Shown: in pieces, positions 1 to 64,000 of the stretch
Layout: every line of letters starts with the position of its first letter
Position numbering within the stretch: position 1 is the stretch's first letter
Assembly: GCA_900073065.1 (NCBI GenBank)
Contig: FJOG01000001.1
Coordinates: forward strand, 2,264,439-2,328,438
Length of the DNA stretch: 64,000 nucleotides
Direction of reading: 5' to 3'
Source: Phialocephala subalpina
Taxonomy: Eukaryota; Ascomycota; Leotiomycetes; Helotiales; Mollisiaceae
Made by a program: the position numbers and the translations under genes
Notes under the pieces: model-generated
Seen by the model: only the letters and a program-made list of their open reading frames with translations
What the model was told of the DNA's origin: nothing
Database searches by the model: none

Positions 1-2
1 CG

Positions 3-3000
3 TCTGACGAAGGCTTGAACTTAACACAGACAAAGATCCTGGCCCTGGCCTTCTTAACGAGTGGCGCTTTCACAGACGATGAGCGATTCTTACCGTCTCT
101 GTTCGCATCGGGCGATGCTAATAGCAGGATTTCTGGCATCGGGGATGACTTGTTGAAGCGGTCTACAGTGTCCCTCGAGGAGCCAGACACCATTCGCAAC
201 CTGTTACAGCTATATTTTACGCTAAAGGCGCCATTACAGACAAAATTATTGGTAATTTTGACCAAGTCTGCTGCATCTACGACCTTTCCAACACAAATTG
301 TTCGTATTGTGCAAGAAGCACTGTCTCCACACGATAACACCAACCTCCCTGCGCCAGGTCTGGAGACTGTCAAATTTCGCAATGCCTTGTTCAATTACAT
401 GAATTGGGTTTCCCGTATAGCATCCAAGTCAGATTTGGCACTTGTTGCACCTCAGTTGGTTGGGTTCCTGCGAGGATACATTGAAGATCAAGGCTGGCCA
501 GTTCCGCATGAGAGATCATCAGATGCTGCTTCTCTGCGAGCTTTGGCATACGAGACTTTGGGATCGCTAGCGAAGACTACACCTTCCATTGTGGTCGAAA
601 AAGACTTGTCAATTGTACGATGGTTGTTTAGGTCGCTGACAGAGGAAGGATCCTCTGACAGCATCTTTGTTAGCATCGAAGGGGCTCTAGCAAGCCTCTT
701 AAGCGCATTTGCCCCACCCCTCGATCCGGCGCTTACTAAAGAATTGCAACTTCTGCTCCTACAGTATATGACACTCCAAGAAGGGGACAAAGTCGTTAGG
801 AGTGCTCGCTTCGCGACTGTACGCTGGGCAAATCGTTGTCTCGCATATAACGATGTTGTGGCGAGATGGATCGATGTACTTGCTTTAGCAGGCCGGAGTG
901 ATGAGCGTAGCGATGTTGTGGAAGAGGGCAAGAAGGGTCTTGTAAGTCACACAGTCATCGTCGAGCACAGTCTACTGATCTGACACGATACTCAGGATCC
1001 TTACTGGTATCGACTCCTCAATTCGACTCCGGCATCCTCTAGCTGCCCCCTACCGAAATGGAATGACATGGTCAAAGTGTTCTTTACCTCACAAAGCATA
1101 CTGGAGAATTCCAGCGTCGCAAATAGCATGAAAAGTGGTATGGATGTGGATGAAGTTTCCGTATTCGGAAATTTCGCTGGTTCTAAGATCAATGCTTTCC
1201 CATCCGCCATCAATTACTGTCGCCAGATACTTCTCTTAACTGCCTTAGATGGATCCGAAACACCTCTTGCAATTGACGCTGATTGGGAACGGCAGCTGGA
1301 CGTACTATACCGTTCCGACAAGAAATCTCGAAAAGCTATGAAAGATCATGTTCGCTCGGTGGACCGCGAGGCTCTGAGCGTCTATCTTGCTGCGGCATTC
1401 GAAGGGATGCTTCGAAATGACGGAAATGGCCTCGGAGATTGTGGGAAGTGTTTTGTCGAGATCGCGGCAACCGCACCTGCTGATGTTATTGGCAAAATTG
1501 CTCAAAGGACTTCAGAGCTTCTGCCATCTATCAGGTCGAATGATATTGCGACTCGAACTCTTGCGGCGCAAGCATTTGGAATCCTTGCTCCCCACCATGT
1601 CAACACCGAACAATCGATCGAGGATATGATACGCACACTGTTGAAGGATATCAGGCCATGGGCGTCGGCTGTTGGTGCAGAAGCTAATCGCGTCCATGGT
1701 TCGGTGCTTGCTCTTGGATCCATTCTTAGCCGCAGCTCATACTATGGTCGTCTTGAGTCTGTTCAGCAAAGTGTCGTTGCGGAGGCTATTTCAGTGATCC
1801 TGGAAATTTTATCAGGTGCTAGAGATGCCTCAACAAAAGAGGCTGTATTCAACGCAATCGCTCAAGTTAGCGTTTCTGGTGTCCTGACCGTTGCACAAGT
1901 CAACGAATCATCCCTAAAAGCGACTGGGATCATCGAAATCCTAAAGACGGAAGCGAAGAAGAGCAACGAGAAGTCTATTGCTGCTCTTGGTCGGTTCGCG
2001 TTGGTATTTGACGACAATTCGGACAGCGAGGCCGCGACAGAGGAGCCGCTTGCAAGCATACTTTCGAGCCTCTACGGTCTGTTTGAGATCAAACAGGCTG
2101 AGACTCACTTCTCTATTGGAGAAGCGCTCAGCTGTCTTGCAGCTTGTTGGGACTCCGATGTCCTTCTTCTCAGCCTTGACGTTGACAGCACTTACAATGG
2201 GCGTTCGAAGCGGCATACAACTTTGGAACACCTCCTACAGAAGTTGTTAAAAGACTGTAAGACGCCAAAACCGTCTCTGAAAAAGGCGTCTGGAATATGG
2301 CTCTTCTCTTTGATCCAACATTGTGGACATTTGCCAGAGATCCAGGCCTGTCTCCGGGAATGCCAAGCCGCCTTTATGGGCCTTCTCTCAGCCAGAGACG
2401 AACTCGTTCAGGAAACAGCATCTCGCGGCCTCAGTCTTGTTTATGAGCAGGGTGACAGCGAGCTCAGGGGGAGGCTTGTCAAGGATCTTGTTGCATCTTT
2501 CACTGGAACTAGCACGCAACTCAAGGTTGATGACGATACCGAGCTTTTTGAACCCGGCGCCCTCCCAACAGGAGAAGGGGAATCTGTGACATCCTACAAG
2601 GATATCATCTCATTAGCGAACGAAGTCGGTGACCAAAGTCTGGTCTACAAATTCATGTCCCTTGCATCGAATGCTGCAACATGGTCGACTAGGGCAGCTT
2701 TCGGCAGATTTGGGTTGAGCAGTATACTCTCCGAATCGGAAATCGACCCTAAATTGTATCCTAAGCTCTACCGGTACAAATTCGATCCAAACCCAAATGT
2801 CCAGCGTTCGATGAAGGACATCTGGTCTGCTCTTGTCAAAGATGAGAGCGCAACTATCAATCTGTACTTCGACGATATTCTGGATGAATTACTCAAGAGT
2901 ATATTAGCCAAAGAGTGGCGCACAAGACAAGCAAGCTGTGCAGCTATCGCCGACCTTGTCCAGGGCCGCGAATTTGACAAGTACGAGAGCCGCCTTCATG

Positions 3001-4916
3001 ATATATGGCAGGTTGCTTTCAAAGTCATGGACGACATCAAGGCCTCTGTGCGGGAAGAAGCACTGAAATTGAGCATGGCGTTGACTGGTATTTTGGTTCG
3101 ACAAGTCGAAGCTGGAAGTTCATCAAAACATGCTCAGGCAATGCTGAAAGAAGTCTTGCCATTTCTTCTGTCAGAGCAAGGATTGGAAAGCTCCGCTAAG
3201 GATGTCAGAGTCTTTGCAGCCGTAACAGTACTGAGACTCGTCAAGAGTGGTGGTAAGGCGTTGTTGCCTTTCGTTCCTGATCTGGTTGAGCAGCTACTTG
3301 GACTTCTCAGCACCCTAGGAGAGCAAGAAGGTGTGGACTACCTTTATCTAAGAGCCGAACAATACAACCTTACGGAAGAGAAAATTGACAATCTCAGATC
3401 ACGGGCCGTATCACAGTCTCCGTTGATGGAAGCCATAGAGCGATGTCTGGATATTTTGGACGAACCTACGATGTCAAATCTGGTGCCCCGTCTTGAAAAT
3501 GCTGTCAAAACAACGATCGGAATGCCCAGCAAGATGGGCTGTGCTGGCGTACTGGCTAGTCTTGCAACAAGACATTCCTTTATTTTCAAGCCGCATGCTG
3601 ATGTCTTCCTGAAGATCACCGAGAAAGCTGTACTGGATCGAAACAACGCTGTCAGTGCTGCATACGCCAGATCTGCCGGCTACCTCTCAAGGCTAGGATC
3701 TGACAAGGCGGTTTTGCGTCTTGCGGCATATGCCAAGGAGCTTTACTTCAATGCAGAAAACGAGACACGACGCCAAGTTGCCGGCGAGATTGTGTATGCA
3801 GTCTCTAAATTTGCAACGGATCGATTCAATGCCCTAGCATCGGACTTCTTGCCCTTTGTATTCTTCGCCAAGCATGATTTCGATGAGCATGTCAAAGAGC
3901 AATTCGAGAAAACCTGGGACGAGAATGTAGGAGGGTCCCGCGCTGTTCTCCTTTACTCTATGGAGATCAATGGCTTGTCCGTCGGCTATCTCGACTCTCC
4001 GAAATGGACAGTTAAGCATACGGCTGCTCTGACTATTGCGGACGTCGTGACTTCATCTGGATCGGAAATCAGCGGCCCTGATGCAGCAGCTATGTGGCCC
4101 GCCTTAGAGAAGGCACTCGCGTTGAAGACGTTCGACGGCAAGGAGAAAGTACTTGCAGCATTCGTCAGCTTCACCAAGGCAGGCATTTCGCTCTGGGGCA
4201 AAGAGTCCAGCATCGCATTTCAGATGAAGAAGATTGCTATTCGAGAGGCCAAGCGCAATAATGACACTTATCGACCCTACGCTTTCACAAGTCTGGGCAA
4301 TTACGCTGAGGCACGGACAGACGTAGACATGTTCGAGGATGTCTTGAAGGTTGTAGGACCTTGCCTTGAAGACTTTACCAGCGAAGACAAAATGGACACC
4401 GAAGACGATACCAAAGTCGGCGGCAAGTCGCACGAGTCTGCAACAATCACTGCTGGCGTGGGTGCTCTTTTCCGAGCAATCAACATCCAGAACATCGACC
4501 CATCTCCGCTTACGCACCTGTCAGCTCTTCTGGATGTCGTGAAGAAGGTCGTTACTTCCACCAAGATCACTGTTGCAACTAGCCTAACTCTTTACGAACG
4601 TGCAAAGGCACTCTTTGATGGTCTTTGCAAACGAACACATACACAAGGGTCTAATCGGTACGAGCTGGTTCTTGACTACTTCAAGATCTTGGAGGTCCAG
4701 AGTGGTTCCGGTACCGAAGCTATGAGATTGAAGAGAGCTGAAGCTGCCGAAATGATGGTTCAGGCTCTTGTCGGTGGCGTTTTCGGAATGTTCAGAGAAG
4801 GCAGGGATGAGTGCAAGATTCAGATGAAGGAACTGGTCCAGGAGGGCAGGAAGAACGAGAGATCCCCAGGCGTGCAGACTGTACTTGATAGAGTTTTGAT
4901 AGCTCTTGTAGAATAG
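3..4916 (+). CDS. ECM29: Proteasome adaptor/scaffold ECM29, 5' truncated by window edge
   Basis: ECM29 is a HEAT-repeat protein that binds the 26S proteasome, tethering the core and regulatory particles and taking part in proteasome quality control. Exons are 3-941 and 996-4916, with a 54-bp intron (GTAAGT...CTCAG). The splice is phase 0 and joins KKGL to DPYWYRLL, a junction typical of ECM29. The visible part is about 1619 residues, almost entirely alpha-helical repeat with no catalytic motif. The family is usually about 1800-1900 residues, so roughly the first 200 are outside the window. The frame is already open at base 3, so the TTG at 15 is not a start. A short acidic insert (near EDKMDTEDDT) sits between HEAT blocks. 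The next gene, UMP kinase, starts 130 bp downstream on the same strand. Identification is firm. Confidence 0.93.
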
Positions 4917-5045
4917 ATTTATAGTATTTCGTACTTCAAAGATTAGCATAGCTTGGTGGTTGCGGGCGGTGTAGAAAAGGGCAGTCTGGCAACCCCAGGC
5001 CTCAGGCAGAATTGACCAACTATTAATTTCAAGCTTTCCTCATTC

Positions 5046-6123
5046 ATGCACGTCACGCTGCAGACCTCCATGACCCAGTCAGCTGCAATGGCAACCACAC
5101 TCCCTCGATTCCTTTCACGGCGACTCTGCCATTCCTCTCCTTTGCCTCGATTTTCACAGTCAATCCCTCGAAATTCTCCTTCACCTTTCCATTCTTCTGC
5201 GCGACGAAGCTACTCGAGCGGTTTCAAGGACACTCCTGGGAGAAGCCCTTTCAAGATCTGGCCCTTCGTTGCCATCACACTTGCAGGTTCAGGAGCTTAT
5301 GCTTTGATGGTCAAAAGTCGAGCTGGTACGCCTCAATTCTCAACTCAATTACTCCCCCCAGCCCCGCGTTTGGGTAAAGAGCTTCAACAGGCACCTTGAC
5401 TAATGTGCTCCCAAGCTCAACAACCATTTCTACGTTCATGTACTGACTAAGGTCTCCTCCGCAGACATGGCACCAACCACCGAGCAAATCGCCGCCCCCA
5501 AGAAAGAGACCCCGACCTTCTCCCCCACCAAAGTAACCGTCCTCTTCGTCCTCGGCGGCCCAGGTGCAGGAAAAGGCACACAGTGCGCCAACCTCGTCCG
5601 CGACTACCACTTCACCCACCTCTCAGCTGGTGACCTCCTCCGCGCCGAACAAGAGCGGCCCGGTTCCGAATTCGGCGACCTGATCAAGAGCTACATCAAA
5701 GATGGCAAAATCGTACCCATGGAAGTCACAGTCCAACTACTGGAGAACGCTATGAATGATGTCGTTACCAAGGATAAAGATGGGAAGGGGAAGTTTTTGA
5801 TAGATGGGTTTCCAAGGAAGATGGATCAGGCTTTAAAGTTTGAGGAGACGGTCTGTCCGAGCAAGTTTGTGTTGTTTTTTGATTGTCCCGAGGAGGAGAT
5901 GCAGAAAAGGTTGTTGGAGAGAGGGAAGACGAGCGGAAGATCAGACGACAACGCGGAAAGCATCAAGAAGAGATTCAAGACATTCGTGGAAACGAGCATG
6001 CCGGTGGTAGAGTACTTCCGGAAGAAAAACAAAGTAGTCCAAATTGTCGCCACGAAGACACCAGATGAGGTGTACAAGGAGACCAGGGAGAAGCTTGAGC
6101 AGAGACTGGGAAAGAACTTCTAG
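5046..6123 (+). CDS. URA6: UMP/CMP kinase (uridylate kinase) with N-terminal targeting/membrane segment
   Basis: Phosphorylates UMP and CMP with ATP in pyrimidine nucleotide synthesis. Exons are 5046-5325 and 5465-6123, joined by a 139-bp intron (GTACGC...CCGCAG, with TACTGACTAA as a strong branch site). The join is in frame (G|AC) and gives about 312 residues. The kinase exon has the P-loop [10 protein letters not shown], the NMP-binding segment around [12 protein letters not shown] and the LID region [10 protein letters not shown]. The first exon encodes an Arg/Ser-rich presequence and one hydrophobic helix ([19 protein letters not shown]), so a membrane-anchored or mitochondrial isoform is likely. 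Candidate starts are ATGs at 5046, 5070 and 5088; 5088 has the best context. A start at 5467 would give a soluble 218-residue kinase, so both isoforms are possible. Confidence 0.85.
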
Positions 6124-6481
6124 ACTGGTGCTTGGGGTGAGGAAGATTAGATGGGAAGATTATAGACGGGTGGGATATATGGGAGAGAGCTGTATTGTAC
6201 TCTTCTTGTAACACTTTCACAAATGTAGACCTAGTGATCCCATGTCAAAGCCTTTCATTTCTGTCTCTATGTGAATGCATCGCGTATTTGCAAAGCCTCG
6301 CAATCAGACGCAAAGCCTCGCAATTAGATGCATAGCCTCGCATATCAGATGCAAAGCTTGATATCAACCCGCACCCTGCCAGATGCTATGCCGAAAATGT
6401 ACAAACAAACGTCTAAACGCCTTCGCCCAATTCTTTTTGGTCGTCAATAAAATCATCGAAACCTCATTCTCCAGGACGCGC
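6124..6481. other. Convergent 3' intergenic region
   Basis: This lies between the 3' ends of UMP kinase (+) and eIF3m (-), so it should contain both poly(A) regions. Apart from the short tandem repeat at 6290-6357, nothing else is recognisable. Confidence 0.7.
6290..6357. repeat. Tandem repeat, 20-21 bp unit, about 3.3 copies
   Basis: Three consecutive units of the form GCAAAGCCTCGCAATCAGAC, with small substitutions in units 2 and 3, are followed by a partial fourth (GCAAAGC). It sits in the shared 3' flank of two convergent genes. No coding role is apparent. Confidence 0.85.
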
Positions 6482-7815
6482 TTAATCAGTGCCCATCTCA
6501 ACCATATCGCCTCTGCTTCCTGCCCCACCACCAGGTCGACGTCCTCCGCTCATGCCTGTAGCACCAGCAGCCTTGCGCTCGGCCTCTTGCATTTCACGCT
6601 CCTTTTGGGCCTCAGCTGCTTGTCTCTCACGGCTGATGACCTCCTTGACAGCTCGCAGACTGGCCTTCCATTGGTCAAGTCTGGTAGCAATTTCACGCCA
6701 TTGCTTCTCACCGAAGACACGATAGGTAGTTCTGTGAACCAGGAAAACCTGCTTTTGTTGTGACAGCTTTCCTTCAATCAGTCCAGCCCGAATGACATCG
6801 ATGACCCACATCTCAACGTCCTCAGCAGGGATTTGCAGAGCCTTAGCAATAAGCTTGTACTCGAGCTCGCGGCTGCTCGTGCTAGCGGCGACACTGGCGA
6901 GAGTCAGGAGTCGCATCTTGCGGTGCAACTTGCTGTTGTCCAATCCTGCCTCCTCAATCCAACCCTCATGCTCGTCTCGGAAGTCATTGTAGTCCTCAAG
7001 CTCCTTCTCAGAGAAGATCTCGAGTAGTTCGAAGTAGACGGGCTGGGAGTCGCTGAGAGCTTGGATGGCGGGGAGAGAGGTAAGGTCGTGGAAGTCGTGG
7101 TGGGTAGGTGAGAGGAGGGCAACTTTGAGGGCGCGGAGAGACAGGGCTTGTGCTTCTGCGGAATTAACCTCGTCTCCTTCGAAAGTACGGAGGGCCTTGA
7201 GGACGTAGAAATAGGCTTGCCTAGCAGAATTTGAATTAGTAGAGCCTCCAATCAGTGCGAGCTGACTTACTCCTCTTCACCGGCATCATCTGCAGTATCA
7301 GCGATCTGACCGAACAGCTTTCGTTGATCCTCCTCGTCTACATCCCACTCAATGAGCCAGTCATCTAACTTCTTGAGCTGGGGTCGCAGCATCTCGAACA
7401 GTCCGCTCGACTTAACGAGGCGCAAGATGGCTTGGAAGACGTTGAAGCGGACTTCGTTGTCAGGGGCGAGAAGGTTGAAGACGGTTGTCAGAACGCTCAG
7501 AGCAAGACCGGGACCGTTGACGGGAGAGGAAGTAATGGGCTTAGAGAGGTTGTCGCAAATGCGGGGGAGGAACATGTTGACACTGGGGGACTGAATGACG
7601 AGGTAGACCAGCAGATTGTATGCTGCAGTGAATTCCTTCTCGGGGGTAGAATTGAGGGCGGTCGAGGCGGTAACGAGTTTCTTGAGTGCGTCATCCTTCT
7701 TGTTCTCTTCAAGGAGGGGCTTGATTTCGTTTCCGATACTGAGGTACTCTGCCAGTTCTTGCGCAAGGTCCGCAAAGGTACCATCGATGAAGACTTGTTG
7801 GGTAAGGGTCGCCAT
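6482..7815 (-). CDS. eif3m: Translation initiation factor eIF3 subunit m (PCI domain)
   Basis: Non-core PCI subunit of the eIF3 complex, acting in cytosolic translation initiation. Exons on the minus strand are 7815-7271 and 7220-6482. The intron is 50 bp (GTAAGT...CTGCTAG, with CTACTAATTC as branch site) and the splice restores [13 protein letters not shown]. The start at 7815 gives [14 protein letters not shown], the usual beginning of fungal eIF3m. The frame stays open upstream to 8052, but that stretch (MEPADDEIRR...) does not look like the family. The C-terminal half carries the PCI winged-helix region ([19 protein letters not shown]) and ends in a Gly/Arg-rich tail. Length is about 427 residues, normal for the family. 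It converges on UMP kinase. Confidence 0.9.
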
Positions 7816-9062
7816 ATTTTTCAGATCGGCACTCGCACAGTCGAGCTCGAATTGTGTTTTGTCGAAGGCGTGGAGGTTGTGATGAACGCGACGTGCTGCT
7901 CTGCGAATTTCATCGTCGGCAGGCTCCATTTTGGGGTTGTGCGCGGGACGGGATGATGCGGCCGCTGGCGTAACGCTAAATTGAAAAGGGGAACGCGTTG
8001 TATCGTATTCGTTACGAATACGAAGTGCGAGATACGAGGTATGCGATAGCAAAGTGTGATGGGAAAGCCCGCGAACAACTCTGCACGAAATAAAGTGTTA
8101 AATCTGCGAATGTGGTCACGAAGTCGTGTTGAATTGTTTTCGCGTTCTGATGTTAGGTTTCTTGCGTGCTATACCCTAAATGGACTAGCCTAGCGGCAAC
8201 CAATTCACATTTCTGGACCCTCATGGCCGACTCAGCTCAGCGCCAGATGTGCATATCAAGAGCAGCAGATGCGATTGTCCTGCTAATGGCTTGCACCTAG
8301 ACTTTAGCCAGTATGTGATAGGATATTGGGGCGTATGATTTCTTGTTGCCATCTTCTCCTGTAGCAGTGGTCTCAAGTTTAGGTCCTGTCAGATGTCCCC
8401 GGCTTTCTGGTACTTTGTAGTATCAGCTCTCTGGAATACTGTGAGCTGAGCTAGCTGTTAGAGATCTTTCATACCCTCATGTACTGGCATGTATGTTAAT
8501 GCAGTACGATGTACAATTTCTCGTCCTGGCAAGGCAACCCATTTGGGGAGACATTAATGCCAGTATCGGACATAACAATTGGGCGGACAAATTGCATGCA
8601 TAAACTTGCATCTTGCATCGCAGCTTAAATCCAAACCAAAATCGAGCCAACTCGATTACTATGGACCTGCCGTTGTTATAGAAATGCAACAAGGGTCTGA
8701 ATATCTTTTCATGACTTGAGCCCTTGATCAAGGACCTCAAGGTAATCGCTTCGATCATGAAAAGTACATTTTTTAGAGAGGAAAATCATCTATAACATGA
8801 TTTGTCGACGGTCAAAAACATCACGGATATTAGCTCACAATAGGAATGCTGCGATAACACTGTACTTGGATGCCACAATCCTGATGTTAGGTTAATCGTT
8901 CATCAAGAAAGGATTCCTGGATTTGTGAGGGCAAACCAAGTTTCATGAAGTTGATTTTGTACATGTGTTCTAAAGATCTATGGATTCATGAATCTCGGGG
9001 TGATTCTACCTTAGAGTCTCTGATTATACCGTTCATTGTTTTCACCATACAATCCCAAATAA
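7816..9062. other. Intergenic, eIF3m promoter side
   Basis: The first few hundred bases upstream of 7815 must hold the eIF3m promoter and leader. No TATA box, tRNA or conserved ORF is visible; the only ORFs are short and look random. Confidence 0.6.
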
Positions 9063-9971
9063 TTGCTTCGATTTCCGTCGTCAAGGCTATATGTATCACA
9101 ACTTGATATACGGGTAGTGAAAATACGCGAATTCGGGCTCATCACTTGGGTGATGACATCTAAAACCATGGGCGATTCATCACGAGCACAAGCACAAAGC
9201 TGTATCGAAGACAGCTCTGGGTCCTATCATCGATCTTTTCTTCAGCCCAGTTATGTTCGAACGAGGGTATCGGAGCTGGTAGACACGCTAGCCAACACCC
9301 AGTTCTCTGTCCACCGCAAAACGAGACCACCTTTCCAAGATTCTCACGCACCTCCTCCTCCAACCTCCCAAGAATCCCACGATGCCTCCCTAAAAGTCTA
9401 CCCCTCCAGCTTTCGCGCTCCGCCTTCTCCATCCCATCAGCTTCCGCGAAGAAACAGACGCCCTCCGCCTGGGTTCAACTCAGTCAGTCTTGCTGTAGAG
9501 TCTGATTCTTGGTTTAGGCGCCTTCGGTGTTTCCTCCTCGGCAGCGGAAGCTTTCTTCACAATTCCCTCCAGGTTCAAAATCACCCCCTAGCTCCGCTCC
9601 GTCAACTTCCTAGTTCTTCCCCCATATTCCTACGAACATTACCACGGACGAGCCCGCCCCATTTATCAGGGGTGGACTATTCAATGTACGAAGTTGGTTC
9701 GGGAATTTGGGGGATTGGAGAGGGTTGTTGCCCTTTATGGGGGGAGATGGATATGCCGGTTGTGAGGCATTTGACGATGCATCTGGCAAGGGGGTTGAGG
9801 GAACGGATTGATTTGGGGGACTGGCGGAGGGAGTATTGGGAGGCTTTTGGGGAGGAGTGGGTTCCGAGTGCTGTTCCAGCAATGGAGTTTCGAGGGTTGG
9901 AGGCGTATGGAGCGGGAATAGAGAACTTAGTGGTTGAAGCAGTGGGGTGGGGTGGAAGGGGCAGAAGGTAA
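9063..9971 (+). other. 302-codon ORF, possible remnant of a decayed gene
   Basis: The open frame is rich in Pro, Ser and Arg in its first half, and I do not recognise a domain. A second frame between about 9440 and 9760 reads more like protein (segments such as SFREETDALRLGSTQ, VNFLVLPPYSYEHYHGR and QGWTIQCTKLVREFGG) but is broken by stops. The last part of the 302-codon frame (near RREYWEAFGEEWVPS) also looks protein-like. Switching of frames suggests a degraded gene rather than a functional one. The 9972-10108 gap to the next gene shows nothing. Confidence 0.25.
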
Positions 9972-10108
9972 TAGCAAAGGACAATATTGGAATGACAAGC
10001 ACTCTGCTCTAGTAAAACAATGGAAAACCACCTCTCATCCAACTCCTCTTGACCGAGAACTCAAATGTCCCTCAAGTTCTGGTGCATTTTGGTGGCCAGA
10101 AGAACTCT

Positions 10109-12314
10109 TTATTCTATCGACAACAGTGATTTAAAGTACACTTCCAACTCCCTAACAGCTTCAGCTTTCAACGCCGCAGCAGTGCCAACCCACCCATCAG
10201 GCCGCAAGACAAAGATCCCACCCTTTTGCAAGTCCACTCCGTACCTGGTATGAGCTGTCTGTTTCGAATCATAGAACACCTTGCCGAGTGGCATGGTACC
10301 CAGTAATTCAAAAGCAGAAGGTCCACTCTTCGCAGGAATCGTGAGCCACGAAATGGGTAGCTTCGCATCTGATAAGACCTTCGACTTGCCAACGGCTTTG
10401 TCAAATCCTTTCAACGCAGCAGAAGTAGATTCTGGCTCTCCAGTAAAGACCACAATGTAGAGCTTCGCGTTATTCGGAGTTTCGCTATGCAGCCTTGTAA
10501 TCTCGTTCGTACCCGGCTTATACAAGTGTACATCTGGGCCTCTCTGTCCAGGAGATACTGGCGTCGGATATGAACTAGATTCAAACGATCCCTTGACGTT
10601 GATACTGTTGATATCAAACGCAATACTAAGTCCCGAAGTGAACGTCGATGCTTCCTCCATCACCACTCCCAGAATCTCATTTGGATCAGCGTTGGGATCT
10701 CCTTTCCATCCTATAGGCAGCTGCATCGTCATCAATCTCGAAATATCCTTGTCATAGTTGATCAACTTTTGGACATTCGGCAACCGTTCTCCTTCATATG
10801 TTGAGAGGAGAGAAGCTGGTGCGAGACCCTTGAGCACCATGGAGAGTTTCCATCCGAGATTGCAGGCATCGTGAAGTCCGGTATTCATTCCTTGAGCAGC
10901 TCCTGAGGAATGGGTATGGCAAGCATCGCCAGCCAGGAAGATACAATCTTTCGTGAAGAAGCTCCTTGCTACTCTTTGTCCGACTGAATAGACAGTGTAC
11001 CAATCCACTTGTTTGAACTCGAGTTTGAATGGCTTTACCGATGCGACTGCTTCAGCTACAGCTGCTGCTTCGTTGAATTCCGTGTATACTTTTTGGCGCT
11101 CTGCTGTGAACGCGAATCCGATTCTTGTTGCTCCGTGGTCCAAGGCTGCCCATAAAACGTTTCCGTGAGTTGGTGACTCGATCGCTCCATATGTTCTGTT
11201 CTTAGGCATGTCCGTCTCAATCATACCATCAATTCGAACCCATTTATCCTCTGTCGTACTCCCATCGAATGGGACTTCCAATGCTCTCCTCACAAATGAC
11301 CTTCCTCCATCCGCCCCCACCAAGTACTTGCACATAATCGTCTCTTCCACCCCAGTATCTCCATTCCGCGTAACAGCCGTGATCTTATACCCACTAACCT
11401 CTACACTCTCATCAACGCTAACACTCACCAACTCAACCGGAGCCTCCAACCCCACCCCAAACTCCCTCAACCTTCTCCTAAAAATCTCCTCCTGATACTT
11501 CTGCCTCAACACCAAAGCAAAATCCCACTGCGTATCCTTCATATTCTCCATAAAATACCATCCTCTCCCTTGAACCTCCTTCCCATCTTTATCATAAGAG
11601 ACTGTAGCTCTACAGGCAAAACATTCTTGTGCGAGTTCGTCTGCAAGACCTAGTTGATCGAGCAATTCTGAGGAACGGGGGTAGAGGGTGATGGCGCGGC
11701 CATATTGGTCTTGGGAGGATTTGGGGTGTTTTTCTATTATTGCTATGGAGGAGGCGTGACCGAATTTTGCGAGTTGGAAGGCGGTTATAAGTCCTGGATG
11801 GTGTTAGTAGGAGTAGGTGTAGAGGGGANNNNNNNNNNNNNNNNNNNNNNNNNNNNNNNNNNNNNNNNNNNNNNNNNNNNNNNNNNNNNNNNNNNNNNNN
11901 NNNNNNNNNNNNNNNNNNNNNNNNNNNNNNNNNNNNNNNNNNNNNNNNNNNNNNNNNNNNNNNNNNNNNNNNNNNNNNNNNNNNNNNNNNNNNNNNNNNN
12001 NNNNNNNNNNNNNNNNNNNNNNNNNNNNNNNNNNNNNNNNNNNNNNNNNNNNNNNNNNNNNNNNNNNNNNNNNNNNNNNNNNNNNNNNNNNNNNNNNNNN
12101 NNNNNNNNNNNNNNNNNNNNNNNNNNNNNNNNNNNNNNNNNNNNNNNNNNNNNNNNNNNNNNNNNNNNNNNNNNNNNNNNNNNNNNNNNNNNNNNNNNNN
12201 NNNNNNNNNNNNNNNNNNNNNNNNNNNNNNNNNNNNNNNNNNNNNNGTACCAACTGGGCCACCGCCAACAACGAGGACGTCCAGGTGACGAATTGTTTTC
12301 TCAACGCTTCCCAT
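10109..12314 (-). CDS. FAD-dependent aromatic monooxygenase (phenol 2-monooxygenase-like, PheA/TfdB type)
   Basis: Group A flavoprotein hydroxylase expected to hydroxylate an aromatic substrate with NADPH and O2. Exons are 12314-12251 and 11793-10109, giving 582 residues. Exon 1 ends inside the Rossmann motif (VVGGGPVG) with a GTAC donor; exon 2 resumes with LITAFQLAKFGHA after a CTACTAAC...CATCCAG acceptor. The assembly gap therefore lies entirely inside the intron and the protein is complete. Further motifs are VGADGGRSFVRRAL (DG motif) and FLAGDACHTHSSGAAQGMN (second FAD motif, GD). The C-terminal 150 residues match the thioredoxin-like domain of phenol hydroxylases. There is no signal peptide, so it should be cytosolic. 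The exact substrate cannot be read from sequence. It opens the catabolic block that runs to 30 kb. Confidence 0.88.
11829..12246. other. Assembly gap (418 N)
   Basis: All bases are N. Flanking sequence shows a splice donor on the right edge (minus strand, first bases GTAC) and a branch site plus acceptor on the left, so the gap is intronic. The true length is unknown; N runs are often nominal estimates. Confidence 0.95.
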
Positions 12315-13822
12315 TTTGAAGTTGATTTGCTAGGGGGAGAGGAACTGGAAAGAAATTGAGGCTCTTGCAAGAGAGGAAATATGAGCAGACCAAATGTTCA
12401 AACAAGAGTGGGAGACGCGAATAGCGTGTTCCCTGCCACTTACCGGAAGCTCATGCACTAATAACCTGGAGTTCTAGACTACTAGAGGAAATATACCACG
12501 AGATGGAAGAGATGTGATTGGTGTTGTCATCCTAAAAGTATTTCTTTTACCTGATGACGATAACACAAGTCTTATCGGAATGCCCCGCGGCAGGCATTTT
12601 GGCGGCAAGTCTGGCCGCTGGGCTGGCATGTGCGGCCACCCCGCTCTTGGATATTCGGACTTGTTTGCCGTCGGCGTGGACATTGCATTATCGCTGTTGG
12701 GCCGCTGCAGCCGTTGAAGCGCTATCTGCTTCGAAAACATCGCAGGCTCTGATGGTGAGAGAAGAAACGCAAAATATTCAAATGGCGGGGTAATTTCCAA
12801 GCTAGCCTTGTTGCGGAGATCCTCGCAGCCTGCTCGAGAAATCGTAAGATAAGGTTTTTGGGGGAAATAAGAGCAACCTCTAAGCAAAATGGCGAGTGAG
12901 ACTTCCTTAAAGCACAAAATGCATAGGATAGGCAAGCACTCTTTTCGTTGAGTTATCGTGGTCGAGCTCCTAATATAGAGGTCGGTAGCTGAAGTTATTC
13001 GGGAGCGCTATTTTCGGCTCGCTAGGTTCCGCGCGGCTCGTTCGTTCCGGGTTTTGTGGCTTTTTTCATGCAACCACCCTCCTGACTTCTTGAATCTTTG
13101 AATATCGATGCAGCATCAAAAGCTTCATGATCAACGACGACATACTAGGCAATCTAGGCTGCAAGCCTCACTCCTTTTATACGCCACGGAATGAAATGTA
13201 CTCAGCTTGTGGGCCAATTACATGAGCTTCTGAGCGTAGCAGGAAAGCGTGAGATCTTTGCGCCCTGGCAGAAGTGTGCTTGCCTGCTCTCTTTCCCGAA
13301 TCAGAGCTGACGTTTTGGCACATCAAGCCGCATCAAGAGCCTTCGGCATCCCGAGCAGGATTAAACTATCATGGCATCATAATCATCTTATTGGCACCTT
13401 TCACGAAGGCTACACAAGACAGTTAGGATCATTGGCCGAGCCTCAGACCGGGGACGACATACATTACAAGCACTCTGCTTATCACAATGTGTTTGGGAGA
13501 ACTCAAGGCACCAATGGATGTCGAACCAGATGTTCTGGGACAGCCGCAGATGCGACCTGGCAACCTCCAAACAAGGAAATCCAACAATTATTCCGACTTC
13601 AGAGTCCAGACTCATCCGTTAGGGAAAGTTTTGGACTTGTCCACCCACACTTGATACTCCAGAAAAATACCCAGATCGTCGCTGACTGAAGTTGGGGGCG
13701 ATGTCATCACCAATCTCTTATGCTCTCTCCGCACGTTAAATGTCGTGCAATTGTGAGTCTCCTTTCGTAAGCATTATCCGTCTCTTCTTTCGATCTTTAC
13801 AGACCACCTCAAGTACGAGGTT
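12315..13822. other. Intergenic, no supportable gene
   Basis: Contains the upstream region of the FAD monooxygenase. A small imperfect inverted repeat (AATGCC...GGCATT around 12580-12600) is seen in a GC-rich patch. ORFs of up to about 150 codons on both strands (12474-12935, 13249-13689) overlap each other, have no recognisable domain and show poor codon pattern. I call no gene. Confidence 0.55.
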
Positions 13823-15428
13823 ATGCCGATACTAGCTTTCTTTTACTTTTGTTCGTACCTTAGGCTGTGGCCGTCGATGTCGCCACAGAAGGCTGGGCCT
13901 AGAATAACGATCCAACGTGTACTACATTTGACATATTCTGGAGTTGTTTAACAATTACAGTAGTGTGTACATACAAGATCATCCACCTAAATCTTCCCTC
14001 GGAGGAGGAGACATCTGCTAGTTGGTGGCAATGGTCGTTGTGGAGAATAAGGCTACGGAAACTCAAGTGGATGAGTACCATGGCCGTATCCCCTGATATT
14101 GTTCTATCAGTGAGCATCTTAGACTGGCTTTGGGCACGTCAGTCTGTTCAGAAGTTTCGTTCCATCGACTTGTCGATGCAGTCGAAGTTAGGAACGTTAC
14201 AGGATAACTGCTCAAAAGTCTCTGCTGACTTAGAGATCGTCTTGACCCTATCCAGGCAGCGAGATTTAACGCTCTTCAGGTATGTTATTCCGATCAGTAT
14301 GGGTATCATACATAGCTGAACTTCCGACTCAATAGAGGGTGGACCAAGGCACAGGCACATTTTGCAGATATGTAATGGTCCCTTCGAAGTTTTCCTCCGT
14401 ATCCAATGTTAACGTTTCAAACAGGGCCGAATTCTACCTTCGATTCCAAGAAGGGCCTCCTTAATGTACATTGTCGAATGTCGGCCGAAAGTCAGCCAGG
14501 CAATACCATCATTTCCCCTATCTGCTGATCAGCTATTCGAATTGGTTACCCGATTTCCATTGAGTGTTCCATTTATCTCTAAAGAGGATATCAAAGATCG
14601 GAACAAGGCCGACGCCTTCACCAAACTCTTTGCTGTTGGGCAGTCTGCTTGGCTCGTCATCCAGTGTACAGCTCGAAAAGTGGTTGGATTACGTGAGTCG
14701 TACATATTGACCCAACGGCGCATGGATGCTGACTCTAGTAGCATTCTCACAGCTTGAACTTGCAACTATTGGATTTGTCTGTTGCGCAATAGCTATGTAC
14801 TCCTTGTAGTGGGACAAGCCATTCGATGTAGAGCGCCCAGTCGTCATCGAGTGTCCCATCCAATACCACGATGAAGCCTTGCAGATACTCCGCGGGATGT
14901 TTGGGGGACGATACAAATCAAAATTCTTGTCCTTTACCTGCGACCAGTTTATCACAATGAAACGCATTCCAAACTAGGCGTACTTGGATGATCTTGGCCT
15001 CGGTAAGTAACGCTTACAATTCAGCAATCAAAGTAGCTAACATTTATGTGCTCCTAGGTCAACCAGCGTGGCTCCTAGGAGTTCTTTCCACCATGAGCCT
15101 TGGGGCTGCATTCTCGGCATTACACATCGTTGCCTGGAACTAAGACTTTCCAAGTCCCGTAGAGCGGTTCATGTGGCGTATTGCGAGTTCAGGGGCCGCG
15201 GTTGCTTGCGTACTCGTTGCCACGTTGTTGCCATTCATGGGCACCGGAAGTAAATGGTGGCAACTACTCACAGTAATTCTCGTTGTCATGCCTCTCCGGG
15301 CATTATACATGGTTGCGCGAGGTATTCTGCTTGTTCAAGTTGTTATTTCTCTGAGAAAGATGCCTGTCGGGGTATATCAGGATGTGCCGGGCCATCATAT
15401 ATTCCATATGTCTCTTGAGGCTTTGTAG
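13823..15428 (+). pseudogene. Broken gene for a large fungal multi-TM membrane protein ('WW-KP' family)
   Basis: Conserved blocks of a widespread, functionally uncharacterised fungal membrane-protein family are readable in order: TTFDIFWSCLTITVVCTY, IIHLNLP, the WTKAQAHFADM block, LFAVGQSAWLVIQCTARKV, YSL-stop-WDKPFDVERP and the C-terminal VERFMWRIASSGAAV. Introns are still visible (GTATGT at about 14280, GTAATG at about 14372, GTGAGT at about 14694, GTAAGT at about 15004). At least four in-frame stops interrupt it: TAG 13900-13902, TAG 14807-14809, TAG 14975-14977 and TAA 15141-15143. There is also an apparent frame slip across the intron ending near 14424. The stop at 14807 replaces the first Trp of an expected Trp-Trp pair. 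The gene cannot make a full protein. Some internal exon bounds are uncertain. Confidence 0.8.
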
Positions 15429-15799
15429 TTCTTCGTACACCAGACCGATATGGATGTTTATGAGTCATTCAGCGAAGAATAGTTATTGCTTAAGTCATTT
15501 CTTAAGTCAAGAAGAATTTTCCATTAAGCTTTTGAGGATGTTGAAATGATTTCACCAAGTCATATGTACAGTGCTGATCTTGTGTCATCAGTCTTGCTCT
15601 CGTTTTCTACGAATTGAGCAGCTGCACCGAATTCGCAAGAGTCAAGTGATGAGGGGGTAATGGCCATTCTTTGATAAACATTGCGACTTGCGATGTCCTT
15701 AATGAGCAATACTCAACTTGCACACCACGGTGAACATTGTCCAGACTCAGATGCTTTCGAGAATCTCAATCACATAACTTGCGATCGATAAGTCGATTC
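15429..15799. other. Intergenic between pseudogene and dihydropyrimidinase
   Basis: AT-rich 3' flank shared by the pseudogene (+) and the dihydropyrimidinase (-). Nothing specific is seen. Confidence 0.6.
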
Positions 15800-17378
15800 T
15801 CAGAATTTCTCAACGCTCCACTCCTCTTGACTCCTACTCCCTGCCAACGAGCTGACATCCCGCTTCAAAAATTGTCCAACACCCTTCTTTCCAAGCAAAC
15901 CTCCTTCATCCTTCGCCCAAACAACTTCACCTCTCAGCACAGTATATCTAGGCCAATTTTTAATAGTCTTTCCTTCATATGGCGTGTAGTCCACGTTGTG
16001 GTGCAGCATCGAGTTCGTCAATTGGTACTCTTTCATCGAATCCGGATACCAGATCGTTAAATCCGCATCACTCTGTCCTGGGATCAAGGCCCCTTTTCGT
16101 GGGTACAAGCCGTACAGCTTAGCTGCATTTGTGGACGTGACTTCCACAAACTTCTGTAGCTTGAGACGGTTGGCTGATAATGCTAAGGAGAGTCGAGTCT
16201 CGACACCTGGACAGCCGTTGGGGATGTATTTGAAGTGGCCATTTGGATACTCGTCACTGATCACTGACTTCTTCCCAATGCTCGTATCCTCGTACAAGAA
16301 CGGGCAGTGATCAGACGACAGAACCGTGAATGTTCCATCCTCGAGACCCTTCCAAATACCCTCATGATCTTGCTCTCCTTCTCTCGGTGGAGGTGAGCAG
16401 ACACATTTCGCACCTTCAAATCCCGGCTTATCAAGATCTTTCCTGGTAAGAAGCAAATACTGAGGACACGTCTCCGCATAAACCGGCAACCCCTTCTTCT
16501 GCGCGTCCGCAATATGCTGTACCGCTGCCGGACTCGAAACATGCACAATCAAAATTGGCACATCAATAAATCCACTCAAACTTATCGCCCTATACGTAGC
16601 TTCAATCTCCGCAACAGGAGGGTGACTTGTAACATGATACTTCGGAGCAAACAGTTTCTTTTCTTCTAGTTTCTTGATCGTCCAATCGATGATGGCTCCG
16701 TTTTCGGCATGGACCATGGTGACGATTTTCTGTTTTCGGGCTTCGAACAAAACGTCAAGGATTTCGGAGTCTTTGAGTTGGAGAGCTTCGTAGGTCATGT
16801 AGATTTTGAGGGAGGAGATGCCGGCTTCGCGGAGGGCGGTGAATTCTGAGATTGCTTGGGGGCCGGCGTTGGAGCAGATGAGGTGGAAGCTGTAATCTGT
16901 GTAGCAGTTGTCTTTCGCTAGAGCGTGGGTTGCTGTTAAAGCTGAGAGAAGAGATGGCTCGCTTTTCCATTGAGGAGCGAAGGTGATGAGTGTTGTAGTT
17001 CCTCCACATATGGCTGATCTGGTCCCTGGGCTTGGATAAGTAAAAGTTCATTCGGGTGCTTCAGGACTCACCAGTCTCATAACTGTCAGCACTTTCACCT
17101 TTTCCGAACAGTGCTGGCTCTTGAAGATGTCTGTATTTGCGTCAGCGAGTTTCCCAAAAGTTTTGGAATATGAGCTTTACTCACACGTGAGCATCTACAC
17201 CACCAGGCATAACCATCCCTCCTTGAGCATCGATAGTCTTCTTCGCCTGGACTCCAGCTAAACCCCCCTTCGGCACCAGCCTCGCAATCTTCCCATCTTT
17301 GACAGCAATATCAAACTCTCGCATCTCCTCGACTGTCACCACGAGTCCATTGAGGACCAGCAAATCATATTCAGCCAT
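15800..17378 (-). CDS. Dihydropyrimidinase / D-hydantoinase (amidohydrolase family)
   Basis: Opens the ring of dihydrouracil/dihydrothymine (or hydantoins) to give N-carbamoyl-beta-amino acids, the second step of reductive pyrimidine breakdown (PYD2-type). Exons are 17378-17185, 17130-17072 and 17025-15800; introns are 54 and 46 bp, and the protein has 492 residues. Metal-site elements are present: DAHVHLQEP spans the first splice, the carboxylated Lys lies in SSLKIYMTYEALQL, and later His/Asp ligands lie in VHAENG, SHPP and SSDHCPF. The stretch SAICGGTTTLITFAPQ after the second intron is typical of the family. It is probably cytosolic. A carbamoyl-amidohydrolase for the next step lies 10 kb away at 27038-28363. 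Substrate preference, hydantoin versus dihydropyrimidine, is not settled by sequence. Confidence 0.9.
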
Positions 17379-17977
17379 TCTTTCTTGATGGTTTAGTGGT
17401 GCTCGTGTGAAGAAAGAGATGAACCGACGGGAGGACTTTCAGCCAATTTTCTTCTGCAAAGTCCGGATACAGAAGGATTACTTGTATGGAATCACTTGAG
17501 AGAAGGAAGGCCATCATATATCGCCCCACCTTTGCATCGTCGTCGGCCTTCTCCCATCCAAACATTTCCTTATCTATTGATGGGTGAACGCCGGTGTGTC
17601 AGAAGTGGATCTTTCGGGCAAGTCGGCTCACTGCCGAAAGCCTGGCCTACCCCCTAAAAGCCCCTGAAGCAAGCGAGAAGTGATCGTCCGCTGTAGCGAG
17701 GTAGCATTTTTGTTGAATTCGGACAACGATTACTAGAACTTGGTTTGAAGAAGACTGTTCGCCTCACAATACCGTCGTCTTTTACGACCAACATGGTCTA
17801 GCTAAGCAGCTCTCAGTCCTCGATATCAAGGAACATTGAAGTGAACTTTCACTCTCACCTTTCATGGAACTGAAGTCAGAGGAGAACGGAAACGATATGT
17901 GAATATTTTGGAGAGTATTCCTGAGGGTTTTGTAAATATCCTTATAATTCAGAAAATTTCAGAGCTTGAGTCGAACT
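17379..17977. other. Dihydropyrimidinase upstream region
   Basis: Holds the promoter of the minus-strand dihydropyrimidinase and the 3' flank of the glycosidase. An inverted repeat, CTTTCGG at 17611-17617 and CCGAAAG at 17634-17640, brackets a CGG-N7-CCG arrangement (17624-17636). This form is compatible with a Zn2Cys6 regulator site; no further signal is seen. Confidence 0.45.
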
Positions 17978-20593
17978 TCAAATCGTGAAATCAAGCAACT
18001 CATACCGAAGATCACTCGTCCCTCCAATCAAGTTCACAAAGTTCTTCCCCGCCGCCAAAGTAATACTCATCGTCGCGGCTGTATAACTTCCAATAGTGCC
18101 AGGTAAACTCATGTTGCCTTGAGAGACCTGATTAACAGTGATCTCCACACTCGCATCACTCCCGCCATTAGCATAAGTCAAGATCAATGTTCCATTACCA
18201 CCCGCACTTTGAATCCCCGAAAATGCAACCACAGCTCCAGCACTCAGAGTAGACGCTACAGCACCATTCGTAGTAGCGCTGGCTTTCGTGTCTTGGGAGA
18301 CTGAGGCATCTGTCAAGAAAGCATCCACAGCGTAGTAAGGCCCGATGATTTGAGGCTGCGTCCAAATCTCGAGTTCACAGATCCCCACCCAGACGTTGGG
18401 CTTCTTGTACATGTTCACGGACACGAAAGTGGTCTCGCTTTCGGCGAAGTAGAACGTGTTTCGATCGTTAGCGAGGAAGGAGGAGGTCAGATTTGCGAGC
18501 AGGCCACTGGATCCGTGAATCTCGATAGCTGCTGGGACATCGACGGAACCTCCTCGTGCGACGTCGGAGAATAGAGCCAGACTGATGGATGAGATATTTC
18601 GAGGTCGAGCGAAGACAATTTGAAGGGTATCATTGGTATTTGGAGATTGATAGTTGGTCCAACGATTGTCTGGGATGGAATCATAGAAGAGATAACCATC
18701 GATTGATCTGTAAGGGTCGTCTGTAGTGTAGGTGTATGTTGCACTTGCTTGAGGGTACGAACCATTCCCGTTGGGATTTGCGGCAATGTTGACAGGGACG
18801 GGTGAGGATGCAGTGTTCGTAGCTGGAAAGGCCACCTGAGCATCGGCCCCATTCCCGTTGTAGACTTTCGATCCATCAAGGAAGACTGATAGGCCTGTCC
18901 CATTGTTGTATCTGGTACCGTCTTGGTCGTAGAGGACAGTGATGAGGTGTCCGTGATAGGCGAGGTTTTCGATGGCGAAGTAGGTCCAATTTTGAGGTAT
19001 GATGGGGTCGATCTCAAAAACGTCGTCCGAGCGAGGAACTATTCCCAGAAGCCCAGTGAGAACATCGTCATTATTAGTTGAGTGCTGGAACAATCAGAAT
19101 CAAATCAGCAGAGATCCGTTTGGGAGACTTACATCATAATGTTCAGAATGGTTGGGAGTGTCTGCGCTCCAGGCGTCCATTTCAGGGTAGTGAGACTCGG
19201 CCACATACGGGGTTCCATTCTTGTACTGTGTGGTAGCGTACTTGCCGAGATACTGAACGTATTGCTCGGCAGTGACAGACGTATTTCCAGAGCGATAAAT
19301 AGCTGCTAGAGACTTCAAAGTGTGTGCTGTCGAGAATGGCCAAGACTGCCCTTGCCAGTAGCAACAATAGTCTGACGGCTTAGTTGCGGTGAAGTACTGA
19401 TTGCGAACTTCCAGCGTCGTAGGACCATAGGCAGTCAAGAAACCTTGGGGGTCGAACAATTCTTGAACGGAAGTGTTGGCATATTGGGAAGTAAGTCCAA
19501 TGCCAAAACGATAAGGAAAGAAGCCCACTTCCTCTCTTCCCATGACTTTCGTCAGATTTGGATTGTTTGGCATGATGACGTCCACAAAAAAGTTTTGAGA
19601 TGGGTCCCACAGGCGATCGTAGATGGCCTGTTCCAATTGATCGGCTTTTTTTGTGAAAGTCGCAGCTGTCGCGCTGTCACCTGCTTGCACAGCAACTTGA
19701 GCGACGGCTCGAGCATTCGCAACCATGTAGGCGTTGTGATTGGGCCTGTAGGTATTCGGACCATCCAATTGAAGTTGACCGCCACCAGGAGCCACGACTA
19801 TAGATAGATCAGTATGAGATTTGAAGTATAATTTGGGAGTCGAGGAGCTGAGGGGCCGAGTTTGCAGTACTCGCGACAATTTCGGCCCCGAAAATGTCCT
19901 AAATCAAAAGAAAGAATTCACATACTATACCCTGGCAAGCTGTATTCTTGAGCGTCGAAGTTTGGCGTGAAGTAGAAGAGCCCAGCTTGGGAATCATAGA
20001 CAGGATTCCAGTATTCATACAGACGAGCCATGTCCGCAAGCTGTTCTGTCGCATAATGCGAATCTCCAGTCACTTGGGAGCGTCGAAACATGGCATCCAG
20101 GATCCAATGGGTGTACTGCGTGCTGTTTCCGGGACCACGAGTGTAGGCCTGGATGTAGTCATCATTGTAGAACTTGCTCCGAAGCCATCTCGCTTCGTCA
20201 ATCTGATGGCCGGCAGCGGCATCAATGGTACCGAAAGCCTCAGCATAGTCAGGGGGTTTCATGAACTCAGTAAGGATGTAACCCGTCCCAACAATGGTGT
20301 AGCGCAGATGGCGCTGAAGCGAGGACCATCGGTAATAGTATACATCTTGAATGTTTGAATTTGGGATGTCCTATTGATTATCAGAGAGAAGGAAGATCTG
20401 GAGCTTTGAGACTTACAATGTATGGAATGTTTTCTTTCAAAAACGTCTGGCCCCAGAAGCTACTGATAGGTTTGTCGTGATCTAGGAAATTCGTTCCCGT
20501 GATATTGATACTGATAGGTTGGGGAGGTTGAGCAGCCACTAGGACCGTAAAAAGCAAGGAAATGGATTTAAGAAACCATGGCACGACATTCAT
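17978..20593 (-). CDS. Secreted six-hairpin glycosidase (MGH1/GH63-like fold) with C-terminal binding domains
   Basis: Exons are 20593-20417, 20370-19926, 19797-19133 and 19084-17978; introns are 46, 128 and 48 bp, and the protein has 797 residues. The start at 20593 gives a clear signal peptide (MNVVPWFLKSISLLFTVLVA). The catalytic region has the alternating helical pattern of (alpha/alpha)6 hydrolases, with motifs such as YTHWILDAMFRRS, EEVGFFPYRFGIGL, YCCYWQGQSWPFSTAHTLKS and NNDDVLTGLLGIVPR. The C-terminal 250 residues contain a discoidin-like segment (NRWTNYQSPNTNDTLQIVF) followed by a beta-rich carbohydrate-binding-like module ending in RYELLDFTI. Many N-glycosylation sequons fit a secreted enzyme. 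Substrate and GH family are not identified. The 128-bp second intron is a repeated, mobile-looking intron described separately. Confidence 0.8.
19798..19925 (-). mobile_element. Introner-like intron, family 1, copy a
   Basis: This 128-bp intron of the glycosidase is homologous to the 139-bp intron at 47466-47604 in an unrelated 7TM gene. Their last 55 bases differ at only five positions by eye, covering the branch site (ATACTGAT) and the acceptor (TATCTATAG). The middle holds a perfect 8-bp inverted repeat, GGGGCCGA at 19852-19859 and TCGGCCCC at 19882-19889. A core CTCGCGA motif in the loop is shared. The donor is GTATGT. Neighbouring introns in the same gene are 46-48 bp and unrelated. Confidence 0.75.
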
Positions 20594-21163
20594 CTTGGAC
20601 AGAAATCGATCAATCGAACACGAAGATGAACCACTCACTGAAAGAAATTCATCAAGCCTTCGGAGAAATCCCCCGCACTTTATGGGCGGCTTAATGTAAG
20701 GTTAAGGGAAAGGAGGCCAATTGAAATGGGAGGATTCGGCCTGTGGCGAAGCCATCTTCGACCCCTCAGCCCTAGAAGGAAGCCGGATGGCGATCTCCCA
20801 TCGTAGCCGAGTCAGCTGATCTTTGACATAAGGAGCCGGTTGAGACTAGAGTACATAAGGATGAGCCTTGACGTCGTCTGTGATGGCCTGATGGTGGTGT
20901 TGAAGGATGGAAGAAATTTTAGGTCGCAGCGGACAGGGACGACGTTGCATCTCCCTCGCCAAACATTAGCACCCCATTGGACGCCAATACGGACAGGACA
21001 TATGCCTCATTCCGGCTTTAATAGCATACAAAATTCTGGAGAAGACGAAGACATCAAACAATTACGCTTCGTAAGAGTTTCGGAGATCGATCGTAGGGAA
21101 TTGTCACAATGCCGATTGACCGAGGAATGTGCCAACGACTCTCGCCAGAGAACGTCACCAGGC
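20594..21163. other. Glycosidase upstream region
   Basis: Promoter side of the glycosidase (-) and 3' flank of the hemerythrin-like gene (-). Only short random-looking ORFs are seen. Confidence 0.55.
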
Positions 21164-22159
21164 TCACACAGCCAACCTCTTTCTCCTCCCATCGGTCGAG
21201 CAGCTCATAAACCTCCATACCTTCGAATTCCATAGCGGTAGGATACTCTTCATGATCCATGCCACCCAGCCAAGATGTCGCTTCCACATACCACCTTCAA
21301 ACTCCTCCGATTCCATATTATTCAGGAAAATTGGCATGACATTGAGTGCGAAATCCAAATTCACCATTTTCTTTCCTTCTTCGTGCTCAATTTTGAGAAG
21401 GTCGAATTGGGTTTCGGGTGATGCAAAGCGAGAGAGTGCAAGCAAAGACTGGGGTTCAGCAGCCAAGTGGGTGTATAATGGTTTAGAGAAGGAATCCATA
21501 ATATCCAAAAGGCGTTTTGATTTGAAGTCGGCTTCGGGATTTTTGAGACCTGAGAGGTAGTCCCTGAATGCATCCAAACCTGCATGGAATGCCGCTGCTT
21601 CCTGTCAGCAACACTGTCCAAGCACACTTGCTCTTCATTTTTGGGGGTCTGATCCGGACCTTTCGGTCTCGTTCTCATTGAGAGATTTTATTTTGGGCGC
21701 CAAGATTGTGATACCAGAACGAATCAAACGACCAAGCTGGGAGTTTGAGCACACTAGAACTAGCAAATATGCCGAGAAACTCACCATGCTGCTCAACTTC
21801 ACCATCCATGACGCCTTTTTGGCCCGTCGCCTTCTCAATCGCAGGAAAATAGTGAGCCTCTTCGTGGAAGTGGTGACCTTCCACGAGCTTATGCCAAGCC
21901 AAGCAATATCCGGTGAAGTCTCGTATATCAGTGGGGTTCTGCACCCTTGGAGCTTGTTGGTAGATGCTATTGTATCCTCGAATAATGGAGTTGTGTGAAA
22001 TGGTCATGTGAGATGCTGACATTGTGAATGAATCTTTCTGGTACAGAATTAGTAGATGCATTTGAATGAGAGAGAACGGACCTTCCCAGTTTGAAAAGCT
22101 GGCGTACTTAGAAGAGCAAGAGGGGCATCTTGGTAGAGTGGTGGGAGATCTGTGGCCAT
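21164..22159 (-). CDS. Hemerythrin-like HHE-domain protein
   Basis: Exons are 22159-22082, 22037-21785 and 21594-21164, giving 253 residues. Intron 1 is 44 bp with an unusual GTCCGT donor but a perfect CTACTAAT branch site. Intron 2 is 190 bp and its acceptor was chosen to restore VEQH|AAFHAGLDAF. The four-helix HHE pattern is present: His in SHNSIIRGY, AWHKLVEGHHFHEE, EQHAAFHAGL and LYTHLAAEPQS. These residues would bind a di-iron centre or related metals. Fungal members are small cytosolic proteins without assigned substrate, sometimes linked to metal or oxygen handling. The extreme C-terminus (WRFMSCSTDGRRKRLAV) is shorter than some relatives. The start and first intron are less certain than the core. 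Confidence 0.8.
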
Positions 22160-22712
22160 GTTGACAGCCTTGGTCTTGCGATTGCAGAATAAATATACAA
22201 ACAAGAAATGATACTTTCTAACATTGAGAACTGAGGAGAAGGATGTACTTTGTATGTACCAGCGTCACTCCCGAGGCGGACGCCGTTCTTGGAATCGCCC
22301 CTCCCTCGTTTGAGGCAGGCCTGTCATCCAATCGTTCGTTCTTCATTGGCCAATCGTTTCAGAGACCTAGTAAGCTCTTACCCGATGAGGCAAGGGAGAT
22401 CATGGCTGCAACAACGGCATATTGAAAATGAGATGAAGCAGATAGGAAATATCTCAGTAAGTAAGTGCTGTAGAAACCGCCCATTTCCCCACCTTTAGTC
22501 GAAGAAAAATATTCAAAACTTATCGATTTGACAGCACTGGGTTTAGTAACACCTTAATTCACCTCCTCTTATAATTCTTATCCTCTTGTCAACGATAAGG
22601 TACGAATCTCGCTAAAAGTCTGAAGATAAACAATATCCACAGTTAGCACACACTCTTTAGAAATTCTTAAGCTAGGTTATTGATTCCTCGACTTCATTTT
22701 CCCGCTCAATCT
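22160..22712. other. Intergenic
   Basis: Upstream of the hemerythrin-like gene and downstream of the P450 pseudogene, both on the minus strand. Nothing is recognised; ORFs at 22243-22498 are short and unsupported. Confidence 0.55.
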
Positions 22713-24374
22713 CTACTCCTTCGCCCCTCTCTCCATAACCCTCACCCACATCTCACTCTACAACCACAACCCCACTTTAACACTCTTCCACGGCTTCGCC
22801 GGATTCACAATACTAAAATCAAAATACCTAAACAACTCAAAAACAACCTTATTCAACTCCAACCACGCAACATTTCTTCCAAGACACTGATACTTCCCAT
22901 ACCCGAAACACAAATCTACCAACTTCCCCATCATCACCAACCTCTCTTCCCCTCTGTCGTTCCCTCACCTTCCAACCAGCGCTCTGGTCGAAGGACTTCT
23001 GCATCTACGCCGAAAGTGGATTTATCGCGCATCATTGCCCAGCTTGACCAGCCCACGTTGACTCCACCTGGGATATGGACTTCTTCTCTGGAAGAAAGTG
23101 TGAATCTATCTCCGTTAGGAGGAGATAATTTCTGCAGCCCTCCAGTGACGGGTGGCCAGACACGGATCCCTTCTTGAATTACAGCTTGCAGATAAGGCAA
23201 TTCCCTTGCTTCGGGTTCCTTGATTACGCCTTCGCCTGTTACTCGTCCATCTTTTACAGCAGTGTCGATTTCCTGTTGCAGAGCTCGGTAGGCGTGAGGG
23301 TTCGTCATTATATGGAGGAAGATGGAGCGGATTGCGGTCGCTGTGGTATCGGCTCCGGCGATGATTTGGAGGACTGATTCGTACATTACGTCGTTTTCGT
23401 CGAGGCCGTCTTTGATGAATGATGAGAGCATGTCTTGTCTGACATCGGTGTCCTTAACTGCGTGCGAGTTATTTGCTATTCTGTGCGAAAGTCAATGCCA
23501 GCATCATTTAAGATGAGTGGAACATCGAGGCAAAGAGAAACACATGCCCCATTAACTTCCCAACCCCCTTCTCACTCCTATCACTTGGGAAAAAGAGCTT
23601 TCCGAACTTGCTTAGGAATATAGACCTCATAGCTGGAATCGAACACAACACAATCATAGCAGGAATAATTTCCTCTGTATTCTCAATAATTCTAATCAAA
23701 CATATCCTTATCATTAACCAAATTCCCAAACGGTTGTCCAAACGCCACATCAGTAATAACATCCATCGTCAAGAAACTCGCTTTTCGTCCCATATCAATT
23801 GGTTTGAATTCCTTATCTGAAGATATATAATTTCGTCGAAGCAGGTCTATGAAATTCTGGACATGCATAGAGATAGTGGGTTCGAGTGTTGGGTTTGTTT
23901 TCCCGGCGTAGCCTTCTGCCATTTGGGCTCGTCGTTTGGTGTGTTTTTCTTCGTCTTGTTGGCTGATGATGTTATCTTGTCCGGGTGGGAAGCGGGCGCC
24001 GTTGTACCAGTTTCCTTTCGTGGATGGAGATCTTGCCGCACTCATTCGCATCCAGAGCTCGGAGGAAGTAGTGACCAAGGAATTTGGACCAATACGGGCA
24101 ATTGGTCCTGATCCAATTAGCAAGGTACGCGATGGAATATATTAAAGGAGATCACCATATTTTTCACAGACTTCTGCTAGAATGGCGTGTTGATGATCAC
24201 CGAAGGCTACTTTTGCGAATCATTGGTCGGTGAATTGGGCAGCCCATAGTCCTTTGAAGTTTGCAAGACGACGAGAATCGGTGTATGGTTTGACTGCGTA
24301 CAGTGCGGCACTTGCTGCGAGGAGGTAGTATTTGTTGGGTAATGCAAATTAATGGCAGCACCGAAGAGCGTCAT
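22713..24374 (-). pseudogene. Broken cytochrome P450 (pisatin demethylase-like)
   Basis: P450 landmarks are readable: EVCEKYG|PIARIGPNSLV across a 5' intron, the I-helix IIAGADTTATAIR, the K-helix region AVIQEGIRVWPPV and the heme segment FGYGKYQCLGRNVAW. The reading frame is broken repeatedly. There is a frame change near 24350, TGA at 24220-24222 where Trp is expected (FTDQ-stop-FAKVAFG), a frame change near 23700, another near 22945 just before the heme segment, and TAG at 22758-22760 where relatives have Gln before SEMWVRV. An intron with acceptor near 23470 is still recognisable. No continuous protein can be made. Sequencing error could explain one slip but not all five lesions. Confidence 0.82.
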
Positions 24375-24760
24375 TTTGGAGTTTATAATGGAGAAAGAAG
24401 GAACGGGAAGATGATGGACAAAATGTAGGAAGACATTTGGATAGCGAGTAGGGGGGGCATCATTCTTATCTCCATGATAATAGGTACTTCTGTACCAATG
24501 ACCTTGAGATTTGGTAGAGATTATCGGTGGTTTGCACGTTTTGGGACTGCCTTGCAGAGCTCATGTGGGATCAGGGTCTTGACGATAGGGGAAGACGCAC
24601 GTCTCGACTGTTGAAATCGAGGAAAAGCTGCGAGGGAACGGCCTGCGTGTAATCCATCGTGCGCCCTTGGTGTAATATATGGATAACACACAGGTCATAT
24701 TACCCTGAGTTGTATCGTGGTACATTGCAGCTGTAGTGTAAATCATTGAAAAGCCCCCCA
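24375..24760. other. Intergenic between two P450 loci
   Basis: Former promoter region of the P450 pseudogene and 3' flank of the intact CYP504 gene. No feature is recognised. Confidence 0.55.
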
Positions 24761-26490
24761 TTACGCTTCAACAGCTTTGAACTCCTTCAGAGCTTTCTCC
24801 AAGGCCTGTACACTTCGAGGAATAAATCTTGCCTTGTACCTTTGTGGCATTGCCACCAGGCTGGTTGGGTCCGAATTACCGGAAACTGGATGACAGTCGA
24901 TATCGTCGAACTTCTGAATCTCAAAAGCATTGAGCATGCGGATGAAAACGACATATAGCTCTCGATTTGCGAGGAGAGAACCAGCACACATTCTGTACCC
25001 CATACCATATGTGAACATGGGGGCTTCTGGTTGCTCGATCCATCTTTCGGGGCGGAAGACTTCAGGGTCATGCCATACTGCCGAATCTGCATAATGTTAG
25101 TAACTTGTAAGGAGATGACAACGATAAGAGAAGTGCATACCCATATTGCAGGCCCACGCATTCAAAAAGTACACGGTGCCTTTGGGTATCACGACGCCGT
25201 TATAAGTCACGTCCTTGATTGATACCCGCGGCAAAGCCAGTCGGAGAACAGTGAAGTATCTGGATTGTTAGTAGTATTTCAACCTGGGATCGTAAGATTT
25301 CGTGCCTACCTCAGACATTCGCGCACAAGAGCAACAATGTACTGGCATTTCTGATCATCCAAGGCATCGCAAAGTGGCTGCTCAGCCGAATAGAACTCTG
25401 AAATTGCCTTCCATGCCTTTTCCTGGATGTCTTCCCGTTGTGCCAGATAAGCAATGCTCCATTGCAGTAAAGTCGTGATGGTATCCAAGCCGCCAGACAA
25501 CATGGTCAAGCTAATCGAAGTAAGTTCTTCGCTGTTCAATTTCGCTTCTTCGTCTAGTATGACATTTGCTTGAATGCACGGAGAATGAGTCCCTTTCTCC
25601 ATTCGGTCCTCTAAGCCCTTGTTGAGAACCTTCAGGTAAACATCCCTTCGGTCTCGCATCTCGCCTGCTTTCTTTGATCCGAAACTGAAAGGGTTGAGTC
25701 GTAACAGCGGGACGTAGTCTTGTAGATTGCCCGTAGTGCTTCGGAACCTGCTGACCTCTTCTTCTACATGTGTGATCTCTTCGAAGAGAGCGTTCTCTTG
25801 GTTGTCCATTCTTATTCCCCAGTTCAGCGTGAGGGCAAGGGAGAGCGATAGCCGTTGTATGCATGGCATAGGATCGACTGGTTCCGCCCCTCCTTTGCCA
25901 TATCTCAACAGCTCCGAGACAAAGTCCTTGCTCTCGAGGTCGAGGTGGGGAATGTAGGTCTGAATTGAAGGACGATTCAGTGCTGAAGCGGCGCCCTTTC
26001 TTCTTCTCTTGAGCGAGTCACTGTAAGGAGATGTGCCTATCGTGGTCCCTGCGGTGTTCGAAAGTACCTAGAACCCTGTCAGCTCGAATCTTAAGCTGAA
26101 ATTGCGGAAGTGAAGAAATACCTTATGAAAAGTATAGAACTCGGGCCTTGAGCTCAGCGCTTGAGCATGCTGTCCGAATAACACTTTTGCTGACGCCGCT
26201 GAATTTACAACCACCACAGGAATGTTTCCTAATTGTATTTGATACACCTCACCATGCGTGCGTGCCCATTGTCGGTACTTCTCTGCAGCATTTGTCCTGA
26301 TGTCGTACAGGTTGCCTATCAATGGCAGTCCACTCGGGCCCTTCAATCCCGGTACTCGTGCTTGCCTGCGGACGACTTCATTTGTAATAACATATAGAAT
26401 TGGTATTGCTATCGCCGCCCAAGCAAGGAACTGGATTGGTTGCTCAATAGCGTAAGTCTGAGTCAGATGGAAGATATCGATGATAGCCAT
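24761..26490 (-). CDS. Cytochrome P450, CYP504 type (phenylacetate 2-hydroxylase-like)
   Basis: Exons are 26490-26122, 26067-25310, 25259-25141 and 25086-24761; introns are 54, 50 and 54 bp, and the protein has 523 residues. The start at 26490 gives an N-terminal membrane anchor (PIQFLAWAAIAIPILYVI) and the Pro-rich hinge KGPSGLPLIGN. The I-helix (LTMLSGGLDTITTLLQW), K-helix ECLRYF, PERW motif and heme loop (FTYGMGYRMCAGSLLANRE) are intact. These segments closely match the CYP504 group, which hydroxylates phenylacetate or 3-/4-hydroxyphenylacetate at the start of the homogentisate route. It is anchored in the ER. The exact substrate is inference. It lies next to the broken P450 and near an aromatic FAD hydroxylase, consistent with an aromatic-degradation neighbourhood. 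Confidence 0.9.
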
Positions 26491-27037
26491 TATGTGAGAT
26501 GTATCTTACGTGAATGATGCAGAAGATGAGAAGGAGCAAAAAAGGTAACAGATCGAGGAGAGAGTGAAGTTATTGAATAGAGAGAAAATCATGCAAGTCT
26601 CACGTTGGATGAGCTTGAACTGGATGGAATGCGGAACTGCCGACCCTTGCGAACGATATGGGGTCGCGGGGTAACTTTCGGTATGGGGGTGCATAGCGGG
26701 GAAATTCCGCTCACTTTTGTCCAAAATTCCCGCCCTTCTCGATCTCCCTCCAACTCTCCATTCCATGGCCTCAAGTAGACGTGGTTTCATATGAGCCTTG
26801 TGAAAGATACGGAGGGGAGGTGGCGGACGGTTCCGCAGATCTGGAGCCATGATGGACTTCGTGGAAGCAATGCCCGACCCTTCATTGGTTGATGCAACTG
26901 CTCCTTAAAATACCTACGATACTCGACTTCTTTCTGATGAATGTCGCGGGTAAGTTGAGATAACCGGAAGTTCGCCGGGCAAACAAATGAAGAAGAAAAG
27001 ATATGGGATTCGCTGTATGTTCCATTTTGACAGCTGT
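26491..27037. other. CYP504 upstream region
   Basis: Promoter side of CYP504 (-) and 3' flank of the M20 amidohydrolase (-). An ORF on the minus strand (26506-26850) is low-complexity at its 3' end and has no domain. Confidence 0.55.
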
Positions 27038-28363
27038 CTACGGAATGGAGCCATCCTTGATACCCTCGTCGTACCGCAGAACAGCTCCTAGTAACACCTG
27101 GGCCCCTAGAGAACAATCTTCTGGGGATGTGTACTCCGCCGGGTTATGACTTATTCCGTCTTTCGAGGGAACAAATATCATGGATGACTTGACAACCTTG
27201 CTTGTCCAAGCTGCATCATGCCCTGCTCCGCTCTTCATCTCCATAATCTTGGATGTCCCTACCTCAGAGATAGCTGAAGAACGGACAGCCTCGATACAGT
27301 CTTTGTGAAAGATACTCTCTGGCAAGCCCCATGTTCGAATGACCTCGTAGCTTGTTTTGTTGGCCTCTGAGGCTACAATGTCTTCGAACTTCTTGAAGAT
27401 TGCTGTGGAAAGCTCCTCGACCATGCTGTCAGTCGAACAACGTACATCGATGATAAATTCGACTCCGCTGGGAATTGTAGCCTGGCTCTGGGTATCATTG
27501 GAAATGACTCCCACAGTAGCGACACCCAAGCCTGTAGACCTCGCCGTATCATTAACAGCCGTGATCAACCTCGAGGCCGTCACCAAAGCATCAGATCTTC
27601 CCTGCATTGGAGTTGTTCCAGAATGTCCCTCCACTCCCGAGACTTTCACACGGAACCACTTCATGCCTTGTACAGAAGTTACAACGCCGACTTTCATATC
27701 GGATGCTTCTAGAATAGGTCCTTGCTCGATGTGAAGTTCAAAGTAGGCTTCGAGGCCATTTTCTCTGTAATCTGCAGGTGTTGGGCCAAGGTAGCCTGTC
27801 TCTTCAAGTGCCTGTTTCATCGATATGCCATCCAAGTCCTTAATGTCCCAACAAGCTTGAAGTCCCGTTGCCGATTCTGTACTCCAAACTCCAGAACACA
27901 TCATTGCTCCAGGAAAGCGTGCTCCTTCCTCGTTCGTCCAATCGATCAGGGTTATTGAACATTCGGTTTGTATATTATGATCATTGAGCGTGCGAAGGAC
28001 TTCTAGGGCGGCTTGAACTCCGAGAATGCCATCATATCGTCCTCCGGCTGGTTGTGTGTCCAAATGACTGCCCATTGCAATTGGTTTCCGAGTTTTCGAA
28101 GTCCCTGCTCGGGTCGCGAATATGTTTCCCTGTGACACATTAGCATCCTCGTTTTCATCCGCGGAGGGAGAACGTACCATCTGATCAATCTTCACCTCGC
28201 ATCCTAATGCCTTGCATTCTGCCACCAGCCAGTCTCGAACCTCTCTGTCTTCCTGGCTGAGTGCTAGTCTGCGCATTCCCGTTGAATTCGAGAGAGCACC
28301 CCATGTTGTGCAGGTTGATTGCAGAGTCTCGTTGAGCCGTTTGCCATTGATTCGGAGCGTCAT
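27038..28363 (-). CDS. M20-type N-carbamoyl amidohydrolase (beta-ureidopropionase/allantoate amidohydrolase-like)
   Basis: Exons are 28363-28178 and 28129-27038, giving 425 residues. The 48-bp intron (GTACGT...GTGTCACAG) is a multiple of three without a stop. The frame therefore reads through it, but splicing restores the family sequence VKIDQM|GNIFATRAG. Di-metal site elements are GSHLDTQPAGGRYDG, NEEGARFP and ELHIEQGPILE. The lid and dimer domain follow (GVEGHSGTTPMQGR). Such enzymes cleave N-carbamoyl-beta-alanine, N-carbamoyl-amino acids or allantoate. The fungal PYD3-type enzyme belongs here. With a dihydropyrimidinase in the same block, the pyrimidine role is the best guess. It is divergently oriented to the arylamine N-acetyltransferase. 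Confidence 0.87.
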   Translation of the reverse strand: MTLRINGKRLNETLQSTCTTWGALSNSTGMRRLALSQEDREVRDWLVAECKALGCEVKIDQMVRSPSADENEDANVSQGNIFATRAGTSKTRKPIAMGSHLDTQPAGGRYDGILGVQAALEVLRTLNDHNIQTECSITLIDWTNEEGARFPGAMMCSGVWSTESATGLQACWDIKDLDGISMKQALEETGYLGPTPADYRENGLEAYFELHIEQGPILEASDMKVGVVTSVQGMKWFRVKVSGVEGHSGTTPMQGRSDALVTASRLITAVNDTARSTGLGVATVGVISNDTQSQATIPSGVEFIIDVRCSTDSMVEELSTAIFKKFEDIVASEANKTSYEVIRTWGLPESIFHKDCIEAVRSSAISEVGTSKIMEMKSGAGHDAAWTSKVVKSSMIFVPSKDGISHNPAEYTSPEDCSLGAQVLLGAVLRYDEGIKDGSIP

Positions 28364-29065
28364 CGTGTCTTAATTTGGAGGAATAGTGTAGACAGTGTCA
28401 AGTGATCTGTCCCAGGAAGAGTAGGGACATTGAGTCATGGTGTTGTCGCGGTTGTCGAAGGGTGGGATGCTGGCGGGCTGTTACCGTTTGTGAGGTATAA
28501 TTTGCAATCTGAAGCAGTGTTTTCCGCTCCTCGAGATACTGATCATAACGAACTTTCAGACTCACATGCCGATGCCTGCATCTTGAGCGCCGCCATCATT
28601 TCTGGTGCGCGTTCTGATTTCTGGAAGTCCAAGATTTTGCGGGTCTTTTTGGTGTTGACATTCACGATGCAACCCCTAGTTCTTCAGGCGGTCCATCGCG
28701 GCCGACCTCAAACCTCTTCCTCGTCCATGATATGAGACGTGCATGACTCCTTCACGCGAAAGTTGCGTACTTTCAGAATCTGCGATTGATAGCCAGGGGC
28801 ATTGTATTGTTCCGTACCCATACTTCTTGTCTTAATGTCATCATGATCTCATAACACGGGGCACGGCTGGCGGATATTGATTATTGTTGGTTATCGGCCT
28901 TCGCTCCTTGGGAGGAAGAAGAATCTAAATCTTCAGCAGGTGCTGTTTGAAACGATACTCTGAGTTCAGGCCCAGCCCTTTTGGAACAACAATGTATGTC
29001 CCACGTACAGCTATTGCAACAAACATTAACTCTGGTGTACCAGAGTATAAAGTTTAGCCTAGAAG
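28364..29065. other. Divergent promoter region (amidohydrolase/NAT)
   Basis: 702 bp between the starts of the M20 amidohydrolase (-) and the NAT gene (+). It probably serves both promoters. It contains a palindrome next to the NAT start (separate entry). ORF 28430-28735 has no recognisable content. Confidence 0.6.
29029..29046 (+). promoter_or_regulatory. 18-bp near-perfect palindrome before NAT start
   Basis: ACTCTGGTGTACCAGAGT is two perfect 8-bp arms with a 2-bp spacer. It is followed immediately by TATAAAG and lies 20 bp before the ATG at 29066. It could be a dimeric regulator site or a leader hairpin. The arms are long enough to be notable; the function is inference. Confidence 0.45.
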
Positions 29066-30035
29066 ATGTCTGGCAGTCACGACCTGCCGCCGTACAATCA
29101 AGCACAAGTTGAAGCTTACCTGTCTCGCATTTCACTCCCCGAAAGCGGACGCCCCAAAGACAGACTCTTATACCTATCTACTCTTCAGAAGTACCATCTT
29201 ACTGCAGTCCCATTTGAGAACCTAAGCTTGCATTATTCTAAGGGGCACACGAACTCGTTAAATAAGGATGACCTGTACGAGAAGATAGTGATTCGCAGGA
29301 AGGGCGGGTATTGCTTCGAGAGTAATGGCTTCTTTGGGTTGATGCTGCGAAGTTTAGGCTTCGATATTGTCTCTGTTGGTGCTAGAGTGACACTTGTCAA
29401 TCCTGTTGCTGGATGGTCAGTTGTTGCTCACTGTCATCCCTCTTCTCCAGTCATATGTTGCTAACTATTCTAGGGACCATCACGTCAACCTTGTGTCTAT
29501 CGCTGGCACAACCTATCTAGTAGACGTGGCATTTGGAGGATCATGCCCAACTCGTCCAATGCCGCTGCTTGACAACCACATCTCGAGCTGGGGCATGACG
29601 GCCGCTGAAACTAGATTGACATTTCAGCCCCCTTCAAATCCCATCGTTCAAGGCCTCTGGGCCTTGGAGCACCGAAAGTCGCCTTCGGAGAAGTGGACGC
29701 CATGTTATACATTCGCTATGACTGAATTCAACCCCAAGGATTTTGAGATAATGAATTATGCTGTCTGTACTCGAAAGACTAGCTTCTGGACCTACAGTAT
29801 CATTTGCATGAAGATGATTCTAGACGGCGGCGATATCATCGGCATCTTGGCTCTCGAGGGCGGCAGACTGAAAAGACGGATACGCGCTGAATCAAAGACA
29901 CTGAGGGAGTGTGCTAATGAGGACGACAGAGTCACTGTACTGAATGAATACTTCGGGATCCAGTTGACCAATGCAGAGCGGAATGCTATCTTGGGCACTG
30001 TCACCCAGCTGAAGGGAGAATTTTCTGCATCATGA
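29066..30035 (+). CDS. Arylamine N-acetyltransferase (NAT)
   Basis: Transfers an acyl group (acetyl, or malonyl in some fungal members) from CoA to arylamines. Exons are 29066-29415 and 29474-30035, separated by a 58-bp intron (GTCAGT...CTATTCTAG); the protein has 303 residues, normal length for the family. The catalytic Cys-His-Asp triad is visible: Cys83 in RKGGYCFESNGFF, His120 in DHHVNLVSI and Asp134 in YLVDVAFGG. The N-terminal helical segment AVPFENLSLHY is typical. No targeting signal is seen. In other fungi these enzymes detoxify arylamines, including plant benzoxazolinone products; that role here is inference. The start context is aagATGTC. Confidence 0.9.
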
Positions 30036-31263
30036 AAGAGCCGTCATCTGACCGCCTCAGCGGTTTCAATATCCCAAATTAGGTCTCCCGAAAGGTCAGG
30101 CAAAGCTGAAGCTAAGATACTTTATCCGGGTTGGCTTGATGATATTAGTCAAGGGAATTCTAGGCAAGACTGAGAGGTTGAAAACACTGCTTCAGAAATA
30201 GGCAGGCTATTGGAAGTGACAGGGCTGATCTCCTCTGTTGCCTTTTGAGTCGGCGGCGGCGTCGCTGTGGCAGATCTGAGAAGTTATGATTAATAGCTTA
30301 GATGGCTGGATGCCGAAATCGATTTCATTTTGGATCCCATTTGTGTTAGATGGACCCACACTCGGAAAGCAAAGGTCCTGGGCTTCAATCTATCACGCGT
30401 GGCACGCAGAAACCTGTTTATACGTGTTTCATTGGCATGATCTCACCAAACTCTTCTCGAGCTGTCAACTTACCATCCAATGCTTCTAAAGGTTGATGAG
30501 TATCAAGGCCCCATGAAGATCTGAGCATAACGCTCTGCCTACCAATACCCCAAATGTCTGGGACATCGAGTTCTCGTCAACAGATTGGTAGATGGGTGTC
30601 TCCCTCACTGCAGATCGACTTCTCAAGAGACCTCTTCATTTCACCTCAACTTTTTGTTCATCTATGCTCCTCTCTCCTCGAGTGTCAGTCACCTCTGTCA
30701 TTTCCTCCTTTATGTGTTTCGTCCCGAGTCTCGGTATAAACGAAGGGTAAGATTGCACTGCATGCTTCCGTCGCCACTCCCGTTTGGTCTCGGCACATTC
30801 TAAATCTACGCAAGATCCGGAGGCCGTCTCCGGCGTGTTCACTTCTGTATGAACAACTCGTTAGATTGTGGCCTTTCAGATTGGTGAAGTATCATTTGGT
30901 GGTCAAGATCCCGAATGGTTTTTAAGACTCGATCTCTCTAAAACACTGTCTTGTGCCAAAGTTGGCATGGAATGAGAAAACCCAAGCCCTTCACATGCTG
31001 GCGTCCCTGACCTCGCCATGTTCATTATAATAAGCAAATTATAAGACGTCGCTAGCTTTTCTGGGCTCTTCGGAGGCTTGAAGTGGATATGTTTAATATT
31101 TCCAAGTGAAGTGCATCCAATGCGTCCCGATTCTCCTGATGAGGTTGGACCATCTCCAGCATATATAAGTTCTTAGCAGTGCTTTCCAGTCCACTCATCC
31201 CCATCCTCATTCCTGTATCCAACTTCTTCATTCAGTCTTTACCACTTACCCCAGTCATTCATT
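30036..31263. other. Intergenic, promoter of secreted protein gene
   Basis: 1.2 kb with no ORF of merit. The 3' part is the promoter and leader of the secreted protein at 31264, with a TATA box and pyrimidine-rich leader. Confidence 0.6.
31161..31168 (+). promoter_or_regulatory. TATA box
   Basis: ATATATAA lies about 100 bp before the ATG at 31264, followed by a C/T-rich leader (CCACTCATCCCC...CTTCTTCATTC). This is the usual layout of a strongly expressed fungal secreted-protein promoter. Confidence 0.5.
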
Positions 31264-32385
31264 ATGAAGTTCATTGCGGGTTTGTTCTTGGGTGCAGGGC
31301 TTGCCTCAGCAATGCCTCAACCTTCTTCCGACTCTTGGTCACTCTCAAAGCGTAATCCTGCACCAGCAGACACCTTGTTCGACCGATCACTCCCTACTGT
31401 AAGTTACCGAGTCCTCGTCCGGATGCAGAGGGCGCTAATGATTGATGCAGTGCGCCCACGACAACCTTTTCCGCATTTTCCTCGATGCTCGATACAGTTC
31501 AAGCGCCAGTGCATTCTGTAGCACATACATCACTTCGACCAGCGTTTCGACAATAGTTCCACTAGCAACCTACACTGTGACTGCCAGGACGACTGATGCA
31601 ACTGCATTTTCAACTGTTGTCGTGTATGCTCTTCCTTTCTTTTGTTAGTCTGCGGCATCGCTAACGGAATATTAGCATGGCCACGAAGACATCGACGACT
31701 CTAGCTCCCGATGCAACAATCACCATCAGTCCCAATCCCGCGAAGCGTCAAGTGTTGCCCGGCTGTCCAGGAAAAGCTGGCACCTATCCTCCCGACCGAA
31801 TCAGTAGCGCCTGTTCGTGCTTGGTGACTCCAGCGGTCATCATTAGCTCTACGACCACAGCTTCCGTTTCAACTGTCACTGTTGCTGTAAGTGCCTCGTT
31901 CTATCTCCCTGTTGAGAAGTACTAATTTGCATCTAGTCAACACTCCATGTCACAAAACAAGCTACCACCACACAGACAAGCACGACCGTTGTGGTACGCC
32001 CTCCATCTCCTCCTTTCAAGAAGCATATCCTAACCAGATTCTACAGGATGTGACCGGTCCTCCAACTGCTGTAGTCACCATTCAGAGCAGTTCTGTACTC
32101 CCCACCGGCCCCGCTTGGTATTGCACTGCAACCTCGGGAGTCTTTACGGTTAGTGATGGGGGTGCTTACTATGTTGCTGATTGCGCAACTTCCTTCATCG
32201 GAACGGGCACTCCTCAGTTTTTGTATACAGAAGCGTCCTACCAGGCTTGTGCGGATGCTTGTTCTAAGGATGGCAACTGCTATGCGTTCTCATTCCAGTT
32301 CAACGCGGCTAGTAACAACTGCTATGGTTTCGTCGATGGTGGGATTGGTGGAACTAATACCAACGTGGACAGTGGTATCTTCTAA
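31264..32385 (+). CDS. Secreted Ser/Thr-rich, Cys-containing protein with PAN/Apple-like C-terminus
   Basis: Exons are 31264-31398, 31451-31623, 31676-31886, 31937-31993 and 32047-32385; all introns are 50-53 bp, and the protein has 304 residues. The signal peptide is MKFIAGLFLGAGLASAMPQ, followed by a possible KR processing site. Exon 2 begins CAHDNLFRIFLD, a recurrent fungal secreted motif, then a Thr/Ser/Val-rich stalk suited to O-glycosylation. The last exon has paired cysteines (YQACADACSKDGNCYAFSF), similar to PAN/WSC-type modules that bind carbohydrate or protein. It is probably secreted or wall-associated. No enzymatic motif and no GPI tail are seen. Function is unknown. Confidence 0.8.
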
Positions 32386-33095
32386 GGTCATGATCTTTCA
32401 AGATCGATGGTGGGCTGGAGCATGAAGGAATGGACGCGCGAAGGTTGTAGGAGGAGTGCAGAAAGGGAATAGTGTTACTTTATCATTCGTCGACCTTCTC
32501 GATGGGAAGATCTCTAATTTTGTTTCCTTGGGAATATTGGATCAGTTATTACATTGCAGATATGGAAAGCAAATATATCTTATTAACTAAATCCTTGGCA
32601 TGACCCCTCTTTCGCAGGTGACTTTGAAGTGTATGCATCAACTGGAAGGAAGATTAGGAGGGGGGCTGATACCATACATTGAAACGGGTGCCTAGCAGCA
32701 GTTGATAAATGCCTGTCAAGATATATTTCTCCGTCACTGGGTGAAGTGTGAGTTCGGAATGCCTTCCATTCTCGGCACACCTTCCTTCCCAGCCCTCGAT
32801 TTCTCCGAACGTTCTTGCCCAACAAAATTGTGAACTCAAAACGGAAATCCTGGAGGTCATCCAAAGGTGGGGGCTCCTTCCTTCCAGGCCATTAGCCGTG
32901 GGTCGCCGAATATTTCTAATTGAAGCTGTTGATTCGATGGGGTTCATTTGCCGGCTGCCCCAAAGTGGGGAAGACTTGAGACTTTCCACTCCGCAGTTGG
33001 GGGACCCTGTAGACCATTTCCTTGGTAACGGTATAATTGACACCGAGATCGCAACTCCATTTTTCTCTCTCATTTGTGTACCTGTGATCGTCAAC
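32386..33095. other. Lactate dehydrogenase upstream region
   Basis: 3' flank of the secreted protein and promoter of the next gene. ORFs on both strands (32583-33325) overlap the promoter and show no domain. Confidence 0.55.
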
Positions 33096-34715
33096 ATGGC
33101 GAAAATATTCGATGCAGCAGAAGGTATGCAGGTAATTTCTGCAGAGTGGAGTGTGCTAATTGGGTACGAACAGTTGCGAAGCACAACACGCCAGAGGACT
33201 GCTGGGTGTGTTTGTACGGGGACGTATGGGATGTCACAGAGTTTCTGCCCGGCCATCCAGGAGGATCCAAGATAATTCTGCAGCTGGCCGGTCGAGATGC
33301 TACGGAAGACTACGATCCTATACATCCCCCGGGAACACTAGAAGGGAATCTGAAGCCAGAAGCAAAGCTGGGGAAGATTGATCCCGCTACTATACCGTTA
33401 GCAAAGCCAGATGATGCAGAGAAGGAACAAGAGAAGGAGGGTCCGCCGGATATGCAGAGCCTGTTGAATCTGGACGAGATTGAGGAGGTGGCTACGAAGC
33501 AGGTTTCGAAGAAGTGTTGGGCATACTATTATTCCGCTGCAGACGACCTAATATCGAAGAGTTTCAACAATCTTGTATATAAGCAGATTCTCCTCCGGCC
33601 AAGGGTCTTCGTCGATTGTACGCGGTGCGACACTTCTACCTCACTTCTAGGACACAAGGTTGGGATCCCACTATACGTTTCTCCAGCAGCAATGGCGAGG
33701 TTGGCACATCCTGACGGGGAACATGGTATTGCACAAGGAATCAGCACATTCGGGGCTTTGCAGATTGTGTCAAACAATGCATCTATGACACCAGAACAAA
33801 TCGTGGAGGGGTCATTACCAGGGCAAATATTTGGATGGCAATTATATGTGCAAAATGATAGGAAGAAGAGTGAGGATATGCTGGTACGGATCAATAAGAT
33901 GTCGGACAAATACAAGTTTATCTGTTTGACTCTCGATGCTCCTGTTCCTGGCAAGAGGGAGCATGATGAAAAGCAGCAGACCGTTGGAGCCTCTCTTCCT
34001 GTATCATCCTCGATCAAAGAGGCAGGTGGCAAGCCTGGTGGAGGCGGTGTTGGGCAACAGCTTTTCTGGGGAACTGCCGCCGATTTGACTTGGGAGAGCA
34101 CTTTGCCTTGGTTGGCCAAGCACACTAAACTACCTATTGTACTAAAGGGCCTGCAAACTCACGAAGATGCATACTTAGCTGCACAGTATGCTCCGCAAGT
34201 CAAGGCGATTATTCTATCAAATCACGGTGGTAGGGCTCTTGATACAGCCCCGCCTGCTGTACATACACTTCTTGAGATCCGGAAGTATTGCCCGGAAGTC
34301 TTCAGCAGAATCGAGGTTTGGGTCGATGGAGGTATTAAGAGAGGCACAGATGTTGTCAAGGCACTTTGTTTGGGCGCAAAGGCGGTTGGTGTTGGGCGTC
34401 CAGCGTTATTTGGACTCGGTGCTGGTGGTACAGAAGGTGTTCACAGAACATTTGAGAGTAAGCTTTTCAACCCTTGCTTTTGGTCCAAGTGCTAATCACT
34501 TCGTAGTCCTCAAGGCAGAAACGGAGACGTGTATGAGGCTTCTTGGAGTCGAGAAGGTCAGCAAGCTAGGTCCTAAGCACGTAGGTTAAACCTGGTCCTC
34601 TTAATGGAAGCGTTTTAATCCCCTCTAGATAAACTCACGAGCTGTTGAAAGGGATATTTATGATGGGCACGCAGGATTAGAGAAGCTTGGATTGTGGGTG
34701 AAGGCAAATCTTTAG
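33096..34715 (+). CDS. Cytochrome b2-type L-lactate dehydrogenase (FMN)
   Basis: Oxidises L-lactate (or a related 2-hydroxy acid) with FMN and a cytochrome b5-like domain. Exons are 33096-33123, 33174-34457, 34507-34580 and 34629-34715, giving 490 residues. The short first exon MAKIFDAAE joins [12 protein letters not shown], which settles the start. Heme ligands lie in [10 protein letters not shown] and [12 protein letters not shown]-domain motifs are [54 protein letters not shown] and [17 protein letters not shown]. There is no mitochondrial presequence, unlike yeast Cyb2, so a cytosolic flavocytochrome is likely. Substrate specificity within the 2-hydroxy-acid dehydrogenase family is not fixed by sequence. 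Confidence 0.9.
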
Positions 34716-35021
34716 AAAGTGCAAGGTAATGCAACGAAGATCAGCAAACTTGTCTTCTTCCCTCGGCTCGTTACCTTGGGCTTCTTGCCTTTTTGCTTTC
34801 AGTGGGCAAATTACCGATTTCAAGTGAAGACTGGACTTTTAAATTGATACAAGCGTCGCTAGTGGTAAATTTGTCAACACATCAGGGCGCGCGCGATCTC
34901 TCAGTTCGACACGCAACCGCAACCGCAACCGCAAACACTTTTCTCTTGCGCAACACTTTACGAAACCCACGCGTCCAGACCCGAGAAAACTTCAATATAA
35001 CTTCGCACAACGTCTGCTAAC
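34716..35021. other. Intergenic with short hexamer repeat
   Basis: 306 bp between two plus-strand genes. A GC patch (GGCGCGCGCG) and three and a half CAACCG hexamers (about 34914-34935) sit in the probable leader of the next gene. Confidence 0.55.
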
Positions 35022-36247
35022 ATGACAGTACGAGCTTTTCCATTCCTTGGGTTGTTTATGATGGTCTTGGGTGTCTTGGTCTGGTTCATGATCGAACTTC
35101 GATTGGGATCTGATGTTCTGCCAGGACCAATCGTGACGGTAGGACCCCATGCCCTGGGTATAAATACGCACAGTTAACAACCTGTCTTCTTGCCAGTTGA
35201 ACCTGTCATCCCTTGGTATGGCCGAGTTCGCCGATATCAATTCTCCATTGTATGCAAACATCAGCGCCCTTCTCCCGGTCAACATCTCTGCCTCTGATTA
35301 CGCGTCTATCACCAAATACCTAGGAGTAAGTCCAAGTCTATACATTCTCTCTGTGCAATCTGGAAATTTCTAAGGGCTTGACTACCCAGCCTGACTCATT
35401 GGCTGGAGGAGACAGCGACCAAGATAATGACCCAGGTCTGCAAGGACTTTGAGCCTAGGAAAGTAGATGCTAATTCCAGGGTTAGGTTGCTGACTGGTAT
35501 GTCATATACCTGCGCGGGTACTGCACAGGATACTACTACGCATACGATTGGCCTGTTGCTTCCTTGAATAATTACATTGAGGTGGAACAAGACGGGAATT
35601 GCACAAAGTATGACGGAGTTCAATCATATAGCTTCGACCTTCACAGCATTCTCGTACAATCACTCCCTCCAAGCGTCGAAGGCCTTGCTCATCCGTATCG
35701 TAACATTACGATACTCAATGTCGCGACCTGGCAGATCTGTTGGTGTATTGGAGCGGCATTCTGGCCATTGGTAATGGTGTCCCTGTACCTTACCCTCTAC
35801 GGCACCCGGCGACTCAATGGCATAGCCTTGCTACTATCGCTTGTAAGTACCAATCATGTTCTATAGTCACTTGCTAAGTCGCCTCCTACGCAGGGACTTT
35901 TCGCTTCCATAATGTGCTCTCTTTCGTTCATGCTCGGCAACCTATTACAGTTGCCGTGTGAGAGCTGGGTACATGTGTCGTCGTTTCAGTATCACCTCTC
36001 GCTGTACTTCTTCATACCTGTTGTCTTCCTGACTTTCTGCGAATGGAAACTTCAGCAATGGACTCATTATCTGGATGATATCGTCATAGACCGCAAGCCC
36101 GACGGTGTCAGTTGGTGGAGTCATAACCCACCACCAAATACCTATGTTACAGACCCCGAAATTCTCCTCCGTCCCATGGGCGGCAATTTCAACCCGCAGT
36201 CCCAGCAGGACCGTGCCGTAGAGAGTGGTATGAGGCTCGATAGCTAG
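35022..36247 (+). CDS. SUR7/PalI-like four-TM membrane protein
   Basis: Exons are 35022-35138, 35197-35325, 35486-35842 and 35894-36247, giving 318 residues. The first helix (FLGLFMMVLGVLVWFMI) is followed by an extracellular loop containing the WYVIYLRGYC block and several N-glycosylation sites. Three more helices follow: ICWCIGAAFWPLVMVSLYL, ALLLSLGLFASIMCSL and YFFIPVVFLTFCEW. This is the topology of fungal SUR7/PalI-type plasma-membrane proteins linked to eisosomes or ambient sensing. The third intron-exon choice (acceptor at 35485, intron 160 bp) was made because shorter alternatives create stops. Function is inferred from fold only. Confidence 0.7.
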
Positions 36248-36657
36248 GCAAGGGGATGGATCAAGGACAACAGGTTTGGCATTCCTATGAATGTGGGAGG
36301 TGATTATCGAATATTTCCACCTGCAAGAGACGTAAACCAGGGCCAGGCATCTTGAGTACGATACACATTCTCCTCCAAAAGAAGGCGCGGAAGAGTAACT
36401 ATGTCAAAGTACTGGGTACTGCTCTGTTTCTTTTAACGACCCAACATAAGCCGATAGAATGTACAAGACATGGGAACATGATACTCTGCATTAACCAACT
36501 GTGATGGCTTGAGGCTTGAGCACATGTTCATGACCTGGGAGCTTATTCCTAGCAACTCCTCACGACTTGACAATCCTCCAATGCTTCTGGAATTTCTGCA
36601 AGACTCCTCCAGCACTCTGATCCTGGCCAAACCGAAGCTTCTCCTCCCCTCATGTAG
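36248..36657. other. Intergenic
   Basis: Shared 3' flank of the SUR7-like gene (+) and the partial gene on the minus strand. Nothing is recognised. Confidence 0.55.
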
Positions 36658-37181
36658 TTATTCCAGACCTCGGTCAACATCGGAATCGGAATCTTCATCG
36701 CCGTAGACTAATTGGTAGTAGTCGGGATCTTTGGGGTCGTGATTTTCGATATCAGAATCTTGAAGCTCAGAGCCTACGCTAGCTTCGAGGACTCGTCGGT
36801 TATTCCGTTCTAGCATCTCAAACCACAGCTGTCGTTCCGTCTTTCCGTACCAGTAGCCAATCCACCATTGTCTGAACCTAAGAGCATGGCGACGAAGATA
36901 TATTTACACCGCGCCGACCCAGGACTAACAACCCAATTAGTTAATTGAAAGCAGAGAATAAAGGAGGATGAACTTACAGGTAGATTTCGGCGATCAACCA
37001 AATCACGCCTGGGATGAATAGCCGTGTTGGAGACTGGATTTGGTCTATCCGGTCTTGCGAGCCCTGCAGAAGCGTTAGATGCGCATGTCCCAAAATCCCT
37101 GGGACATTTTCAAGTTCATACTGATCTTTACTTGCTTGTAGATTATAGTCCTCATATTGGCGCAAGAAGCAAGGTGCGTTC
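36658..37181 (-). CDS. C-terminal part of an unrecognised protein, 5' exons not found
   Basis: Two exons are supported: 37181-36978 and 36877-36658, with a 100-bp intron (GTAAGT...GCTCTTAG) that restores AEIYL|FRQWWIGYWYG. The readable product of about 140 residues has a hydrophobic stretch (LFIPGVIWLIAEIYL), a Trp-rich segment and a very acidic tail (YGDEDSDSDVDRGLE). No ATG precedes it in frame: the frame is open to a possible acceptor at 37182-37183 and then meets a stop. Either an upstream exon lies in the leader region that I could not find, or this is a truncated remnant. A diverged copy of part of exon 1 lies about 200 bp upstream. No family is recognised. Confidence 0.4.
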
Positions 37182-37315
37182 CTGGGGATGGTGTGAACTT
37201 ATGGCTGTTGCGGATGCGAGGAGGGTTGAATTGTAAGTTTGGTCGGAATCGAGGCTTGCGAGACTGTGTAGAAACGTTAGATTTAAAAGTCCCAAGGTCT
37301 TTGGGACGTTTTTAA
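37040..37315. repeat. Two diverged copies of a ~75-bp block with internal inverted repeat
   Basis: Copy 1 (37040-37115) and copy 2 (37238-37315) share TTTGGTC, CTTGCGAG, a CGTTAGAT segment and a hairpin. The hairpin is GTCCCA...TGGGAC in both (37088-37106 and 37294-37312 approximately) with a different loop sequence. Copy 1 overlaps the partial minus-strand exon. The loop divergence with intact arms suggests the arms matter or that the block duplicated as a unit. Confidence 0.6.
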
Positions 37316-38951
37316 GGTGTGTGAATCATTCGTCGAGATGGCGTGGGTATAAAATCACATACCTTCCTCGCTTAGCTCTCGTCACGTACAAAACACCACT
37401 TCAACACCTCAACAGCTGCACCTCCCACTTCTTCTCACAACCTCCACAACCATCTCGAAACCTTAATTTTCTTCTCAGTATTGCTCTGCGCAACTCTCAG
37501 ACGGTTTGGAAAGCGGTACGCCACTTTCACAAACCCATTTCCCTTGTAAGACCCCGTCAACTGCAGATCTGTGAAGACAAGCGGATGACAACACCTTCCT
37601 CTCCTCTCCTAACACCTCCTGTATCTTTTGCAAAAGCTCTTGAGGCTTGTTGAAGTGACTGCTTACTTGCAATAACTCTCCAGACCTTTGCGATCTTGGA
37701 TTTTTTCAGAGAACAGCCAAAGCGCTCTTCCAAAGTAAGTCCTCCCCCCCACCTTCTCCTCGACTCCTAGGCGCACCGCAAGCACAGAATATGATCACAC
37801 GAGCAGCTTCATGCTCAATTTCCCTTCTATATTGCTTTGACTCATCCGGGGCGAGGCTGCGAGCTAAACCATCTGATTCCAATTCACCACTCGTCCGCTA
37901 GCTAACGTGCGGTGGGCATAAGTAGTTCGCACCTCAACTCTTCTTCCATCCCCCAACAATATAATACGACGACAAACCTCTTCCTTCTTCAACAGTCTTG
38001 GGTCTCCTTGACTTGAAGTATCTTCTCGATACTACAACGTCTGAAGATTGACCTGCACGCGCTGTGTGTATTTGCGCACTCGCGTTAACACCGCAGGCAA
38101 GTCAAAAGGTACGTCCACCATCTACCCTACTCCAGTAAAAAGCAAGCTACAACATTGCGCAACTCGAATAGCAATACTCGCACCCTCGATCTTTGATCTC
38201 ATACTGACTTGACATCCTATCAAGCACCGAGTCTCGAGCTTTCGAATCGATCTGTGCTCGTCTACAATTGGCCCCCTGAACCATCGACTGAAAACGATTC
38301 GCTCCCCTTAACCAAAAACCAGTCCCTCCCCCCTTAACCGAGAAGCTCCCCCTTACCCAATCGACTAAAAAAGAGTCGCTCCCCTTTATCCATCGCCTGA
38401 AGAGCCACTGAGCAGCATTAGCTACGTCGCTACGTCTCCTGAAGTAGCCGACCAATAACGGGGATCATTTCGCTTTCGCCCTAAAGATCGGCTGCTTCGC
38501 TCCTAAGTAGTAAGTTGCAGATACTTTCATATAGTCGTTGGCGGTAGAGCACATGGAAGATAGGAACGAAGCGGTAGAAAGTTGGGAATAAAGCAGACGC
38601 TTCGAACTGATGTGGTTCGAGCTGAACTTTGGTGGACTTCCATCAAGCAATGTTCCTCCTTTGCAGCCGCAAGCTCGTGAAACGCGAATGTCGCCATCCT
38701 GTTCTGCGACTTTCGAAAGAGGATAAGTCGTGAGAATAAGTTTGGACATTCATGTTGAAAGGCGTTTGTGGTGGTTTTGGAGACATGGGCAGGAATCATG
38801 CATGAATGACTTTGAACATTTGCTAACATCAGTGTGCAGCAGCAGCAGCAGCAGGGCCCTCACATAGCCTCCAGTCGACTCCTCGAGCTACGAACCTCGA
38901 AGCATACTCTCGATTACCGAAGGAAATATTGGGGCAACAACATCCGAAGCA
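37182..38951. other. Long leader/promoter of the B-box-like gene
   Basis: About 1.8 kb without a supportable gene. It is rich in C/T tracts, contains plausible splice donors (GTAAGT near 37733, GTACGT near 38109) and ends in a (CAG)n run at about 38837-38855. The arrangement fits a long, possibly spliced 5' leader of the gene at 38952, as often seen for fungal regulators. A CCCCT cluster is listed separately. Confidence 0.5.
38304..38385 (+). promoter_or_regulatory. Cluster of four CCCCT (STRE-like) motifs in degenerate repeats
   Basis: CCCCT occurs at 38304, 38330, 38349 and 38381 within about 80 bp. Each sits in a similar context (TC..CTCCCCTTAACC), with GACTAAAA/GACTGAAAA segments repeated between them. 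CCCCT is the stress-response element read by Msn2/4-like zinc fingers in yeasts. The clustering is seen; stress control is inference. Confidence 0.4.
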
Positions 38952-40550
38952 ATGTCAGGAGGACCTGATTTGCCGTTGTTCCCTGTTATCAAGCATAACA
39001 GATGGGAGAAGATCTCGGTCCATACCGCCAAGTGTGATCTGTGTCACACCCACAACACCACCGTCATGCAAAGATGCAAGTCATGCAACCAACAAATCTG
39101 TAAGAAGTGCATCGATCATGTCCACAAGGATGGCAAGCATGAGGTCATCGGAGAACTCGACTGGACTCCCGGTCCGTCTCCAGCAGCAGAAAGTGCTCGT
39201 CGAACACCGGCAAAGAACCCCAGAAAGAAGGAGACGCCTACGAAGACCCTAAAGAGTTCACCGAAGCGTGATCGTGTTCTCTCTTCGAATGCCACACCTT
39301 CTCGAATCAGCAAGCGCCAGACCCCAGGTCGGATTGCTAGCCGGAATGTCGCCTACTATCGCGAGGAGGACTGCGAAGGATACCCCGACGACTTCGAGGA
39401 AGGTGGCTATGAAGATGAGATTGTTCATTCGGGTGGTTCACGTCGTGGCAACCAACGCCAGCGCAATGAAACTCAATATGAGCCCCCGATGCACGATCCT
39501 CGAGTCGGCCGATATCCCGACGAGCAGCAAGGCATGAGAAGCTATTATCAACACGGTCCCCAATTGAACAGACAAGAAGGCTATGTTCCAGCAGGCCATG
39601 CGTTTGAGGACCCATTCACGGATTCTCGAGCTCGCGCTCAAGGACCTCAACATCATCGTCCCTCTACTACTATGAGTGTATCAGGCAGAAGACTCGTCGG
39701 CCCACCACGTAACTTTCACTATGAGGAGCCAGATGATGAACGTTTTGTGGAGGAGTTGACTGCTATGCACCCTCATGTGAGTGGTCATCACCGAGAGGAA
39801 GCTCGATCTCGTCATGCTGAGGAAGGTGGTCATGCTATGCAAAGTGGCCATCGCGATATTGGTCGTGAGGAAGGTCATTACGCCGAGAAATGTGGCCATG
39901 CTATGGAGAGCCGCCCTCGTGAGCAGACTCGATATGCTGAGGAGTATGAGGAGGCCTATTATGCTGAGGAAGGTCGCCTGCGTCGAGACTCTCGTGTTGG
40001 CAGACAAGAAGGGCCCCGTCAAGCCATTCCCTATGCTGCCGAAGGTTGCCCACGCCCAGAGAATCGTCCACGACAACAAGGTCAACCCCGCCAGGATGTT
40101 TCTCAAGGTGTGCCAGAAATCTATCGTCAAAATGGCTACTTTGATAACAATCAGGTCTACCACCATCCAGTGAGCCAAACTCGCGAGGAGTCCCATCGAG
40201 TCCAATCTGCAAGACAGGACAATCCCTCTGCCAACGAGGATGGTTCTCGTAGATCATCTGTCCAGGGACGCGGTGCTGACAGCATTGCCTCTTCCATCGC
40301 AGGTCGTACCAATGACAATCGATCTCCAGATATGGGACGCCCACGTGTCGAGAATCGCTCTCCTGCCAATGACCATCAGCAACAGGCTGAGCTGTCTGCT
40401 CGGGATGCCAGAATTGCTGAAATCCAACGTGAATTCGGCGAATTCGACCAAATCATTGAGATGCTGGATGCAAACAACTTGGAGGAAGCCGAGCAACTTG
40501 TCGCTGCTTGCGAGGCTCTGGTGCAAGGTAGCGGTGGTGATGAGGAATAA
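38952..40550 (+). CDS. B-box-like zinc-finger protein with long disordered repeat region
   Basis: A single-exon gene of 532 residues. Residues 25-62 hold a Cys/His cluster (CDLCHTHNTT, CKSCNQQICKKC, then HVHKDGKH) matching the spacing of B-box zinc fingers. The middle is Arg/Glu/His-rich and probably disordered, with imperfect internal repeats of the form HAEEGGHAM, YAEKCGHAM and YYAEEG around residues 290-345. The C-terminus is an acidic amphipathic helix (QREFGEFDQIIEMLDANN). B-box proteins commonly mediate protein-protein contacts; no catalytic RING is present. The name of the family is not known to me. The long leader suggests translational or stress control. Confidence 0.75.
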   Translation: MSGGPDLPLFPVIKHNRWEKISVHTAKCDLCHTHNTTVMQRCKSCNQQICKKCIDHVHKDGKHEVIGELDWTPGPSPAAESARRTPAKNPRKKETPTKTLKSSPKRDRVLSSNATPSRISKRQTPGRIASRNVAYYREEDCEGYPDDFEEGGYEDEIVHSGGSRRGNQRQRNETQYEPPMHDPRVGRYPDEQQGMRSYYQHGPQLNRQEGYVPAGHAFEDPFTDSRARAQGPQHHRPSTTMSVSGRRLVGPPRNFHYEEPDDERFVEELTAMHPHVSGHHREEARSRHAEEGGHAMQSGHRDIGREEGHYAEKCGHAMESRPREQTRYAEEYEEAYYAEEGRLRRDSRVGRQEGPRQAIPYAAEGCPRPENRPRQQGQPRQDVSQGVPEIYRQNGYFDNNQVYHHPVSQTREESHRVQSARQDNPSANEDGSRRSSVQGRGADSIASSIAGRTNDNRSPDMGRPRVENRSPANDHQQQAELSARDARIAEIQREFGEFDQIIEMLDANNLEEAEQLVAACEALVQGSGGDEE

Positions 40551-41759
40551 GGTCGTAGCAGCGTCCCTCTAACATCAGCACCCTCTCTTTGTACTTTCCC
40601 TTTTGCACACTCCAGCACTGCATTTGGCAGACATTTTGCGTTGTCTTTTTCATTTTGCTTTTTTTCTGCAGCAGAGAATAAACACTAGAGTTGAGCTGGT
40701 GGACAAAAGTTTTGCGTGATTTTTGCATTAGACTTTGCATTCAACATTGCATTGGATTTCAGATAATTGGGGATGGATCTTTTGGACTGGCTTCAGTTGG
40801 TACTTGGTCTGCAGCATTTGCATAGCAGACATAGGTAGAAAAGATCATTCCTGCAAAAATTGGTGCCACTTGACTTTGTGAAAGGTGAAGACTAGCATGT
40901 GCCTTGACATGATATCAATGACCATCAACTTTATGCCTTTCTTAGAATACCGAATCCAGGTTCCGACTTTTGAGAGCAGAATGTCGTCTTCTCAACATAG
41001 TGAACTTTGGAATCCTGTAGTATCTGTGCGATCTGTCTCTCGTTTTCCGGTGTCTTTAGAGTGCTGCTTCAAGTCCGCAGCCTTTCAGGATTTGAAAGAA
41101 TGCCCTCTCTTTCTCAGATTTGCAGAGTTATCTGGGTCCATGGGATGTGACTATTATGAATTCCTGTGGGCAAGTTAGAACTCTGATGCTGCTTCGCAAT
41201 TCTTGCTGGTGCTTGTGGCGACTCACCACATCCTGCTACCTGATCCAGCCCTGCCTGCATGGCTGCAGATTCTTTAATAAAGACTGCTATTGAGTCACAA
41301 TTGAGAGGCATCGTCGCAGATCCGGAGCTCAATGGACGAATGCAAGATGAGGAGGAGGGGCAATTGTTTGCTTGAGAGGAAGCGTCGTCTGCAGTGAAGC
41401 GAGAACCCCAGTCTTGGCATTCTCACCTGCCTCTTCTGGCCTCCTTACCAAACTAGACCACGACCCATTTGAAATTCCTTCGACAACACTTGCACGTTGA
41501 CTCATTTCTTCATACTATTTCTTATCTTTGCACGGCTGTAGTTAGCCGCAGCCTTTCTTCTTTGCATTGAATGCCATTGCGACGGGATAAGCTTTACTAG
41601 ACTACGTTATTTCCTCTCCGTTTCTGAGCAGATTTCATGAGCGGGTCAGGCTGCAAGTGCAAGTCCACCTCATCAATTACTCTATAAAACAACTCCATTC
41701 CATCCATTTGAAGCAAACAAACCCCCCATTAAGCAAAATCCCCCAAGCCTACCACAATC
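40551..41759. other. Intergenic
   Basis: 3' flank of the B-box-like gene and promoter of the methyltransferase. Several GCATT/GCAGA-rich stretches occur, but no ORF or repeat is supported. Confidence 0.55.
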
Positions 41760-42949
41760 ATGGCAACCACAACCCCCTCAGACCCGACATTCCGCTCCTA
41801 TACCTTAGAAGAAGCCAAAATCTACGCCACCCACCGACTCTCCTACCCCGAAGCCCTTTACAACAAAGTCCTTGAACACCATGCTTCCACCGGAGGTCAA
41901 TTCGGTCTTCTATTCGACGTTGGATGCGGACCTGGGAACGCTACACGTGATGTTGCGTTGTCATTTGATGAAGCACTTGGTGCTGATCCGGGAGAGGCTA
42001 TGATTGGGGCTGCGAGAGATTTGGGTGGGAAGACGAAGAGTGGGAAGGGGATTAGGTACGAGGTTTCTGGTGCGGAGGAGATAAGTGGGGTTGAGGGGTT
42101 GGCGAGGGAGTCTGTGGATCTTTTGATCAGTGCTATGGCTGTACATTGGTTTGACGTGCCAAAATTCTGGGCAGAGGCGGCGAAAGTCGTCAAGCCTGGA
42201 GGGACAGTTGCACTTTGGACGTATTGTAAGTTTCCAAATCTTGGGGTTGAAGTTGGACTATGCTGACTGTGATTTTAGCATCTCTGTTTCCTCGTATGTC
42301 AAAGTCCTTAGCCAGGGACATGCACAGTCAATCTCAGAATATCTAGATCCTTCAACGCGAAACTACGAAAAGGTCAAGGAAGTATTCCTTCGGCTCGAAA
42401 GAGAGACCCTCGCACCCTATGCGCAACCAGGCAACATCCTGTCCATGTAAGCATCAACTTCTCGGAGAATTGTTCCCTCTTTCGTGTTGTCTTAGGAGTG
42501 CATTGCTCCGATGTACTCCACCTGTGCTCCAAACGCACTCTCAAGACATGCATTTTTGCTCTCGAAACATACAAAAGAAGTTGGCTGACTCCGAGATCTT
42601 GATGAACAGGAACATGTACGACGATCTACCACGTCCATGGGACGCCTCACCACCAATCCCCACCTTCCTAGAGTCGAAGTACGTGAAGTACGACTGGGAC
42701 CGAGATGGGAAGCTCAGCAACGGCGTCGACTTCTTTGGCGGCGGAGAGAAACGAACACTCGTCCAGATTGAAAATGGGATGGGAACAGCAAGCATGGTGA
42801 CTCGATGGAGAGCCGCCAACCCAGAGTTAGCTGGCACAGACAAAGATGCGGTGAAAGTCTTTGCCAAGGAATTGCGAGAGGCATTGGGAGGTCAAGACTG
42901 GGTGATAGAAGGCAGTGGGACGACCATCATGCTATTCAAGAAGTCTTGA
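41760..42949 (+). CDS. SAM-dependent methyltransferase (trans-aconitate methyltransferase-like)
   Basis: Exons are 41760-42225, 42279-42293, 42347-42446 and 42610-42949, giving 306 residues. The SAM-binding motif I is LLFDVGCGPGNATRDVA; later class I motifs are AMAVHWFDVPKFW and VVKPGGTVALWTY. Exon 2 is a 15-nt micro-exon that together with its neighbours restores TYSSLFP|HPSTRNYEKV, a stretch well conserved in fungal relatives. The C-terminal block DDLPRPWD and the closing GTTIMLFKKS fit the TMT1-like group. Substrate is probably a small acid, but this is inference. The third intron (163 bp) is a repeated element shared with the gene at 46837-48473. Confidence 0.85.
42447..42609 (+). mobile_element. 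Introner-like intron, family 2, copy a
   Basis: This 163-bp intron is homologous over its full length to the 164-bp intron at 48014-48177 on the other strand in an unrelated gene. By eye identity is roughly 75-80 percent, with a 32-base identical run near the 3' end that includes TTGGCTGACTCCGAGATC. Subterminal inverted repeats TCTCGGAG (42460-42467) and CTCCGAGA (42589-42596) pair across the element. A central imperfect palindrome GGAGTGC.TTGCTCC is kept in both copies. The donor is GTAAGC, the branch GCTGAC, the acceptor AACAG. The two other introns of this gene are 53 bp each. Confidence 0.82.
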
Positions 42950-44901
42950 TCCTCCCCGACGGCGTTGAAATTGCGGTCTTCCTCGCTATTCACTCTTATT
43001 CAAATCATATATACAAAGTCACCGTCCTCTTCAGTACGGCGCGTTTCCGAGGATCTCTTCTCAAAAATGTGGTGATTGGTCTAGATCTCCAGCCGTATGC
43101 AGGACATCTGAACCTGTCTCCACCATCCCTGAGACCCTGAAGATATCATATTCCGATATAGCCTATTACAGAAACGTTACTATCCCTTCTAAGATGTTGG
43201 ACATTTTGCCTATCTCCTCGCATGCAGAAGATTAACGCGCGCACGTTTAGTTTCAAGCAAGCCCGTGGGGTCTGAGTTGCATCCACCAGGTGCATCTTGA
43301 CCCTTCTAGAGCACAGATCAAGGGATCTAATGGTCGGATGGACTGGTGATGTGGGTGAGGCGGGAAGCGCGTCCAGCGCACATCTTGAAGCGCGCGGTCA
43401 AATCCCATCACCATCACCAGATGAGGGTGGTCAAGATCGATTCGGCTTCAATTGAAGCTTGATCGAACAGCAAAAATTTTCTTCATTCTATGCTGACCAT
43501 CATGTCTATTCTTCAAGTGAAGACAGCCGTTTTCCCCGTCGTCTTTTCAAATCATCACGATGCCCCACGAAGCACCCCTCCAAAGCCCGCTCTCTGATTC
43601 GTCAATTCGCGTATGCAAGCATTAAACGCGAAAAATCGCGTCGCGCGTTCCATGTAATCTCCCTCATGCTCTCATCCACCACTCACAGCACCCACTTCTC
43701 GCACACGCTCTGTAAATGACTCGCAGGCAAGGCGGTGTCATGTCACCGCCTCAGCAAGAGCGAACTTGCCTTGCATCTCGATATCACCTGGGGATGCTGA
43801 ATGTCCTCATGGAAGAAAGCAGCGGGAGCAAGCATGGCGATAAGATTGCGCCGTTTCAGACATCCTGTCCATACTATCGATTAGAACCCCTCAGACATAC
43901 TTTGCGTCATTGCTGAGTGTCTATGAACATCGTAATGAAAAGAACCAAGGGAGGTCAGCAAGGAAATCCTCTGAGATGGTGCCTGGGAGACGCGTCGAAG
44001 CGCGTAAAGTACTTTCTTGGATAATATTGATCTCGATTCCAACAGCAGGTACACCAGGAGAAAGTGAGAGGGTGTTGCCATGACGAAAGAATTGAGAGTG
44101 AGAATCGAAAAGTCACCTCATGATCGAGTGTTCTGATAGAGGCTAAGGCACCAGGAGGAGAGTTCATTCTATCTTGGGGTGGGATCCGGGGCTTCTCCCG
44201 CAGCCATAAACTTTCCACCAGCTTGGAAAATGCTAGGAGATGACTTCAGATGGCACTGTTATAAGCCCTAGCCGGTGACCGGCGTGCTGAACGGTGCAAG
44301 TGAAGGGATCATAGAGACGGGAGCGCAGAATCGAGAGGTCGCTGAGCGAAGTATCGAGGAGGTGATTCTCCGTTCAGATCGAGGACAGGAACAGAACCAA
44401 AAAAGCTCCCCTTCACACACCGCAACCAACATCGTCTCGCAGATATATTGTGCACACTAGACTTCTGAAAGGGAAGTAGTGGCACACACCTCTCTTCACA
44501 CCCTTGCTCACCTTGTACGCTCCCATCACGAGGCCACTTAATGCGGTTGTGCAGGGGTAGCTGGTCGTAGCGGGCATTAACTCTGCATTATTAACAGGCC
44601 GCCCACCGTTGCCAACGGCCCTCTCTTCCTCTCACATCCACAGCTGCGCCAACCTGCATCTTCACCACCAAAAGCAACATCTACGATCAACAACGTCGTC
44701 GCATATATTTGTTTTCGGGGCCAACGAATCTTTAAAGCTCGGGGAATACGATCGTGTTTTTATTCTGCGCAGAGAGCGAGGTTGTGCGACGCCGAGAGCT
44801 CCCGGCGCATTCGTGTCGCTCGTCGCATCGATCCTCGATTGCTTCGAGAACTTCACTCTACACGACAACACTCTACACACAACAATACGACAGTCGCAAC
44901 C
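42950..44901. other. Intergenic and leader of Myb/SANT-like gene
   Basis: 1.95 kb without a supportable gene. GC-rich motifs of the type GCGCGC/GCGCGTCC occur near 43370-43400. The region from about 44600 to 44901 looks like the leader of the next gene, with short upstream ORFs (e.g. 44754, 44782). Confidence 0.5.
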
Positions 44902-45885
44902 ATGCTCCTTCCCTCAGCATTAACCTGCGAATCCACCTCCTCGCTCTCAGCACCAAAACCCACCTCCTACTTCCCACCTTCGTCGACCCTCTTCGCCTCA
45001 CCACCCATCTCACCTCCTACAACCACGACTCAGCTCTCTTTTCAAACACCAGCCTCAAGCTCAAACACCACGATCTCGAGTATATACTCGACATGTCGCG
45101 CGCTGCAATCTATGCTTACAACTCCGTCGCAATTGCCGAGTCCTCCTACACAACGTACGCAATTAGCTTCTTCAATCCCAATCATCTCGAGTCCGTTTAA
45201 GTTGAGGTTGAGGAATAGGGGGAATAGGAGTGAAGATCAATCTTTAACTCCTAGGAAGAAGATTGGGAAACGAGCACCCCCTAGAGGAGTTAATAAACGT
45301 CGACGAGCAATTGAGGACGAGATGTCGAGGGAGACAGTCGACAGTGATTGCGACTCGGAACACGAACATGAGAATGAGTCGGAAGAGAAGGAGAATGCGA
45401 GACAAACACCAGAGCGAGAGGAGAGGGAAGGGGAAAGACCCAGGACACCAAAACGTATCCGTCTAGCTCCAGAAATCCTTCCACTCGGTCTTGATCGCAG
45501 CGACTTTCACGCTCTGCACTTACAACATCAACTCTCGTCCCAACCTTTATTCTTCCCGTCCTCACAATCTTCCCACTCCAACGCCGGTCCATTTTCCTCC
45601 AACAACACACAACAACAAGAAATGGAAAGTGAAGAGAACGAGGAATGGAGCACAGAAGACGACCGCCTCCTCGTCGAGCTCGTCCTCGAAAAACTCAAGC
45701 TCTCAAAATCCGAATGGCAAGATTGCGCGAGAAGTTTAGGACGGGATCGAGGGAGTGTGGGGAGGAGGTGGAAGAGTCTTATGGCTGGTGGGGACGTAGG
45801 CCTGAAGGGACGGCCTAAGGCTGTTGGCGGGATAGGAGGGAGAGGGAAAATGGAGAGGGGAAGGATTTATGGGAGTTGGCGCTGA
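44902..45885 (+). CDS. Myb/SANT-like nuclear protein
   Basis: A single exon of 327 residues from the ATG in context aaccATGCTCC. The frame continues upstream to 44782, but that part is in the leader. The first third is Ser/Thr/Pro-rich. Two basic segments (RKKIGKRAPPRGVNKRRR, RPRTPKRIRLAP) look like nuclear localisation signals and flank an acidic stretch. Residues about 245-295 form a Myb/SANT-like helix-turn-helix with regularly spaced aromatic residues (EEWSTEDDRLLVELVLE, then SEWQDCARSLGRDR and RRWKSLM). A Gly/Arg-rich tail follows. It is probably a chromatin or DNA-binding regulator; target and name are unknown. Confidence 0.72.
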   Translation: MLLPSALTCESTSSLSAPKPTSYFPPSSTLFASPPISPPTTTTQLSFQTPASSSNTTISSIYSTCRALQSMLTTPSQLPSPPTQRTQLASSIPIISSPFKLRLRNRGNRSEDQSLTPRKKIGKRAPPRGVNKRRRAIEDEMSRETVDSDCDSEHEHENESEEKENARQTPEREEREGERPRTPKRIRLAPEILPLGLDRSDFHALHLQHQLSSQPLFFPSSQSSHSNAGPFSSNNTQQQEMESEENEEWSTEDDRLLVELVLEKLKLSKSEWQDCARSLGRDRGSVGRRWKSLMAGGDVGLKGRPKAVGGIGGRGKMERGRIYGSWR

Positions 45886-46836
45886 TTGTAGCGTTTGTTT
45901 CTTCTCTCCCAGTTGCACTCCTTTCGACTGGATGACTTCGTTTGTTCTTTTTTATATCTTAGGGCCGGGGTTATATAGATTATAGGACGGAGTTATATGA
46001 TGGTGGCACGGATAGGCCCGGAGGCCGTTCGATTATCGACGGACATTTAGGCTTGGGTCTGTGGTGGAAGGTTCATCTGATATTTTGAGTTTAAGTTTGA
46101 GTTCGTCGAACTTCACTACTACTAGTACCGCTCTTTGACTTTCGATATGATATCCAATGAAGTACCACTTTACTCCTTTTTTCCCCCCCGCCTCTATTGC
46201 GTGTGATGTCTAGCTACGGTATAGCAGTTGAACTCTCAGGCATGATATATTGATTTGAGGTATAGTGAGATCTTTATGCCTCGTACCTGTGTTGGTTATA
46301 TCAATGTAGGGCTGGGAGGTACAGTGAGGTTGTTATGCTTTGGAGGTGGGGTTGGCCAATAATAGGGCGGTAGTATATTGGGTGTGTTGTCAGTACGAGG
46401 TACTTGTGGCTGAAGAAAATACAATAGCGTTGACGGAAGTGAAGGATCAAACGATGCAGTTGAAGGGCAGTTCAATTGTCAGATCGACCTGGACATTAAT
46501 TCCTCAATTCAGTGCAGGTATGTTGTTTGTAGTAATTATGGGTATTTTAGAACTCCTAATCATGATAATCTTCTCAATATACATAGCCCTTTCCTATTCC
46601 CAACCGATGCCTCCCTTTCCCCATCCTTCCCTTAGTTCCCATAACCTGGTTCTATCCTCTTCCTGTCCCTATATTAATCCCGAACCCATCGCACCGGTAC
46701 CTAGGATCCATTCCCCAATGCATCCCATGCCCTGTTCCCTTTTCCCTTCCCGTGCCTCCAATACGCCAAAGCAAGGTCATCGCCCCTGGCGAAGTCCAAG
46801 CCATTCAAGGTTCACTAGAAACAGATATGACGATGC
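45886..46836. other. Intergenic, shared 3' flank
   Basis: Between the 3' ends of the Myb/SANT-like gene (+) and the 7TM gene (-). It is T-rich with several GAGGTATAGTGAG-like short repeats near 46255-46330. The ORF at 46340-46855 runs into the antisense of the 7TM gene and has a low-complexity Pro-rich end; not called. Confidence 0.5.
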
Positions 46837-48473
46837 TTATGCCATATCCCCATGATCCCTCATCGTCATCGGCCAGGGCGTCACAGGCGTCACATCCCCA
46901 CTCCCACTCCCATTTTCAAGCCAACTCCCATCACTATCCCCATCGCCCGTAGAACTAACCTCCACCGTCTTATGCACGTTAATCCCTCCCTTCCCCGTCC
47001 CCCCTTCCCTCCCTCCTCCAACCACTTCACTCGAATCCCCAAACGGGCTTCTGATACTTGTCACCGTTCCTTTGCGTCTAACGTCGGACCGTAGCTGTAT
47101 CTGGCGTTGAGATGGAGGATCTTGGTTCTTGATATATCCTAAGCGGGAGTTTGATTTTCGCCAGTTTGAGGGGTGGGGATGTGAGGAGGCAGAGCGGGTA
47201 GAGAGGTTGTAGAAGGAGCGGAAGAGAGGGCGGAGGGTTGCACCTCCTATGGCCATTATTCCGAGGCCGGGTTCGACAGTTGACCAGATTGCTACGTCCG
47301 TTGTAGCGAAGAGGAAGTCATCTGTGAGGGCGAGAGTCTTGATGAATGGGACGCGGATCATTGCGGCTACTCCAGCCCTGTGTAGTGATTAGTCATGATG
47401 GTAAATGAGATATGAAGGTGTGACTTACAGAAGTCCAAGGCCCATTAGCACAGCAACTGAAACCTCTATAGATAAATCAGTATGCGATTTGAAGTATGAT
47501 TTTGGAGTCGAAGAGCTGAGGAGCCGGGAGGAGCCGAGTCCAAAATACTCGCGAAGAGCTCGGCTCTCTATATCTCTTCAAACAAAGGGCATATTCTCAC
47601 GTACTGGTTCGCACATTCATCTTGAGATCGTAGATCAGAGCAATAGGCAATAAACCAAGTATCCAATCTGCCGTGAAGGAGACAACCGAGTGAGCGATAC
47701 TAGCATCAGGTACAGCTGCTGGGTTTATGCATGATCCTTTTTTGCCCAAATATTGTTCCCAGAAATAGCTGTATGGAGTGCATTGGAATAGCACTAAGAA
47801 GAAGTAGAAAATAGAGAACAAGATGACCATAGTCAAGGTCCCGTAAACGATGTTCTTGTGTATTGGCTTGACGCATATTCGGAGAAGGAAGACGGCGATT
47901 GAAAGTCGGATGAAGACCGTTGTCAATGTATAGAAGAGCTCACAGAGCCACCAGTAATACAGTGCCTTGGGGATGTCGTCCAGAGGTATATCGGTAACGT
48001 GTCGACCTGTTCCCTATTTGTCAAGATCTCGGAGTCAGCCAACTTCTTTTGTGTGTCTCAAGAGCAAAAATGTATGTCTCAGAAGTGTATCTAGAGCACA
48101 GCTGGAATGCATATGGAGCAACGCACTCCAGAAGCATGCCAGGAAAGGGAATAATGCTCCGAGAAATTGACACTCACATAATGCACGCCAGTTGCTGAAC
48201 AAGCACAGTAGGTGGTGAAAAACATCTGAAGACAGTCAGCATGGAACTCTGACAAGAGCGATGATGGCGACTGACCAGAGCTATAATGAGGAAAACATCA
48301 TCGCTTCCCCAGCTTTTAGTCAAGAATGTCTTGACATAGAATCTCAAGCAGACGAAAACCGTAGCAAGACCTAAGAAGAGGCCCAAGACACTGGCTACCA
48401 ATCATCAGTACAGTCCAGACGAACACGAACCTCGGATGAACATACCCAACTCGGGCCCCCTGTCTACCGCCAT
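46837..48473 (-). CDS. Seven-TM integral membrane protein (fungal rhodopsin/PTH11-like domain)
   Basis: Exons are 48473-48446, 48394-48276, 48225-48178, 48013-47605, 47465-47429 and 47377-46837, giving 393 residues. The start MAVDRGPELASVLGLFLG matches the usual N-terminus of this family. Seven hydrophobic helices are visible, e.g. VFLIIALMFFTTY, IRLSIAVFLLRI, LTMVILFSIFYFFLVLF and VSVAVLMGLGLLAGVAAM. Extracellular cysteines (TYCACSATG, GSCINPAAV) and the loop ending SFTADWILGLLPIALIYDL are typical. The cytoplasmic tail is Ser/Gly-rich. Family members include putative GPCR-like receptors; ligand and partner are unknown. Two of five introns, the 164-bp and 139-bp ones, are repeated elements of two different families; the other three are 50-51 bp. 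Confidence 0.83.
47466..47604 (-). mobile_element. Introner-like intron, family 1, copy b
   Basis: This 139-bp intron of the 7TM gene is homologous to the glycosidase intron at 19798-19925. The shared 55-base 3' block spans 47466-47520. A perfect 8-bp inverted repeat lies at 47531-47538 (GAGCCGAG) and 47559-47566 (CTCGGCTC). Compared with copy a, a G-C pair in the stem has become A-T, so pairing is kept. The donor is GTACGT, placed at 47604 because only that choice restores MNVRT|KVSVAVLMG. Confidence 0.75.
48014..48177 (-). mobile_element. Introner-like intron, family 2, copy b
   Basis: 164-bp intron of the 7TM gene, homologous along its whole length to the methyltransferase intron at 42447-42609. 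Subterminal inverted repeats lie at 48027-48034 (TCTCGGAG on the plus strand) and 48057-48064 offset by 100 bp, i.e. 48157-48164 (CTCCGAGA). The donor is GTGAGT and the acceptor AAATAG; splicing is phase 0 (GVHY|GTGRHV). Confidence 0.82.
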
Positions 48474-51027
48474 AATGTACCCGACTTCTTGGGATTTTCA
48501 CATTCGATATTCATTCCCCACCCGTTGAATTCGACTGCAGCAGCACCTTGATGATAACGTGTGAACTTGGGGAAGGAGAACATTCTATAAAGATAATCGA
48601 GGGGCGCTCATAATAGGAAACGGGCCGAGGAACCACTCTTCCATCATGCCTCTATCCCGCAGCGGTTTGGCAGCATAGAGCCGTTTTTGCATTCCATGCA
48701 GGAACGGAGGCGAAATAGAGGCTGACGGTAGGGTAACTTGAGCAGGCCATCGGGAGCTATGTTTTGGCATCTTCAACATCGACCTCTGAGAGGCTCGTCC
48801 ACCACACTAGAAGGGCGGAAGGCATAATCTTCTCATCTAGTGCGAACTAGACACTTGAGGTTATGTTCGGATGTGTTTCGCTTGACACGGATTTCCAGCC
48901 TTCACATGCGCCCTCTTGCCTTCTTCAGTAAGGCGAGTAAGCAGTTGTAAGCAGCAACACACGAGAAGGGAGGTCTCATTTGCTCGACGACCTCCCTTTT
49001 GTGGGTTCAGTCGCAAGAATGATCGCCGACCTAGATTGTCTAGAATTTGCTAGGATGATTAGCGGCCCACTATTAACAGAGAATTATGCTAATCACTTCT
49101 AGAAATCTAATAGTTGGAGAGATTCGGTGCAAACCTATTTCGAAGAACGACACGCAATATCTGTTCAGCGCATTCGGGTGCCGAATTGGTGACAACCGTG
49201 AAGAAACAGAGGAAGATGTTGAGATGAACGAGATGAAGCGAAAGCAGAAGAGGAAGGAAGACTGCTCCCGAGGAGATGAAACCTCCGATTCCAAAATATT
49301 CCAATGAACCTCGTCCTGGTCCAAAACCACGAATAGTATCAGAAACCTCGAAGCCATCAACTCAACATGGTCTCCCCTCTGCATGAGGCTCCTCCTTTGC
49401 GAATACTTTCATGCTGGCACTAAATTTTGATCGGAATGTCGGGGACGCCACCAACCACCCTTAAGAGCTTTTTTATCTCGGGCTCAACACGGTTCGTTGC
49501 CTTGATTTGAACCTGAAATAAAAATCTTGAAGTTGAGATTCTCTTCCCATAAAACGATTCGAACAATTTTGATGTTGAAGACGCTGATGGATGTTACATT
49601 TGATCGCTTTCCAGATGCTTCCTGCTCTTGCCTATCCGCGTTTTGCTTTCAGTTAGACTGCGGCAGTTGTTGATGCCTGTTCATGTACTTGTAATTGAAC
49701 GATTCTGCTTTCGATTGATGCTTTTCCCAGCTTGAGGAGATGTACGGCATCAAAATTCCATGGAAGTTGACATACCCAGTGCTCCTGATCAGTGATCAGG
49801 CGGGAAGCGGGAGACTGCTCATTCTGGTTGCAACATTTGACTGTTGTTTGTTGAGTGTATCTTCCCGCAATTGGCTTCCCCTGGTTTTTCTTCTTCTTTC
49901 ATTGAGTACGAGGCTCTGCATTTGGGTGAGTTACAGGACAAATCTGAAACTGAAATACTGAACAGCACATGTCATCACGTGTGTTGGTCATGTGGCACTC
50001 CCCTGGTCTCGTCCACAGTTGGGAAGAGTCTTCGTAGAATTGTTACCCCGCACCATGTTGGGGCTCCAACATCTCCGGCCTTTACATCCACGCTCTCGCA
50101 CGAGTCTCCGGGCCGTCCGCGAAAGCTTACTTATGTTAATGTTCGATCGCCACTTCATCCCACAGACTAAATACGACGACATTCTTCCAAACATCAATGA
50201 TGGAATCAGCGTCCCTAACAATTTAGACCTCCTTCAGGCAGCCAGAACCGACCCAAACAAAGTGGCAGTGTTTCAAGATGGCCCTGGGCCATTGACCTTC
50301 ATGTCAACCAATCACCACCATCATGAATGTCATTCACGAGCCTCTTCGCTACACCTCCAAACTCTTTCCGTCTCAAACGAGTGTCGTTTGCATCCCAACT
50401 TCTCCATATCAGGGCACGTCGACGCGAGAACATTTCTAAATAACGCCACATGTGTTTGGATCTCTTTTGGCCTGTCATCCCATGTGGAAGCTTCACTCGA
50501 CTTGGCAAGGCTTGTTTTCGGCGCATTGGGCCGATCCTCATGGCTCCAATGGATATATCCCGATGACAATCGTCGGATCTGTGAAAAAGTTCACAGACAT
50601 CGGTTCCTTCCTTCTTCTTACCTTGAAGGGAGCTGGAAATGGCTAGAGTCGTCTCATCTTCGCTGTTTTCGTCCCAGAAACTCCACTCCATCAATCAGAA
50701 GCTCAGAAATTGCTTCATAGCCCCCATCAAGCGGCATTAAGGTTCCTCGGGAATCTGCTTCGTTTTTGATCATGTCCTGGTCTTTGGCTCCCTTGTCGAA
50801 ACGTCGGATGAGCTTTGATACATTGGAAATAAGGATTGAGAGGAAGTATATCTCTCAGCACCTATCTCATGATGATCTGATTTGTCTCCTACGCTGTTGA
50901 TCCGGCTCGGTTGTTCACTTTAGTCACCCACAAGTTATCATACATTCTTTCGACAATACTAAGCACTTACATTCTTTGATTTCTCTTCGATACTTTCATT
51001 AAGATCTAGACTCACTCGCCTTTTAAC
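48474..51027. other. Long intergenic stretch with unsupported ORFs
   Basis: 2.55 kb. The 3' end (from about 50900) is the promoter and leader of the secreted Ala-rich protein. ORFs such as 49992-50720 (+, 242 codons) and 50299-50694 (-) overlap, have no domain and show no splice pattern. A decayed gene is possible around 49.8-50.8 kb because protein-like pieces appear in different frames, but I cannot name it. Confidence 0.45.
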
Positions 51028-52985
51028 ATGTTCTCATCATCTGTCGGTCTTCTGGCGCTTCTCTTCGCGTATGCCAAGGCCGCCGCAGTGTTCAACTGCG
51101 TTCTCACAGTCCCTCCTAGTCCGTTGACGGCTACGGGACTAGCTACGCCTTATAAAGTGACTGGTTGTGACCAGACTCAGTTCGCTGCTCAAGGGTAAGC
51201 AAGTTTCTGACCTCCAGAAGAGGAGGGCTATTTGGCAGATCAGCGTACAATTTGAATTGGAACTTGCCGGCTGATACTTCAAAGGTCTTTCGTCGAAGCC
51301 GCTATTCTAGACCCAGCCACTGGAGCGCTTCAAATATACAATCCCCTCGTCATCAACGCCAAGGCTGCTGTGGCCGGCACCGACTTCATCACACCTGTGG
51401 TTCCCACTCTTCCAGCTAACGCGGTCGTGGGCATATGGTTTGGCACAAATGCGGCAACTCTTACGCTGACAGGTGCTACGACTGGCTGTGTCAATGGTCT
51501 CCCCAACTCCATCTTCGGGCAGTTCGCACACTGCAATGGACCAGCATTCTTCACCGCGGCACAGACAGCCGTCTCCGCCGGGCTGCTCACGATTCCACCT
51601 CCAGGAAGCTCGACGAAGGCCGCCACTACTCAAACCTGCCCTACACTTCGAGACTTTCGAATTGTTGACATGGATCAGAGTGATAATGTGGACACTACAT
51701 ACCTTCTCATTGGTGGGAAGAAGCTTGCCCAAAACACTGATGCGAACGCTGCTGCCAGTAAGAACAACTCGACCGTACTTTCGAATGGATCTGATAATGC
51801 TCTTGTCAATGACTTCATCGCCCCTGCCATGGGCTGCAGTGGCTTCACAGCACCCTCTATTACAGCACCTGGTGGCACTTCGGGAGGTTTGGCGCTGAAT
51901 GAGCTTCGAGGCCAAGCATTCCCAGGGGCGGCTCCTGCCTTGGTGCCATTGAACGATGACTTCACAGTTATCAACAACAATGGAGCCATCACTCAATCAC
52001 TTACGAAGACCAACCTTTACCGCGCGGGCGTCGGTCAGCCACAGGCTGCAGATACTGCCAATGCTTCGGGTACTACTTACTGTCAACAATATGTGAGTTC
52101 ATTCTTCCTTCTTTTCTAGGATCTTGTGATCTGTAGCTTTAAAAAGGTTCAACTCGGACACATCTCTCTATTCAACCTTGTCTGTATCAATATGGTCACT
52201 AATTCAGATACTCCATGGCAGGCTGCATCTGGAATCTTCATTGCCTTGAACCAGCAATTATTCACAGGAACCACATCCCCAGCACCTGCTGTTGCTAACA
52301 ACCTCTTCACCTTCATGGCAAATAGATTCGCCACCTCCTTTGGTCCAGGTAAATCTCGTCCCTGACATCTTCAATGCAGATATTAATCTTTCAAGTTCCA
52401 TCTCTCGGCTGCTCTACAATCTTTGGCGTCGATATCGCTAATATCGTCAAGCAAACTCTCAATGGCAACGGTGTCGTCGTTGCAGCCACAATCGACACTG
52501 CTACACTACAACAAATCCTCAATGGACAGATCAAAGCGGGAGCTTCTGGTGTTGTTTCCAGTAGCACAGCGAAACCCACGGCCACTATCAAAGCTAAGGG
52601 TGGAGCAACAGCAGCCACATCAGCTGCAATAGTTGCGACAAGCAAGGCTGGCAAAGCTGGGGCTGCAGGAGCAACTAGTAGTGCGGCAGTGGCCGGTACT
52701 TCCACCGCGAAGGCAGCAAAGGGAACTGCCAGTGGGAAAGCTGTGAATGCCAGCACAACAAGGGTAGCTTCCGTTGCAACTATCGCCTCCTCAGCGGCTG
52801 TCGTTCAAACTTCCACGAAAGCTGCTGGAGTGAAAGCAAAGGGAGCTACTTCAGCGAGTGGAGTAGCCAGCAGCGTGGCGGTTTCAAGCGAAGCGGCTGC
52901 CAAATCTACAGGAAAGGCTGGGAATTTGAAGGGCGCGAACGCTGCTTTCAATTCCACGTTGAAAGCTCGAAATATCTGGTCTTGA
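51028..52985 (+). CDS. Secreted protein with Ala/Ser/Lys-rich C-terminal repeat tail
   Basis: Exons are 51028-51194, 51285-52092, 52222-52348 and 52396-52985, giving 563 residues. The signal peptide is MFSSSVGLLALLFAYAKAAA. The mature part (about residues 22-385) has few cysteines in spaced pairs and repeated beta-like stretches (e.g. ATLTLTGATTGCVNG, FGQFAHCNGPAFFTA), with N-glycosylation sites. It resembles uncharacterised fungal secreted proteins. From about residue 390 the sequence is a low-complexity Ala/Ser/Thr/Lys/Gly tail with irregular AAK/SKAGKAG-type repeats. It has no terminal hydrophobic segment, so GPI anchoring is not supported. Wall association is possible. The first intron uses an atypical CAAAG acceptor. 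Confidence 0.78.
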
Positions 52986-54719
52986 GAACTTGATAAAATT
53001 GCCCAGTGAGGGGTTGAACCAAGAAGTAGAACGAATTACCGTAGATGCAAAATCTTGAAGAGGAAAGGTCGCTTGAGGATTGATGAATAAATGGATTGGG
53101 ATTTGTAGGACCAGTAGCTCCCGGTGAGTGCATCATATAATTTTTACCAATAGGACCGAGTAACAATTCATTTCGCGTATTATCCATGCCTGTATCAATT
53201 GCCCAGTAGCCAGTTCGCCAGTTCGCCAGTTCACCAGTTCACCAGCCGCTTTATCGTTGATTTGAACCTTTACTCGTACAAGATCCCCGCATGGGTTGAT
53301 GGCGGCTATACAGGGTAGGTTTCCACAAGCATATTGACTTTGTCGTTCATTTATGTGAAGGGGGAGAAATGTCTAAAATTCTACCGGGGGATTTGAGGTT
53401 CTTAGATAGTCAGAACTACCAGATTTTGCAAGAGATGAGTTCGGAGAAGTTGTTGACGAAGAAAAGAATGTCTAGCAGAAGCATACCTCGCTGTCAAATG
53501 GTATGCCTTCGTCGTCACTCTGCATTGACAGAAGTCTGTGCTGTACCGATTCCGCGACGGAAGTCTGTGCCCTGTCCCGCGATTGTCGCAAGGGTCCGGA
53601 GATCACTCCTCTCCAGACGAACACATGCACGTCTTCTCTCATTCTCATGTCTTAATGTGGCACGAATCCTGCATGAATCACATACGCTTCCTACTCGACG
53701 TCAATAGCGAACCTCGAGAATCTTTGCCGGACATGGTGCTAACAGACGAGGAATTGGAATTGAATGCAAGTCGTTCCATACATATAACATTCTTCAAGTA
53801 GCGTGAACCGCGTTACGCCAGATTTGGATCTTGTATAACTTGGATCTTCTTCCAAGCCCCACCATGGGTGGCATCCTTGTTGCGGAATCACGAATCCATC
53901 GAATCCACGAATCGCCAGATCCCAAAACTGGGAATGTCTTGTTAGCAGTGCATAACCGATTCATCCGACGACATCACCTGCATGAACTGGGGGGGAGAGA
54001 AGGATGATGATCCATTCTTTGCTCCAGCTGCCCGGCTAGTCTAATGACATTAATTGGAGTGATACTTATGGGGTGGTTAATCTGTCCCGTAGTGAAAAGC
54101 TTCCAAAGCTCGTACAACACCATCAACTCTGTGGATTCTATATACTATTGATCACGATATCCAATTACTTCCAGTTCACCTTTAGGGGGTTGAAATACTG
54201 CCCACAACGAGCAACACGCACATCCGCGTTTCGATATAGAGGAAGGAACGAGGATTTCAGAAAGAAGAACCTCGAGGGCGAGTTTGATATGCTAGAGGAG
54301 AGCTTCCAAGGAGAAATCGAGAAACGAAAAGCGTAATCATATCAGACAATTGATGACGCTGCAATGTCAATGGCTCCTACTCCACTAAAAAGCTTTAAGC
54401 CTGACTTTCTTTCAGGGCTACGACACTCGCTCATCCCTCATCGGGCATCCATCGGACCTGTAGCTTCCATTGCGAGCACGAACGCGAGAGGGAGTCACGC
54501 GGGCTTCCTTTTCAACATCACCTCCGACTCCTTAAACAACAACACACTCCCCCTCCTGACTCCCCATCCTCTTCTCCTGTAATCTCTTTCTTCGATAAAC
54601 CCTTTCCATCCAAAGTCGAGTCAATTCGACTGAGGATCAGTAATTCAAACGCAAGTACCGCGCGTAACTCACATACTTCCCGCACCACGCGCTCCTCCTC
54701 TCCCGGAGGTCGGCCATTG
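52986..54719. other. Intergenic
   Basis: 1.7 kb between two plus-strand genes, with a short tandem repeat (separate entry). ORFs at 53369-53801, 54073-54336 and 54364-54582 have no family resemblance. The region from about 54540 to 54719 is C/T-rich and looks like the leader of the next gene. Confidence 0.5.
53203..53245. repeat. 9-bp tandem repeat, about 4.7 copies
   Basis: Units of CCAGTTCGC and CCAGTTCAC follow each other (CCAGTAGC, then two CCAGTTCGC, then two CCAGTTCAC), about 220 bp after the stop of the secreted Ala-rich protein. It is non-coding. Confidence 0.85.
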
Positions 54720-56793
54720 ATGGCAACCCAAACAGCATACAACCACCAGGTGGATGTCTTCCGCGATGCTGAGTATCCAATGATGCACGGTAAGCAAAAG
54801 TTTCCTCTCTAGGAGCTCGCAAAAATGCTAATATCACCCAGACAAGGTGTATCTCGACCACGGTGGTACTACCATTTACGCAAAGAGTCTCATCGAGGAA
54901 TTCTCTGCCAAGATGATCAATAACCTCTTCGGTAACCCTCACTCCGCCTCGGCCCCTGCCATGCTATCCGGACATATGTGCGACGAAATTCGATTGCAGG
55001 CATTAGCTTTCTTCAACGCCGATCCCGAACACTTTGACCTGGTATTCGTACAGAACGCCACTGCTGCCATCAAACTTGTCGGAGAGGCTTTCTGCGACTT
55101 AAGTGACTCGAGCTCCGCAGGTTCCTTCTGGTACGGTTACCACAAGGACGCGCACACCAGCATTGTCGGCGTTCGAGAGCTGACAAAAGGCACACACCAC
55201 TGTTTTGCCAACGACGACGAGGTTGAAGACTGGCTCAATGATTCAAAAGCTGCTAGAGAAGTCATCAAAGTTGAGGCATTGCCATGTCTCTTCGCATACC
55301 CAGGTCAATCAAATATGACGGGTCGGCGCCTGCCTCTGAATTGGGCCAAGAAGCTGCGACAATCAACAGCACCACTGCACCAGAATGCTTACACCCTTCT
55401 CGACGCTGCAGCACTTGCAACCGCCACAGAAATTGATCTCAGCGATCCGGAATCAGCACCAGACTTCGTTGCTTTGTCATTCTACAAGATCTTTGGCTTT
55501 CCTGACCTTGGTGCATTGATCATTCGCAAGGAGTCGGGTCACATTCTATCCTGGAGAAAGTACTTCGGTGGCGGAACTATCAACGCTCTCACGGTCATTG
55601 GAGAGCCAACTAAGCAGAGAAAGACTACCTCTCTCCATGACAACTTAGAGGATGGTACCCTTCCGTTCCACGTAAGTACTTTCTCTTGAAAGGACTCGCG
55701 GCATACGTCGCTTTCTATGCTCAGCTCTGCCTTGGTGAATTATAAATACAAATTCTGCTAACACTTTCTCTCTCTATAGAGTATCATTGCTCTGGGTTGT
55801 GCAATTGATGTGCACAAGCGACTGTACGGATCGATGAAGAAGATCTCCCAACACACCTCATATCTCGCATATAGGCTATATCATGGAATGGCAAGCCTTG
55901 TACACTACAATGGCCAACCCCTCTGTGCGATTTACAATGACGTTTCCGAGGGCAGATGCACCTATGGTGACCCCATCACACAAGGAGGTACCTTGGCATT
56001 CAACTTGGTGCGTTCAAATGGAAAGTTCATTGGCCATTCTTTCGTCGAGAAGCAAGCCAACGACCGAGGCATATTCTTGAGATCTGGAGGCTTGTGCAAC
56101 TCAGGTGGAATTACAAGCTACCTCAAGATCGAATCCTGGCAGTTCATGCGAGCTTGGTCCCAAGGTCACCGATGCGGTGAGGCCGGCTTAGACAATATCA
56201 ACGGCAAGCCAACAGGAGTCGTTCGAGTGAGCCTTGGCGCCATGACCACAATGAAGGATATTGATACTTTCCTTGCCTTCTTGGAGTCCGAGTATGTTGA
56301 GACAGAGAGAGTCTTGCAGCTGGCAAGATTTGACGATCTCAACGTTCATTGGGGACTTGAGACAACGATCAGCCATGACAGTGGCGTCGGCTCTACCACT
56401 GAGGTGTCTCGCCGTCAGAATGTGGCTCCGCACCCTCAACTGCGTACTATGACCAGCTCTCCGAACATCAGTACGATGAGAGCCGCCCCCGCAGTTGTTC
56501 TAACGAGAGCTTTCTATGAACAGCGACCAGGCACTGCCACAAGTACTGTTGATCTTCCTCGAGCTCCGACTATGTCACAGAGACGCCCTGACACTGCTCG
56601 CCACTTGGTTCCTCTTGACAGCATGCGACATTACAACGACTTCGATGGCCCTATGGGCATCTCACCAACTACCCAACTCTTTATCATGAATCCAGTCACG
56701 AATCTAGGCACTACCTCTGGAAACACAAAGCAAAAAGGAGGTTTCATGAAGTTTCTCAGAGGTCGCAAGTCTTCTCAACTTAAGGAGACCTGA
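54720..56793 (+). CDS. Molybdenum cofactor sulfurase-like PLP enzyme lacking the MOSC domain
   Basis: Exons are 54720-54789, 54842-55671 and 55780-56793, giving 637 residues. It is a class V aminotransferase-fold protein. The N-terminus KVYLDHGGTTIYAKSLIEEF, the PLP lysine in FVALSFYKIFGFPDLGAL, and the cysteine in GIFLRSGGLCNSGG (persulfide carrier in Moco sulfurases) are all present. Moco sulfurases add the terminal sulfur needed by xanthine dehydrogenase and aldehyde oxidase. The typical fungal enzyme continues into a MOSC domain. Here, after about residue 450, there is only a Ser/Thr/Arg-rich disordered tail ending with a basic patch (GGFMKFLRGRKSSQLKET). It may be a divergent paralogue with another role. 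Start choice rests on MATQTAYNHQVDVFRDAEYP before the first intron. Confidence 0.83.
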
Positions 56794-59629
56794 CGTGTGC
56801 TAGAGAGCCACATTATTGACGTGTCATTAACGTGTCTTCACTTCTGATTTTGGCACTTGCTGTTTGGTTGTCGTTCGTTTGCCGAGGTGTCGATCTCACC
56901 GCTCTTTCTTTGTCAGTGTGGGAATATTTGCTTGGTGTATGGAGTACTCATCTGTGTGTGTTCAGTCATTGAGCTTCTGCAATAAGAATTGGGGTAGAAA
57001 AAAGTGCGTGCATTGGGTGGTCGCAGTATTGGGCAATATATAGTATGATGGGATTTGGAGTTGAGTTGGCGTTTAGACTGTTGAGATAGTGGATTTTGTG
57101 GGTCGGCGTTTGATGGTTTGATGGGTTGAGAATTGATGGGAATTGAGTTTTCGTGGGTTGCGTTTAGAATGTTGAGATAGTGGAGAGGGTATGGAGGATA
57201 TTGTGGGTTGGCGTTATTGGTGTTGCATTTGCTAATGATGGGTTATACTCTTCTGATGTTTGGAAGTGTTAGCGGGAGTTGTTTTCGGCTTGGTGTTCGT
57301 GGCCTGTGGGCATTGATGGCGTTGATTGAGCTGCTGGGAGAAAATTGGCTTGGACTGAAGTATGAATCCATGGACAGGAGGGCTACTGACTGGGTTAAGA
57401 CATTGCGAGTATAACTTCTTGCTCTGCGAGCTTATATCGGTTAGCTGCCGGTAGATAGATAATTGCAAACATTCGTTGCTGCATCTGTCTGTCTGGAATT
57501 GTTTGTGAAGTATGGTTGCTGTCGCAAGAGACATTGTCGTCGTTCTCTTAGCTTCATGCGTCAGTGCCTCGATGCCTCGACACTAAGCATCCTCGCAAGC
57601 ACCCCTTTCTCTTCTTTCTTGCTTCTCGGTACGTGATTGTCTCCAGATGAATGTGTCAGGACGTGTCTAGTGGCAGATTTGAGAGCAGACAATGGCTTCG
57701 GTGGTCGCTGACGCTCGGTAGAGCTTCTGGTCATAGCCCCATTCCCCTTTCCAGGCCTTCCTTCTCGCTTTGTTTTAGCGCGTTTGTCTATAAACAGTCA
57801 CATATGTTCGGAAGGTGACAGCTTTGATAGTTTCGAGCATATTTGCTTGAATGAAAAGGTGGGTGTGAAAGGTTGTTTGCGAATGAAGGAGATGTGATGG
57901 AAGATACCGGCGGTGCGGTGATATTGTTCTTAGCTTGATGCGTTGGTGCCTCGATGCCTCGAGTGTTTGATATTGTATGTCCTCGCAAGTGCGACGGACA
58001 AAGTGGCCATTGTCCGTGATATCCTTGGGATGGACATTTTGGTCGGTAGGTTTGAGAGCAGTTATGTGTTTTGATAGTCCCTGACGCTTGGTAGAGCTCC
58101 TGCCCCTTTCCTCCTCGCTTCTGGTCATGCAACTTCCTTTCGAACATATGTCAGACCCACTACCAGAGGACGACGGGTTCAATAATGTACGCGATTGAGA
58201 GGGTGATGTGCTCGAACTGATTAAGAGGCATGAATGTCTTGAAATAACGTTCGTGTCGTTTGGCAGAGCTGAGAATGGGTAACTACGTTCATCATTCGGT
58301 AGAGCCTTTTCCCCATTTTTTCTCGCTTCTTGTTACAGATGTGACTGGTTTGAAAGGTCGTGAAGGCCAGTAGAGTTGAAGGGCGGCAGCTTCGATCCAT
58401 GATTCTTTCCATGATCGAGATACGTGGGAAAAGTCAAAGTTTTGCCTGGAGCTAGTCATTGCAGCGCGTAGAGACCGGAGCGGCAGTTTCGTTAAAGATG
58501 ACTACCAGACTGCTTTCTGGACTCTATGAAGCTCAGGAGCCGTTAATAAAGGAGTTAGAGTGCAATGGCGCAATGGCGCCTTTGAAATAGTTTCTGGGTG
58601 GACGATTCGGTATTGGGAAGGGAGAGAGGCATTAACGGATGATGGTAGATAGAGGGATTGAGCTTGCTCTTACTTTTCTCTAGCCGAGAGTAGATAGATA
58701 TTGGAGGTGTTTCCAGGTCTGGCGGAGTCTTTGAAACAGTTTTAGGGTGATGGGTGATATGTAAAAGCTAGATTTTGAGAAGTGATTCAAGGGCATGGAC
58801 GTAGGACGGCAGGTAGGGGAGGTGTTTGACTCTGGTGAAGAAGAGTCTTAGACATCACAGGAAGCTCAGCAACAGGACGAGATGCTGAGTGGTAGGGCGA
58901 GGATGGGTTGTCTTGCTGGAAGTCTGTTTGGGTCACTGTCCTGCATTGTACTCTTTCCTCTCGCTTGATTTGTTTGTCTGCAGCTTGTTCTGAAGCTGGC
59001 ATTTGAACTGCTAGTACCATGTGAGATTTCATAGAATTGACAAAGGCATGTGAACACAATGAAAGGCAGAGATAGTCAGATGATGATCAGGCTCTAACAG
59101 AATTGATGGGTTGGAAATAGAGGGTCGGCAATACAATACGTGGAGAGAAGTACGCAAATGAACGGCTAGAATAGCAGCCTTCAAAGAGTTTCTCTTTGTG
59201 CCTTGAGCTAGGGAGTTTAAAGAGTTTAAGCAATAGGTATGAATTCGATGGGCTAGAAAGACGCATGCTTCAAATGACAGAAGAGAAAATTCGCACAAGT
59301 ATAGAGGTTTACCATTACGAAAGGGGTTATACTCTGGCATTATCGGCTGTTGCTCCATGTCTATATTGACACAAAACATCCATCAATTCAATTCTCTCTC
59401 CTCTCCTCCACTACCTCGCTCTCATCTCTCCTCACCTCCTAACCTTATGCCATTCTGTCCGAAGCCAGATATACGTGGTATCGAATCCCACACCTCGAAA
59501 ACCTCAGCACTCGAAGGTTGATATAATAACAGTCAAAAACGCCGTTCGCCATCCCGTCTTCCTTTCGATCCGGTCTTACGTATGTGTAGCAGTACAATCC
59601 ATACCTTCAGATAGAGTTAATTGGTTGCG
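56794..59629. other. Long intergenic stretch with diverged repeats
   Basis: 2.8 kb with no supportable gene. It has G/T-rich sequence (TTGTGGGTTGGCG-like stretches, 57080-57240), the diverged repeat listed separately at 57541-58135, and a run of short ORFs without a domain. Confidence 0.5.
57541..58135. repeat. Diverged direct repeat, period about 385 bp
   Basis: Copy 1 (from 57541) and copy 2 (from about 57925) share GTTCT(C)TTAGCTT.ATGCG, GTGCCTCGATGCCTCGA, CCTCGCAAG, TTTGAGAGCAG, CTGACGCT.GGTAGAGCT and CTTCTGGTCAT in the same order, with unrelated spacers. A weaker third echo (GGTAGAGCC...CCCCATTTTTTCTCGCTTC) occurs near 58295. This looks like an old segmental duplication or decayed element. 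Confidence 0.55.
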
Positions 59630-60218
59630 TTACGAGATTCTGATGGCGCCTCGGCGGTTCTCGCGGTAGTGGAGGTAGGCTTGAAATCCGCAGCCGACTA
59701 GGAATATCTGTTGAGAAAAAGATGTTAGTTAATGAATACTTCTGGTAGTTTCTTTGACATGATTGCTGTGCTGTTCTCCCTCTAGCTTGGAGTCGGATGT
59801 CTCGGTACTGCTTGAAGCAATTCTCCAAGGTATTCGTGCAGGTTTGAAGAGAGTGGCATCCCAAGCCACTCCATCGTATCCAGGCAGAAAACGGTCGCAG
59901 AGTAATCGAACTTGGGTGACGTACAGCATATACAACAACAGCAGAGAAGACAGTAGCAGCCACCGCAAGAGGATGTTCCGGATCATCCATGCTACCCGTC
60001 ATCGAATGGTGATTGCTTTGGAACAAGGCACCGATAACCGAAAGGATTACTATGGCGAAGACGCTGACAACGATGCTATGGATCCATCCATTAGCTTTTG
60101 TTCTTTCCCTTCCTCTTCCCCATCCTCTTGCTGGTGCTGTTGCAGAAGCTTAGAGGGTGGTGATAGGCGGGAAGACATACCAGGACCACGCCTGCATTAC
60201 TCCTACGACGGGCTTCAT
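59630..60218 (-). CDS. V-type ATPase subunit f (yeast YPR170W-B / RNASEK-like)
   Basis: A small hydrophobic subunit of the membrane Vo sector of the vacuolar H+-ATPase. Exons are 60218-60181, 60075-59925 and 59707-59630; introns are 105 and 217 bp, and the protein has 88 residues. The assembled protein begins MKPVVGVMQAWSC and continues IVVSVFAIVILSVIGALF, the loop NHHSMTGSMDDPEHP, a second helix AVAATVFSAVVVYA|IFLVGCGFQAYLH and a short basic tail RENRRGAIRIS. This layout, two helices joined by a loop ending in Asp-Pro-Glu, is that of the yeast protein. The gene is easily missed because no exon exceeds 151 bases. The 217-bp intron contains the inverted repeat GAGTGGC...GCCACTC. Both splice joins are in frame. 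Confidence 0.85.
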
Positions 60219-63200
60219 GATTGCGGTTTTGCTGGAGGAATGGAGCGAGCGGAAGTTGGAGATAGAATTGGAGATCTGCGAAGAGGTTGTTGAGCTTCTG
60301 GTGGTGAGCTGAGGAGGCTGAAAGGTGGTGGTGAGGTTGTGCCGGGATGGTACAGATGCCTGCGCTAGTGACGAGTTGATGTTCGAGAGCTTGAGTGGAC
60401 TTGAATCTCAGGCATAAGTGAGGCTGCAACTTTTATCTTGGCATTTTCATGAAATCCCTGAATCTTCAGATCTCATTCATTTCTCATGTTCATCTTTGAA
60501 ATATTCTATATCAAGTCGGGAAGATGAAGGCATTTGCAAGCGTTCGATGAAGATTGATGATGCCCGCCTACTTTAGAGGAATTAGGCTGCAACTTTTTCA
60601 TGTTTTGGCATTTCATACGGGTCTTTGGACTGTCTGAGTCTCATTCAATCATCCTTTTCATTTTGGACATCTTATTCCAGGACGATAATATGAAGCAAAA
60701 TTAGTTGCTTGATAAAGACTCATGATATTCATCTTGCCCTATGATGTGCGTGTGCTTTACGCCTGCCCTGGAATGAGCTGTACTTTTGTTCGAAACGTCT
60801 TCTCAGAATTTCGCATTTTCATCGCAGGCCTCCTGTCAAATTATCTCTTTAACATGTGTGCTGATTGAATCATTTCTGGGTGTATGAGTTGAGCCTTATC
60901 CCTTCATGAGGTTGCAGCTGAGATGTTGAGTTGGATCGCACATTTCAAGGCGGGGGATCACAACGCCAAGAGAATCCTCTGGAGTTCAAATGAGTTTCCA
61001 TCCATGCGGGGATTTCGTTCTTCCAATTATTTTTCTGTTTCATGCAAGTGTTCTACGCTGATGTCAGATTTCGTTTCAACTTTTCTCTGGTCCTGGTTTG
61101 ATATGGATATCCTGGTCAGAGTCGATCTTCATCTTGGGAAATCTTGAATCACTATGTCTTCAAAGTACCTTTGAAAGGTTCATATTTCATTCATATATTT
61201 TAGTGTCGATCAAGAAGGGTGTTTGGATAATATGGTTTTCATTTCCAGGTTCCCTGTAAAATAAAGATGAGGCTATGTTGGCAGCGTGCCTCTTCAGATT
61301 GATTCTTCGTTAGTGCTGAATCTGCATTTGGTAGGAAGCCGACTTGATCGCACCTGAAGAGTTTTGCTACGTTAAAATGTCATCCTACCAAATCAAACAC
61401 AGGCCACTACATCCTCCTCCTTCCCTCCCATCAGCCCTACATCTCTTGGCACACATGGTGCTTCAGGGTCACATCTCGCATCATCACCTCCTCTCCGGCT
61501 AGACATGTCCCACTCCTCTCTGATATCTAGTAGACTAGGTTCCTACTCCAAAAGCTCCATATCAGATTAAACAAGCTTTGAGATCTTTATGCGCAACCGG
61601 ATTGCGTGTATAGAGTAAGGGTTGACAGACAGCTTGTCTGACGCTCAATGGGGAATCGACGGCGATCAGACAGAAGCTGTCAATTTGTTCCGAAATCTGC
61701 ACCAGGGAGGAAAGACAGGCATTGGGAAGCGGAGAGCTCGGGTATCGCTAGTCATGATCTTTGGGTTGTGAAACTAGGGGTACGGATTCTTTGGGAACCG
61801 AGGGACACACTCTCCTTCAACTTTTCGGCTGGTGAGAATCCGGAACTCACTCACTCATGATTAATGATTCTTAGAGGAGGGAGTTGTGGATGCACACGTC
61901 AAAATTTGCTTGCTTGTGATTGGGATACCTAACATCGCTAGGCAATTCAATTGCGGCAATATATTTATATCACAATCTTTAAATACTCCAACTGGCCAGA
62001 ATTGTGACCTCGCTTGTCGGTCTCTGTTGGCGGCAAACATTTAGGTCTAACGAGAGTACGGCGTGAAACAACTCGATCGGATCCGGCAAGTAAAGACCTC
62101 AAAATGGGCATCCTGGCGGCAATCTTGGAAGAATGGGGAATTTGTGATGTTGGAGAGGAGGTACTTCGCTGGTCAGCTGTGATCAGAGCGTCTATTTGTA
62201 ACAGGCATCCCCGGTTGAATTTCTCTGTGATTCTCACCAAGGTACGCTTGGGTGTTCAGGGGTTTGCTATGATATGAATGGACGAGGTCGGGCAATGGAC
62301 AGGGTCCCCGGCTCCTTTAAAAAAGCTTGGTATTGCTAGGGTCTACAGGCCAAGCAACGTCAACTCTTCGCATTCAGCCGTGAAGACATTGATTGCCATG
62401 CACTCTGCCTTGAGCCTTTAAACCTTGAATTTTATTCCGAATCGCGTTGTATCGAGAAGGGAACCCCATGCCAAGAGGACAGATGTTCAGCTGGGAGATG
62501 GGAAGGCACCAGCCCAGCAGAGACAGCGCTTGCGCGGTCAGCAACACAGCAGAAAGTCCCATACCGTTCGTTCTCGCTCGTGTTCTGGTCGATGAAACAT
62601 CAAACAAAGATAAGATCGTGTGCAGGGACAGGACCGGACCCTGGCCTCGCATCGGTCGAAACATCCATCGACATCCTTGCCAGAGCGGGAGGGCCTTCAT
62701 TCCGAATATTGTCAGATCCGTGGCTGCCATCCAACGCCTTGGGTTGGTCACTCTCACACCGAGAGCAACGCGGTTGGACGGCGCCTTTTCCTTTCAATGA
62801 GGGAGAGACCTCGAAGGGAGGCGCAGCCAGTGTTGCATGGGTTCCTGCATCTTACCGGTAGGTGGTGGGCTGCAGATTCGGAGAGTTGCACAGGTAGGGT
62901 TGTTTGTCCATCCATGACCATGGTTCATATATTCAAATATAATGACGCTGTTGCGCAGATGCTAAAGTGAATTTTGTTTATCTGAGTTCTAGGACCCCCA
63001 ACTTCAATTCGCCTAGTCAAGTTTGTTTAATCACCAACCTCTTCCCCTCTTAATCTGGAACAGTCACTCCAACATTCGTTTGGTAGAACACTTCTTTAAA
63101 AGGGACCCCATCCTTCCTCTCTGAGTTCCACATCTCGCTCATACTTTCTCGTCGTCCTGAACAGGTAACTACCTTCATGCTTTCCTCATGTCTTGGCACA

Positions 63201-63232
63201 CGTGGCTAATATTCATTCAGCCATATCATAAG
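60219..63232. other. Long intergenic stretch
   Basis: 3 kb. The left end is the V-ATPase f promoter and the right end, from about 63000, the SOD promoter and leader (a CTTTAAAAGGG element near 63094 and a C/T-rich leader). ORFs at 61648, 61965 and 62374-62970 on both strands overlap and show no family content. A two-copy repeat is listed separately. Confidence 0.5.
60421..60695. repeat. Two-copy diverged direct repeat, offset about 163 bp
   Basis: AGGCTGCAACTTTT begins each copy (60421 and 60584), followed by TTGGCATTTCAT-like, CTCATTCA and CATCTT segments, and each ends in ATATGAAG/AGATGAAG. Similarity is moderate but collinear. Confidence 0.55.
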
Positions 63233-64000
63233 ATGAACACCACGAATATCGACATCAAGATGTATCTCTTCAGTATCCTCGCGGTCTTTTTGACTGTCTT
63301 CTCCTCTCTCGTCACCGCGCAAACCACCACCGAGCCCATCACCGGTATTCGAGGCAACGCGTCCATCGTCGAGAACAACCCGCCAGGAGTGGTCTACACT
63401 GCTACACTTCCCACCACCGAGTTCAACAACCCCACCGATCCTCGTGGTAATATCAAAGGCTCTGTCTCCGCCGTAGCAGCCTCCAACGGTATCGGCGTCG
63501 ACTTCAAAGTCAGCTTCGAGAATCTACCTACTGGCGGTGGTCCATTCCGTACGTTCTTCCACACCATCAAACCTCAAGCACATCTCCCCGCCTTTCCCTC
63601 TACACATATTCTGTGACTCACTCCCAAACCATTCACTAACCAAATCCACGCAGTCTACCACATCCACGCAGCCCCAGTATCAGCCGACGGAAACTGCACC
63701 AACACCCTCGGCCATCTCGACCCCTACATCCGCGGCGAGACACCAGCCTGCAATGCTACACTCCCACAAACATGTCAAGTAGGCGACCTCTCCGGTAAAC
63801 ACGGCAAGATCGAGGCCGATCCCTTCGTCGCTACCTACCATGACGATTTCGCCTCGACTGTTTCTGGCATTGGCGCTTTCTTTGGAAATCGATCGATCAC
63901 TGTTCATTTCGCCAATACGACTAGGATTACTTGTGCAAATTTCACGTTGAGCGCGGGCAATGTGACGATTGGTGGAGGCTCAGGCTCAAATGCGAGCGCG
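63233..64000 (+). CDS. Secreted Cu/Zn superoxide dismutase-like protein, 3' truncated by window edge
   Basis: Converts superoxide to hydrogen peroxide outside the cell or at the wall. Exons are 63233-63548 and 63654-64000 (continuing); the intron is 105 bp (GTACGT...CCACGCAG) and splicing gives GGPF|LYHIHAAPVS. Two starts are possible: 63233 (MNTTNIDIK) and 63260. The latter gives a cleaner signal peptide, MYLFSILAVFLTVFSSLVTA. Copper/zinc ligands are recognisable in YHIHAAPV, LGHLDPY and GKHGKIEADPF. Cysteines in ADGNCTN, CNATLPQTC and ITCANF fit the disulphides of fungal extracellular SODs. The frame is open at the last base with a Gly/Ser/Asn-rich start of tail, as in GPI-anchored SODs, so a GPI signal may follow outside the window. 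Confidence 0.85.

Follow-up and report, generated by a model that had tools for sequence, protein, structure and literature searches.

Members of a multi-copy introner-like family with near-terminal inverted repeats and a preferred insertion motif form introns of two unrelated Phialocephala subalpina genes

The window, a 64,000-nt stretch of the Phialocephala subalpina genome, contains a SAM-dependent methyltransferase gene and, on the opposite strand, a gene for a fungal rhodopsin-domain (7TM) integral membrane protein (Table 1). The methyltransferase exons were placed by hand against homologs, and the joint made by removing its longest intron (GNILSM|NMYDDLP) is conserved in those homologs. 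The protein used for homolog searches was likewise hand-made and read through the short intron at 42294-42346, which was recognised from the alignment; P. subalpina's own gene model was absent among the best 120 of the 134 matches. The ends of the 7TM gene were also placed by hand, and its hand-spliced product is 100% identical over 393 aa to the public P. subalpina protein P0241. This gene carries members of two introner families, family 2 and family 1. An initial annotation had put the neighbouring introns at 50-53 bp. The two short methyltransferase introns, read by hand, are indeed 53 nt each; the picture needs refining for the 7TM gene, which also houses the family-1 introner.

Table 1. 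Features of the window, with positions counted from its first nucleotide.
Feature	Position	Strand	Details or basis
Second family-1 introner of the window	19798..19926	-	boundaries approximate
Host gene 1, SAM-dependent methyltransferase	41760..42949	+	exons 41760-42225, 42279-42293, 42347-42446, 42610-42949
Family-2 introner, copy 1, 163 nt	42447..42609	+	intron of the methyltransferase gene
Inverted repeat, 5' arm, copy 1 (intron positions 6-21)	42452..42467	+	predicted fold, pair counts
Putative branch site GCTGAC, copy 1	42584..42589	+	sequence; kept in family alignment
Inverted repeat, 3' arm, copy 1, between branch site and acceptor	42589..42604	+	predicted fold, pair counts
Host gene 2, rhodopsin-domain integral membrane protein, 393 aa	46837..48473	-	ends placed by hand
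Family-1 introner, 139 nt, inside the 7TM gene	47466..47604	-	40 genome matches scored of 61 candidates
Family-2 introner, copy 2, 164 nt	48014..48177	-	intron of the 7TM gene
Inverted repeat, 3' arm, copy 2	48019..48034	-	predicted fold
Inverted repeat, 5' arm, copy 2	48157..48172	-	predicted fold

The coordinates that the initial annotation gave for the two family-2 introns are borne out on the sequence, as is its claim that they align end to end. The alignment spans their whole length with 88% mean column identity, a measure that counts each mismatch as half and so corresponds to ~76% identical columns, and it includes the reported 32-nt identical run. A search with copy 2 recovers copy 1 at 126 bits (E 1.3e-28), far beyond chance. 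The donor, branch site and acceptor all lie inside the repeated unit, again as proposed; GCTGAC is presumably the branch site, an assignment we make from the motif. Copy 1 sits at T^GA (^ marks the insertion point), where it splits a Met codon in phase 2, and copy 2 at T^GG in phase 0, between Tyr and Gly.

The genome-wide search suggested with the initial annotation returned many near-full-length copies exactly between the splice sites of unrelated genes, which excludes the outcome of no further copies. The two intron queries gave 86 and 71 candidates at first look; all 40 that were scored for each proved to be matches, which mostly spanned almost the entire intron. Family 2 has at least 71 copies at ≥60 bits in the 68-Mb genome, and its near-full-length copies number about 70. 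Pattern scans of the whole genome on both strands agree: at ≤2 mismatches the 3'-end pattern has 76 matches and its reversed control 1, and at ≤3 mismatches the pattern for the 5' part has 64 matches and its control 1. One exact 29-base family-2 pattern had no match in the viral contigs scanned. The copies are bounded by GT...AG (GT start in 68 of 71) with seamless joints in coding sequence, and the 134 exon pieces that flank them represent 43 Pfam families. Across the joints, the spliced host proteins agree with P. subalpina models or with homologs. The gene for amidophosphoribosyltransferase, for example, holds two copies, and its spliced product is identical to the P. subalpina protein (100% over 506 aa) and aligns through both joints to a solved PurF chain. 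Judged by their sequence, both window introns are introner-like elements, a known kind of intron.

Where it can be judged, the copies seem to lie in sense orientation within coding sequence. Excision in the sense direction joins open frames with a median of 258 codons (≥150 codons in 77% of 61 copies), as compared to 97 codons for the antisense direction (25%) and 139 codons for 1220 random excisions (45%). By a codon model, the sense strand outscores the antisense strand in 61/71 family-2 copies, 36/36 family-1 copies and 275/405 control points. The ten family-2 copies that the model scores higher in antisense include L020, L028, L029, L051, L061 and L079, together with L025 (ABC) and L027 (GH31), which are nonetheless sense by protein match. 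With either pattern, searched in the whole genome on both strands, we recognised no full-length copy in antisense or in clearly intergenic DNA. Relics outside coding sequence may exist, since L035 is a weak, decayed match that lacks ends and lies opposite to its host gene, and two further copies (L167 and L171) have no assigned placement.

T^G occurs at 52 of 71 family-2 copies against a background of 6.8%, and 57 of the 71 have T at position -1. A Trp codon is split by 27 of the 33 phase-1 insertions; T^GG sites number 33 among the 61 copies with confident frames, and 27 of these 33 are in phase 1. The family is biased to Trp and Met codons. T^G flanks only 2 of 27 rough candidates for the regular introns of the genome, a set that falls to 15 and 8 at stricter settings. 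The introners of this genome form at least four multi-copy families (families 1 and 2 and two more) and one small one, whose query gave four matches including itself and a neighbour in the same gene. Across the genome the targets are family-specific (T^GG, CA^TNG, A^TGG, C^A and ^TG(G)). The family-1 motif, CA^TNG, skips position +2; the sequence 3' of family-3 introns is TGG in 10 copies and A in 9, marking subfamilies; and the flank of family 4 falls off with distance (T 22/22, G 21/22, G 14/22). In 40 family-2 copies tested at a range of offsets, direct repeats of 2-9 nt stayed within noise. That the insertion motif differs by family is new here. We found no literature on Phialocephala introners, and the papers found on intron gain at tryptophan codons concern organelle genomes, judged by title or abstract.

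Both window copies are predicted to fold stably, copy 1 at -51.8 kcal/mol (z -4.65) and copy 2 at -49.7 kcal/mol (z -2.82, a stability reached by 2 of 200 shuffles). In these folds the arms of the inverted repeat pair over 12-14 pairs and start 6 nt from each intron end. An RNAalifold consensus on the gappy family alignment gave only 8 internal pairs and missed this near-terminal stem, so its pairs were counted from anchored ends. G-U pairs exceed A-C mismatches in the stem by 72 to 36, an excess that weakly supports the stem, as most of it stems from two linked pairs and the ratio without them is 35:25. Changes in the repeats comprise 68 terminal events and 2 internal ones, the latter being changes inherited by other copies, as compared to 394:130 in the interior; against held-out interior columns the median p is 5e-5 with 58 copies and 0.0045 with 40 copies. 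Changes in the 5' arm after insertion are as frequent as in the interior, and this arm seems dispensable for splicing once inserted. The 3' arm has about half the interior's terminal changes (also in the 40 BLAST-found copies, at 1.16 vs 2.03 per column) and for this reason may matter for splicing too. Repeat changes are almost never passed on, as if the repeats were required for multiplication, an indirect reading of sequence comparisons. This inheritance bias in near-terminal repeats is also new here.

Copies 98-99% identical occur at unlinked sites, which supports the initial annotation's proposal of recent intron multiplication. We conclude, with a probability of about 0.97, that the two introns are copies from a single young family of introners, which has multiplied within the P. 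subalpina lineage. Ordinary shared ancestry, with alike introns derived from duplicated hosts or segments, is exceedingly improbable; the hosts are mostly unrelated, and this already refutes it for most copies. It might apply to four family-2 copies that share a homologous W^RW site in MFS transporters, where exon-flank DNA identity (71-78%, from a gap-permissive alignment with one pair compared over just 18 bases) is near that of the introns (76-83%), but the proteins encoded by these flanks are just 30-67% identical. The same site bears on conversion of old introns, in which the family sequence would replace existing introns and make no new positions. Such conversion would explain the exact splice-site boundaries and the four copies at one site, near which 19 of 77 MFS matches start (residues 19-29, counted by eye; two are the copies' own hosts). 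Most paralogs, however, are uninterrupted: 45 of the 77 MFS matches read through the W^RW site free of stops and 4 others with a single stop, the 7TM intron site is empty in 24 of 45 other rhodopsin matches, and the site of the ABC transporter copy is empty in eight ABC matches of 42-58% identity. Together with the rarity of the T^G flank among the rough regular introns, these empty sites make conversion improbable.

How the copies spread is less certain. A non-autonomous DNA transposon (a MITE-like introner), whose transposase would cut a short motif and leave no target-site duplication, fits the retention of inverted repeats in propagating lineages and the family-specific targets expected of element-specific integrases. 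Outside ascomycetes, most introners resemble DNA transposons, according to the available part of PMC9860276. The decayed L035 piece and the two unplaced copies could be non-coding copies. Against this stand the missing duplications, repeats that lie 6 nt inside the ends and the lack of any recognised full-length antisense or clearly intergenic copy, with family 1 sense in 36/36; we regard a transposon as possible but rather unlikely. A Helitron-like origin, raised by the duplication-free insertion, was dropped on the grounds that full-length copies seem to be sense and coding. Repair by short homology, in which DNA or cDNA of the intron with a few exon bases templates the repair of a break, would lead to targets sharing 2-4 bases with the source flanks. 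It accounts for the flanks specific to families and subfamilies, as in family 3, for the fall-off with distance in family 4 and for the absent duplications. It leaves unexplained why insertions are in sense within coding sequence and why the inverted repeats are conserved, sits poorly with the skipped +2 position of family 1 and predicts T^GG in every codon phase rather than the phase-1 excess observed, and we consider it unlikely.

The best explanation overall, to which we give an even chance of being right, is sense, RNA-mediated copying into transcribed genes with a need for the inverted repeats. The family-2 intron would be spliced from a transcript, and the near-terminal repeats would, in the predicted fold, set its 5' G beside its 3' G. 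The excised RNA would then enter a transcribed exon in sense orientation, at a T^G that is often T^GG, with no target bases lost or duplicated. Reverse splicing could achieve this, as could ligation into a break or an R-loop, and a DNA copy would then be made. The near absence of passed-on repeat changes indirectly suggests that folding and re-insertion depend on the repeats. Because all splice signals travel along, a new copy would be a working intron from the start. Simple reverse splicing predicts neither family-specific motifs nor the bias to Trp and Met codons. In a more specific reading, which we consider quite unlikely and put forward tentatively, each family reads its own short target, in frame for family 2 (Trp, also Met) and one family-3 subfamily (Trp), through pairing- or factor-guided insertion into transcribed coding sequence, with the hairpin serving mobility. 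If true, spliceosomal introns would have a new mode of mobility that is guided by sequence. The origin of new spliceosomal introns is an old open question. With at least four multi-copy families together, strong and differing targets and a measurable sign of a hairpin role in multiplication, P. subalpina is well suited to the study of intron gain and yields concrete, testable predictions.

Family 2 resembles the introner-like elements of Dothideomycetes (Fulvia fulva, Dothistroma septosporum and Zymoseptoria tritici), for which the accessible parts of PMC4457414 describe many near-identical introns shared among unrelated genes, genomes with several families and pairs 98-99% identical, and those of PMC8469720 a symmetric, stable structure, as predicted here for copies 1 and 2. 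P. subalpina belongs to another class, Leotiomycetes, and its families differ in target; family 2 uses T^G(G), whereas an AG/GY preference is quoted for the Dothideomycete elements in the accessible text of PMC8469720. We do not treat that preference as defining for introners, because Hypoxylaceae introns are said in the same text to lack it.

Sister stwintrons and type-2 cropped sister introns of Hypoxylaceae and Xylariaceae share with family 2 the near-terminal repeats, the 3' arm between branch site and acceptor and seamless insertion without duplications (available sections of PMC12403724 and PMC8469720). Those sections report no nucleotide bias at exon borders for sister stwintrons, in contrast to the strong bias of family 2. 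Family-2 members are also single canonical introns, unlike the [D1,2] sister stwintrons; on reading 58 aligned copies we saw no second donor or acceptor arranged as for a nested intron inserted behind the first donor base. In algae and other eukaryotes, DNA-transposon introners are likewise mobile, multi-copy introns, many families of which have inverted repeats (PMC9860276, as far as its text was available). Family 2 differs from them in its duplication-free insertion, in repeats that are near-terminal and, as far as copies could be placed, in the absence of any recognised full-length antisense or clearly intergenic copy. The same portion of that source describes ascomycete introners as outliers among introners.

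The introns at 42447-42609 (+) and 48014-48177 (-), proposed in the initial annotation to be one element in two unrelated genes, align end to end and have a 32-nt run in common. Donor, branch site GCTGAC (placed by motif) and acceptor all lie within the repeat in both, and the hosts, a SAM-dependent methyltransferase and a fungal rhodopsin-domain (7TM) membrane protein, are indeed unrelated. Homolog alignments show conserved sequence across the spliced joints, GNILSM to NMYDDLP in the methyltransferase and GVHY to GTGRH in the membrane protein, and splicing the membrane-protein gene by hand gives a product that matches a public Phialocephala subalpina protein at 100% identity across 393 aa. 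The short second methyltransferase intron is easily read through in frame. The 7TM gene is host to one family-1 and one family-2 copy.

The expectation that the intron recurs across the genome was borne out. Whole-genome BLAST with two queries returned 86 and 71 candidates, and 40 of 40 scored for each matched. A 3'-end pattern found 76 matches (1 with the reversed control) and a 5' pattern 64 (1 in the control). The BLAST and 3'-pattern searches supplied the fetched set of 79 genome loci (L numbers) with 80 places, in which the family profile recovers 71 family-2 elements of at least 60 bits; one, in L051, was not itself matched by the searches. Ten of the 80 places score below 60 bits with the family-2 profile. 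L071 looks like a chance match within coding sequence, and L072, L080 and L085 have the appearance of truncated or diverged family-2 copies; L073, L075, L078, L082, L083 and the L051 pattern match have either diverged or have the 3' end alone in common with family 2. The 5' pattern added 11 places beyond the fetched set, of which 7 are complete diverged introns, as judged by eye, and L167, L171, L172 and L176 have the 3' part lost or altered. Nearest-neighbour identity within family 2 has a maximum of 98.8% and a median of 91.4%.

A second introner family, family 1, has its own target, CA^TNG (^ marks the insertion point), and at least 40 genome matches (40 scored among 61 candidates). Family 4 has at least 41 matches at 40 places (40 scored among 90 candidates), family 3 has 31 matches, many covering the query in part, and a small fifth family has 4, query counted, with a 3' end related to that of family 2. 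The two fifth-family copies in L073 lie about 190 nt apart.

Introners and associated introns located in the window and in fetched loci
Feature	Length	Location (strand)	Host or remark
Family-1 introner	139 nt	window 47466-47604 (-)	in 7TM gene
Family-1 introner		window about 19798-19926 (-)	
Two family-2 copies, 227 nt apart		L060 1708-1872 and 2100-2263	amidophosphoribosyltransferase gene (housekeeping)
Family 3	about 117 nt	L010 2822-2920 (-), L014 672-793 (+), L147-L166	
Family 4	95-112 nt	L031 484-584 (+), L010 2143-2243 (-), L127-L146	
Small family with family-2-related 3' end		L073 121-217 and 302-403; L028, L036, L077	
Short methyltransferase intron	53 nt	window 42294-42346	recognised from homologs only

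GT stands at the aligned start of 68/71 family-2 copies; L012 and L067 have no GT there, and L084 has lost its 5' part. The acceptor AG is displaced by a few bases in 6 copies. At the offsets tested in 40 family-2 copies, target-site direct repeats of 2-9 nt do not rise above noise. The insertion points are strongly biased: T precedes the intron in 57/71 copies and G follows it in 63/71, with T^G in 52/71 as compared to 6.8% of coding dinucleotides, and T^GG in 32/71. Among 27 regular introns roughly predicted in these loci and in the window, 2 have T^G. For family 1 (41 parsed, 36 used; L117, L118, L123, L125 and the copy W2 dropped), the target bases C, A, T and G occur in 28, 34, 27 and 28 of 36 copies, respectively. 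Family 3 (19/22 parsed; L014, L159 and L164 not) comprises one subfamily of 10 copies with TGG after the intron and A before it in 7, and another of 9 copies with A after and C before in 7. All 22 family-4 copies were parsed, and T follows the intron in 22, then G in 21.

Frames chosen by a codon model were assigned to 67/71 family-2 copies, with 4 ambiguous. Phase 1 accounts for 33/67, 27 of which split a TGG codon as T^GG, and phase 2 for 15, of which 8 split ATG; the T^GG background in host coding sequence is 324:239:323 for phases 0:1:2. In the TGG subfamily of family 3, all 8 assigned copies (2 are ambiguous) are phase 0, directly 5' of the TGG codon. Families 1 and 4 lack this pattern, with phase 0 before a codon in 2/35 and 5/21 assigned copies.

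Orientation was assessed by excising the element and measuring the joined open frame for 61 family-2 copies whose loci span 3 kb or more. Median lengths were 258 codons in sense, 97 in antisense and 139 for random excisions, and frames of at least 150 codons were found in 77%, 25% and 45%, respectively. With the codon model, sense outscores antisense in 61/71 copies, as compared to 275/405 control points in the same loci; sense is lower in L020, L025, L027, L028, L029, L036, L038, L051, L061 and L079. We take the L025 host to be an ABC Walker A protein and that of L027 to be GH31, and by these proteins both copies are sense. In family 1, sense is higher in 36/36 copies, and 23/37 have flanks with an uninterrupted frame in sense vs 2/37 in antisense. 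The flanks of families 3 (17/19 sense, 11 antisense) and 4 (22/22 sense, 17 antisense) are too short to discriminate.

That the copies occupy many unrelated genes was upheld by the 134 exon pieces flanking the 71 family-2 copies on both sides, which match 43 Pfam families, including MFS, ABC, HET, GH31, GH92, tyrosinase and protein kinase. MFS and sugar transporters seem over-represented among hosts. MFS_1 appears 8 times and Sugar_tr 5 times among the pieces. Removal of both introners from the amidophosphoribosyltransferase gene yields a protein equal to one of P. subalpina across the 506 aa searched, and the spliced protein aligns through both joints to a PurF chain whose structure has been solved. 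A decayed family-2-like stretch in L035 (about 2716-2871; 41 bits) has no recognisable ends, lies on the opposite strand to the host gene and may be a relic, either inside an adjacent gene or close to one.

Paralogs bear on intron gain. The window intron falls after residue 16 of the rhodopsin-domain protein. By eye, 24 of 45 other genome matches start no later than residue 14 (for 14 of them, no later than residue 12), with no stop through the intron point; the other 21 start later and are uninformative, or may be interrupted. Eight ABC matches (42-58% identity) are continuous through the point of the L031 copy. One homologous W^RW site in MFS transporters holds 4 family-2 copies, with introns 76-83% identical, flanking protein 30-67% identical and flanking DNA 71-78% identical in a gap-permissive alignment. 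By eye, 45 of 77 MFS matches are continuous there without a stop, 4 more have one stop, and 19 begin near the site, two of which are hosts of these copies. The four copies look to have been gained in parallel at a preferred site; PMC4457414 reports parallel gains among Dothideomycete introner-like elements. A tryptophan of the W-R/K-W motif in MFS transporters is a recurrent insertion site. It is the position occupied in paralogous transporters at L034, L047, L054 and L170 (family 2) and at L010 (family 3, by eye).

Single-sequence folds of the two window copies predict that pairs starting 6 nt inside either end bring the intron ends together; this near-terminal stem was absent from the alignment-wide fold. 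Across 70 anchored copies (L084 excluded), 14 pairs give 980 cells, of which 835 are Watson-Crick, 72 G-U, 36 A-C and 37 other. Pairs 6 and 7 account for the G-U excess, which is thus weak support for selection on RNA. On a tree of 58 copies made from interior columns, terminal:internal changes are 68:2 in repeat columns vs 394:130 in the interior (39:2 vs 204:68 for the 40 BLAST-found copies), where the contrast of tree columns with inherited changes presumes independent evolution of sites. With held-out interior columns as control, the median p is 5e-5 for the 58 copies (p<0.05 in 20/20 splits) and 0.0045 for the 40 (17/20). We read this as retention of both repeat arms in multiplying copies. 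Terminal changes per column in the 58 copies are 1.87 for the donor, 1.99 for the branch site, 3.78 for the held-out interior, 3.76 for the 5' arm and 1.83 for the 3' arm, the last biased toward conservation as part of the 3'-end search pattern. We read these values as splice signals being kept after insertion and the 5' arm not. The 3' arm changes little in the 40 BLAST-found copies too (1.16 terminal changes per column vs 2.03 in the interior), so it may have a role in splicing.

The P. subalpina genome has 20,173 genes, a mean intron of 80.2 bp and 2.7 introns per gene, according to passages of PMC5148876 on the genome, which do not mention introners. Our literature search, with the supplement of PMC9860276 outside it, found no paper naming both Phialocephala and introners. 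By anatomy and behaviour, these introns are fungal introner-like elements. The marks of DNA-transposon introners that could be assessed, target-site duplications (in 40 family-2 copies) and inverted repeats at the very ends, were not observed in them. The near-terminal repeat of family 2, whose 3' arm is flanked by the branch site and the acceptor, is placed as in Xylariales stwintrons; in passages of PMC12403724, however, the exons bordering stwintrons are without nucleotide bias, in contrast to the T^G preference of family 2.
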